Under the pieces are notes generated by a model that saw nothing but the letters and a program-made list of their open reading frames with translations, had not been told where the DNA came from and did no database searches. This document shows positions 1-43,097 of a DNA stretch of 43,097 nt, piece by piece (within the stretch, counting starts at the first letter, position 1; each line of letters starts with the position of its first letter). The translations under genes and the position numbers were made by a program. This DNA is from an uncultured Luminiphilus sp. (GTDB taxonomy: Bacteria > Pseudomonadota > Gammaproteobacteria > Pseudomonadales > Halieaceae), in the NCBI GenBank assembly GCA_938084055.1, contig CALKDK010000028.1, forward strand, positions 1 through 43,097, given 5' to 3'.

Positions 1-257
1 AACACATTGACCCTGAAACGACCCACACCGGCGATTGACACGGCCAGGTTGAGCTCCAGTTCCCGGTGAAACTCCTCCTGCTGGGTTTCATCCATCATTT
101 CCCGTGCTATCGCCGCAATTTCACCGGGCTTTAACACCTCACTGGCGATGGGTTTAAGCTCCCCGTCAAATTTGGCACAGGGGGGCGCTCCTGTGCTCAA
201 GTACAGATCAGATCCGCCCTGGTCCGCCAGTGTCTTTAGCCATGACTCGATACGCAT
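1..257 (-). CDS. pilU: Twitching motility ATPase, PilU/PilT type (5' part only)
   Basis: The first 85 codons of a minus-strand gene that runs off the left edge of the window. The visible protein begins MRIESWLKTLADQGGSDLYL, followed by a segment ending in AGVGRFRVNV. This is the N-terminal PAS-like domain of the type IV pilus retraction ATPases; the GGSDL and GRFRV patterns are shared by PilT and PilU. The closest resemblance from memory is to PilU, the accessory retraction motor acting at the cytoplasmic base of the pilus. The ATPase domain with its Walker motifs lies outside the window, so PilT or a third paralogue cannot be excluded. The ATG at 257 is preceded by a good GGGAGG ribosome site. 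It is divergent from gshA. Confidence 0.8.
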   Translation of the reverse strand, partial: MRIESWLKTLADQGGSDLYLSTGAPPCAKFDGELKPIASEVLKPGEIAAIAREMMDETQQEEFHRELELNLAVSIAGVGRFRVNV

Positions 258-403
258 AGTGCACCTCCCGATAAACGGCAATTGCGTACTCTTTTCTCAC
301 ACAACCTGTACCCTGTTGATTGCAGCCCTTACACTTGCACCGCCACTTGGACCACTGGCGCCCCAGTACGCATGGGAGCGCTGTATCAGGAGATTCGTCG
401 CCC

Positions 404-1996
404 TTGGACTTGCCACTGACTGCGAAACATCAACTCATCGCGGACGCGGGATGCGAGGTCCTGGCGGGCATTTGCCGCGGGGTCGAGAAAGAGGGCCTGC
501 GCGTCGACTCCTCGACCGGAATGTTGGCCCAATCGCCGCATCCCAGGGCACTGGGTTCAGCCCTCACACATCCGTCTATAACCACCGATTACTCGGAGGC
601 GCTCCTGGAGTTTATCACTCCCGTCGCGCAGGATGTGGATCTAACATTATCCCAGCTCGATGCTATCCATCGATTCACCGCCTCTCAACTCGATGGAGAA
701 CTGCTCTGGGGAGCCAGTATGCCCTGTATTGTCGCGGGGGACCGAAACATACCCATCGCCCACTACGGCACCTCCAATGTCGGACAGATGAAACGCGTCT
801 ACCGCAATGGGCTGGGTGTTCGTTACGGCCGCATGATGCAGGCAATCGCCGGTATCCACTACAATTTTTCGATGCCTGAGTCATTCTGGCGGGCCGCCTG
901 GGAACGCGACGGACAAAAAACAAGTCTCCCGAATTACCAAACAGCCGGCTATCTTGGCCTGATCCGAAATTTTTTCGAACGAGCCTGGTTGCTGATCTAC
1001 CTGTTGGGCGCATCGCCCGCAGTCTGCGCCAGCTTCCTCAGTGGTCAACGTGACCATCCCCTGGCCCCCTTTGATTCATCGGGGTCCAGTTTGTACCTAC
1101 CCCACGCAACCTCCCTGCGCATGGGGGATCTGGGCTATACCAGTAATGCCCAGTCGAGTCTCGACGTCTGCTACAACAACCTGGAAAATTACCTGTCAAC
1201 CCTGAGCAACGCCATCCTCACGCCGCACCCGGAATACCTAGACTTCCATTTGACTGATGAGGGTGAGCAGGCACAACTCAATGACGCATTGCTGCAAATA
1301 GAAAACGAATTTTACAGCCCTATCCGGCCCAAGCGTGTCGCGCAATCAGGTGAGGCGCCCGTAGTCGCATTGCGGCGGGGGGGGATTGAGTACATAGAGA
1401 TCAGGTGCATCGATATCAATCCTTTTCTGCCACTGGGCGTTGATGCAGAGACCATGCGCCTCATCGATATTTTTCTGGTGGACGCCATCCTCTCAGCGAG
1501 CCCGCTGTGTGACGAACAGGGACAGCGCCGTAACCGGGAAAATCTGCGCCGGGTTGTCAACGAAGGTCGCTCGCCCAACCTGCGCCTTTTGACCGCAGAG
1601 GGCGATCAACCCTTCGCTGACCGTGCGATGACCTTACTCGACAGTATGAGCCAGACCGCCCTGCTGCTGGATCAGGCAGGAGGTCATGGCGAACACCAAA
1701 AAACCATGGCCATGGCCTACGAGAGAATCCTGAACCCCGACCAGACACCCTCAGCGCGGGTACTTCAGGAAATGCGGGACGGGGGCATACCTTTTTGGCA
1801 ACTGGCGCTAAATTACTCCAAACGCTGGCACAGCGATTTTTTGGCAAGACCGCTGGAGCCCAGCGAGTTTGCGGAGTTTCAGACGGCGAGTGCGGTATCC
1901 CTCCGTCAGCAGGTTCTGCTGGAGCAGGAAACGGGCGAAACCTTCTCCGACTACCTCCGCCGCTTTTACAGCCAGTATCATCAATCTGAGGTATGA
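404..1996 (+). CDS. gshA: Glutamate-cysteine ligase (gamma-glutamylcysteine synthetase)
   Basis: First enzyme of glutathione synthesis: ATP-dependent joining of glutamate to cysteine in the cytoplasm. The sequence follows the Escherichia coli-type GshA family throughout: the early CRGVEKEGLRV stretch, ALGSALTHPSITTDYSEALLEFITP, the substrate-region GIHYNFSMPESFW, and IEYIEIRCIDINPFLPLGVD. From the TTG at 404 the product is 530 aa, close to the roughly 520 aa typical of the family. An AGGAGA at 388-393 supports this TTG. The frame stays open upstream to an ATG at 320, which would add 28 residues without family support. It stands alone, divergent from the pilus ATPase gene and convergent with the FKBP gene. 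Identity is secure; the start is less so. Confidence 0.93.
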   Translation: MDLPLTAKHQLIADAGCEVLAGICRGVEKEGLRVDSSTGMLAQSPHPRALGSALTHPSITTDYSEALLEFITPVAQDVDLTLSQLDAIHRFTASQLDGELLWGASMPCIVAGDRNIPIAHYGTSNVGQMKRVYRNGLGVRYGRMMQAIAGIHYNFSMPESFWRAAWERDGQKTSLPNYQTAGYLGLIRNFFERAWLLIYLLGASPAVCASFLSGQRDHPLAPFDSSGSSLYLPHATSLRMGDLGYTSNAQSSLDVCYNNLENYLSTLSNAILTPHPEYLDFHLTDEGEQAQLNDALLQIENEFYSPIRPKRVAQSGEAPVVALRRGGIEYIEIRCIDINPFLPLGVDAETMRLIDIFLVDAILSASPLCDEQGQRRNRENLRRVVNEGRSPNLRLLTAEGDQPFADRAMTLLDSMSQTALLLDQAGGHGEHQKTMAMAYERILNPDQTPSARVLQEMRDGGIPFWQLALNYSKRWHSDFLARPLEPSEFAEFQTASAVSLRQQVLLEQETGETFSDYLRRFYSQYHQSEV

Positions 1997-2103
1997 CAAT
2001 AAACCAGGCAACGTGGACAACAAGTTCCATTGACGCGCCCTCGACCTACCGCGACGAAAATTCCAACCGGACACCATCTACGCTCCAGCAGGGCATAAAC
2101 GGT

Positions 2104-2133
2104 CAAAAAAAACCCCGGCCTTGGGCCGGGGTT
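2104..2133 (-). terminator. Intrinsic terminator of the FKBP lipoprotein gene
   Basis: A perfect 10-bp inverted repeat, 2111-2120 against 2124-2133, with a 3-nt loop. On the minus strand it is followed by a run of seven T (2104-2110). It lies 22 bases past the stop of the minus-strand FKBP gene and is oriented for it. It also sits between that gene and the convergent gshA, but lacks a T tract for plus-strand transcripts. Confidence 0.9.
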
Positions 2134-2155
2134 CAGGGTGCTCTACGTTGTGGGC

Positions 2156-2905
2156 CTAGCCCTCCCCGGCGGCAGCCTCGGGGTCAACGACATCAATCAG
2201 TTCTACCTCAAATACCAGCGTCGAATTGGGTCCGATAAGCTGACCCGCGCCACCCGCACCGTAGGCAAGGTCACTGGGGATATACAGCTTGTACTTGGCG
2301 CCCTCTTTCATAAGCTGCAGTGCCTCGGTCCAGCCAGCAATAACCTGCGTCACACCGAAGGTGACCGTCTGGCCCCTGTCATAGGAACTGTCGAAAACCG
2401 TTCCGTCAATCAATGTGCCTCGGTAATGCACCTCAACCTGGTCATCGACACCCGGTGAGGCACCGCTGCCCGCCTCCAGAACTTCGTATTGCAAGCCGGA
2501 CTCCGTTACCGTGACGCCTTCGCGCTGGGCATTCTCGGCCAGGAAGGCAGCTCCCGCCTCCGCATTACCGGCAGACAACAGCTCCTGCTCCGCATTGCGC
2601 TCCGCTTCCATTTTTTCTTGAAATGCCATCATCTCGGCCGTGATTTCTTCCTCAGTCAGCCGCGGCTCAGCGCCGTCGAAAGCATCACGCATCCCCTGAG
2701 AGTAGGCGTCGACATCCATGGTCATACCATCTGCCACCATGCGCTCACCCATACGCAGGGCAATTCCATAGGACAAGCGCTTCTCGGGTGTATCAAGGGT
2801 CATAGGTTCGGGCTCCACGGCCTGCTCCTGACAGGCGGAGAGTGCGCCCACCAGCAGAGGCGCCATCAAAATGGTCGCGAGGCGACCAGACGTAATTCGC
2901 AACAT
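2156..2905 (-). CDS. FKBP-type peptidyl-prolyl cis-trans isomerase, lipoprotein (FkpA/Mip type)
   Basis: A 249-aa envelope folding chaperone. Residues 1-24 form a lipoprotein signal with lipobox LSAC and lipidation at C25, so it should be membrane-anchored. About residues 40-130 are the charged helical dimerisation domain of FkpA/Mip proteins (RLSYGIALRMGERM, then a Glu-rich helix). About 145-240 are the FKBP domain, with VEVHYRGTLIDGTVFDSS, VIAGWTEALQLMKEG and IPSDLAYGAGG. The start at 2905 follows an AGGAAG ribosome site; an in-frame upstream start at 2953 would bury the signal peptide and is less likely. A strong terminator follows. Which family member (FkpA, FklB, Mip) it corresponds to cannot be fixed from sequence alone. 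Confidence 0.92.
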   Translation of the reverse strand: MLRITSGRLATILMAPLLVGALSACQEQAVEPEPMTLDTPEKRLSYGIALRMGERMVADGMTMDVDAYSQGMRDAFDGAEPRLTEEEITAEMMAFQEKMEAERNAEQELLSAGNAEAGAAFLAENAQREGVTVTESGLQYEVLEAGSGASPGVDDQVEVHYRGTLIDGTVFDSSYDRGQTVTFGVTQVIAGWTEALQLMKEGAKYKLYIPSDLAYGAGGAGQLIGPNSTLVFEVELIDVVDPEAAAGEG

Positions 2906-3022
2906 GAGTTCTTCCTGTTGATTAAAAATTGGTGATCCCGGCGGGATCTTCACTTGTGCGGTGCATATGGTACGCAGAGTGCCACCATTGTGCCACCAGA
3001 AACAGACGCAACCCGGGACGGT

Positions 3023-3499
3023 CTAGGCGGACATAAGCTCCAGCAGGGTCGACACTTGTGACCCAGACATCGGGGGACTCGCCGCATGACGGGCGAGTTC
3101 CAAGTTGCTGTTTGGCCTGCCGGCCGGCCGAAGGGATAAGTCATCGGCAGCCAGTGCCTTGAGCGCACCAAAATAGAGTTGCGCCAGGGCGTGTTCCGCC
3201 GTGAGCTCCAACTGCTTCAACCGGGCGCGGTGGTGCTCAAGGTCAGCCCTGTCTCGCCAGCGGATCCTGGTCTGCCGGAGTGGCTGAACAACCTCCTCAT
3301 TCCAGCAGGCAGCCACCGTCACGAGCCTTCTGTAACCCACGTCGCTGAGACTCATGTCCTGCTGGTCAAGCCAAACCAGCAAGAGCAGCTCCAGTACTAT
3401 GCAGTTGTGCCGGTCCTGGAGGTGCAGCAATTCGGCGGCCAGCTGGGGATTTGACCATTGCCCAAGGGCCCACTGCCAGAAGTCCTCGACGTTGGACAT
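3023..3499 (-). CDS. TIGR02444 / DUF2390 family protein
   Basis: A 158-aa cytoplasmic, helix-rich protein beginning MSNVEDFWQWALGQW. It contains LLHLQDRHNCIVLELLLLVWLD, which resembles the LQDRHGLDVNLLLFALWLG signature I associate with the TIGR02444 family of proteobacteria, whose function is unknown. There is no signal peptide or membrane helix; the hydrophobic stretch is amphipathic. The ATG at 3499 sits directly beside the stop codon of the upstream GIY-YIG gene, so the two genes are probably co-transcribed. The frame is open further upstream, but that would overlap the neighbour and add residues outside the family. Confidence 0.75.
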   Translation of the reverse strand: MSNVEDFWQWALGQWSNPQLAAELLHLQDRHNCIVLELLLLVWLDQQDMSLSDVGYRRLVTVAACWNEEVVQPLRQTRIRWRDRADLEHHRARLKQLELTAEHALAQLYFGALKALAADDLSLRPAGRPNSNLELARHAASPPMSGSQVSTLLELMSA

Positions 3500-3500
3500 A

Positions 3501-3845
3501 TCAGGGGCACCCACCATCGAGATCATGGACATCCGCAATCAAGTTGAGCTTCTCCCGCCGCGATAGTTTTTTCAGTCGCGCCTCAAGCGCCTGTGCCTCA
3601 CTGCGCGACGGCGCGGGCCGCTGCCAGGCTATTACTACCGGGCGTCGGCCTCGGGTATACCGGGCACCGCCCGCGAGTTCACCGTTATGCTGCCGCAAAC
3701 GGCGCTCCAGACACCGGGCCACCCCCACATACAGCGACTGATCCGAACAGCGCACCATGTAGACCCACCAGATATCAGGCCCAGAAGTACATTTTTCACT
3801 GGCGGAAGGGATGCTATATTGTGTCATTATATTGCGTTGTAACAT
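3501..3845 (-). CDS. Small GIY-YIG domain protein (UPF0213/YhbQ-like)
   Basis: A single-domain GIY-YIG protein of up to 114 aa. The domain reads WVYMVRCSDQSLYVGVARCLERRLRQH, covering the variant GIY and YIG strands and the catalytic-type Arg, then GGARYTRGRRPV and a C-terminal LKKLSRREKLNLI. This matches the UPF0213 group of small putative endonucleases; their substrate is not settled. The start is uncertain: ATG at 3845 (114 aa) or 3827 (108 aa), neither with a good ribosome site. It is divergent from trxA, and the likely trxA promoter overlaps its first codons. Confidence 0.82.
   Translation of the reverse strand: MLQRNIMTQYSIPSASEKCTSGPDIWWVYMVRCSDQSLYVGVARCLERRLRQHNGELAGGARYTRGRRPVVIAWQRPAPSRSEAQALEARLKKLSRREKLNLIADVHDLDGGCP
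3792..3820 (+). promoter_or_regulatory. Probable sigma70 promoter of trxA
   Basis: TTTTTC at 3792-3797 and TATATT at 3815-3820, 17 bases apart, with the extended -10 dinucleotide TG just upstream (TGCTATATT). Transcription would start near 3827, giving a leader of about 40 nt to the trxA ATG at 3866. The element overlaps the 5' end of the divergent GIY-YIG gene. Confidence 0.55.
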
Positions 3846-3865
3846 CTTTCGCCCGAGGGGGTACC

Positions 3866-4192
3866 ATGAATCAAAGCATTGTCCACGTCAGTGAAGCTAC
3901 TTTCGAAGCGGAGGTCCTTGCCTCCGAGCTCCCCGTGCTCGTGGACTTCTGGGCCGAGTGGTGCGGCCCCTGCAAAATGATTGCACCGGTGCTCGATGAA
4001 ATAGCAACGGAATACAGCGGCCGCCTCAAGATCTGCAAAGTCGATGTCGACGCCAATCCCGGTATCCCTGAAAAGTTTGCGATCCGCGGTATTCCGACTT
4101 TGATTGTGTTCAAGGACGGCAATGCCGTCGAGACGAAAGTGGGCGCCCTCAGTAAGACGCAGTTGAGCGCATTCGTCGACGAGTGCCTCTAA
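3866..4192 (+). CDS. trxA: Thioredoxin 1
   Basis: A 108-aa cytoplasmic dithiol-disulfide oxidoreductase, the normal length for TrxA. The active site is WCGPC within VDFWAEWCGPCKMIAP, and the cis-proline loop is seen as IRGIPTLIVFKDG. The ATG at 3866 follows a GAGGGGG ribosome site. trxA directly before rho is a conserved gammaproteobacterial order, which supports both calls. A small hairpin follows the gene, but no clear terminator. Confidence 0.97.
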   Translation: MNQSIVHVSEATFEAEVLASELPVLVDFWAEWCGPCKMIAPVLDEIATEYSGRLKICKVDVDANPGIPEKFAIRGIPTLIVFKDGNAVETKVGALSKTQLSAFVDECL

Positions 4193-4208
4193 AGACACGG
4201 CAACAGCC

Positions 4209-4233
4209 TGCAGCACCGGGTGCGGTGACTGCA
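4209..4233 (+). other. Hairpin downstream of trxA
   Basis: Arms TGCAGCACC and GGTGCTGCA-like (GGTG-A-CTGCA) can pair with a single bulged A. There is no T tract on either strand, so it is probably an mRNA 3' structure or processing site rather than a classical terminator. The remainder of the 273-base trxA-rho gap, which should hold the rho leader, shows nothing else I can name with confidence. Confidence 0.3.
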
Positions 4234-4465
4234 AAAAGCTGAAAAAAGTTAGTCCGATGGGTCTGGACGCCCTCCTCTCTCGGTGCTAGTTTATAGGCGT
4301 GGTAAGGCTACTCCAGCCCGCCCATGCCCCTTTCCGACCCTTTTTATACTTGGCAATCCCAACTGCCTGAGTATGCGATGAAAGCATTGGACTGGGTCAA
4401 AACTGTTCCTGCCGGGGGATTCCCCTTTGCAGCTCCTCTTTTTCCAAAGATTCCGGATATGACTC

Positions 4466-6064
4466 GTGGATGAAAACAACAGCTCAGTGAGCAATGAAAC
4501 GGAGGCAGCAAGTGCCTCTGACGCGCCCGCCATGACAGTGGCCGAGGCATCAACTACCGAAAGCACCAGCGGCGACGATGGCGCCACTCGGACCCTCAAG
4601 CTTAACCGCACTGAAACTCCAGACAGCGGCGCAACCGAAGCCGACGCTGACGCTGACAATGGCGATGCAAGGGCCGAGGCCAAAGATGCCGCGGATAATG
4701 GCGAAGCGCCAGAGAAGGAAAATGGCGGCAACAACCGCAGGGGTCGAAACAGGCGGCAGCGGCGCCGCGATCCCAATACACCCAGCGCCAACCCCCTGAG
4801 CCTCACCGAATTGAAAAACATGTCCACCCAGGACCTGATCGACATGGCTCAGGAAATGGGACTCGAAAATATGGCGCGCTCGCGCAAGCAGGACATCATC
4901 TTTGCACTGCTCAAGCGTCACGCCAAAAGCGGAGAGGATATCTGGGGCGATGGTGTCCTTGAGATCCTCCAGGACGGCTTTGGTTTCCTGCGCTCGTCCG
5001 ACTCCTCCTACCTGGCTGGGCCCGACGACATTTATGTCAGCCCGAGCCAGATCCGCAGGTTCAACCTGCGAACCGGTGACACCATTACGGGAATGATTCG
5101 TCCTCCCAAGGATTCAGAGCGCTACTTCGCGCTTCTCAAGGTCAAGGACGTCAACTTCGAAGTACCCGAGAGCGCAAAAAGTAAAATACTGTTTGAAAAC
5201 CTTACGCCCCTGTTTCCCAACGAGCGGCTCTCCCTGGAAAAAGGGAATGGCTCAACCGAAGATCTCACGGGACGCATCATTGACCTGGTCGCACCCATTG
5301 GAAAGGGGCAGCGAGGCCTCTTGGTAGCGCCGCCAAAAGCCGGCAAGACCATCATGATGCAGAATGTGGCGCAGGCCATCATCACCAATAACCCTGAGTG
5401 TTATGTGATTGTGTTGCTTATCGACGAGAGACCCGAGGAAGTCACTGAAATGCAGCGCTCGGTCGGCGCCAGAGGTGCTGAAGTCGTTGCCTCAACCTTC
5501 GACGAGCCACCCTCGCGCCACGTTCAGGTCGCCGATATGGTGATTGAAAAAGCCAAGCGGCTGGTGGAGCACAAACGCGACGTTGTCATCCTGCTCGATT
5601 CCATTACGCGCCTTGCCCGCGCCTTCAATACAGTGGTTCCCAGCTCAGGTAAAGTCTTGACGGGTGGCGTGGATGCCCATGCCCTGGAGCGTCCCAAGCG
5701 CTTCTTTGGCGCTGCGCGTAATATCGAAGAGGGCGGAAGCCTGTCGATTATCGCCACGGCCCTGATCGACACGGGATCAAAAATGGATGAAGTGATTTAC
5801 GAGGAATTCAAAGGTACCGGCAACCTGGAATTGCACCTCGATAGGAAGATTGCGGAGAAACGCGTGTATCCCGCGATCAATATCCGCCGATCTGGCACCC
5901 GACGGGAAGAGCTCCTGACGGGTGACGAGGAACTGCAGCGCATGTGGATTTTACGTAAGCTGCTCCACGGCATGGAAGACCTCCCAGCGGTGGAGTTTTT
6001 GCTGGATAAACTTAAGGACACAAAATCAAACGAAGAATTCTTCAAGTCCATGAAGCGCAAGTGA
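4466..6064 (+). CDS. rho: Transcription termination factor Rho, with long acidic N-terminal extension
   Basis: Hexameric RNA-dependent ATPase that ends transcription. The canonical protein starts at [20 protein letters not shown] (about residue 112) and is complete. It has the N-terminal helical domain, the cold-shock-like RNA-binding domain ([26 protein letters not shown]), and the ATPase with Walker A APPKAGKT and the [13 protein letters not shown] segment. Before it lie about 110 residues of low-complexity sequence rich in Ala, Asp, Glu and Thr, then a basic patch ([11 protein letters not shown]). Total length is 532 aa against about 419 for E. coli Rho. The first in-frame start is the GTG at 4466, immediately behind an in-frame stop and with a weak ribosome site. 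A later internal start is possible, but the extension has coding-like composition. Confidence 0.95.
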
Positions 6065-6156
6065 GCTCCGCCTGACTGGAGCGCTGGGGAACACTTTGCG
6101 AACACTGGCCCAGCAACGCATCAGTTGTCGTATACCTGCATAGTCGAGGACATCCC

Positions 6157-7656
6157 ATGGCGGAGCGCTTCACCGACCTTCGCGATTTTATCGCTACGCT
6201 CGAAGCTGAAGGACAGCTGGTTCGCATCAAAGCAGAGGTCGATCCAAACCTTGAAATGACTGAAATTGCCGACCGCACCCTTCGCGGGGGTGGGCCTGCG
6301 TTACTCTTTGAGAATCCCAAGGGCTATAGCATGCCCGTACTGGTCAACCTGTTTGGGACTGAAGCACGGGTTGCTCGGGGAATGGGTGCGGACTCGACAG
6401 AGGCGCTTCGGGACATCGGAGAGCTCCTCGCCTACCTGCGCCAACCGGATCCACCCAAGGGTATGCGCGACCTCATTGACAAAGCACCCCTGCTCAAACA
6501 AGTCCTGAATATGGGCCCCAAAACCATCAAGCGCCCACCCTGTCAGGAGGTTGTCTTGGAGGGCGATGCGGTAGACCTGACAACTGTCCCGGTACAAACC
6601 TGCTGGCCGGGCGATGTCGGACCTTTGGTAACCTGGCCTCTGGTGATTACCCGTGGTCCCGAAAAACCCAGAATGAATCTGGGGATCTATCGCATGCAGC
6701 AGCTCGGACCGCGCAAGCTCATCATGCGCTGGCTATCGCATCGGGGCGGCGCTCTCGACTTCCGGGATTGGACGCTCAAAAATCCAGGGGAACCCTATCC
6801 AGTCGCCATCGCCCTGGGCGCCGATCCCGCAACCACATTGGGTGCTGTTACCCCGGTGCCCGACGCCCTGTCAGAATATGCATTTGCCGGTTTGCTGCGC
6901 GGTAGTAAAACCGAACTCGCAGAATGTCTCACCCCCCGCTGTCGGGCCAATGACCTCCGGGTTCCAGCCCATGCCGAAATCATACTGGAGGGCTTTATCG
7001 ACCCTGGCGAGGAGGCCGATGAGGGGCCCTACGGTGATCACACGGGCTACTACAATGAGGTCGAGCGTTTTCCTGTTTTTACGGTCGAAACCATGACGAC
7101 CCGCAGGGACCCCATCTACCACAGCACTTACACCGGTCGTCCACCGGACGAGCCTGCCGTGCTGGGTGTGGCGCTCAATGAAGTTTTCGTACCCCTGTTG
7201 AAGAAGCAGTTTCCCGAGATTGTCGATTTCTACCTGCCCCCCGAAGGATGTTCCTACCGGATGGCCGTAGTGACCATGCGCAAGGAATACCCGGGCCACG
7301 CCAAACGCGTGATGCTGGGCATCTGGTCATTCCTGCGGCAATTCATGTATACCAAGTTCATTATCGTTGCCGATGATGACGTAAATGCGCGTTCCTGGGA
7401 GGACGTGGTCTGGGCCATGACCACACGCATGGATCCGCGCAGGGACTGCGTGTTCGTGGACAACACACCGATCGATTATCTGGATTTCGCCTCACCGGTC
7501 GCGGGTCTCGGCTCCAAGGTGGGCATGGATGCCACCAACAAATGGCCCGGGGAGACAGATCGAGAGTGGGGCCAGGCCATCGCCATGGACGAGGCGGTTA
7601 AGTCGAGGATCGACGCGCTTTGGAGTAGCCTGAACATCGAGTTACCCGGACGCTGA
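6157..7656 (+). CDS. ubiD: 4-hydroxy-3-polyprenylbenzoate decarboxylase UbiD
   Basis: Ubiquinone synthesis enzyme that removes the carboxylate of the polyprenylated 4-hydroxybenzoate ring using prenylated FMN. At 499 aa it is the usual length for E. coli-type UbiD. Family features include the start [20 protein letters not shown], the cofactor/metal region MNLGIYRMQ, and the acid-rich active-site strip [18 protein letters not shown] at 6157. It lies 92 bases downstream of rho, the same neighbour order as in Pseudomonas. The flavin prenyltransferase UbiX, which must supply its cofactor, is not in the window. Confidence 0.95.
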
Positions 7657-7675
7657 GCCGGTTGTAACCCGTCAG

Positions 7676-8908
7676 TTAGTCATCTGTTATAGCCCCGGGC
7701 AACGGCACCTCGGGTAGCGGCCCCACGGTTAGGGTTGCCGCCTCAGCCATCAGCGCGGCGGACCTGGCACCATCACCCCTAGCCGCACTGAAGCGGGCCA
7801 GCTCGCAACAAATTTCTGCACTCGCTTCGCGCTGATAGGCCGACTCGAGCCACTCTCCTGCAGACTCCCAATCCTTTGCGTGCAGGGCGACCCGCGCAGC
7901 TGCAAGTAGCAGCAGGGAATCTTGCCCATGGGTGTGTAACCATTTTTTCAGGACCTTGAGCAGCTTACCCGGATTGCTGGGCGGCGAGCGGCCCAGGAAA
8001 CCCAGTAGCTCAACCTGCCAGGCCTTACCCAACCATCTGATGATGTACTTTTCCACTTCATTATGGCCACCCATGCCCGTCAGCGCTCGCAGGAAAGCGA
8101 CGCGGAGTGTTACGAGGTCGCGCTGGGCGAGCGGTATATCGCGCCAGACGGCCTCGAGATCGGCGACCCCGGCTCCTGGCTGGGATGACGCAGACTGGAC
8201 CAGAGCCTTCCAGAGCTCTCCTTCCAGCCCCCGCAAGCCCGCATCATCCAGCAAACCGTACTTGTGTAACTCGGGGAGTAGCGGACGCAGGGCCTGCCAG
8301 TCACCAAGCTGTCGGTGGGCACGGGCAAGCAGCGCCAGGACATACGGATGCTTGGCAGCATTGCTCCGGGCACGAACCAGGGTTGCCAGCGCCTGCTCAT
8401 AATTTCCTGAGGACAACTGCAGCTCGGCCTGGGTCAATTCAACCGCAATTCCTGCGTCGGCCTCGACACTTTCAGCCTCACCCAACTGCCGTTTGGCCTC
8501 ATCAAAATCACCGAGCCTGAAGCTCGCCCGAGCAGCAACAAGATGGTTAAGCAGAGGCGCTTCACTGTAGCGTGCCGAACGCAGGAGTTGCTTGCGAGCG
8601 CGCAACCAGTTCCCTTCAATAAAGTTAATGAGGCCCCGATTGGTCAGCGCGGTGGCATTGCGACTCTTTCTCTGGCCCAGCCAGCCACTGACGGCACGAT
8701 GTGTTCCCAATAGTCTCCGCACCGCTGTGAAGGCCAGGGCCAGCAGTCCCCAGACCAGCAACCATAGCAAAGCCGCAAACCAGACACTGGTTTCAACAAC
8801 CACATCGCCCAGGCTGATGTAGACGTATCCAGCTCCCTGCTCCATCCTGTTGATCAGGGCGGCACCCAGAAGCAGTCCCAGCACCAGTAGCACAATCAGG
8901 CGGCGCAC
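7676..8908 (-). CDS. hemY: HemY, TPR membrane protein of haem operon
   Basis: A gammaproteobacterial HemY (unrelated to Bacillus protoporphyrinogen oxidase HemY), about 410 aa. Two N-terminal membrane helices (RRLIVLLVLGLLLGAAL and SVWFAALLWLLVWGLLALAF) precede the HemY_N region with GLINFIEGNWLRARKQL, then TPR-like helical repeats to the C-terminus. Its exact role in haem synthesis is unclear in the family; a scaffold role is usually proposed. It is last of the hemC-hemDX-hemY operon. Start: a TTG at 8914 overlaps the hemDX stop, but the GTG at 8908 has a GGTGG six bases upstream and is preferred. Convergent with ubiD, with only about 20 bases between. Confidence 0.9.
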   Translation of the reverse strand: MRRLIVLLVLGLLLGAALINRMEQGAGYVYISLGDVVVETSVWFAALLWLLVWGLLALAFTAVRRLLGTHRAVSGWLGQRKSRNATALTNRGLINFIEGNWLRARKQLLRSARYSEAPLLNHLVAARASFRLGDFDEAKRQLGEAESVEADAGIAVELTQAELQLSSGNYEQALATLVRARSNAAKHPYVLALLARAHRQLGDWQALRPLLPELHKYGLLDDAGLRGLEGELWKALVQSASSQPGAGVADLEAVWRDIPLAQRDLVTLRVAFLRALTGMGGHNEVEKYIIRWLGKAWQVELLGFLGRSPPSNPGKLLKVLKKWLHTHGQDSLLLLAAARVALHAKDWESAGEWLESAYQREASAEICCELARFSAARGDGARSAALMAEAATLTVGPLPEVPLPGAITDD

Positions 8909-8910
8909 TG

Positions 8911-10875
8911 TCAATCAACCACCGAGGGATCTGCCGTATCCGACGCGGCGCTGTCCCCATCTATGGCCCTGATGGCGTCGGCAAGAGCGGCCCTTGATGC
9001 CAACAAATCTGGCACTTCAGGCGCCACATCCAGCTCGGCCAGCTCGGCAAGCTCCGCCAACATCGCGGCCACCCTGTCAGGGTCGTTTGCCCCATACAGC
9101 GCCACCGAGCTCTCAGCGCGCTGCACAGCATGTGTAAAAAGCGTCTGGTTGCCTGAGAGTCCTGCTATTTGCGCCTGCTCCAGCGACATGCGTATATTCT
9201 GACGCACGAGATTTTCCCAATCTGGCGTCAATAACCCCGCCATGTCGTCACTGCGACTGTGGACCACTAAATAACTCGACAGCTTGGCAAGCGCAGCCCG
9301 CCAGCCTGCACCTGCCCGAGCCAGGAAGTTGTCATCCGACTCAACCACCGCGGTTTCGGGTCGTCTTGCAGCGACCTGCAGACGCGCAGACTGGTCAATG
9401 AGTGCAGCAAACCGCGCGTACAAACCCACCGTATCGACGCGGGGGGCTGCGGCAAGTGCTGCCAGATCTGAGGCCATCGTCCGGCGCGCTGTATCGAAGC
9501 GCGGATCGTTAACCTCTCTCAGCAGCGCATCCGCGTTCCTCAGCAACGCTTCTGCTGCGGCCATATCTCTCGAGGTCAGTAGGCGTTGGGCCGACAGCCG
9601 AACCAAAAAAGCCGCCTCGTTGGCAAGCCAGGCACGACGATCTGTCGCAGTCAGCCTGGCCAGCCTGATATCCAACCGCTCAACCCGATCTTCAAGAGCC
9701 CGGGTCGCCAGCTCCTGCTCGGCAAGCAGCTGGGTTTGTCGGCCAGCCGCTGCGCGCAGCGCCGCTTCAGCCCGGGCTTCGGCGGCAGCCATTTGCACGT
9801 CTATTGACCCCGCCATTTCTGCCTGCAGCACATTTGGTGCCTCTTCCAGGGTCTCGAGTCTCTGCTCCAGGGCCGCCAACTGACTGACGGCTCCCTGATA
9901 TCGAGGCCAGCCATACCACCACCCCAGATAGGCGCCACTGCCCACCGCGAGCAGGAACAGCACCAGAAGCAACCGGGCCAGCCTATCTGGGGCTTGGGAG
10001 GGCGAGGTTTTGGCAGGAACGGGTGCCATGAGCACGGGTGCCGCTTCCATAGTGGGAGAACCCGAAGCTCCCGCAATGACCTCTGCCGATTCGGCCGTCA
10101 TGTCCTCTTCCTCCAGCACGTCAGGCTCCGGGCTGTTTGCCACAGGTAACAGTCCATCAACAACCGCAAGGAATGCCTCATCTCCCGCTCCTGAAGCCGT
10201 TTTGACCTCGGTCCATCCGAGACCCTCTGCTATCTCTGCCACCCGCTCCGATGGCACAACCACGGGGCAATCCAATAGGTTTGGCTGCCCGCCTCGGCCA
10301 AGTAACTGAGTCAGCTGCTCCAGCAGTTCACCTGAACTCGCCTGAAATACCAGGTTATCCCGCTCGCATAGCTGCCAGCAAAACTGACCTGCATCCACCT
10401 CGCAGGGTTCCCGCCGGTAGCAGACATAACTCACCACCAGGGCACCGCGCTCCTTGAGAGCCTCGGCAAGCAGTCCGCGCCCCCCCTCTCCCTTGACAAT
10501 AACCACCTGTTTGCCGTCAACATCATGAAGCGCATCAAGGGCCAGCAACCCCTCGGAGTCAGCCCGCGAGGGGACGCTCACATCAAATCCCGCTGCCGAC
10601 ACGGCGCGGGCTGTTGCGTTACCTACAGCAAGAATCGCGCAACCCAGCGCCTTCAATTGGGGCGCCAGATTGGCAAGGCCCTGATCAACCGCATTGGCAC
10701 TGATAAAAATGCAAATATCGCCGGGATGCAGCGTCACCAACTCACGATCCTCGACGGGGATCGCGGTGATATCAACCAGTGGCTGGACGATGCTATCCAC
10801 ACCTCGCTGGGTCAACGCATCCCGCAGAGGTTGAACAGCAGAGCCGGGTCGTGTCAAAACCGCCGTCAGTGTCAC
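8911..10875 (-). CDS. hemD: Fused uroporphyrinogen-III synthase HemD - HemX
   Basis: One 654-aa frame covering two normally separate proteins. Residues 1 to about 245 are HemD, which cyclises hydroxymethylbilane to uroporphyrinogen III: start [27 protein letters not shown], and [13 protein letters not shown]. An acidic linker follows. Residues about 296-655 are HemX, with one membrane helix ([20 protein letters not shown]), a coiled coil ([14 protein letters not shown] and an Ala-rich heptad region) and the C-terminal HemX domain ([27 protein letters not shown]). The enzyme should therefore be tethered to the inner membrane facing the cytoplasm. GTG start at 10875 overlaps the hemC stop by 4 bases; no stop codon or frame break separates the halves. 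Confidence 0.92.
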
Positions 10876-11780
10876 CCTCGAACCGCCTCCAGAATGGCTG
10901 CTGCTCCACTTTCAAGCAGCGTCTCTGCAACCTGCCTGCCGAGGGCCTCGGGGTCGACGCCGAGGCCCTGGGCCGTCAACAGCGTGTGCCCGTCGACACT
11001 ACCAACCAGCGCGCGTAGCCAGAATTCCTCACCCTCTACAACGGCATAACTGGCTATCGGCACATCACAACCTCCATCCAGCACCCTGACCACAGCGCGC
11101 TCCGCGGTCACGCAGTCCGCCGTGGGTTTGTGGTTGAGAGGCTGCAGCAATGACGCGATACGCTTATCGTCGGCGCGAAACTCGATGCCAACTGCCCCCT
11201 GACCGCCCGCCGGGAGGGAAACCTCAGGCTCAATCCGCGCGCCAATTCGGGCTTCAAAACCAAGGCGAACAAGCCCGGCCGTCGCGAGAATAATCGCGTC
11301 GAACTCACCGGCATCGAGTTTGGCAAGACGCGTATTGACATTGCCACGCAGGAAGCCGATCTGTAGATCGGGCCGCACGCGCCTGATTTGACAGGCACGA
11401 CGCAGGCTCGACGTCCCCAAACTTGCCCCCTGGGGCAGGTCTGAAAGGGCCCTAATACCCACCAGTGCGTCCCGCGGATCTTCCCGCTCACAGATAACCC
11501 CCAAGGTCAGTCCAGGTGGTAACGCCATGGGAACATCTTTCATGGAATGCACTGCGATGTCTGCGCGTCCATCCAGCAGCGCCGTCTCAAGCTCCTTGAC
11601 GAAGAGGCCCTTACCGCCCACCTTGTAAAGCGGTTTATCCAGCAACTGGTCACCCCTCGATGTCATACCGAGGAGTTCCACGGTGAGGTCGGGGTAACGT
11701 TGTCGCAGGCGATCGGCCACATGGTTGGCCTGCCAGAGGGCCAGAGGGCTCTCCCGGGTGGCAATAACAAGCTTGGACAC
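10872..11780 (-). CDS. hemC: Hydroxymethylbilane synthase (porphobilinogen deaminase)
   Basis: Assembles four porphobilinogens into hydroxymethylbilane. 302 aa, normal length. It carries [16 protein letters not shown] at the N-terminus, the catalytic region VHSMKDVP (Asp82), the Arg-rich substrate site [13 protein letters not shown], and Cys238 in [13 protein letters not shown], which binds the dipyrromethane cofactor. GTG start at 11780 with GGAG upstream. First gene of the haem operon and divergent from argH, an arrangement also seen in pseudomonads. Confidence 0.97.
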
Positions 11781-11842
11781 GGGGTACTCCTTAAGTCAGG
11801 ACGCCAGCTTACCACGGCTGGAACTGATCAAAACCGGCACAA

Positions 11843-11851
11843 TGGTATACT
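11843..11851 (+). promoter_or_regulatory. Probable extended -10 promoter of argH
   Basis: TGGTATACT is an extended -10 element; no convincing -35 is seen 17 bases upstream, as is common for this class. Transcription would start near 11857, leaving a leader of about 55 nt before the argH ATG at 11911. Confidence 0.45.
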
Positions 11852-11910
11852 CTCGAGACCACATCAGGCCCTCACCCCGGCAGTCCGGGACCAGCATGCC
11901 AGGACGGGAA

Positions 11911-13341
11911 ATGAGTCAATCCAAAAAATCACAATCGACCCCAAGTGCGCTGTGGGGCGGCCGATTCGCCGAGGCCACCGACACCTTTGTCCAGCGCTTC
12001 ACAGCGTCCCAGGGTTTTGACCGGCTGCTGGCGCCTCAGGACATCCGTGGCTCGCTCGCACATGCCCGGATGCTGGCCGTCCAGGGCATCCTGTCCAAGA
12101 CGGAATTTGAGGAGATTGAGTCTGGGCTGGCAACCATTGCTCTGGAAATAAAAGAGGGCAGGTTTGACTGGCGTGTTGACCGGGAAGACGTGCACATGAA
12201 TATCGAGGCCCGGTTGACCGAAATTATTGGAGAAACGGGCAAGAAACTCCACACTGGTAGGTCCCGAAACGATCAGGTAGCCACCGACATCCGGCTCTGG
12301 CTGCGGGAGGCCATTGATGTCATCTGCGCGGAATTAACGCGCCTGCAGGAGGGCATCGTCAACCTTGCTGGCGAACATACGGATACGGTAATGCCGGGCT
12401 TTACGCACCTTCAGGTCGCGCAACCCATCACGTTTGGGCATCACCTCCTCGCGTGGTACGAAATGCTTGAGCGGGATTTTGGACGCCTGCAGGACTGTCG
12501 TGGCCGGCTCAACGAATGCCCACTTGGCGCGGCGGCTCTGGCGGGCACCACCTTTGGCATCGACAGAAATATGACGGCAGCCGACCTCGGCTTTGACCAG
12601 CCAACCCGGAATTCCCTCGACTCTGTTTCCGATCGGGACTTTGCTATCGAATTTGCCGCTGCAGCGGCCCTCGTTGGGACACACCTGTCGCGAATGGCAG
12701 AGGAATTAGTGATCTGGACATCGGCCCAGTTCTCGTTTGTGACTATCCCGGATCGGTTTTGCACCGGGTCCTCCATCATGCCGCAGAAGAAGAACCCCGA
12801 TGTTCCGGAATTGGTCCGGGGCAAGACCGGCCGAATCAACGGCCACCTGGTGGCGCTCCTCACCCTGATGAAGGCCCAGCCCCTCGCGTACAACAAAGAT
12901 AATCAGGAGGACAAGGAGCCTCTATTTGATTGCGTCGCCACCCTGCATGACTGCCTCCGCGCTTTCGCCGATATGGTGCCGGCACTACATCCCAACCGGG
13001 ATGCGATGGGTAGTGCGGCACTGGAGGGCTTTGCCACCGCGACAGATCTCGCAGACTACCTTGTCCGTCGAGGTCTTCCCTTCAGGGACGCGCACGAGGT
13101 GGTGGGTCGAGCGGTGGCTCACTGCATTGCCGAGGGTTGCCGACTTGAGGATCTGGCGCTGGAGACCCTGCATGACTTTCATAACAACATAGACATCGAT
13201 GTTTTTGAGGTACTGACCCTGCAGGGCTCAGTTGCAGCGCGGGATCACATCGGGGGCACCAGTCCCACGCAGGTCAAGGCTGCGGTTGCTGCCGCACGGG
13301 AGCGGCTGGCGGGTCGATTGACTGCTGACCGAGAAGCGTAG
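11911..13341 (+). CDS. argH: Argininosuccinate lyase
   Basis: Last step of arginine synthesis: argininosuccinate to arginine plus fumarate. 476 aa. Shows the start signature [27 protein letters not shown]-type substrate loop ([16 protein letters not shown]), the [14 protein letters not shown] helix and the fumarase/aspartase superfamily signature [12 protein letters not shown] carrying the catalytic serine loop. ATG at 11911 follows AGGA at 11901-11904; an in-frame ATG at 11896 lacks a ribosome site. Divergent from hemC; cyaY begins convergently one base after the stop. Confidence 0.97.
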
Positions 13342-13662
13342 TCAGTCCCAGGAAAAGTCGACACCGGCATGTTCACTCAGCTGCTGAGGCAGGAAGTCCC
13401 GGAACAGGGCAGCTGTCTTCGTATCCCGCCAGTCCTCGGCACCGGCATCCCAAACATAGTGAAAGCCGCCTCCGGGGGTGGCCAGCCAGAGCTGCTCAGT
13501 GGGCGGTTGACGACTGAAGACAAAGACCACCCCATTGGGAAAACGGGCGTTTATCACGCCCTCGGCAACCGCCAAATCAGGATCTTCCGGCAGGTCCTCA
13601 AGGCGCATTTCCACAAGGTCAAAGGTTGCCTCGATAAGGTCAAAGTAATTGGAACCGCTCAT
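13342..13662 (-). CDS. cyaY: Iron donor/frataxin homologue CyaY
   Basis: A 106-aa frataxin-family protein that binds iron and modulates the IscS cysteine desulfurase in iron-sulfur cluster assembly. The acidic first helix (FDLIEATFDLVEMRLEDL) provides the iron/IscS surface. The sheet shows GVFVFSRQPPTEQLWLAT-like sequence and the conserved GGFHYVWD. ATG at 13662 with a GGAGG ribosome site; the frame is open upstream, but those residues have no family likeness. Divergent from lptM as in E. coli, and tail to tail with argH. Confidence 0.95.
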   Translation of the reverse strand: MSGSNYFDLIEATFDLVEMRLEDLPEDPDLAVAEGVINARFPNGVVFVFSRQPPTEQLWLATPGGGFHYVWDAGAEDWRDTKTAALFRDFLPQQLSEHAGVDFSWD

Positions 13663-13718
13663 GTCTTTTCCTCCGGCTGCAGCACTGGTCAAGTGGTCAC
13701 CAGCAGATCTACCCGCAC

Positions 13719-13727
13719 TGATACAAT
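13719..13727 (+). promoter_or_regulatory. Probable extended -10 promoter of the lptM-lysA-dapF operon
   Basis: TGATACAAT, an extended -10 with no clear -35. The start would be near 13733, about 20 nt before the lptM ATG, in the 89-base gap between cyaY and lptM. Confidence 0.4.
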
Positions 13728-13751
13728 AGGACTCTTTGGAGTATAACCACC

Positions 13752-13865
13752 ATGAAGATCCTGACAGTGACCGCATTACTGCTCGCGTTTCTCTCGGGTT
13801 GTGGGCAGACAGGCCCGCTGCAACCCGCGCAGGCCCCCCCACAATCTGACGAGGCGGATGAGTGA
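13752..13865 (+). CDS. lptM: Small lipoprotein LptM (YifL)
   Basis: A 37-aa lipoprotein, short enough to be missed by annotation. Signal MKILTVTALLLAFLSGCG gives a lipobox SGC with lipidation at Cys17, followed by GQTGPLQP, which matches the GCGQKGPL signature of LptM/YifL, then a Pro-rich acidic tail. In E. coli LptM binds and helps mature the LPS translocon LptDE at the outer membrane. Its place between cyaY and lysA/dapF is the conserved location. The stop overlaps the lysA GTG by four bases, indicating translational coupling. Confidence 0.92.
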   Translation: MKILTVTALLLAFLSGCGQTGPLQPAQAPPQSDEADE

Positions 13866-15118
13866 GCCATTTTCACCGCATGGACGCCACACTTTTTTGC
13901 GAAGGTGTTGCCCTGGACGCCTTGGCCGCCACCCATGGCACGCCACTGTATGTGTACTCCCGGGGAGAGATCGAACAAGCCTACTCAGCCTACCGGGCGG
14001 CGCTGGCCCACCACGATCATCTCATCTGCTATGCCGTAAAAGCCAATTCGAACCTGGCGGTACTCGATGTCCTGGCACGACTTGGTGCCGGCTTCGATAT
14101 CGTTTCGATCGGAGAGCTCGAACGCGTTTTGGCAGCCGGGGGCAATCCTGAAAAAGTGGTTTTCTCGGGGGTTTGCAAGACCCGCGAAGACATGCGGCGG
14201 GCGCTGCAGGCCGGCATTCATTGCTTCAACGTTGAGTCTGAAGCAGAACTCGACATGCTGGCGGTGGTGGCTGAAGAGAGCAATTTGGTGGCACCCATAT
14301 CACTGCGGGTCAATCCCGATGTGGACGCGCGCACCCACCCCTACATTGCCACTGGCCTGAAGGATAATAAATTTGGCATCGCAATCGGAACGGCCCTGTC
14401 TCTTTATAGGAAGGCAGCAGCCTTGCCCGGCATCCAACCCATCGGTATCGATTGCCACATCGGTAGCCAAATCCTAAACATCGAGCCGTTTTCGGAGGCG
14501 GTCGCCCATCTGGTCAGACTCGTTGACCAACTGGGCGAAAGCGGCATTGAATTAAAGCATATTGATCTGGGTGGTGGCCTCGGCGTCTCATACGAAGGGG
14601 AAACCGTACCCGCGATTGGCGACTATATTTCAGCGCTGACGGGACCGCTGGAGGCTCATAACCTGACCCTGATCCTCGAGCCCGGCCGTTCCATCGTCGC
14701 CAACGCGGGGGTCCTGCTGACCCGAGTCGAATACCTCAAACCTACGACCCACAAAAATTTTGCGCTGGTCGATGCCGCCATGAACGACCTGCTCAGACCG
14801 GCTCTGTATGGCGCCTGGCAGGATATTGTTCCGGTCACGGCCTCGGGAAACATTACCCGGTGCTGGGATATTGTGGGTCCCGTCTGTGAGACGGGCGACT
14901 TTCTGGGCAAATCCCGCGATCTTGCCCTCAGGTCCGGTGATATTCTCGCGGTCATGGGAGCAGGTGCCTACGGTTTTGCCATGGCATCAAACTACAACAG
15001 CCGCCCGCGACCCGCTGAAGTTCTGATCGACGGGGATACAACCCATATCGTCAGGGCACGGGAATCCCTTGAGACCCTGTGGGCCGGTGAATCGACAATA
15101 TCCGGGGCTAGCCTGTGA
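13862..15118 (+). CDS. lysA: Diaminopimelate decarboxylase
   Basis: PLP enzyme making lysine from meso-diaminopimelate. 418 aa from GTG at 13862, which overlaps the lptM stop and has GAGG upstream; an ATG at 13880 is an alternative. The PLP lysine is Lys60 in YAVKANSN. Also seen are GAGFDIVSIGELERVLAAGG, the phosphate-binding HIDLGGGLGVSY, EPGRSIVANAG, and the cross-subunit catalytic cysteine in CETGDFLG. It overlaps dapF by four bases, so the last two steps of lysine synthesis are coupled. Confidence 0.97.
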   Translation: MSHFHRMDATLFCEGVALDALAATHGTPLYVYSRGEIEQAYSAYRAALAHHDHLICYAVKANSNLAVLDVLARLGAGFDIVSIGELERVLAAGGNPEKVVFSGVCKTREDMRRALQAGIHCFNVESEAELDMLAVVAEESNLVAPISLRVNPDVDARTHPYIATGLKDNKFGIAIGTALSLYRKAAALPGIQPIGIDCHIGSQILNIEPFSEAVAHLVRLVDQLGESGIELKHIDLGGGLGVSYEGETVPAIGDYISALTGPLEAHNLTLILEPGRSIVANAGVLLTRVEYLKPTTHKNFALVDAAMNDLLRPALYGAWQDIVPVTASGNITRCWDIVGPVCETGDFLGKSRDLALRSGDILAVMGAGAYGFAMASNYNSRPRPAEVLIDGDTTHIVRARESLETLWAGESTISGASL

Positions 15119-15954
15119 AGATTCGATTTACAAAAATGCACGGTGCAGGCAACGACTTCGTAGTCATTGACAACGTGCGCCAGAACCTCAGGCTGACAGC
15201 GGGGCACATCCGCCGTCTTGCCAACAGGCAGCGGGGTATTGGCTGTGACCAGGTGCTTGTGGTCGGCCCTCCAGATTGCCCAGAAGCCGACTTCAGTTAC
15301 CAAATTTTCAATTCTGACGGCACAGAAGCGGGCCAGTGTGGCAATGGGGCCCGGTGCTTTGCTCGATTCGTCCGCGAGCAACGACTGTCCTGGAAGAAAA
15401 TATTGGACGTTCAGACTCCCGGTGGCCTGATGCAGTTGGAAACCGAAGAAGATGGTCGAATTCGCGTCAACCTGGGGGTGCCAATCTTCCAGCCGGCGGC
15501 AATCCCCTTTGCCTGTGACAGCGAGTCCATGGAATACACCCTGGATGTGGCGGGTGAATGCCACCTTCTGGGCGCGTTGTCCCTTGGCAATCCCCATGCG
15601 GTCTTGGTCGTCAGTGACGCCCGATCGGCACCGGTATCATCCCTGGGTCCTGCCATTGAAGGGCATCCGAGATTCCGCGAACGCACCAACGTGGGCTTCA
15701 TGCAGGTCTTGAGTCGTGATGAGATCAAACTGCGGGTTTTCGAGCGTGGCGCCGGGGAGACCTTGGCCTGCGGAACCGGCGCCTGCGCCGCTGTAGTACA
15801 CGGTATTCGTAAAGGCTTACTGAACAACACCGTGACAGTCCAACTGCCGGGCGGTAAGCTCTCCGTGGCATGGCAGGGCGATGGTACGCCGGTATGGCTG
15901 GGCGGACCTACGGCGACGGTCTTTGAAGGCACCATCACGCTGCAAAATCGCTGA
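15115..15954 (+). CDS. dapF: Diaminopimelate epimerase
   Basis: Converts LL- to meso-diaminopimelate, the precursor of lysine and peptidoglycan cross-links. 279 aa. Two-cysteine active site: Cys75 in GQCGNGARCFARF and the second in LACGTGACAAV. N-terminal FTKMHGAGNDFVVID is the family signature. GTG start overlapping lysA. A 24-base gap leads to the DUF484 gene of the same operon. Confidence 0.97.
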   Translation: MKIRFTKMHGAGNDFVVIDNVRQNLRLTAGHIRRLANRQRGIGCDQVLVVGPPDCPEADFSYQIFNSDGTEAGQCGNGARCFARFVREQRLSWKKILDVQTPGGLMQLETEEDGRIRVNLGVPIFQPAAIPFACDSESMEYTLDVAGECHLLGALSLGNPHAVLVVSDARSAPVSSLGPAIEGHPRFRERTNVGFMQVLSRDEIKLRVFERGAGETLACGTGACAAVVHGIRKGLLNNTVTVQLPGGKLSVAWQGDGTPVWLGGPTATVFEGTITLQNR

Positions 15955-15978
15955 CCACAGTGCAGGGACAAAACCTCG

Positions 15979-16689
15979 ATGACAGGTGACGCATCTTCAA
16001 ACAGAAACATGGCGCTGGCCACCGCCAACCTCGACCCGGTGGAGGTGGAGGCGTTCCTGAAAGAACACCCCAATTTTTTTCAAAACCGACCCGACCTGCT
16101 GACCGCCATGGCGCTACCCCACGGGGGTGAGGGCTCAGTATCCCTCGTTGAGCGTCAGGTCGCCCTGCTCCGCGAGCGGAATATAGAAACCCGTGGGCGC
16201 CTCGCTGAACTCAGCCACAATGCTGAGACCAGTGAATTCCTGTTTCAGGCCTCGCGACGCATGGTAATCGCACTGCTTCAGTGCCGAGAGGTGGCCGCCC
16301 TGGAAAAGACCGTTGAAACGGGTTTGATTGATTGTTTCGGGGTCGAGTATGCCGCCCATATCTGGCTGGCGGAGGCGGAGCAACTGGGCCCCGATGTTCC
16401 TGTTTGTGATGCCAGCCGGGGGGCCATACTGGAGGGGCTACTGCGCCGTAAGCGCGCTTATTGCGGTGTCTTCAGGGGTGATGAGATGACAGCTCTTTTT
16501 CCGGCCTGCCGCTCCGAAGGGTCCGCGGCTATTGCGCCGCTACTGGTAGAGGGTCAGTTATTGGGCGCACTTGCCGTCGGCTCAAGCGATGTTCATCGGT
16601 ATGACAATCTGGTGGGCACCCTGTTCCTGGAGCATTTGGCGGAGGTCATCGCGCACTTGCCCTGCGTCGGCGCACGTCCGGCCGCGTGA
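15979..16689 (+). CDS. DUF484 family protein (GAF-like fold)
   Basis: A 236-aa cytoplasmic protein of the DUF484 family, always found next to xerC in gammaproteobacteria and without an established biochemical role. The start region EVEAFLKEHPNFFQNRPDLL is the family hallmark. A helical segment (SLVERQVALLRERN) follows, then a GAF-like domain ending with GALAVGSSDVHRYDNLVGTLFLEHLAEVI. Its stop overlaps the xerC GTG by four bases. Confidence 0.9.
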   Translation: MTGDASSNRNMALATANLDPVEVEAFLKEHPNFFQNRPDLLTAMALPHGGEGSVSLVERQVALLRERNIETRGRLAELSHNAETSEFLFQASRRMVIALLQCREVAALEKTVETGLIDCFGVEYAAHIWLAEAEQLGPDVPVCDASRGAILEGLLRRKRAYCGVFRGDEMTALFPACRSEGSAAIAPLLVEGQLLGALAVGSSDVHRYDNLVGTLFLEHLAEVIAHLPCVGARPAA

Positions 16690-17600
16690 CAGACGCGCTG
16701 GCCACGGCCCGGGAGCAGTTCCTCGATTATCAGCGAGATGTTCGTCAGGTTTCTCGCCACACACTTGATGGCTACGGGCGCGATATCAAACGATTCGCCG
16801 GTTTCTGCCAAAAGGCAGGCAATACGCAGATCAGCGCCATTGCTGAGGCGGATGTCCGTGGCTGGGTGGCACAGTTGCACCGCCAGGGCCTGTCGCCAAC
16901 CAGCATTCAGCGTTCACTGTCTTCCGTCAGGGCGCTGTTCCGCTACCTGTCTGAACGCGACCCTCAGATTGGCAATCCCGCACTGGGCGTACAGGCGCCT
17001 AAAATACGCCGTAGCCTGCCCAAAACCCTCGACCCCGACAGCGTCGGTATGCTGTTTCAGTGGCAGCCAGAGACCGCGTTGGACTATCGGGATATCGCCA
17101 TTGCCGAACTTCTGTATTCCTCTGGACTTCGACTTTCGGAACTGGTGGCTGCCAACATAGGGGACCTTGCAATCGGTGAGTCAGCCATCACGGTCACCGG
17201 CAAGGGCCGGAAAACGCGCAACGTACCCGTGGGCGGTCCTGCACTGGCTGCGATCGAAAAATGGCTATCACTGCGTCCTCTTGGGGGTGAGTCGCTCGGC
17301 GTATCTGCACCATTGTTTATCTCCAACAGAGGGCAGCGCATTAGCCCAAGGAGCGTCCAGCTCCGATTACAGCGACTGGCAAAATACAGTACGCTGCCGG
17401 GAAAACTGCACCCTCACATGCTGCGCCATTCCTTTGCCAGCCATATGCTGGAATCCAGCGGCGACCTCAGGGCAGTACAGGAATTTCTAGGCCACTCAGA
17501 TATCAGCACCACCCAGATTTACACGCATCTGGATTTTCAGCACCTCGCCAAGGTCTACGATTCATCACACCCAAGGGCGCGTCGCAAAAACAAACCATGA
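16686..17600 (+). CDS. xerC: Tyrosine recombinase XerC
   Basis: Site-specific recombinase that, with XerD, resolves chromosome dimers at dif. 304 aa. N-terminal SAM-like domain (FLDYQRDVRQVSRHTLDGYGRDIKRF) and C-terminal catalytic domain with the R-H-R-H-Y set: Arg in SSGLRLSEL, HPHMLRHSFASH, GHSDISTTQIYTH (nucleophilic Tyr). Context between DUF484 and a HAD phosphatase is the canonical xerC locus, which separates it from XerD or an integrase. Confidence 0.96.
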   Translation: MTDALATAREQFLDYQRDVRQVSRHTLDGYGRDIKRFAGFCQKAGNTQISAIAEADVRGWVAQLHRQGLSPTSIQRSLSSVRALFRYLSERDPQIGNPALGVQAPKIRRSLPKTLDPDSVGMLFQWQPETALDYRDIAIAELLYSSGLRLSELVAANIGDLAIGESAITVTGKGRKTRNVPVGGPALAAIEKWLSLRPLGGESLGVSAPLFISNRGQRISPRSVQLRLQRLAKYSTLPGKLHPHMLRHSFASHMLESSGDLRAVQEFLGHSDISTTQIYTHLDFQHLAKVYDSSHPRARRKNKP

Positions 17601-18292
17601 TCCGGGTCATCACTTTTGATCTTGACGATACGCTGTGGGATGTCCGGCCCGCGCTCATAAAAGCTGAGGCGGCACAGAACGAATGGCTGAAAGCCAACTA
17701 CCCAGGCACCCTGACCCTGCAAAGTCCCCCAGAATCAGCTCGAAGACGTCAGCAGGTGCTGAGCGAGCAACCTGCACTAGCCCATGATATCAGCGCCTTC
17801 CGGCGGGCTGTGTTGGGTCGGTTACTCCTCGAGTCGGGCGTTCCCCCGGTTGAAGCCAGAGCAGCGGCGCAACAAGCCTTTCAGGCATTTATTGCCAGAC
17901 GGCACGATGTGGAGTTGTTCCCCGAATCTCTGCCCGTTCTGGCCAAGCTGGCCAAACGGTACCGGTTGGGGTCGCTTACCAATGGTAATGCCGATGTCCG
18001 AAAAACGCCCTTGGGCGGTTTTTTTGATTTCGCATTCAAAGCCGAAGATGTGGGGGCAGCCAAGCCTGAGACAGCACTTTTCGAACAGGCCGTGAAAGCG
18101 TCAGGTGTATCACCCCGGGAAATGGTGCATGTCGGCGACAGCCATGACCACGATGTCGCGGGGGCGCACCGCGCCGGGGTGCGCTCAATATGGCTCTCCA
18201 CGTCCAAGCAAGGCAGCCGCCTTGCAGACCGCGTTATTGGCTGTCTGGATGAGCTACCCCAGATCCTGCTGGACATGGCCGCCCAGGATTGA
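17597..18292 (+). CDS. yigB: HAD-superfamily hydrolase YigB (FMN phosphatase-like)
   Basis: 231 aa, cytoplasmic phosphatase of the HAD superfamily. In E. coli YigB hydrolyses FMN to riboflavin with broad side activity. Motif I is DLDDTLWD, motif II SLTNGNAD, and motif IV HVGDSHDHDVAGAHRAGV. ATG overlaps the xerC stop by four bases; last gene of the operon, convergent with a PII gene. A GC hairpin followed by seven T occurs within the coding region at 18006-18025. Confidence 0.9.
   Translation: MIRVITFDLDDTLWDVRPALIKAEAAQNEWLKANYPGTLTLQSPPESARRRQQVLSEQPALAHDISAFRRAVLGRLLLESGVPPVEARAAAQQAFQAFIARRHDVELFPESLPVLAKLAKRYRLGSLTNGNADVRKTPLGGFFDFAFKAEDVGAAKPETALFEQAVKASGVSPREMVHVGDSHDHDVAGAHRAGVRSIWLSTSKQGSRLADRVIGCLDELPQILLDMAAQD
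18006..18025 (+). other. Terminator-like hairpin inside yigB
   Basis: CGCCC and GGGCG arms separated by TT, followed by seven T (18019-18025). It has the shape of a weak intrinsic terminator but lies inside the coding sequence for the KTPLGGFFDF stretch, so protein constraint may explain it. Confidence 0.3.
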
Positions 18293-18307
18293 GACCCACC
18301 CGCTGAC

Positions 18308-18646
18308 TCAGATGGCTTCGGTACCCGTTTCCCCTGTGCGGATCCGAATGACCTGATCGAGATCTGACACAAAAATCTTGCCATCACCAATCTTGCCAGT
18401 ACCCGCGGCAGCTATGACAGCTTCGACTACGGCATCAACCTGATCACCTGCACAGGCCACTTCAAGCTTGAGTTTGGGCAGGAAATCAACGACATACTCA
18501 GCACCCCGGTACAGTTCGGTGTGACCCCGCTGGCGCCCGAAGCCTTTGACTTCGGTAACTGTTACGCCCTGTACGCCAACATCTGAGAGCGCGGCACGGA
18601 CATCATCCATCTTGAAGGGTTTAATAATCGCGGTGACGAGTTTCAT
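18308..18646 (-). CDS. Nitrogen regulatory protein P-II (second copy, downstream of amtB)
   Basis: 112-aa trimeric PII signal protein. The T-loop carries Tyr51 for uridylylation in RGAEYVVDF. The nucleotide and 2-oxoglutarate site shows [15 protein letters not shown] and the C-terminal signature [10 protein letters not shown], with IRIRTGE. It senses 2-oxoglutarate and ATP/ADP and controls AmtB, NtrB and the GlnE/GlnD cascade. It lies downstream of amtB but is separated from it by a strong terminator, so it probably has its own promoter. Compared with the copy at 20055, the T-loop is the same around Tyr51 and most changes are in the middle helix. Whether it should be called glnB or glnK cannot be decided here. 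Confidence 0.95.
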
Positions 18647-18679
18647 TGGCGGTATTCACCTTTACGCTAGAAGGCCCTC

Positions 18680-18707
18680 ATTATGATCTGCTCTGGGAAT
18701 TTGGCAA
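18680..18707 (-). promoter_or_regulatory. Possible sigma70 promoter of the downstream PII gene
   Basis: On the minus strand TTGCCA and CATAAT occur 16 bases apart, placing a start about 25 nt before the ATG at 18646. No sigma54-type GG-N10-GC element was found in this gap, so this copy may be constitutive, unlike the upstream PII-amtB unit. Confidence 0.4.
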
Positions 18708-18748
18708 TGCCATCTCAGTCATTACCGTTACCGTTTTTTAGCTAAGCC

Positions 18749-18773
18749 AAAAAAAGGGGTCCAAAAGGACCCC
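18749..18773 (-). terminator. Intrinsic terminator after amtB
   Basis: GGGGTCC and GGACCCC arms with a 4-nt loop (18756-18773), followed on the minus strand by seven T (18749-18755). It ends the PII-amtB transcript and separates it from the second PII gene. Confidence 0.9.
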
Positions 18774-18796
18774 AAACACAAACCCGTCGCGAGGTG

Positions 18797-20032
18797 TCAA
18801 CGGGCTGAGGTGAACTCCGGGTAGGCCTCCATCCCACACTCCGCAATGTCTGAACCCTCGTATTCCTCCTCCTCGGAGACACGTAGACCCAGCACTGCCC
18901 TAATGGCAAAGAAAGCGACCAGAGAGGTGACGAAAACCCAACCGAAGATGGTGAGGGCGCCAATGATCTGGCCGGAGAAGGCGGCATCACTATTGGTTAC
19001 TGGCACCAGCAGCAGTCCGAGCAATCCGACGACGCCGTGTACAGAGATGGCGCCAACAGGATCATCAATCCTGAGCTTGTCTAGGGTCACAATTGAGAAG
19101 ACCACCAGCACACCACCGAGCGCACCGAACAGGGTGGCCTGAAGGGCTGACGGCGTGTCAGGCCCGGCTGTAATAGCTACCAAACCTGCCAGGCAGCCGT
19201 TGAGCGCCATGGTCAGATCGGCCTTACCGAACATGAGCTTGGCAGTGATCAAAGCTGCCAGACAACCACCGGCCGCCGCCGCATTGGTATTCATAAACAC
19301 GACTGCCACGGCGTTGGCCGAATCCACAGAGGCCGTCGCGAGCACCGAACCCCCGTTGAAGCCAAACCATCCCAGCCAGAGGATGAACGTCCCCAGCGTC
19401 GCGAGGGGAAGGTTGGCACCGGGGAAGGCGTTGACCTCGCCATTCGCTCCATACTTGCCCTTTCGCGGCCCGACCAGCAGGACACCCGCAAGCGCTGCAG
19501 CGGCACCGGCCATGTGGACAATGCCGGAGCCTGCAAAATCAAGAAACCCGAGGTCAGCCAGGGTGTACATGCCAAACACCGGATTGCCACCCCAGGTCCA
19601 ACTGCCCTCCATGGGATAAATGAAACCCGTCATCACCACGGCAAAGGCGAGGAATGCAAACAGCTTCATCCGCTCAGCCACCGCGCCCGACACGATCGAC
19701 ATGGCCGTAGCCACAAACACCACCTGGAAAAAGAAGTCTGCGGATGGTGCATAGGTCGCAGGCTCCTCGGCCCCTGCCACACCGTCTCCGGTGATACTGC
19801 TCAGCAGGTAGTCACCGCCGTACATGATCGCGTAACCGCAGACCATGTACATGGTGCACGCCACCGCGAACAGGGTGACGTTTTTGGTGAGGATTTCGAC
19901 GGTGTTCTTGCCCCGGACGAGGCCCGCCTCCAGCATGGCAAAACCTGCCGCCATCCACATAACGAGGGCACCGCACACCAGGAAGTAAAAGGTGTCCAGT
20001 GCGTACTGCAACTGAAAAATTTCGTTCTCCAT
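18797..20032 (-). CDS. amtB: Ammonium transporter AmtB
   Basis: 411-aa inner-membrane ammonium channel, 11 predicted helices. The start MENEIFQLQYALDTFYFLVCGALV lacks an obvious signal peptide cleavage site. The pore twin histidines are visible in GSGIVHMAGAAAAL and ISVHGVVGLLG, and the family signature in AGFAMLEAGLVRGKN. ATG at 20032 follows CAGGAA; the frame is open 34 codons further upstream without support. It lies 22 bases downstream of a PII gene, the classic glnK-amtB pair in which PII blocks the channel when nitrogen is plentiful. It should share the sigma54/NtrC promoter upstream of that gene. Confidence 0.96.
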   Translation of the reverse strand: MENEIFQLQYALDTFYFLVCGALVMWMAAGFAMLEAGLVRGKNTVEILTKNVTLFAVACTMYMVCGYAIMYGGDYLLSSITGDGVAGAEEPATYAPSADFFFQVVFVATAMSIVSGAVAERMKLFAFLAFAVVMTGFIYPMEGSWTWGGNPVFGMYTLADLGFLDFAGSGIVHMAGAAAALAGVLLVGPRKGKYGANGEVNAFPGANLPLATLGTFILWLGWFGFNGGSVLATASVDSANAVAVVFMNTNAAAAGGCLAALITAKLMFGKADLTMALNGCLAGLVAITAGPDTPSALQATLFGALGGVLVVFSIVTLDKLRIDDPVGAISVHGVVGLLGLLLVPVTNSDAAFSGQIIGALTIFGWVFVTSLVAFFAIRAVLGLRVSEEEEYEGSDIAECGMEAYPEFTSAR

Positions 20033-20054
20033 GACAAATTCCTGTACCCGTGAA

Positions 20055-20558
<504 letters not shown>

Positions 20559-20615
20559 TTATTAAAAACAATGGGTTATTGTTATTTTGACAGGTGTTCG
20601 GGGTGGCCTCGACTC

Positions 20616-20639
20616 GGTGCAATGCACCAAGGCAGTGCA
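20616..20639 (-). promoter_or_regulatory. NtrC (NR-I) enhancer site
   Basis: The 17-mer TGCACTGCCTTGGTGCA (minus strand, 20623-20639) fits the NtrC dyad TGCACC-N5-GGTGCA with one mismatch. It overlaps a second dyad, GGTGCA-A-TGCACC on the plus strand (20616-20628). The sites lie roughly 70-110 bases upstream of the sigma54 promoter, the usual enhancer spacing. The rest of the 350-base gap between glnK and ubiK shows no other gene. Confidence 0.7.
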
Positions 20640-20732
20640 ACATTGCCCCGGCAATGGGCAAAATTGGGTGGCTAGGATGTGGGGGGATGCCACCGCTTGC
20701 GTTACATTGACCGCCATGACGTATTTGGGAGA

Positions 20733-21047
20733 ATGGTGCCGCTGATGCCAGACCATGAAAAAGAAGAAGCAAAAAGCGCCGACGGTAAAGGAGCGATCGG
20801 CGGTCCCGGGGAACTGTTTGAACGGCTGCTGGGGCCTGACAATCCTGTCCTGGGGCAACTCGACAAGAACGCCCGGGCTCTGGCGCAGTCGGCGCTTGCC
20901 AAACTGGATGTCGTATCCCGCGTCGAGTTCGATGCCCAGGCGGCCGTCCTGCAGCGGACCCGGTCACGCGTGGAGACCCTTGAAGCCGAATTGGCAAAAC
21001 TAACCGAACAGTTGGACGCCATGACACAGAATGATGGCGCCCGCTGA
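20733..21047 (+). CDS. ubiK: Ubiquinone biosynthesis accessory factor UbiK (BMFP family)
   Basis: A small coiled-coil protein. The C-terminal half holds the family core: LAKLDVVSRVEFDAQAAVLQRTRSRVETLEAELAKL in two overlapping parts, corresponding to the LDLVTREEFD...RTR pattern of UbiK/YqiC. UbiK works with UbiJ in the cytoplasmic Ubi complex for late ubiquinone steps. The N-terminal part (EKEEAKSADGKGAIGGPG) is acidic and unlike E. coli. Start uncertain: ATG at 20733 (104 aa) sits too close to GGGAGA, ATG at 20745 (100 aa) rather far. It precedes comM in the same direction. Confidence 0.85.
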   Translation: MVPLMPDHEKEEAKSADGKGAIGGPGELFERLLGPDNPVLGQLDKNARALAQSALAKLDVVSRVEFDAQAAVLQRTRSRVETLEAELAKLTEQLDAMTQNDGAR

Positions 21048-21142
21048 TACCACGACGACCGGAGGGTTTTCCGCTCCGGAACATTACTGACGACCTCGCT
21101 GTCAGCGCAGGCTATCGACGCGACAGCTCAAGGAAAAATCTC

Positions 21143-22630
21143 ATGAGCCACGCGATTGTCCTGTCACGGGCAGGAACCGGCCTGTCTGCTCCACTGGTTT
21201 CGGTAGAGGCCCACCTCAGTAACGGGCTGCCGGCTTTTTCAGTGGTGGGTTTACCGGAAAGCTCTGTGCGGGAAGCACGCGAGCGGGTGCGTAGCGCCCT
21301 CATTTGCTCGCATTTCAAGTGGCCTGATCGAAGAATTACGGTTAGTCTCGCGCCCGCTGAAATTCCCAAAAGCGGCGGCCGGTTTGACCTCCCCATCGCA
21401 CTCGCCATATTGGTTGCCTCAGGACAACTCGCCGAAAAATATACGGCCAAGCGCGAATTTTTCGGTGAGCTTGGTCTTGATGGATCCCTGCGCAGTTGTC
21501 GCGGACTCCTCACTGCGGTTCAGGCTGCCACCACCGCGAACCGACCCTTGCTGCTCCCTGCAGAACAGGCCCGGGACATGGCGATAGTGCCTGGCAGTCG
21601 GGTCACCGGAGCGGCGGACCTGCTTGAAGCCTGCGGGTTTCTAAAGACCGGGGAGCTACCCCTCGCAAAAACTGAAGTCCAGCCACCGGTGATACCCCCA
21701 GCGCCGGCAATAGATGATGTCATGGGACAGGTGCTGGCCAAACGGGCGCTGGAAATAGCGGCCTCCGGCGGACATCACATGCTGATGACCGGCCCTCCTG
21801 GCGCCGGGAAAACCCTGCTCGCCTCTTGCCTGCCCAGCCTGCTGGGGGAGCCCAGTGCAAAAGTAGCTCTCGAACTCACCCTGGTCAGGGACTTGCTGGG
21901 ACTTGATCGGGAAATAGGCCGTCCATTTCGAGCTCCCCACCACAGCACAACCCCGGCGGGACTCATTGGTGGTGGCCAGACCCCCTTACCGGGCGAGGCC
22001 TCACTTGCCCATGGAGGCGTGTTATTTCTGGACGAGCTCAGCGAGTACCCCGCGACGGTGCTGGATGTACTGCGACAACCTCTTGAGTCTGGCGAAATTT
22101 GTATCAGTCGCGCCCGGGGCCTGTATCGCTACCCGGCTCAGTTCCAACTCGTCGCAGCCATGAATCCCTGCCCTTGCGGCTATGCGGGCGTGGATGGCGG
22201 CGACTGCCAGTGCAGCACGGCAACGGTGCTGCGTTACCAGGGCCGGGTCTCGGGCCCCCTGCTCGACCGTATCGATCTCCACGTTAATCTGGAGCGGCAG
22301 GCCGCAGCGACACTACTAGAATCCCGCGGAGCGGGGCCATCGGCCACCAAGATTCGGGCCCGGATCAATGCCGCACAGGTTCGACAGATCAAGCGCCAGG
22401 GGAAGCTGAATGCCCATCTGGCCGGCAGCGAACTCGTCGACTACTGCGGCATCGATAACCCCGTCCGCAACTGGTTTGAAGGGGCCTGCGATCGCCTGCA
22501 TCTGACGGGTCGCGGCATACACAAGACCTTGCGGATCGCCAGAACCCTGGCTGATATTTGCGGAGAGCCGTTGGTTGGGGAAGCTCTGTTACTGGAGGCC
22601 CTGGGCTATCGTTCAAGGCTTTCCCAGTGA
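21143..22630 (+). CDS. comM: YifB/ComM family AAA+ ATPase (Mg chelatase-like)
   Basis: 495-aa hexameric helicase. ComM promotes branch migration during natural transformation in competent bacteria and is present in many non-competent ones. N-terminal Lon-type fold (LSNGLPAFSVVGLPESSVREARERVRSAL), Walker A GPPGAGKT, Walker B LFLDELSEY, the MNPCPCGY loop typical of the family, and a C-terminal Mg-chelatase domain (LTGRGIHKTLRIARTLADI). ATG at 21143 with AGGAAAA upstream. Convergent with the cytochrome gene, with two bases between stops. Confidence 0.95.
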   Translation: MSHAIVLSRAGTGLSAPLVSVEAHLSNGLPAFSVVGLPESSVREARERVRSALICSHFKWPDRRITVSLAPAEIPKSGGRFDLPIALAILVASGQLAEKYTAKREFFGELGLDGSLRSCRGLLTAVQAATTANRPLLLPAEQARDMAIVPGSRVTGAADLLEACGFLKTGELPLAKTEVQPPVIPPAPAIDDVMGQVLAKRALEIAASGGHHMLMTGPPGAGKTLLASCLPSLLGEPSAKVALELTLVRDLLGLDREIGRPFRAPHHSTTPAGLIGGGQTPLPGEASLAHGGVLFLDELSEYPATVLDVLRQPLESGEICISRARGLYRYPAQFQLVAAMNPCPCGYAGVDGGDCQCSTATVLRYQGRVSGPLLDRIDLHVNLERQAAATLLESRGAGPSATKIRARINAAQVRQIKRQGKLNAHLAGSELVDYCGIDNPVRNWFEGACDRLHLTGRGIHKTLRIARTLADICGEPLVGEALLLEALGYRSRLSQ

Positions 22631-22632
22631 CA

Positions 22633-23055
22633 CTACTCGCCGTTACTGACCATATAATCCACGGCGGCATAGATTTCCTCGTCGGAGCAGTCAGCACAGC
22701 CCCCTCGGGCGATCATGCCGGTACCCGCAACACCGTTTACGCCGCTGGCATACAGGGCTTCCATACCCTTGGTCATACGCGACGCCCAGGCGTCAGCGTC
22801 GCCGAGCATCGGCGCGCCCGCGGCCCCTGTGGAGTGGCAAGCCATGCAGGCCCCGTTATAGACCTCCTCGCCCGATCGAGCGATCGCAACCTCGGGCTCA
22901 GCAGCGACCCCAGAGCAGCTGTCATCACCCACAGCACAAGACTGGCTGTAGGGTTTGATGCGTGCCTCAATCTCGGCGCGCTGGGATTTAGAAAGATCAA
23001 CGGCAAGCGCCAGCGCGGGCAGCACAGCGATAATCAGGGCAAGGACGCGAATCAT
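22633..23055 (-). CDS. Cytochrome c5 family monohaem protein
   Basis: 140-aa secreted class I cytochrome c. Signal peptide MIRVLALIIAVLPALALA, cleaved near residue 18. Haem site CMACH in NGACMACHSTGAAGAP. The axial Met is in GTGMIARGG, followed by the disulfide-type CADCSDEEIYAAVDYM seen in cytochrome c5. An extra CAVGDDSC segment in the N-terminal part of the mature protein may form another disulfide. It acts as a periplasmic electron carrier; its partner is unknown. ATG at 23055 with AGGAGA. Confidence 0.9.
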   Translation of the reverse strand: MIRVLALIIAVLPALALAVDLSKSQRAEIEARIKPYSQSCAVGDDSCSGVAAEPEVAIARSGEEVYNGACMACHSTGAAGAPMLGDADAWASRMTKGMEALYASGVNGVAGTGMIARGGCADCSDEEIYAAVDYMVSNGE

Positions 23056-23186
23056 GGCATCTCCTGGTGGGATTACTGAAGAGCGCGGAGTATAACCAGT
23101 TGTATCCCCCTGGAAAACAACGCGTACAGCATCCGCATGGGTTTGCTAGATTAGCAGCCATCAACATACCAATCGGAAACCACACC

Positions 23187-23819
23187 ATGAAACTCTACAC
23201 CTACGATGCGGCACCGAACCCGGCGAGACTCAAGATGTTCATCGACTACAAAGGCCTCTCCCTGGACATACAGCAGTTGGATATGGCCAAAGCCGAACAG
23301 TTAGACTCAACCTACCGGCAGATCGTGCCCGAGGCGACGTTGCCTGCATTGGTGCTGGAAGACGGCAGCCGGTTAACAGAAGTTATCGCCATTGCCCACT
23401 ACCTCGAGGCCCTTTACCCGGAACGACCCCTACTCGGTACCACCCCGGAAGAGAGGGCCCAGGTTCTTAACTGGAACCATCGCATTTTCAATACGCTTTT
23501 TATGGCGGTTGCGGAAGCTTTTCGAAACGGCCATCCAGCCTACGGCGGCCGTGCCCTTCCGGGACCCAACAACTACGAGCAGATTCCCGCGTTGGCCGAA
23601 CGTGGCCGAGCACGGCTTCTGCATGGTATGGCCGCGATAAATGACGAGTTGGGCACGCGCTCATTTGTTGCAGGTCATGACTTTTCGTTTGCCGACATCG
23701 ACTTATTGGCCGTTCTCACCTTTGCCAAGTGGGCTGCCAAAACCGAACCCGGGGATAACATGGCCGAGTTGCTTGCCTGGCGCGACCGCGCCAGCGCGGC
23801 TCTACTAAACCCCAAGTGA
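23187..23819 (+). CDS. Glutathione S-transferase family protein
   Basis: 210 aa, cytoplasmic. Thioredoxin-like N-terminal domain: MKLYTYDAAPNPARLKMFID, then VPEATLPALVLEDGSRLTEVIAIAHYLE in two runs, with the cis-Pro and the Ser/Thr glutathione-gamma-glutamyl site. Helical C-terminal domain with HDFSFADIDLLAVLTFAKW, the conserved capping-box region. The residue that would activate glutathione lies around Ala9-Asn11 and is not a clear Ser, Cys or Tyr, so the exact subclass is open. Start ATG at 23187; upstream in-frame codons reach 23067 without family support. Confidence 0.88.
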   Translation: MKLYTYDAAPNPARLKMFIDYKGLSLDIQQLDMAKAEQLDSTYRQIVPEATLPALVLEDGSRLTEVIAIAHYLEALYPERPLLGTTPEERAQVLNWNHRIFNTLFMAVAEAFRNGHPAYGGRALPGPNNYEQIPALAERGRARLLHGMAAINDELGTRSFVAGHDFSFADIDLLAVLTFAKWAAKTEPGDNMAELLAWRDRASAALLNPK

Positions 23820-23865
23820 CCGGGATCATCTGCGGGCATCCCCCGGACAACAGGTTCGACGCGGG

Positions 23866-24930
23866 GTGGTAAAACCGGCTACAGGCCCACTCCCCGGTCG
23901 TTTCCTGGTGGTCCTTGTCGCCATGCTACTGGGCTGTTCGCCGCCAGAGCCCGGCCCGGATGCGCTCGATGACTACCTACAGCGGCTGGGGCGCACTCTG
24001 GACACGACAACATCGGAGCAAGCCGCCGTTCTCGCGCCCCCGCGGCTTAGTGATACAGCGGTTCCCAATCTCGACGTCCCGAGTTCCAAGCTCGACATCC
24101 TGGACTTTCTGGCACTTTCGGATTGCGCTTTGCAGGTGAATCTGGGCCGTCGGAACAGCAGCCTGGGGCGAACGGCATCCCCCTCGCAGGTTTTGTTGCT
24201 CGACCTTGAATTTCTGGCACTGGCGCCAGCCTGTATCACGGTGCTGACCCAGCAGGGCAAAACAGAGCTGGTGCACCAGCTGCTGTCAGCACAGGCAACA
24301 AAGGCGCAGTATCTCTCCCAGCGCATCTTCAACGCGGTGTTGGCGGGTCCGGAGTATGCTCGCTTCTGGAAACCGCCCCCATCCCTGGAAAACTACCCCG
24401 GCGCTGCGGGCGGCCGGGTGGTCGACGCGCTGCATTGGTTCGACCGTGCCATCCAGATGTGGCTGGCCGGTCATCACGAATTTCAAGTGGGCCAGTTGGA
24501 GAAGCAGCTTTACCACCTCCGCAGCGGCGATGGTGGCGCACTGCTCCTTGCGGCCGTCGTGCAGGCGCGGGGCCTTGAACAGGCCAACGCGCTGGTCACC
24601 GAACGTCTCGGGAGAGGCCCGTTATGCCCCCAGGCAAGCGCCACGAGCACGGTCACTACGCTGAAAACAGTGGTAACCAAGTATTTTGCCGGCAAGGTAC
24701 AGGCCTGGCTGGCAACACTCGATCAAAGAGAACGCCTGATCATGCCAGCCGTGCTGGGTATTGAGACACAACTCGCCGCCGCACTGCCCCGGGGGTATTC
24801 TGAATGGGCCGCTGAACGCGATGCCACCCTGGCCACCCTGCGCCTCATGCCGAAACGCCACATCGACGCACTTCAGGCGCTGAGCGCCTCCTGTCCGGGC
24901 GGTCTTCTGGGAGGGGCGCCCCAGACCTGA
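23866..24930 (+). CDS. DUF3080 family lipoprotein
   Basis: 354 aa from GTG at 23866. Signal segment GRFLVVLVAMLLGCS with lipobox LLGC, so a membrane-anchored lipoprotein. The body is mainly helical, with LDDYLQRLGRTLD, LDILDFLALSDCALQVNLGRRNSSLGR and LLDLEFLALAPACI; these resemble the DUF3080 family of marine gammaproteobacteria as I remember it. Function is unknown. Several cysteines (LSDCALQ, APACI, LCPQA, SASCPG) could form disulfides after export. It shares direction with the GST and the next lipoprotein gene, but spacing does not prove an operon. Confidence 0.75.
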   Translation: MVKPATGPLPGRFLVVLVAMLLGCSPPEPGPDALDDYLQRLGRTLDTTTSEQAAVLAPPRLSDTAVPNLDVPSSKLDILDFLALSDCALQVNLGRRNSSLGRTASPSQVLLLDLEFLALAPACITVLTQQGKTELVHQLLSAQATKAQYLSQRIFNAVLAGPEYARFWKPPPSLENYPGAAGGRVVDALHWFDRAIQMWLAGHHEFQVGQLEKQLYHLRSGDGGALLLAAVVQARGLEQANALVTERLGRGPLCPQASATSTVTTLKTVVTKYFAGKVQAWLATLDQRERLIMPAVLGIETQLAAALPRGYSEWAAERDATLATLRLMPKRHIDALQALSASCPGGLLGGAPQT

Positions 24931-24971
24931 TCTCTCTGCTACACTCTGTCCGGATTCCAAGGAGGCCCACC

Positions 24972-25583
24972 ATGCCCAGAATGTATAACCCTGCCCTCGT
25001 TGCATTGCTCTGCCTTGTACTGGCAGCCTGCGCCACACCGCCACCCAAACCCTCGGTCGATTATGACGTAGAACATGATTTTACCGGCGATATCAAAATC
25101 GGGTTCTACGCCCTGAGTGGTGGCGTCACCGGCAGCAACCCCATGCAACTGACGGATTTCCAGAAAGACCGCATCAACGAGGCGTTGGGCACGGCACTTG
25201 AGGGGAAAGGATTCACGCTGGTGGACAACACTCGAGACGCGGATCTACTGGTCACCTGGCACCTGAATACGGTGGAGAAGCAGGACGTTCGCACATCCAG
25301 CTCGCCCAGCTACGGTATGAGTATGGGGTACAGTCGTTACAACCGCTACGCGATGTACAACTGCTACAACTGCATGAATACCACCGATGTCAGGGTAACC
25401 GACTACACCCAGGGTACCTTCATCGTCGATATGGTCGACCCCGCCAAAAACCGGTCGGTTTGGCGCAGCGTAACGCAATCCAAAATGAAAGGGGACATGC
25501 TCAAGGACCAGACTACGATCGACAGCGCTGCCCGGCTGGTGTTAAAGGACTTCCCCCCCGGGGCGGTCAAAACCGCACAATAG
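24972..25583 (+). CDS. DUF4136 domain lipoprotein
   Basis: 203 aa. Signal peptide with lipobox LAAC (Cys21), then a DUF4136-type domain: YDVEHDFTGDIKIGFYAL, DFQKDRINEALGTALEGKGF, DADLLVTWH, GTFIVDMVDPAKNRSVWR. A Tyr/Asn/Cys-rich loop (SMGYSRYNRYAMYNCYNC) interrupts the fold at about residues 115-137. Outer-membrane or periplasmic facing; function of the family unknown. ATG at 24972 after AAGGAGG. Confidence 0.85.
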   Translation: MPRMYNPALVALLCLVLAACATPPPKPSVDYDVEHDFTGDIKIGFYALSGGVTGSNPMQLTDFQKDRINEALGTALEGKGFTLVDNTRDADLLVTWHLNTVEKQDVRTSSSPSYGMSMGYSRYNRYAMYNCYNCMNTTDVRVTDYTQGTFIVDMVDPAKNRSVWRSVTQSKMKGDMLKDQTTIDSAARLVLKDFPPGAVKTAQ

Positions 25584-25842
25584 CTACAGGGTATCGCTGG
25601 CCCTGGAGGGTAGGAGTGCCGGTGACAATCCGGTCGTCGGCAACCAGCCCCTCAAAACTCGCCCCGCAGTAAACGTGGTCCCGCTGCGCCCACCGTCGCT
25701 TGTCGTCGACGCACAGGCGAGGTACTCCAAAGGGGTAATGCACAAACCCGTTCAGTAGCGCGTAAACTTCCCAGCCAGCGGCGGTGTATGCCGGCACAAG
25801 TGAGGTGCAGGTCACTCCCCGCGCCTTGAGGCGCCAGGTCAC
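25567..25842 (-). CDS. Unassigned minus-strand open frame (91 aa), uncertain
   Basis: The 283 bases between the DUF4136 gene and aguB hold no plus-strand gene. They are fully open on the minus strand in one frame that ends 17 bases inside the DUF4136 3' end. A GTG at 25842 would give 91 aa, including GWEVYALLNGFVHYPFGVP and VPRLCVDDKRRWAQRDH. Codon third positions look GC-biased as in real genes, but there is no good start or ribosome site and I do not recognise the family. It could be a genuine small gene, a decayed fragment, or chance. Confidence 0.25.
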   Translation of the reverse strand: MTWRLKARGVTCTSLVPAYTAAGWEVYALLNGFVHYPFGVPRLCVDDKRRWAQRDHVYCGASFEGLVADDRIVTGTPTLQGQRYPVAIVRF

Positions 25843-25866
25843 GCCACTCAACAGTTGGAGGTAAAC

Positions 25867-26862
25867 GTGGAACTCATTCGCAACAATCGCCTGCCAAGTC
25901 TCTGCCCCATTAAAGACCGGCAGCCCCGGGAGGTGACGATTGGCCTTGTCCAGTCGCGCTGGTACTCGGACCCTCTCCGGCACAGGGCGGCACTGACCGA
26001 CGGGGTCGCCCAAGCGGCGGGGGCCGGAGCCGCTGTAGTATTCCTCCCTGAGCTCACCCTTTCCCGCTATCCGGCAGACGCTTACCCCTCCGGACGTGCA
26101 GACCGTATCGCCGAACCATTGGAGGGCGGGCCAACCCACGAATTTGCAGCACAATTGGCGCGGGATCATGACGTCATGGTCCACTGTTCCGTATTCGAGC
26201 ACTCGGGTGCGTCCGACGGGCGAGGCCTGAATACAGCTGCCGTCGTGGATGCTGCAGGTGCCATCGTTGCAAAGACCCACAAGCTCCACATTCCTGTTAC
26301 CACTGGCTATTACGAAGACCACTACTTCGAGGCAGGCCCAGCGGAAAACCCCTATCCGGTTCACCACCTGGCGCTGGACAGCTGCGAGCTCGCCGTCGGC
26401 CTGCCCACCTGCTGGGATGAGTGGTTCCCGGAGGTGCCAAGATGCTATGCACTGGGGGGTGCCGAGCTCTTGTGTTACCCAACGGCGATCGGCTCAGAGC
26501 CTGATTTTCCCAATTTCGATACCGCACCTTTGCTGCGCCAAGTCGTGACGGGCCACGCGGTTGCGAATGGCCTGTTTATTGTCATCCCCAACCGTTTTGG
26601 CGCTGAAGGAACGCTTAATTTTTATGGGTCCAGCTTTATAGTCGACCCGTTTGGTCGCACCCTTGCCGAGGCCCCAAGGGACCGGGAAGCCGTCTTGGTT
26701 GTTGACATCGACATAGGACTCCGCACCGACTGGCTGACCCTGTTTCCCTTCTTCGCAACCCGCCGGCCAGACACTTATGGTGCGCTCACAGAGGCCATAA
26801 GCAATCCCAGGCAAACCTCTGGGGCGGGGATCAACGGAGGCGTGCCCGGACTCACCCCATGA
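25867..26862 (+). CDS. aguB: N-carbamoylputrescine amidase (nitrilase family)
   Basis: 331 aa. Hydrolyses N-carbamoylputrescine to putrescine, CO2 and ammonia. Nitrilase catalytic triad: Glu62 in FLPELTLSRYP, Lys139 in KTHKLHIP, Cys182 in GLPTCWDEWFPE. The CWDEWFPE context is typical of AguB rather than other nitrilases. GTG at 25867 has GGAGG six bases upstream; the TTG at 25855 overlaps that site. The first 20 residues precede the usual nitrilase start and are not conserved as far as I can tell. The stop overlaps the aguA ATG, so both steps from agmatine to putrescine are coupled. Confidence 0.92.
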   Translation: MELIRNNRLPSLCPIKDRQPREVTIGLVQSRWYSDPLRHRAALTDGVAQAAGAGAAVVFLPELTLSRYPADAYPSGRADRIAEPLEGGPTHEFAAQLARDHDVMVHCSVFEHSGASDGRGLNTAAVVDAAGAIVAKTHKLHIPVTTGYYEDHYFEAGPAENPYPVHHLALDSCELAVGLPTCWDEWFPEVPRCYALGGAELLCYPTAIGSEPDFPNFDTAPLLRQVVTGHAVANGLFIVIPNRFGAEGTLNFYGSSFIVDPFGRTLAEAPRDREAVLVVDIDIGLRTDWLTLFPFFATRRPDTYGALTEAISNPRQTSGAGINGGVPGLTP

Positions 26863-27851
26863 GCCGCAAGATGCCGCCCGAGTGGGCGCCCCATGCTGCC
26901 ACCTGGATGGCTTTTCCCTTCGCGGCATACCCCGGGGCTGGGGTCTCTGATAACGAGGTCTGGCAGGCATGGGCTGCAGTCGCCAACCTGATTGTTGACC
27001 ATGAGCCCGTCAACATGCTGTGTAACCCTGTGCAGCTCGCTCTTGCGCGCCGTGTGCTGAGCTCCGCCGTGACCCTGCATGAATGCGAGTTCAACGACGC
27101 CTGGCTCAGGGACACTGGCCCCACGTTTGTTTCCGACGAGGGCGTGCTGACCGCCGTGGACTGGCGTTTCAACGGCTGGGGAGACAACACCGCCTTTGAC
27201 TGGGAAGCCGACGCAAACCTGGCGGCACAGGTTGCCGGGATCCTCGCCTGTGACAGGGTGACTTCTCCCCTCACCAACGAGGGCGGGGGTGTGCACACTG
27301 ATGGTGACGAGCAGGTGCTGCTGACTGAGACCGTTCAACTTGACCCCGACCGCAACCCGGACTGGACCCGGGAAAAGGTGGAAATTGAGGTGCATCGGCA
27401 ACTGGGGACCCAGCGGGCGATCTGGTTACCCCACGGCCTGTGGCGAGACTACGCAGACCACGGCACCCGGGGACATGTCGATATGGTCGCCTGCTTCAAT
27501 GCCTCGGGTACGGTGCTCCTGCACCGGCAGCCCAACAGGGAACATCCCGACTTCCAGCGCTACGCTGATCACCACCGTGTGCTCGACGACGCGGGCCTGA
27601 CCCCATTTGATATCCCGGCGCCGAGGTTGGCCAGGGATCAGGGGGATTGGGTGGACTACAGTTATATCAACCACTACGTGGCCAACGGAGCAATCATTCA
27701 GCCCGCCTTTTCCGATCCCCATGATGACATGGCGTCGGAACGACTGGCCGAGGCCTGGCCGGGCAGGGAGATCAGGAAAGTCGATGCCCGGGTCATCTTT
27801 GCAATGGGTGGTGGGGTACACTGCATCACCCAACAACAGCCGCGACTCTGA
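26859..27851 (+). CDS. aguA: Agmatine deiminase
   Basis: 330 aa, slightly short for the family. Converts agmatine to N-carbamoylputrescine and ammonia by the guanidine-modifying-enzyme fold. Recognisable blocks: MPPEWAPHAATWMAFP, the substrate strip NDAWLRDTGPTFVSD, NEGGGVHTDGDEQVLLTE, and the nucleophile Cys near the C-terminus in GGGVHCITQQQP. The usual form is GGGNIHCITQQ, so one residue is missing before the active Cys. Overlaps aguB by four bases and ribA by one (TGATG). Confidence 0.92.
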   Translation: MSRKMPPEWAPHAATWMAFPFAAYPGAGVSDNEVWQAWAAVANLIVDHEPVNMLCNPVQLALARRVLSSAVTLHECEFNDAWLRDTGPTFVSDEGVLTAVDWRFNGWGDNTAFDWEADANLAAQVAGILACDRVTSPLTNEGGGVHTDGDEQVLLTETVQLDPDRNPDWTREKVEIEVHRQLGTQRAIWLPHGLWRDYADHGTRGHVDMVACFNASGTVLLHRQPNREHPDFQRYADHHRVLDDAGLTPFDIPAPRLARDQGDWVDYSYINHYVANGAIIQPAFSDPHDDMASERLAEAWPGREIRKVDARVIFAMGGGVHCITQQQPRL

Positions 27852-28669
27852 TGTTCACTTATATAAACCCTGATGTTCGACGTAAACTCATCGAACGAAA
27901 CAAACTGGTCAGAATTGACCACGACGGCCAACTCATCGACTGCGAAGGCTCCCCACCGGCGGGCCAGCGCAGCCTTAATTTATTGGGCCCCGTTCCCCTG
28001 CCGCTGGCCAGGGGCAGGCGCCATCCCAGCGTTAACTGGTACGCAACCGTTCGCAGTACCGAACTGTCCGAGGTTGAGGGACTGGCCAGCACCCTGCGCG
28101 AGCAGGGTGGGCAGCACCTGTTTTCCCATCTGGCATCGAGCATGGCCGTTAACAGCGTGCTGGTCGTCGGTGACGCTGAAAATTCGCCGGCACCGCTGGT
28201 ACGAGTCCATTCCAACTGCTTGACCGGTGACGTATTTGGTTCCCGGCGGTGTGAGTGCGGGCCCCAGCTGGAGGCCGCCATTGATCGCCTCGCGGAGGAG
28301 CCCGGGGGCGGTTACCTGATTTACATGGCGGGGCATGAGGGCCGGGGAATCGGCCTGTGGGCAAAAGCCGCGACCTACCTGCTTCAGGATGAGGGTGAAG
28401 ATACCTATCAGGCCAATCGCTCTCTGGGATTGCCAGACGACTCCAGGGATTTTAGTGATGCCGCGACCCTGCTCAAATTTTTTGGCCAGCGCCGCCCACT
28501 GCGATTACTCACCAACAACCCAAAGAAGATTGAGGATCTCAAATCCTGCGGGCTGGTCAATATAGAGCAGATCAAACACGTTACCGGGGTCGACGACTGC
28601 AATCTTCGTTATTTGCAGGCAAAACAGGAGTGGGGGCACTCCATTGACGATGACGATCTGGCTCCCTAG
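27851..28669 (+). CDS. ribA: GTP cyclohydrolase II (RibA-like) with N-terminal extension
   Basis: 272 aa against about 196 in E. coli RibA. The cyclohydrolase core is complete: zinc cysteines 123, 134 and 136 in SNCLTGDVFGSRRCECG with the canonical spacing, the catalytic loop GHEGRGIGLWAK, YQANRSLGL, and LLTNNPKKIEDLKSCGL. The first about 90 residues are extra and resemble neither RibB nor anything I can name; they include NWYATVRSTELSEVEGL. It opens GTP to the first riboflavin intermediate if it is a standard RibA. The other riboflavin genes are absent here, and it is translationally coupled to aguA, so a specialised role is possible. Confidence 0.85.
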   Translation: MFTYINPDVRRKLIERNKLVRIDHDGQLIDCEGSPPAGQRSLNLLGPVPLPLARGRRHPSVNWYATVRSTELSEVEGLASTLREQGGQHLFSHLASSMAVNSVLVVGDAENSPAPLVRVHSNCLTGDVFGSRRCECGPQLEAAIDRLAEEPGGGYLIYMAGHEGRGIGLWAKAATYLLQDEGEDTYQANRSLGLPDDSRDFSDAATLLKFFGQRRPLRLLTNNPKKIEDLKSCGLVNIEQIKHVTGVDDCNLRYLQAKQEWGHSIDDDDLAP

Positions 28670-28680
28670 GAGGCTATGGG

Positions 28681-28995
28681 TCAGTTGAGCCACTCGGGTA
28701 GGGGCGCAGCCCCGAGGGATATCTCCAGCGTATTGGCTGACGCAGGGTGCGTGTGCCCAACCATCTCGTCATAGGCACTGCGCTGGCGCAGGAAGATCTC
28801 ACAGTCCGCAACCGCTTTCAGTACCCGCTTCATCTCCAGCAGGTTATGACGCTTCAAAAGGCCTCTGCTGTCCTCGGCAATCACATGCTCCTCACCGCCG
28901 ATACTTGCATGGGCTATGTAGAGGCTGAGATCGACCGACTCCACAATGAAGCGGTCTATCTGCTGCCTCTTCAGATCCTTGAGATAGATTTTCAC
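28681..28995 (-). CDS. DUF6482 family protein
   Basis: 104 aa, soluble. Sequence runs MKIYLKDLKRQQIDRFIVES, LYIAHASIGGEEHVIAED, LLKRHNLLEMKRVL, HTHPASANTLEISL. The layout (short beta-rich domain, then a polar tail with a TS/H-rich C-terminus) fits DUF6482, a small family of gammaproteobacteria of unknown role; I hold this assignment with moderate confidence. GTG start at 28995 with AAGGTAA upstream. It ends 11 bases from the convergent ribA stop. Confidence 0.65.
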   Translation of the reverse strand: MKIYLKDLKRQQIDRFIVESVDLSLYIAHASIGGEEHVIAEDSRGLLKRHNLLEMKRVLKAVADCEIFLRQRSAYDEMVGHTHPASANTLEISLGAAPLPEWLN

Positions 28996-29128
28996 GCAGC
29001 GCCGTTACCTTGGAAGACGCTTATACCTTACGCCAGGCACACATCCAAAGTCCCGTGGCGTTCGCTATTTGTCCAGTGCAATTAGGGTTTACAGACCGTT
29101 TGTCAGCGCGGCGTGTGGTCGCCCGCCC

Positions 29129-29149
29129 CGCCCTACGGGGCAGGGAGCT
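29129..29149. other. Short GC hairpin upstream of cho
   Basis: Near-perfect GCCCC/GGGGC arms around GCCCTAC in the 232-base gap between the DUF6482 and cho genes. There is no T run on either strand. No LexA-type CTGT-N8-ACAG box was found in this gap, although cho is SOS-controlled in E. coli. Nothing else recognisable. Confidence 0.3.
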
Positions 29150-29227
29150 GTAGCGAAATAACCAAGCCACCCCTACAAAATATGGACGGATGCAGCGCAT
29201 CGATAGCTGAACCGTGATGATGCAACC

Positions 29228-30151
29228 ATGGCCAATGAATTGAACAATATTGCCGTGACGGCTGCAGGGAAAGAGCTGGAGGCACTGCCGCGATATAGCG
29301 GTGTCTACCGCTTTTTTGACGCCAGCGATGTGCTTTTGTACATCGGTAAAAGCGTCGATATTCGTGCGCGGATACAGGCCCACTTTCAGGAGGGTCGGAA
29401 GCCCGGCAGGCATCAGCGCATTATGGGCCAGGTCGAACGCATAGACTGTCAGCCGACCGCCGGGGAGGTGGGCGCATTACTCATGGAAAATAACGCCATC
29501 AAAAGTGAGGCCCCCCTCTATAACAGGCGACAGCGGCGTGTCAGGAAGTTGTGGACCATCCATCTGTGCCGTGCGGGCAATGGGTTTTTGCAGCCGACTG
29601 CCGCAGATTTTATGCTGGATTCTGACCGAGCGGTCGATAGCTATGGCCTTTACCACAACAAACGACATATCGATGCCACGCTGCGGCGCCATGCCCGTGA
29701 TCACGGCCTGTGCTTGCGCTGCCTGGGTCTGGATCGAGGTCGTGGCCCCTGCTTTCAGTACCAATTGGGCCGTTGCGACGGCGCCTGTGCGGGTGAAGAA
29801 AGCGGCGAGGAGCACAACGCACGATTACTCTCCGTACTGGATCGGGACCGTATTGCCGCATGGCCATTTACCGGGCCGCTCGCTCTCCTTGAACGCAACA
29901 CGACGCCGCTAACGGGCCAACCGGGACAGCAGTACCACCTGGTTGACCACTGGTCCTACCTTGGCACTTTTCCCTCGCTGCATGGTGTACAGAAGCGGCT
30001 TGGACTGGGGGGCACCCGATGCTTCGATCGGGATGGCTACCGCCTGCTGCTCGCCGCACTGGGTAAAGGGCGCCTAGAGGTTCTCGATGCGCAATCAGGA
30101 GCCGCCTTGGCTAATCCGATCCTGGGACTGGACCGGCGCTCATGGGCTTGA
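29228..30151 (+). CDS. cho: Excinuclease Cho (UvrC-like GIY-YIG nuclease)
   Basis: 307 aa, close to E. coli Cho (295). N-terminal GIY-YIG nuclease: GVYRFF (25-30), [15 protein letters not shown] (Tyr38, Gly40, Arg46), and Glu87 in [16 protein letters not shown], the catalytic glutamate of the UvrC/Cho fold. The rest contains a Cys-bearing segment ([25 protein letters not shown]) as in UvrC/Cho. Cho makes the 3' incision in nucleotide excision repair at lesions UvrC handles poorly. The stop lies 10 bases inside the photolyase gene, so two DNA-repair genes form one unit. Confidence 0.9.
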
Positions 30152-31614
30152 ATGTTGTCTGGTTCAAGCGTGACTTGCGGCTTACTGACCATGAACCCCT
30201 TGCAGCCGCACTTGCACTTAAAAAACCTTTACTCCTGATCTACATCCTTGAACCCGATCTTGTTGAAAACGCCCATTACAGGCGTCGGCACTGGCACTTT
30301 GTCGCCCAGTCCCTGGCCGATCTGAATGCACAGTTGCAACCGCAAGGATCGCGATTATGGGTACTTGAGGGGGAGCCCACCGCCCTTTTTAGCGCGCTCA
30401 ATCGGGCTCTCAAGGTCGAGCGAATCCTGAGCTACGAGGAGACCGGACTCGAGGTCACTTATGCCCGTGATCGTCGCATGCAGCACTGGGCGCGCACAGA
30501 GGGATGTAACTGGCAGGAGTTTCCCAGCAACGGGGTGCAGCGCGGCCGACAGAATCGGCGTGGCTGGAACGCCCGTTGGTCCAGAATGATGTCAGGAGAT
30601 TGCGGCCAAACTGATCTACACCTGCTGGGAACACTCACGGTGCCACTTCCCGATGCCCTGGGAGGCACGGTGTCTCAACGCATGGGCGGCTGGGAAACAC
30701 GGCATCCCGATTTTCAGGTCGGTGGTGAATGTGCTGCGCAGGCAACGCTTGCGGATTTCCTGGCACATCGAGCCGGTGCTTATCAGCGGCAGATTTCCAA
30801 GCCCGAGGGCAGTCGTCATCACTGTTCACGTCTCTCGCCTTACCTCGCCTGGGGCAATCTCTCTATTCGCCAGGTCAGCCAGGCGCTGGAGGAGCGACAG
30901 TTACAGGGGGCTTGGCGTCAGCCGTTGGCCGCCTTCGGGTCTCGCCTGCATTGGCACTGTCACTTTATCCAAAAGTTCGAAAGTGAGTGCCGCATGGAGT
31001 TTGAGCATGTCAATACCGGCTTTTTCGCCCACCCCCGGGATCACAATGAACGGTTCGTGGAGGCCTGGAGTGAAGGCAAAACCGGCTTTCCCTATATCGA
31101 TGCCTGCATGCGCTGCCTTCAGGCCACAGGCTATTTACATTTTCGGGGCAGGGCCATGCTGGTCAGCTTCCTGACGCACCATCTCTGGCAGGACTGGCGC
31201 CTGGGAGTGGTGCATCTGGGTTCACTGTTTTTGGACTTTGAGCCGGGCATTCACTACGCGCAAATGCAAATGCAGGCGGGTGTCACAGGAATCAATACCA
31301 TCCGCATCTACAATCCTGTCAAACAAAGCCTGGAGCATGACCCCGAGGCCCTGTTTATCCGCCGGTGGCTTCCAGAGCTGGCCGAGTTACCCACTCCACT
31401 GGTGCATCAACCATGGCTAAGGTCTCCCCTCGAACATATGCTGCACCCCGTGGATTATCCAGACCCCCTGATCGACCTCACCAACAGCTATCGGAGGGCA
31501 AGAGATACACTTTGGAGTCAAAAATCTGACCCGCAAGTGCGGCGGGAACGGGAACGGATTTTGTCACGCCATGTAGAACGTCGCCATACGGCGCACTATG
31601 AAGACCGTGACTAA
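30142..31614 (+). CDS. Photolyase/cryptochrome family flavoprotein, atypical clade
   Basis: 490 aa. N-terminal Rossmann photolyase domain ([16 protein letters not shown]) and C-terminal FAD-binding helical domain ([53 protein letters not shown] in parts, [14 protein letters not shown]). Around the flavin, the E. coli class I strip with Asn378 and Trp382 (NNGGWQW) is replaced by HYAQMQMQ, followed by [14 protein letters not shown]. By hand alignment the last Trp of the electron chain and the N5-proximal Asn are both substituted. It belongs to a bacterial photolyase-like group with this MQ-rich motif. It may still repair UV lesions or act as a sensor; I therefore give no phr symbol. Overlaps cho by 10 bases. 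Confidence 0.88.
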
Positions 31615-31661
31615 GCCCGCCGAAGCTTTGCTATGCTGTAGGAAATACTGGGGGTCTAACT

Positions 31662-33389
31662 ATGATTTTAATAATTTACGTCGTTGGCGGCTTGATTGCG
31701 CTAATCGTGCTTGCCTTGGTTTTTCTACCGGCACTCATAGACGAGCAGGCCGTCATCGAGCTGGCACAGCAGCAGGTGCGCCAGGCGACCGGCGGGGAGC
31801 TGAGCGTTGCGGGAGATCTCGATCTCAACCTCTTCCCCGAGTTTAAGCTAAATCTGGGCGCCACCACCATCGACCTGCCACCCCAGGGCGCTGGCGGGTC
31901 AAGGCTCGTCGCGACAGCGCAGGAGGTTGATATTGGCCTAGCGCCCCTCGCCCTGCTCAGCGGTGCCGATGAAGTTGGCGATATCCGCCTGACCGGGGCT
32001 GACGTCAAAATCTTTGATAACTCCGATGTACTCCAGACGCAGGTTACCCTCAGCCAACTCAGCGTAGAGGGGCTGAATATTGCCGATCAACCCATGGTGC
32101 TGAGGGGCGGTATCACTGTGTCGGGTGACAGCGACTCAGAACCACTGGTGATCGATTTTGACGGTACAGTGCGGGTTCCCAAAAGCCTTGATCGCGTCAC
32201 CCTGGTAGGCCTCGACACCCGCATTACCGGCGCCCTCAGTGAGCCCGTCAGCACCGAACTCTCGGGCATAGCAAATTTATCACCACTCAACGCTGACCTG
32301 GATCTCACCGTCAACACTCCTGGGGGTGCCATAGAGGGTGATCTGATCTATAGCGACAGTGGCAGTCCTCAAATTGACCTTGATTTCCGCAGTGAGCGAC
32401 TCGACCTGGATCGACTTCAATCGGCCAGCACAGAACGAGGCAGCGAGGAAACAGACGAGGCTTCAGGCACCCCTGAAGCCATCGTGGCAGCGCCTGCCCA
32501 GGCTCCCCCTCTCCCCCTCCCTGTCGGACCCCTTCGTGATCTCGACCTGCGGTTGAAGATCAGTGCAGGAGAGCTGGTAAGTGCTGGGCAGACGGTTGGA
32601 AACGCCCAGTTGCTTGTGCGCGTGGTTGATGGAATTACCACGCTTGAGTACCTGCGAGGTGTGCTGCACGAGGGACAACTCGACGCACGAATGACTGTTG
32701 ATGTGCGGGAACCCACCGTCAAGGTTGCGCTGACCGGCGGTCTCAAGGGTGTGGAAATGAATAGCCTGCTAACCAGCATTGGCAAGAGCGAAACGGCCGC
32801 AGGCTACGTCGACATGGACTGGGATATCGACACGAGAGGTGAGACGGCCATGGCCCTTCAAACCGGTCTCGATGGAGACCTCAACGTTCAGGGCCGTAAC
32901 GTGGAGATAACCAGCGTTTCTGCCCAGAAGCTAATTTGTTCAGCCATTGCCCAGATCCAACAGACCACCCTGAGCAACGACATGCCCGCAACCACCAAAA
33001 TATCGGCCCTTAGTGCTCGGGTGCGATTTGTAGATGGACAGGCGCAATTGTCACCCCTGAATTTGGGGACCCAGGGGATAGCACTGAGTGGCGATGGTGC
33101 GGCCAGTCTTGAAACACTCGACTTTGCCGCCACCCTCAAAGCGCAGGTAAACGACGAGTTGGAAGCGCTGGATAAAGCCTGCCGGGTAGACGAGCGCTAC
33201 GCCGGGCTGGACTTACCCGTAAACTGTGCGGGAAATCTGACGGATGAAACAGGGAACCTGTGTCGCGTTGACGTCGAGGACATAGCCCGCCAGTTGCTGG
33301 AGCGCGAAGCGCGCTCCAAGCTGGAGGCGGAAGCCAGCAAGCTGGGTGAAAAAGCTGGAAATGCCTTGAAAAAGCTATTCGGCAATTGA
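31662..33389 (+). CDS. AsmA family protein
   Basis: 575 aa. One N-terminal membrane helix (IIYVVGGLIALIVLALVFLPALI), then a long periplasmic region. The AsmA N-terminal pattern is present (VRQATGGELSVAGDLDLNLFPEFKLNLGATTIDLP), as is the C-terminal AsmA_2-type region (LNTQGIALSGDGAASLETLDFAA, then KACRVDERYAGLDLPVNCAGNL). AsmA proteins are inner-membrane anchored, bridge-like and implicated in phospholipid transport and outer-membrane assembly. An acidic low-complexity stretch then a Pro/Ala linker at about 250-290 separates the two parts. The C-terminus is Lys/Glu-rich coil. The stop overlaps the next gene's TTG start. Confidence 0.88.
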   Translation: MILIIYVVGGLIALIVLALVFLPALIDEQAVIELAQQQVRQATGGELSVAGDLDLNLFPEFKLNLGATTIDLPPQGAGGSRLVATAQEVDIGLAPLALLSGADEVGDIRLTGADVKIFDNSDVLQTQVTLSQLSVEGLNIADQPMVLRGGITVSGDSDSEPLVIDFDGTVRVPKSLDRVTLVGLDTRITGALSEPVSTELSGIANLSPLNADLDLTVNTPGGAIEGDLIYSDSGSPQIDLDFRSERLDLDRLQSASTERGSEETDEASGTPEAIVAAPAQAPPLPLPVGPLRDLDLRLKISAGELVSAGQTVGNAQLLVRVVDGITTLEYLRGVLHEGQLDARMTVDVREPTVKVALTGGLKGVEMNSLLTSIGKSETAAGYVDMDWDIDTRGETAMALQTGLDGDLNVQGRNVEITSVSAQKLICSAIAQIQQTTLSNDMPATTKISALSARVRFVDGQAQLSPLNLGTQGIALSGDGAASLETLDFAATLKAQVNDELEALDKACRVDERYAGLDLPVNCAGNLTDETGNLCRVDVEDIARQLLEREARSKLEAEASKLGEKAGNALKKLFGN

Positions 33390-34891
33390 GTGTTGACGGC
33401 ACCTTGAACCAACCAGCGGATTTTGAGCACAGCTACAGCGAGCTGGGGCAGAGCTACGTGGTGCCAACATCGGCAACGCCCGTCAGCTCGCCCCGCTGGA
33501 TAGCATGGAACACTGCGTTGGCTCAGGAACTGCAGTGGCCGCAACCCTGGAGCCATAGTGACGAGGCCCTCGCTGCTCTGGCGGGTAATGGCCAATTTGA
33601 AAGCTCCCGACCGGGGGCGTCGGTCTATGCCGGACACCAGTTTGGCAGCTTCAACCCGCAGCTCGGGGACGGTCGTGCCCTCCTGCTGGGCGAATGGCGA
33701 AATTCCCAGGGCGGTCTCTGCGACATCCAGCTCAAAGGGGCGGGTCCAACACCCTATTCGCGGGGCGGGGACGGACGTTCCCCTGTGGGTCCGGTGGTCC
33801 GGGAATATTTAATGAGTGAAGCCATGCATGCTCTTGGGGTACCAACCTCGAGGGCGCTCGCTGCAATTGCAACGGGCGATCCTGTGTACCGACAGCAGCG
33901 GGAGCCGGGTGCGGTTCTGACCCGGGTAGCCAGTAGTCATTTACGTATTGGTACGGTTCAGTTTTTTGCAATGACGCGTCGGGGTGAGGGACTCGATGAA
34001 TTGGTAACATACGCCACCGAAAGACACTACAAAGCAGCGCTGGACACAGCCAGGGCGCAAGACCCAAAAATAACCTGCGCCCAGGTACTTCTCGATGAAG
34101 TCAGCAAAGCGTTAGCTGCCCTGGTCGCCCGATGGCAGGGCATTGGCTTCATCCATGGGGTACTCAATACCGATAACATGCTGCTGTGCGGGCAGACCGT
34201 GGACTACGGTCCCTGCGCTTTCATGGACAGATTTTCTGCGGGTCGGGTATTTAGCAGTATCGATAGTGGCGGACGATACGCATTTGGCAATCAGCCCGGG
34301 ATCGTCCATTGGAATCTCAGTGTGCTGGCCCAGTGTCTGCTGCCCCTGATACACACCGATGAACACACCGCGCTGAGCTTGGCCCAGGGTAGTGTGGATC
34401 GTTTTCCCGAGCGTTTTAGCGCTGTTTATGCCGCGCTTCTCGCTGCCAAATTTGGCCTCGAAGCCATGCGCGAAGATGACAAGCCGCTGATAGAGCAATT
34501 CTTTCAACAACTTGAGCAGGACGACCTCGACTTCACCCTCGCCTTCCGTTGGCTTACGGAGGTCGCCAACGAGACCACCGGGGCGTCGCCCATTACCGAA
34601 CTTTTTAATCCTAGTGACGGGCTGCGGGACTGGTCTGACCAATGGTCACAGCGGCGTCAGGCCTCATCGACCGAAAGTGCGGCACGGATGCAGGGTGTGA
34701 ACCCCGTAGTGGTACCCCGCAACCATTTGGTAGCCCAAGCCATTGATGCGGCAGAAAATGAGGACTACGGACGACTGAAGGTCCTGAATGACCGCTGGCG
34801 CAGTCCCTTTACATGGCTGGCCGGTGATCTGGAATTTGCTGCTCCACCCACGGCCGATGAAGAAATTCACAGGACCTTTTGTGGCACCTGA
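33386..34891 (+). CDS. selO: Protein adenylyltransferase SelO (YdiU)
   Basis: 501 aa. A pseudokinase-fold enzyme that transfers AMP to protein Ser/Thr/Tyr, tied to oxidative stress control. Landmarks: YAGHQFGSFNPQLGDGRALLLGE, the nucleotide loop LKGAGPTPYSRGGDGRSPVG, MSEAMHALGVPTSRAL, the catalytic HGVLNTDNML and the metal-binding DYGPCAFMD. The bacterial form lacks the selenocysteine of animal SelO. The start is the TTG at 33386, overlapping the AsmA stop and with a weak ribosome site; TTG at 33404 is an alternative. Confidence 0.93.
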   Translation: MSVDGTLNQPADFEHSYSELGQSYVVPTSATPVSSPRWIAWNTALAQELQWPQPWSHSDEALAALAGNGQFESSRPGASVYAGHQFGSFNPQLGDGRALLLGEWRNSQGGLCDIQLKGAGPTPYSRGGDGRSPVGPVVREYLMSEAMHALGVPTSRALAAIATGDPVYRQQREPGAVLTRVASSHLRIGTVQFFAMTRRGEGLDELVTYATERHYKAALDTARAQDPKITCAQVLLDEVSKALAALVARWQGIGFIHGVLNTDNMLLCGQTVDYGPCAFMDRFSAGRVFSSIDSGGRYAFGNQPGIVHWNLSVLAQCLLPLIHTDEHTALSLAQGSVDRFPERFSAVYAALLAAKFGLEAMREDDKPLIEQFFQQLEQDDLDFTLAFRWLTEVANETTGASPITELFNPSDGLRDWSDQWSQRRQASSTESAARMQGVNPVVVPRNHLVAQAIDAAENEDYGRLKVLNDRWRSPFTWLAGDLEFAAPPTADEEIHRTFCGT

Positions 34892-34933
34892 TGTGCACAG
34901 CGTATAATCGAGCAAACCCCTGAGATCCCACCC

Positions 34934-36604
34934 ATGCCGTTTTCATTTTTTGGCAAGACCCTGAGTGGCCCATTCACGATTCCATCGGGGATCGTGACGA
35001 CTGCCCCCAGCATAATTCAGCGGGTATGCCGCGATATCCCCCAAATTGGCGTGATCACAACAAAAAGTATTGGCCTAGAAGGTCGCCTGGGCTACCGAGA
35101 GCCTGTCTACAGCCAGTTCGCGCCCGGTTGCTTCGTCAATGCCGTAGGACTCACCAATCCAGGCGCACAGACATCGCTGGAGAACCTCCGCCAGCTGAGC
35201 CTACCCAAGGATCGCTTCCTTCTCGTGTCGATCTTCGGCGGCAGCGTGGACGAGTTTGTCGCCGTAGCTAAAATACTGGAACCGGTCGCCGACGGGTTTG
35301 AACTGAACCTCTCCTGTCCCCATGCCAGCGGCTATGGCATGGCCATGGGCCAGGACCCCGAGATTGTGCGTCGGATTGTGGGGGCGGTGAAACAGGCAGT
35401 AAACAAACCCGTCATTCCCAAACTAACTCCCAACGTGGCAAACATGGCGGAAATTGGCCGCGCCGCCCTGGAGGCTGGAGCAGATGCCCTCTGTGCCATC
35501 AACACGGTGGGGCCCGGTTACACCGAGTCCCACAATATGCCCGTGCTGAGTCACGGGGTGGGGGGCATGTCGGGCAAGGGAGTTCTCCCCACTGCCCTCA
35601 AATGCATCCGGGAACTGCGGGAACTGACGGATAAACCCATTATCGGCTGCGGTGGGATATCGAGTGCCGCCGATGTTGAGGCAGCCCAACACGCTGGAGC
35701 GACAATAGTCGGAGTGGGGTCGGCACTATCGGGGATGGATACCGATGATCTCGGGCGTTACTTTGAAAGCCTTGAGCAGGATCTGCAAAACCAAACAAGC
35801 CACGCGGAGACCCAGGTTCGCTATGAACTTGATATGGCATTCCGACCCATCAATGTTGTCGCCAACGAGGCCGTGAGTGATGACATCGCCGTGGTGACCT
35901 TTGCAGAAAAGGTCAATGTTCAGGCTGGTGAGTACGTGTTTATATGGATTCCAGGCGTGGGGGAAAAGCCCTTTTCATGCCTCACCGACGATCCGCTGCG
36001 CCTGGCCGTTATAAGCGTCGGTCTTTTCACTGACGCCTGTTACAGACTGAAGCCAGGCGATACCGTTTATGTGCGCGGCCCCTACGGCAGACCGGTTATG
36101 CCCCCCGATGATGCGGACATCATCTGCGTAGCCGGGGGCACTGGATTGGCAGCGGTATATCAAATCGCCCGTGATTTCGGCAGTGAAGCGCGCCCCGCAC
36201 ACATATTTGCGGGAGCGCGCAGCAGTGCCCGTCTGTACTTTATTGACGACTGCCGCGCTGTTGCCAACGTGAGTACCGCTACCGATGACGGCTCTTCGGG
36301 GTTTCAGGGTCGCGTTACAGACGCGCTGGCGGCACACCTCGCAACCCTTGGCCCCGAGGCGTTGGATAATCTGTGGTTTTACAACTGCGGCCCGGCGCCC
36401 ATGATTCACGCCGCAGAAAAAGTTCAGCGACAATATTGCCGTGCTGACCAGATATACAGTGCAATTGACTACACCACCAAGTGCGGCGTCGGTATCTGCG
36501 GGGCTTGCGCCTCCCCTGATGGCCGCAGAATTTGTATTGACGGCCCGTTTATATCCGATGAATCCGCCCAGTCTCCGGGGTCAGGCCAGCCAGAGAGTGA
36601 GTAG
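34934..36604 (+). CDS. Dihydroorotate dehydrogenase (class 1B-like) fused to PyrK-like electron transfer subunit
   Basis: 556 aa in a single frame. Residues 1 to about 300 form an FMN barrel of the PyrD/PreA group: NAVGLTNPG, Cys128 in ELNLSCPHASGYG, GQDPEIV, KLTPNVANM, INTVGPG, and CGGISSAADVEAAQHAGA. About 310-545 form a PyrK-like reductase: FAD site in GEKPFSCLTDDP, NAD site in CVAGGTGLAAVYQIA, and a 2Fe-2S set Cys517, 522, 525 and 534 (CGVGICGAC...C). The class 1B enzyme normally needs separate PyrD and PyrK subunits to pass electrons to NAD+. SCPH, instead of the SCPN of standard dihydroorotate dehydrogenases, recalls PreA, so the substrate (dihydroorotate or another dihydropyrimidine) is open. 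Most gammaproteobacteria use quinone-linked class 2 PyrD. Confidence 0.88.
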   Translation: MPFSFFGKTLSGPFTIPSGIVTTAPSIIQRVCRDIPQIGVITTKSIGLEGRLGYREPVYSQFAPGCFVNAVGLTNPGAQTSLENLRQLSLPKDRFLLVSIFGGSVDEFVAVAKILEPVADGFELNLSCPHASGYGMAMGQDPEIVRRIVGAVKQAVNKPVIPKLTPNVANMAEIGRAALEAGADALCAINTVGPGYTESHNMPVLSHGVGGMSGKGVLPTALKCIRELRELTDKPIIGCGGISSAADVEAAQHAGATIVGVGSALSGMDTDDLGRYFESLEQDLQNQTSHAETQVRYELDMAFRPINVVANEAVSDDIAVVTFAEKVNVQAGEYVFIWIPGVGEKPFSCLTDDPLRLAVISVGLFTDACYRLKPGDTVYVRGPYGRPVMPPDDADIICVAGGTGLAAVYQIARDFGSEARPAHIFAGARSSARLYFIDDCRAVANVSTATDDGSSGFQGRVTDALAAHLATLGPEALDNLWFYNCGPAPMIHAAEKVQRQYCRADQIYSAIDYTTKCGVGICGACASPDGRRICIDGPFISDESAQSPGSGQPESE

Positions 36605-36718
36605 AACACCTAGAAGCAGACCCTTTAAAAAAGCAACCCACAGCAACTGATAGTTATCGAGCGCCAGGCGGCTCTGCCAACTTTCTGTTTGTTTTCGATG
36701 CCAAGCCCAAAAACCCAT
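36581..36718 (-). CDS. Small single-pass membrane protein (45 aa)
   Basis: A 45-aa frame starting MGFWAWHRKQTESWQSRLAL, with one C-terminal membrane helix (LLWVAFLKGLLLGVLLTLWL) ending the protein. A GGGAGG ribosome site lies 8 bases before the ATG at 36718. The charged N-terminus would stay in the cytoplasm. The 3' end overlaps the end of the convergent PyrD-PyrK gene by 24 bases. I do not recognise the family; the ribosome site and clean amphipathic/hydrophobic layout make it a likely real gene that automatic annotation could miss. Confidence 0.6.
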   Translation of the reverse strand: MGFWAWHRKQTESWQSRLALDNYQLLWVAFLKGLLLGVLLTLWLA

Positions 36719-37068
36719 GGTAACGCCTCCCTACCAACATTCCGCTTCACGCTAACGCGTGTTACTCCGGATGTGTAGTATTTTTGAACATCGTGTTGTG
36801 GCGACAATTGCCCAAGCTCACCCACCGATAAAACCCGGTTACCCAGTAACAGAGTGCGCAGCCGTTTTCTCAACCAGGGATACGCAGGGTTCACTGCGTT
36901 CATTGAATACCAGTGCGCGCTGGGCTATCACAGCCTCTGCGCAACATTCCAGTCAACAACTGCGCACGGCGCCTCGGCAAGGCTGACACCCGTTAGAGTG
37001 CGAGCGCCCGCTCACCGCGACCCGGCTCCCTATGGTACGGATAAGACGAGCGCCATTGCACATGTACC
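36719..37068. other. Intergenic region before the csoR operon
   Basis: About 350 bases between the small membrane protein gene and the csoR operator. Small dyads occur: CACGC-TAAC-GCGTG (36748-36761) and GTTAC-CCA-GTAAC near 36840. Open frames on the plus strand here lack ribosome sites and look like chance. No RNA gene, repeat or terminator is recognised. Confidence 0.4.
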
Positions 37069-37087
37069 CATACCCTGTTAGGGTATG
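37069..37087 (+). promoter_or_regulatory. CsoR-type operator of the metal cassette
   Basis: CATACCCTGTTAGGGTATG is a perfect 7-bp inverted repeat with a 5-nt centre, of the TACCC...GGGTA type bound by CsoR-family repressors. It ends four bases before the csoR ATG. A possible promoter TTGCAC-N17-TAGGGT (37056-37084) would place the -10 inside the right arm, so binding would block RNA polymerase, and its start would fall near the ATG. AGGG in the right arm could instead serve as ribosome site. Confidence 0.75.
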
Positions 37088-37091
37088 CTAT

Positions 37092-37367
37092 ATGAAATCA
37101 AAAACCAAAAAACTCGCCGACCAACGCCTTGCCCGCATTGAAGGACAGGTCCGTGCAGTCCGTCGCCTCGTGGAAGAAGACCAGTACTGTGTCAACGTCG
37201 TCCGTCAGGTGCAGGCAGCACGATCAGCGCTCTCCAGCCTGGAAACCCTGATTATCGAAGACCATGTAGATACCTGCGTTGAAAAGGCGCTGGCCAAGGG
37301 GTCGGTCAGCGAACGACGCGAAAAAGTGACCGAACTGGTAGATATTCTTACCGGCAAGAAAAAGTGA
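37092..37367 (+). CDS. CsoR-family metal-sensing repressor (copper type)
   Basis: 91 aa, all helical DUF156 fold, DNA-binding without a helix-turn-helix. LARIEGQVRAVRRLVEED is the family signature. Candidate ligands Cys33, His58 and Cys62 have the 25- and 4-residue spacing of Mycobacterium CsoR (Cys36, His61, Cys65), which binds Cu(I). The N-terminal His of nickel/cobalt RcnR is absent, and the His argues against CstR or FrmR. Copper should release it from the operator just upstream, so it likely represses itself and the three following genes. The stop overlaps the next GTG start by four bases. Confidence 0.9.
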   Translation: MKSKTKKLADQRLARIEGQVRAVRRLVEEDQYCVNVVRQVQAARSALSSLETLIIEDHVDTCVEKALAKGSVSERREKVTELVDILTGKKK

Positions 37368-37999
37368 AGCACCTTCTGTTGGGAGTTCTGGTTTTGATGC
37401 CCTTGGCAGCACTGGCCCGCCCGGTGTCCTACATGGGGGGCTGGACCTTTATTGAGGAATCCAATCGCCAGTCTACTGCCGCGCTGGTGCACTATACGCC
37501 GTCGCCCAAATGGTCCCTGGGCCTCAGAAGTGAATGGGTGCGCGATTCAGATTTTGTTCTGACGGCCATCCAGCCCACCTACCTTGTCAAACGATGGTTC
37601 GGCAAAGACTATCAGGCAAACGTCTACCTGAACGGCGGCTTTGGTGTTGCTTCCGGGATTTCGGGGAACCCCCTCAGTACGACCGCAGCGGGATTCGTCG
37701 GCGTCATGGCAGACTGGGAAACCCGCCGCCTCTTTGCGGGATATACCGCGCGGTACCTGGATGCTGGTCACTTCGATGACTCTGCCATGCAGATCGTCAG
37801 GCTCGGCTGGGCGCCCTACGAGGGCGATACCAACGATCTGCATACCTGGTTAATGCTCGAGGTGGATCAGCGATCGGGTCTTGAAGACTCTGTCTCTGTG
37901 TCCCCGGTACTGCGATTTTTTAAAGGCCCAGCCCTGTTGGAGCTGGGTTTTAATCTAGTAGACCCCTCCCCCCTGATCAACTTCACTTACCGTTTTTAA
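37364..37999 (+). CDS. Outer-membrane beta-barrel-like protein of the metal cassette
   Basis: 211 aa. Signal peptide MKHLLLGVLVLMPLAALA, cleaved before Arg19. The mature protein alternates hydrophobic and polar residues with many aromatics (WSLGLRSEWVRD, FAGYTARYLDAGHF, HTWLMLEVDQRSG). It ends in LINFTYRF, a terminal Phe of the kind used for outer-membrane insertion. Its size suits an 8-10 strand barrel. There is no Cys or His cluster, so any metal role would be as a pore or scaffold. I do not recognise a named family. GTG start overlaps csoR, giving strong coupling to the repressor gene. Confidence 0.75.
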   Translation: MKHLLLGVLVLMPLAALARPVSYMGGWTFIEESNRQSTAALVHYTPSPKWSLGLRSEWVRDSDFVLTAIQPTYLVKRWFGKDYQANVYLNGGFGVASGISGNPLSTTAAGFVGVMADWETRRLFAGYTARYLDAGHFDDSAMQIVRLGWAPYEGDTNDLHTWLMLEVDQRSGLEDSVSVSPVLRFFKGPALLELGFNLVDPSPLINFTYRF

Positions 38000-38014
38000 C
38001 CTGGAGATTTCAGA

Positions 38015-38494
38015 ATGACTTCATTCTCCCGCGCACTACCGCTCTGCGTGATCATGATGACCACCACGGCGGCCCACGCTCAGCACGACCAACATGGTGG
38101 TCATGATCAGCACGACCAACATGGCGGGCATGATCAGCACGAAGCACATGACCATAGTGATATGGCGTCCAGTCCGCAGGACAACGCCGCACCCACCGGC
38201 GCTGTGCCCATGTCAACAACACCGGAATTGGAGGCCGCTTTGGCGGCGGGTGGAACACCCGTGGTCGCGGAGGTCCTGGGGGTTGTCTGTGATTTCTGTG
38301 CCACGGCGATGAACAAGATTTTTGGCTCCAGGGAGGAGGTGGCAGCGGTTTATGTCGATCTTGATACCAAGGCCCTGAATCTTGTCCTGAAGAAGGGTCA
38401 CAACCTCGACGACCAGACGATTGAGGAGCTTGCCGTTCAGGCCGGCTATCGTATTGCCGCGGTTTATCGAGACCCAGTGCTGCAGGGGGGTTGA
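38015..38494 (+). CDS. Secreted His-rich protein with HMA-like CxxC domain
   Basis: 159 aa. Signal peptide ends near Ala22 (TTAAHA), leaving a mature N-terminus with tandem QHDQHGGHD units and further His-Asp pairs up to about residue 48, a strong candidate metal-binding tail. After an Ala/Pro linker, residues about 83-153 resemble a heavy-metal-associated domain: VVAEVLGVVCDFCATAMNKI with Cys92 and Cys95, then VAAVYVDLDTKALNLVLKKG and an AGYRIAAVYRD end. The layout recalls MerP or a periplasmic copper chaperone. Followed two bases later by the MerT-like gene. Confidence 0.8.
   Translation: MTSFSRALPLCVIMMTTTAAHAQHDQHGGHDQHDQHGGHDQHEAHDHSDMASSPQDNAAPTGAVPMSTTPELEAALAAGGTPVVAEVLGVVCDFCATAMNKIFGSREEVAAVYVDLDTKALNLVLKKGHNLDDQTIEELAVQAGYRIAAVYRDPVLQGG
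38081..38155 (+). repeat. 27-bp tandem repeat encoding the His-rich tail
   Basis: Two copies of a 27-bp unit (38081-38107 and 38108-38134), differing at only two positions, and a third, partial and diverged copy to about 38155. Each full unit encodes QHDQHGGHD. Near-identity at the DNA level suggests recent duplication, so copy number may vary between strains. Confidence 0.9.
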
Positions 38495-38496
38495 GT

Positions 38497-38877
38497 ATGC
38501 AGGGTAACTGGCGCGACGGGGTTGCACCCACGCTGGCACTTTTTACCAGCGCATCAACACTCGTGTGTTGTGCGTTACCCGCGCTGCTAATTTCTATCGG
38601 TGCCGGTGCGGTGATGGCAGGCCTCACCGCAACTCTGCCGGGCATCATGTGGCTGTCAGCCCACAAGGGCCCCCTCTTTATTTTCTCAGGCTTGATGCTA
38701 TTGGGGTGTGCCGTGTTGGTATGGCGACAACGTCACAGCCCCTGTCCCCTCGATCCCGGGCAGGCTGCCGCCTGCATGCGACTGCGACGCTACAATGCAT
38801 GGACACTGGTCATAGCAGCGGCCACACTCGTCACGGGTATTTTCTTCGCCTATCTCTGGCCGCTGATTTACCTGTGA
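38497..38877 (+). CDS. MerT-like inner-membrane protein
   Basis: 126 aa, three predicted membrane helices. Helix 1 carries adjacent Cys24-Cys25 (STLVCCALPALL), as in MerT. A loop between helices 2 and 3 carries Cys83 and Cys93 (SPCPLDPGQAAACM), matching MerT's second cysteine pair. Helix 3 is AWTLVIAAATLVTGIFFAYLW. In mercury systems MerT receives Hg(II) from MerP and passes it inward. Here the neighbour is a CsoR repressor, and no MerR or mercuric reductase is visible, so the metal is probably copper or another thiophilic ion. Start: ATG 38497 behind a GGGGGG ribosome site; TTG at 38491 is less likely. Confidence 0.75.
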   Translation: MQGNWRDGVAPTLALFTSASTLVCCALPALLISIGAGAVMAGLTATLPGIMWLSAHKGPLFIFSGLMLLGCAVLVWRQRHSPCPLDPGQAAACMRLRRYNAWTLVIAAATLVTGIFFAYLWPLIYL

Positions 38878-38982
38878 GCCAACGGGCGGGCTGTTGTTGG
38901 TCTACCCTTCTAACGCCCTCGGCTAATCCGGCAGGTCACGGCATACCGAACCACAACTATCATGCTGCCACTGGCAGAGAGC

Positions 38983-39693
38983 TCATCGCCATTTGTTGGG
39001 GAGCGAAACAAAAAGTGCAATGCCGGCCACGGCAGTGAGTAGCGCAAGCACAGAGAAAATCTTGAGCAGCACCGTGCCTATCGTATCCCGATCGTCATAA
39101 TCCATAATGTGCAGTGACCAAAGGAAATCCCACCACCGCCACGCGGTGTTGCGGATGGCGACCACCTCGCCAGATACGGCATCGATGTAAGCCACAGTCG
39201 TAGGGTGAGACTCATTGAAAACGCGCCATAAGGGTAGCGTGCGTCCCCGGTATTCTGACCCCAACTGCGCCTCGCTTACCCAAACGGCCCGGTCAGGGTC
39301 GAGATCCGTCGCGGCAGCCCCTATGCTCAGTGCCTGCGCAGCTGTGAGATCAGCAAGCGACCCGCCGCTCTGCTCATACCAGTTTGTATTATCAGGTCCG
39401 ACCACACCCACTACGAGCTCGCCGGGCAGTCTGTGACGTAAAACAATCCTGGCGCCGTTATCTGTCACCCAGTCAACCTTGGAGAGGTCAAATTCAACAG
39501 CCGCCGGAACCTCAAGGCGATCACTGCCCCGAACAAAATTGATATCGACAAAGGCAAAAAAAATACCGCTCAAGGTCCAGAGAAGGAGCTGGATGGCAGT
39601 GACCAGGGCGAGCCAGCGATGCCATCTGCGAAACTTACGCTGCGTGGCGAGACCGATTTTCGGTGCGAAATGTGAGAATAAAGGTAGCGCCAT
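38983..39693 (-). CDS. PepSY-type membrane protein
   Basis: About 236 aa. N-terminal membrane helix after a basic segment (RKFRRWHRWLALVTAIQLLLW then TLSGIFFAF), a periplasmic domain, a further WRWWDFLWSLHIMDYDDRD segment, and a C-terminal helix (IFSVLALLTAVAGIALFV). The RRWHRWLAL start and the DAVSGEVVAI...LHIMDY region fit PepSY-associated membrane proteins, a group common beside iron or copper uptake genes. The ATG at 39693 lies 59 bases inside the 3' end of the histidine kinase gene, in another frame, and its ribosome site is poor. The two probably form one transcript. Confidence 0.72.
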   Translation of the reverse strand: MALPLFSHFAPKIGLATQRKFRRWHRWLALVTAIQLLLWTLSGIFFAFVDINFVRGSDRLEVPAAVEFDLSKVDWVTDNGARIVLRHRLPGELVVGVVGPDNTNWYEQSGGSLADLTAAQALSIGAAATDLDPDRAVWVSEAQLGSEYRGRTLPLWRVFNESHPTTVAYIDAVSGEVVAIRNTAWRWWDFLWSLHIMDYDDRDTIGTVLLKIFSVLALLTAVAGIALFVSLPNKWR

Positions 39694-41062
39694 GAGACGA
39701 AGATTCCAGTTCGAGAGAGCCTCCAAACTCCGCCACTATACCGCGACTGACTGAGAGACCAAGGCCCGTGCCCTTGCCCACTTCCTTGGTTGTATAGAAG
39801 GGTTGGAATATCGAACTTTGTATGTCCTCGGGAACACCGGGGCCGTTGTCAGATATCCTTAATCTCACCGTATCACCTAAATCTCTTAGGGTTATTGCTA
39901 TGCGCGGTTGGGCAATGCCCTCAGCCAGAACATCCCGGGCATTGGCCAACAGATTCAGGATTACCTGCTCCAGCTGGATCGGATGACCCATGACGTAAAT
40001 TTTATCTTCGGGCAGGTGCAGGTCCACTGCGATACCCGCACCAATAAATTGATTACTGACCAAATCCACGGCGCTGTTGATGGCTTCATTGATATCAACA
40101 GCTGTTGGTGGCTCCTTGGCATTGCGACCAAAACGCCGGAGATGATCAATGATTTTCCGCGCCCTATCCAACGCGACCATCGCACGTGAGGTTTTCTCGG
40201 TCAGAAAGTCCCTGTCCGGGGCATCATTAACCTCAAGGTGTCGTTGCATATTATCCGCAGTGAGTTGAATTGCAGCCAGCGGTTGATTGATCTCATGAGC
40301 CAGTGATGTCGCCAGCTCCCCCAGCAGAGCGAGTTTGGAGGCCTGGATGGCCTGGGCCTGATAGGTCTTCAGAGGGGAAATATCGTGAAACATCAAGGCT
40401 AACTGCCCATTCTCCAGGCGCTGGGCGTGTAGCTGATAAAACCGTCCATCAGTAAAGCGCAGCTCCAGCGACCCGCGAGTACTACCACGGCTTGAAATCG
40501 GGCCGTCCAGCCAGGTTTTGATCTCTCCGACCTGACCGGAGGTAGGTAAGCCATAGAGCACTCCCTGCAAGTCCATAGCATCCAGATCCCCGCTGTCGCT
40601 TTTCCCCCAAACGTTGATAAAAGCAGCATTGGCAAACGTAAGCCCCCCGTCCTTGGCAAAAATAGCCAGTCCCACACTGAGCTCAGCCAAAACCGTTGCA
40701 AGGGATTCCCGGACCATGGTTAAGCGCGACGTTATCGCCTGGCGGGTTATGAATGCGCAAATAACAATGGTGAGGGCGAACTGCCCCCTGTTCATGTAAA
40801 AAAGAAGCTGGTCAGCTCCTTTCTGATACGTGCCGATACCAAGCAGGAGCAGGGATGCGCTACTCACCCAGATCACCGCGCGGGTTGAGCGCGTCCAATA
40901 ACAGCCCAGAGTGGCAAAAAGATAGGGCAGCACCGTAAATGCCCGCATGGGCCCACTGCTGAGGTCAGACGTTATGGCAAGTAATGGCAGCGCAACGAGT
41001 AGTAGTACCAACAACCTCCCGCCCCAGCTGCTCTCCGGCATCATGCCAGCACCCTGCTGCAT
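39635..41062 (-). CDS. Orphan membrane sensor histidine kinase with PAS domain
   Basis: 475 aa from ATG at 41062 (alternatives ATG 41044 and GTG 41143). Membrane helices within residues 15-110, a PAS domain about 122-232 (VLAELSVGLAIFAKDGGLTF), a linker helix, and the H-box with His256 in SLAHEINQPLAAIQL. Catalytic domain: N box LNLLANARDVL, G1 DNGPGVP, F box FQPFYTTKEVGKG, G2 GTGLGLS. It is like the HEINQPL kinases (NtrB/DctB/FixL relatives). No response regulator is encoded in the window. The gene overlaps the downstream PepSY gene, suggesting a joint role. Signal unknown. Confidence 0.92.
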   Translation of the reverse strand: MQQGAGMMPESSWGGRLLVLLLVALPLLAITSDLSSGPMRAFTVLPYLFATLGCYWTRSTRAVIWVSSASLLLLGIGTYQKGADQLLFYMNRGQFALTIVICAFITRQAITSRLTMVRESLATVLAELSVGLAIFAKDGGLTFANAAFINVWGKSDSGDLDAMDLQGVLYGLPTSGQVGEIKTWLDGPISSRGSTRGSLELRFTDGRFYQLHAQRLENGQLALMFHDISPLKTYQAQAIQASKLALLGELATSLAHEINQPLAAIQLTADNMQRHLEVNDAPDRDFLTEKTSRAMVALDRARKIIDHLRRFGRNAKEPPTAVDINEAINSAVDLVSNQFIGAGIAVDLHLPEDKIYVMGHPIQLEQVILNLLANARDVLAEGIAQPRIAITLRDLGDTVRLRISDNGPGVPEDIQSSIFQPFYTTKEVGKGTGLGLSVSRGIVAEFGGSLELESSSHGATFILTFRTENRSRHAA

Positions 41063-41345
41063 GCCACCGTGGACTTCAGTCGACCCCGTTGGGGGGGCAA
41101 GGGCCTGTTTGCAACAAAGACCATGTAACTTTTCTATACCCACCTAGGTCTGAATAGAGCAGTCAGGGTACCCCCTAGGAGCCACCATCGCTATACAACC
41201 CTAACTGTTTTGTAAAAAATTAAATGTATCGAGTAATAGCCGGTGAACAAAACAGGTAGCATGGTCAGCCAAGGGGCCATTCCCAGCCCCCCGACGCCAC
41301 GGTTCGAAGCCCTGGGGGACTGGCCAACACGAGCCAGGCCCGCGC
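41063..41345. other. Intergenic region upstream of the histidine kinase
   Basis: 283 bases between the kinase gene and the next minus-strand gene. CCTAGG occurs twice (41143-41148 and 41174-41179), 31 bases apart. A 9-bp inverted repeat CTGTTTTGT / ACAAAACAG (41205-41213, 41247-41255) brackets an A/T-rich stretch. No gene is recognised; a short plus-strand frame from 41243 looks like chance. Confidence 0.35.
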
Positions 41346-41753
41346 CTAGCGCTTCTTCATTAACGCCTCTGCCCGGGACTGCAGACGCTCGTGTTTGTCG
41401 AGATTTGCATAGCCAGCCAGCCTGTCCTCTGGCACTTCCATGCTGCTATCGTCCGCACCGCCCACCTCGGTAGTTTGTAACGACGGGGGTGAAACGACGC
41501 CTTTGCTGACGCCATGAGGCTTGAACTGGAGGAGTACGAACAGCAATGCGCCATAAACAATAAAGATTTTGGCGAGTAGCGCATAGATGACAGTCCCGGG
41601 GTGCTCTCGTGCGAGGTAGGCTTCGACATCGCCATACAGCAACGACGTTACTGCCGCAAATAGCAGCACCGAAAGCACCCGGAATAGCTTGAATTTGTAT
41701 TTCCCCAAAAAGAAAAGTAGCGAGGAGTACTTAACAAGTCGGAATAATGACAT
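41346..41753 (-). CDS. Small membrane protein, function unknown
   Basis: 135 aa. A basic N-terminus (SLFRLVKYSSLLFFLGKYKFKL) leads into a membrane helix (FRVLSVLLFAAVTSLLY). A second follows (VIYALLAKIFIVYGALLFVLL), and then a soluble charged tail ending LQSRAEALMKKR. ATG at 41753 lies two bases after the stop of the preceding small gene, so they are co-translated. I do not recognise the family. Confidence 0.75.
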   Translation of the reverse strand: MSLFRLVKYSSLLFFLGKYKFKLFRVLSVLLFAAVTSLLYGDVEAYLAREHPGTVIYALLAKIFIVYGALLFVLLQFKPHGVSKGVVSPPSLQTTEVGGADDSSMEVPEDRLAGYANLDKHERLQSRAEALMKKR

Positions 41754-41755
41754 GC

Positions 41756-41995
41756 TCAGATCCCTATATTGATTCCGAGCAACAGGGCGGCGATGCCAAA
41801 GCCCTTCCAACCGATACCCGACCAAATTTCTTTTTCTTTTTCGGCCACCAGATACTCCAGCTCGTCTTCGCTGTAGCTGGATTCATCACGGCCGGCGTGG
41901 ATCATGTCCTGCCTGACCTTGGCAATGGCTCTATTCCTTAAACGTTGGCGCAGGGCACGCGGGACGCGAATCTTGGCTTTCACCCCGGTTTCCAT
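41756..41995 (-). CDS. Small coiled/membrane protein, function unknown
   Basis: 79 aa. A basic N-terminal region (KIRVPRALRQRLRNRAIAKVRQ) and an acidic helix (SEDELEYLVAEKEKEIW) are followed by a C-terminal membrane segment (GFGIAALLLGINIGI). The layout suggests a tail-anchored protein. It is first in a two-gene unit with the next membrane protein. ATG at 41995. No recognised family. Confidence 0.75.
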   Translation of the reverse strand: METGVKAKIRVPRALRQRLRNRAIAKVRQDMIHAGRDESSYSEDELEYLVAEKEKEIWSGIGWKGFGIAALLLGINIGI

Positions 41996-42115
41996 TAATT
42001 AACTCCTGGTAGCAGATATAAGGCATCCAATGCACTCGCCATACTTTAACATCACCATCAGCGACGTCACCGCTCCCCCCGCCACTCACAGCTCGGCAAA
42101 CGGTAGGCTTTACGG

Positions 42116-42121
42116 TTGACA
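42116..42121 (+). promoter_or_regulatory. Possible -35 element upstream of the PhyH gene
   Basis: A consensus TTGACA, but only a poor -10 (CGATCT) lies 17 bases downstream. If used, it would start transcription about 45 bases before the gene. Confidence 0.25.
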
Positions 42122-42200
42122 ATCACGACCTGCATTATCGATCTGGGGGATTAGATAGTGCAGTATGGCGAGAGAATTAGCCTCCCGGGAGGGATATGCC

Positions 42201-43031
42201 ATGGCGGACCGAAGCCTGACCCATGACGAAATGACCGCATTTGCCCAAGATGGCGTGGTCAACGTGAAGGGCTGTGTAGACGCAGACTGGGTCTCCCTGC
42301 TACTCGACGTGGCGGAGCGGCAGTTGGATAATCCCAGCCCCTGGGTCAATGATGTCAACGCGGGAGGGTCGGAGAACCGACTGTTTACCGATCGCTACTT
42401 GTGGCGACACAATGATGTGATTCACCGATTCATTCGCGAGTCAGGCTGCGCGCGCCTCGCAGCCCAGGCACTTCAAAGCCAGTCAGTTCGTTTTTATTTC
42501 GATCATTTATTAGTCAAAAAGATCAGGACTGAAGCGGTCACTCCCTGGCACCAGGATGCTCCCTACTGGCCCTTCAGAGGCAAACAGATAGCCTCTATCT
42601 GGCTGGCGCTTACGCCCGTCACGGTTGCCGGAAGTTCGCTGGAATTTGTTCGCGGCTCGCACCTCAACAACGTGTATTACCTTCCTGAAGTATTTGGCGG
42701 AGAAAACAATCGATCTGGACAGTGGGCCGCTGAGCAAAAAGGGGAGCCGGTTCCCGACATTGAGTCAGAGCGCAGTGCCTACGACATTATTGGTTTCGAC
42801 CTGGAACCTGGCGATGCACTAATCTTTTCAGCCTGGATTCTCCACGGCGCGCCGGGTAACGCCTCGGCGACTCAAAACCGTGTCGCACTCTCTACCCGAT
42901 GGTTGGGAGATGACGTGGTGTGGGATCCACGTCCAGGCGTAGATCCCACCGTGAATCCAGAACACGTGGCCATAGAACCGGGTCAACCCATCCGGGATAA
43001 CGCGTTCTTTCCTGAGGTCTTCAGGTTGTAG
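42201..43031 (+). CDS. Phytanoyl-CoA dioxygenase (PhyH) family protein
   Basis: 276 aa, Fe(II)/2-oxoglutarate-dependent oxygenase fold. The start LTHDEMTAFAQDGVVNVKGCVD is typical of PhyH proteins. The iron ligands appear as His and Asp in PWHQDAPYWPF and the distal His in AWILHGAPGN, followed by the 2-oxoglutarate Arg in NRVALSTRW. Substrate unknown; the family hydroxylates many small molecules, including ectoine, taurine-like compounds and secondary metabolites. The ATG at 42201 has GGAGGG upstream; an ATG at 42165 in frame has no ribosome site. Confidence 0.9.
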   Translation: MADRSLTHDEMTAFAQDGVVNVKGCVDADWVSLLLDVAERQLDNPSPWVNDVNAGGSENRLFTDRYLWRHNDVIHRFIRESGCARLAAQALQSQSVRFYFDHLLVKKIRTEAVTPWHQDAPYWPFRGKQIASIWLALTPVTVAGSSLEFVRGSHLNNVYYLPEVFGGENNRSGQWAAEQKGEPVPDIESERSAYDIIGFDLEPGDALIFSAWILHGAPGNASATQNRVALSTRWLGDDVVWDPRPGVDPTVNPEHVAIEPGQPIRDNAFFPEVFRL

Positions 43032-43097
43032 GGCACGTCACCCACCGCGCCGTCCAACAGGATAGCGCATCCCCTGGGGACGCTACCCAGCTATAAA

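Follow-up and report, generated by a model that had tools for sequence, protein, structure and literature searches.

MerT is known as an importer, and in mer operons MerT and MerP together import Hg(II). According to one account (PMC7558416), the signal reported by CsoR-type sensors is cytosolic Cu(I). The motif 5'-TACX9GTA-3' has been described for CsoR operators (PMC3902906); in Table 1 of the same paper, TACCCCCTAGGGGTA is present in the copZA1 and copZA2 operators of S. lividans, while the sequence in the csoR operator, TACCCCTGGTGGGTA, also conforms to the pattern TACCC-N5-GGGTA. At the outer membrane, PcoB, a part of copper defence, is reported to permit copper import (PMC9210255), and an efflux function is described for the PcoB of Caulobacter (PMC12509749). 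Here we describe an operon from an uncultured Luminiphilus sp. that combines features of these systems; no description of it was found in the titles and abstract openings of the open-licence PMC papers that literature searches returned.

The operon and its CsoR-type operator

The window, which is the whole stretch of 43,097 bases that was analysed, contains four same-strand genes behind one perfect inverted repeat: csoR, a barrel gene, an HMA gene, and a MerT-like gene. The repeat, CATACCC-TGTTA-GGGTATG (37069-37087), has the form TAC-X9-GTA and ends 4 nt upstream of the csoR ATG. Its inner part, ATACCC-N5-GGGTAT (37070-37086), was the only match in the window with one mismatch or fewer, compared with 0.04 expected from shuffles, and a chance operator was ruled out on these figures. 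The csoR gene occupies 37092-37367 (+), and its stop shares 4 nt with the beginning of the barrel gene (37364-37999, +), which has GTG as start codon; the HMA gene (38015-38494, +) follows after 15 nt, and the MerT-like gene (38497-38877, +) after a further 2 nt. The same 4-nt overlap of csoR and barrel gene was found in 17 of the 25 other genus loci in which both genes were called, with starts chosen automatically, the rest ranging from a 1-nt overlap to a 26-nt gap. Gene reading and a Pfam scan found neither a reductase nor a P-type ATPase in the operon, and no sigma-70 promoter match was found. This arrangement, including the tight spacing, the perfect operator, and the missing reductase and ATPase, is as the first-pass annotation had described it from the sequence.

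CsoR alone among the four proteins passed a Pfam cut-off (PF02583, 85.7 bits; cut-off 22.8); the barrel, HMA, and MerT-like proteins pass neither a Pfam nor an NCBIfam cut-off. The csoR product, the single PF02583 match of its own genome, aligns with M. tuberculosis CsoR and with other CsoR structures, and carries the previously noted Cys33, His58, and Cys62, which would serve as Cu(I) ligands in a copper-type repressor, with Tyr32 before Cys33. The signature YC-x24-H-x3-C was kept in 27 of 27 distinct CsoRs.

The strict pattern TACCC-N5-GGGTA was located upstream of csoR in 23 of 25 testable genomes of the genus (27 have the four-gene locus; L026 and L028 were left out). Eighteen of these sites were seen directly and five through longer DNA of the same genomes: L019, L024, L025, and L029 through L038, L034, L033, and L036, and L031 through G006. 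No strict operator was found in L005 or L015, where 120 and 61 bases were examined, respectively. In four more genomes of the genus (G003, G049, G054, and G056), csoR is likewise preceded by a site, or by two. The operator variant in L016, L032, and L033 is TACCCCCTAGGGGTA, as in the S. lividans copZA operators. Outside the genus, a site stands before the barrel gene in L050, where csoR is divergent, and in L041, where csoR is last in the row; no strict operator was found in L035, which has csoR, or in L037, L039, L049, and L051. Elsewhere in the genomes, CsoR-like sites were about as numerous as controls in the five genomes counted (control 1-5 per genome). Eight non-operon sites were inspected, leaving out one in G030: three were inside genes and five were intergenic, and two of the latter recurred in genome pairs (L106/L108 and L103/L105). 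One recurrent site lies before a protease-like gene and the other between aminotransferase-like and hydrolase-like genes, all named by eye.

Conservation within the genus and beyond

Of 97 relatives searched for the MerT-like protein, 36 gave a match, comprising 34 of 57 genomes of the genus (own included), none of four from other genera of the family, and two of 36 from the rest of the order. Most of the genomes compared are incomplete (own genome 82.75% complete), and the 23 genomes of the genus in which the gene is missing include at least two where contig ends hide it. The first-pass annotation had staked its reading on the four-gene order recurring in other genomes. Among the 30 genus loci read (30 of the 34 carriers were covered), the order csoR-barrel-HMA-MerT was complete in 27, and the reading survives this preset test. 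The other three loci are cut: L013, without csoR, and L023, without csoR and barrel gene, are at contig ends, and the stretch read of L017 ends short of csoR, with a csoR match just beyond it.

Thirty-seven of the 57 genus genomes contain csoR, one match each, two of them partial, and 33 of the 34 MerT-like carriers have a csoR match. This linkage gave a Fisher p of 2.5e-10 over the 57 genomes, a value that ignores their relatedness. In G044, the one carrier with no csoR match, a contig end interrupts the locus, and in G054 the operon is split across two contigs. Conversely, four csoR genomes gave no MerT-like match: in G049 and G056 csoR is followed by part of a barrel gene, at which the contig ends, in G003 csoR is itself at a contig end, and the fourth is G053. 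The csoR of G053 (L110) is a different one; it diverges from a gene that looks by eye like a multicopper oxidase, with CopB next in line, and the group forms a classical copper set. G053 is the sole genome of the genus whose csoR is clearly unlinked to the operon.

Facing the operon in the window is a gene for a PepSY_TM protein (PF03929, 38.6 bits; cut-off 28.8) at 38983-39726 (-), its start overlapped by a sensor histidine kinase gene at 39635-41143 (-). By tblastn, 28 of 30 genus loci have the PepSY_TM gene next to the MerT-like gene, as do none of nine loci tested outside the genus. The exceptions within the genus are L003 and L018; in L003 a relative of the kinase, on the + strand, adjoins the MerT-like gene. 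The PepSY_TM protein is possibly a membrane redox partner, or its position may be mere inherited neighbourhood.

Phylum-wide, the barrel profile matched four of 398 genomes and the MerT-like profile seven of 398, own included in each, one of the seven being a fragment with a stop. Fourteen places outside the genus were read. Four of them (L035, L037, L039, and L041) were found via the barrel and hence give no test of its linkage; the other ten came from MerT-like searches (G072, G081, G136, G445, G470, G393, G381, two Vibrio plasmids, and one of four Variovorax plasmids), with the MerT-like fragment in G270 left out. Nine of these ten have both HMA and barrel neighbours, and six of the nine barrels are not of the window type. 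Over all 14 places, with calls made largely by eye, an HMA gene adjoins the MerT-like gene in every case and a barrel gene in 13, the Variovorax plasmid being without one. Seven of the 13 barrels are of the window type; the six others (both Vibrio plasmids, G081, G072, G393, and G381) do not necessarily form one family, and one of them, that of L067, passes PF13557. Two HMA proteins of these trios were scanned: that of L066 passes PF00403 and that of L053 gave no HMA match. Regulators also vary, with CsoR in L035, L041, and G470, a MerR-family protein in V. diabolicus and in G081, and an HTH gene in the regulator place in V. alginolyticus. Because the trio recurs with different barrels and regulators, the three envelope parts are likely to work together. 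The first-pass reading is refined in this respect, as trios of these parts also occur apart from the operon described here.

Copper genes adjoin several of the relatives. L051 has a multicopper oxidase and CusF, L052 has CusCBA-like genes (by eye), L047 (a Vibrio plasmid) has a copper island, L037 has a copper-type TonB receptor (E 2e-49, below cut-off), and G445 has a copper ATPase at a distance of about 5 kb from its trio; on the Variovorax plasmid the HMA and MerT-like genes have neither copper genes nor a barrel nearby. Some gene models at these places are irregular. In L046 and L047, both Vibrio plasmids, the annotated HMA gene is too long and in another frame, and the MerT-like gene is hence unannotated; the barrel gene of V. 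alginolyticus (L047) ends early. At L067:1111-1887, a MerT-like domain is in frame with a DsbD-like membrane region (PF13386 above cut-off).

Barrel, HMA, and MerT-like proteins

The barrel protein begins with a signal peptide followed by RPVSYxGGW and ends in Phe, and its model has 12 predicted strands (pLDDT 82.5, pTM 0.76). The early description of a signal-peptide protein with a barrel-like terminal Phe was thus borne out, and the protein probably sits in the outer membrane. It has no Pfam family above cut-off, and PF05275 gave no match at E 1; membership of PcoB/CopB by sequence was rejected on the latter result. The model resembles many 12-stranded barrels, foremost autotransporter domains and KdgM (BrkA 16.7, KdgM 14.8, both above PcoB/CopB). 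Nothing convincing was found when the barrel profile was compared with PDB sequences (best E 0.21), a tblastn search of the plasmid collection with the window barrel gave no match at E 0.01, and the window type matches the other trio barrels weakly (hhalign 72%). In an 11-sequence alignment His43, Asp117, Glu119, Arg121, His160, and Met164 were invariant; strand alternation would place His43, His160, and Met164 towards the lumen. In a second alignment (n=10, three more distant members), Asp117 was still invariant and Glu119 and Arg121 nearly so, while His43, His160, and Met164 were not.

The secreted HMA protein contains two copies of QHDQHGGHD and a CDFC motif, both as first reported. Searched as a single sequence, it matched no Pfam HMA model at E 1, and its NCBIfam matches all stayed below threshold; a 10-sequence profile matches structures of CopA, CopZ, and MerP. 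All 32 distinct relatives examined keep CDFC. The His-rich tail, by contrast, is specific to certain lineages, with the number of His residues before the CxxC falling to 0 in L039 and 4 in L041.

In the MerT-like protein, Cys24-Cys25 lie in helix 1 and Cys83 and Cys93 flank the loop before the last helix. These four cysteines, singled out by the first-pass annotation, proved invariant in a 10-sequence alignment; of the three helices also proposed there, the low-confidence structure model (pLDDT 66.6) gives a hint. Arg residues abound in this loop, which suggests that it is cytosolic. The curated MerT cut-offs were missed (PF02411, 13 bits vs 32.9; NCBIfam MerT, 12.8 vs 150), a PF02411 search of the own genome at E 0.001 gave no match, and the profile found nothing convincing among PDB sequences (best E 0.62). 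Compared directly with a 12-sequence MerT profile, the 10-sequence profile aligned at hhalign 95.8% (E 7e-9), the helix-1 cysteine pair included. Scored with our own script, the two profiles reached 41.4, against at most 19.6 for column shuffles (n=100), 20.5 for the reversed profile, and 25.5 for the best of 100 shuffles that keep the hydrophobic pattern. These profile comparisons support remote kinship with MerT.

Proposed copper handling and comparison with known systems

The copper P-type ATPase model TIGR01511, searched at E 0.001, matched all 14 control genomes (13 above cut-off) and 19 of the 57 genomes of the genus. Nine of the 19 matches were strong (E <1e-70; five above cut-off), and the remaining ten were weak and partial (E 3e-6 to 8e-4) and were taken for other proteins; 48 of 57 genomes thus have no strong match. 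The strong matches fall in four of 34 carriers and five of 23 non-carriers, the latter including at least two cut carriers. With no strong match in 30 of 34 carriers vs 18 of 23 non-carriers, Fisher p was 0.46, and replacement of the ATPase by the operon was rejected as a statistical claim. These data fit a CsoR-controlled role in cells that have no CopA but are no proof of one, since non-carriers of the genus mostly have no strong match either. Of the single-contig carriers, G006 had no match and G030 one weak partial match. Outside the genus, among CsoR-linked genomes, G491 had no match, G470 one weak match (E 2e-4), and G488 a strong one; all six others tested (G445, G136, G489, G490, G081, and G072) had strong matches. 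In the own genome (82.75% complete), no TIGR01511 match was found and no MerA above cut-off (best 325.9 bits vs 454.45). Another pump is possible, as RND-type matches were found in 57 of 57 genomes, in 53 solely below the Czc/Cus cut-off. Czc/Cus pumps above cut-off were found in four genomes (G039, G009, G005, and G045), one a carrier, and CopB above cut-off in one of 57 (G053), with one weak match in G021.

The simplest reading of the operon is a relay released by Cu(I). We give about an even chance to a thiol relay that spans the envelope, is derepressed by Cu(I), and stands where CopZ/CopA would stand; its most likely purpose would be to remove or detoxify copper. Apo-CsoR on the operator before csoR would repress the operon until cytosolic Cu(I), bound by Cys33, His58, and Cys62, released it. 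The MerT-like protein would then pass Cu(I) across the inner membrane, between cytosolic Cys83/Cys93 and intramembrane Cys24-Cys25; the CDFC HMA domain would accept it in the periplasm, where the His-rich tail may act as a buffer, and the 12-stranded barrel would provide for its exit, or exchange, through the outer membrane. Overall, copper would be removed or sequestered without ATP, which is the job of CopZ/CopA in known CsoR regulons, and outward flow would need differences in affinity, oxidation, and dilution outside the cell as its driving forces. Export is preferred to import because no strong TIGR01511 match was found in 30 of 34 carriers, nor in the CsoR-linked G491 and G470. Several observations speak against such a relay or against export: the lack of ATPase matches is not specific to carriers, and strong matches occur in G488 and four carriers of the genus; L035, L005, and L015 have no strict operator; the Variovorax plasmid has parts of the trio without copper genes or barrel; MerT itself is an importer; and the operon encodes no energy source for export. 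A bolder version, in which marine bacteria that have no copper P-type ATPases came to use an ATP-independent Cu(I) export relay spanning three compartments instead of CopZ/CopA under CsoR control, with MerT chemistry running outward, is conceivable but somewhat less probable than its negation.

The same parts could be read the other way round, as controlled uptake with periplasmic trapping: the barrel would admit copper, the His-rich HMA protein would hold it, and the MerT-like protein would move some of it inward, as an unorthodox defence or store. MerT and MerP do import Hg(II) in mer operons, and the His-rich tail suits storage. PcoB has been described both for import (PMC9210255) and, in Caulobacter, for efflux (PMC12509749), so the barrel may work in either direction. 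However, if CsoR-type sensors report cytosolic Cu(I), as stated in PMC7558416, extra import at that point would be harmful, and the operon has no cytosolic detoxifying enzyme; we regard uptake as rather unlikely. Delivery of copper to envelope cuproenzymes (oxidases, for example), under a CsoR that silences the operon at low copper supply, would suit the copper ATPase near the trio in G445 and the copper-type TonB receptor near that of L037. A delivery system would be expected to be on at low copper rather than released by high Cu(I), and 23 of 57 genomes of the genus show no MerT-like gene (in at least two it is hidden by contig ends), which makes this explanation distinctly improbable.

Resistance to Hg or Ag by a MerT/MerP-like route, controlled by a CsoR responsive to these soft metals, would account for the remote MerT kinship and for the regulator of the V. 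diabolicus relative, which scores best against MerR, below cut-off. Hg resistance was rejected as first choice since no MerA above cut-off was found in the genome. The Cu(I) signature of CsoR, the copper genes adjoining several relatives, and the regulator of L052, which scores best against CueR, below cut-off, also stand against this explanation, which we consider very unlikely. Cu(I) is likelier than Hg(II) given an operator core of the S. lividans copZA type, Tyr-Cys/His/Cys in the CsoRs, and the copper-gene neighbours of some relatives. The observations of the first-pass annotation were thus confirmed and its interpretation partly supported: of the proposed MerP/MerT analogue for Cu(I) or another soft metal, the remote kinship to MerT and HMA proteins stood and Cu(I) is a likelier metal than Hg(II), and the scarcity of strong ATPase matches among carriers leans towards the suggested export or sequestration.

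If the operon is the copper system of the 48 of 57 genomes without a strong ATPase match, these bacteria would control copper in the envelope without ATP-driven export. MerT-like proteins would enter copper biology, and three proteins below the Pfam and NCBIfam cut-offs would gain a likely role. The operon also allows a direct test of whether a MerT-type cysteine relay can run outward.

Compared with known systems, the operon is like mer operons in its small membrane protein with a helix-1 cysteine pair and a later pair, and in the periplasmic HMA partner; it is unlike them in having CsoR in place of MerR, no MerA, an added barrel, and a PF02411 score below cut-off. With CsoR-copZA operons it shares a copper-type CsoR, the operator core of S. 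lividans copZA, and an HMA protein as target, but here the HMA protein is secreted and His-rich, and a MerT-like protein takes the place of the P-type ATPase. Unlike Pco/Cop systems with their PcoB/CopB barrel, it has a barrel without PF05275 and no multicopper oxidase. In the trios on the Vibrio plasmids and in G081, G072, G393, and G381, MerT-like, HMA, and barrel genes also lie side by side, although the barrels there are not of the window type and the regulator in V. diabolicus and G081 belongs to the MerR family.
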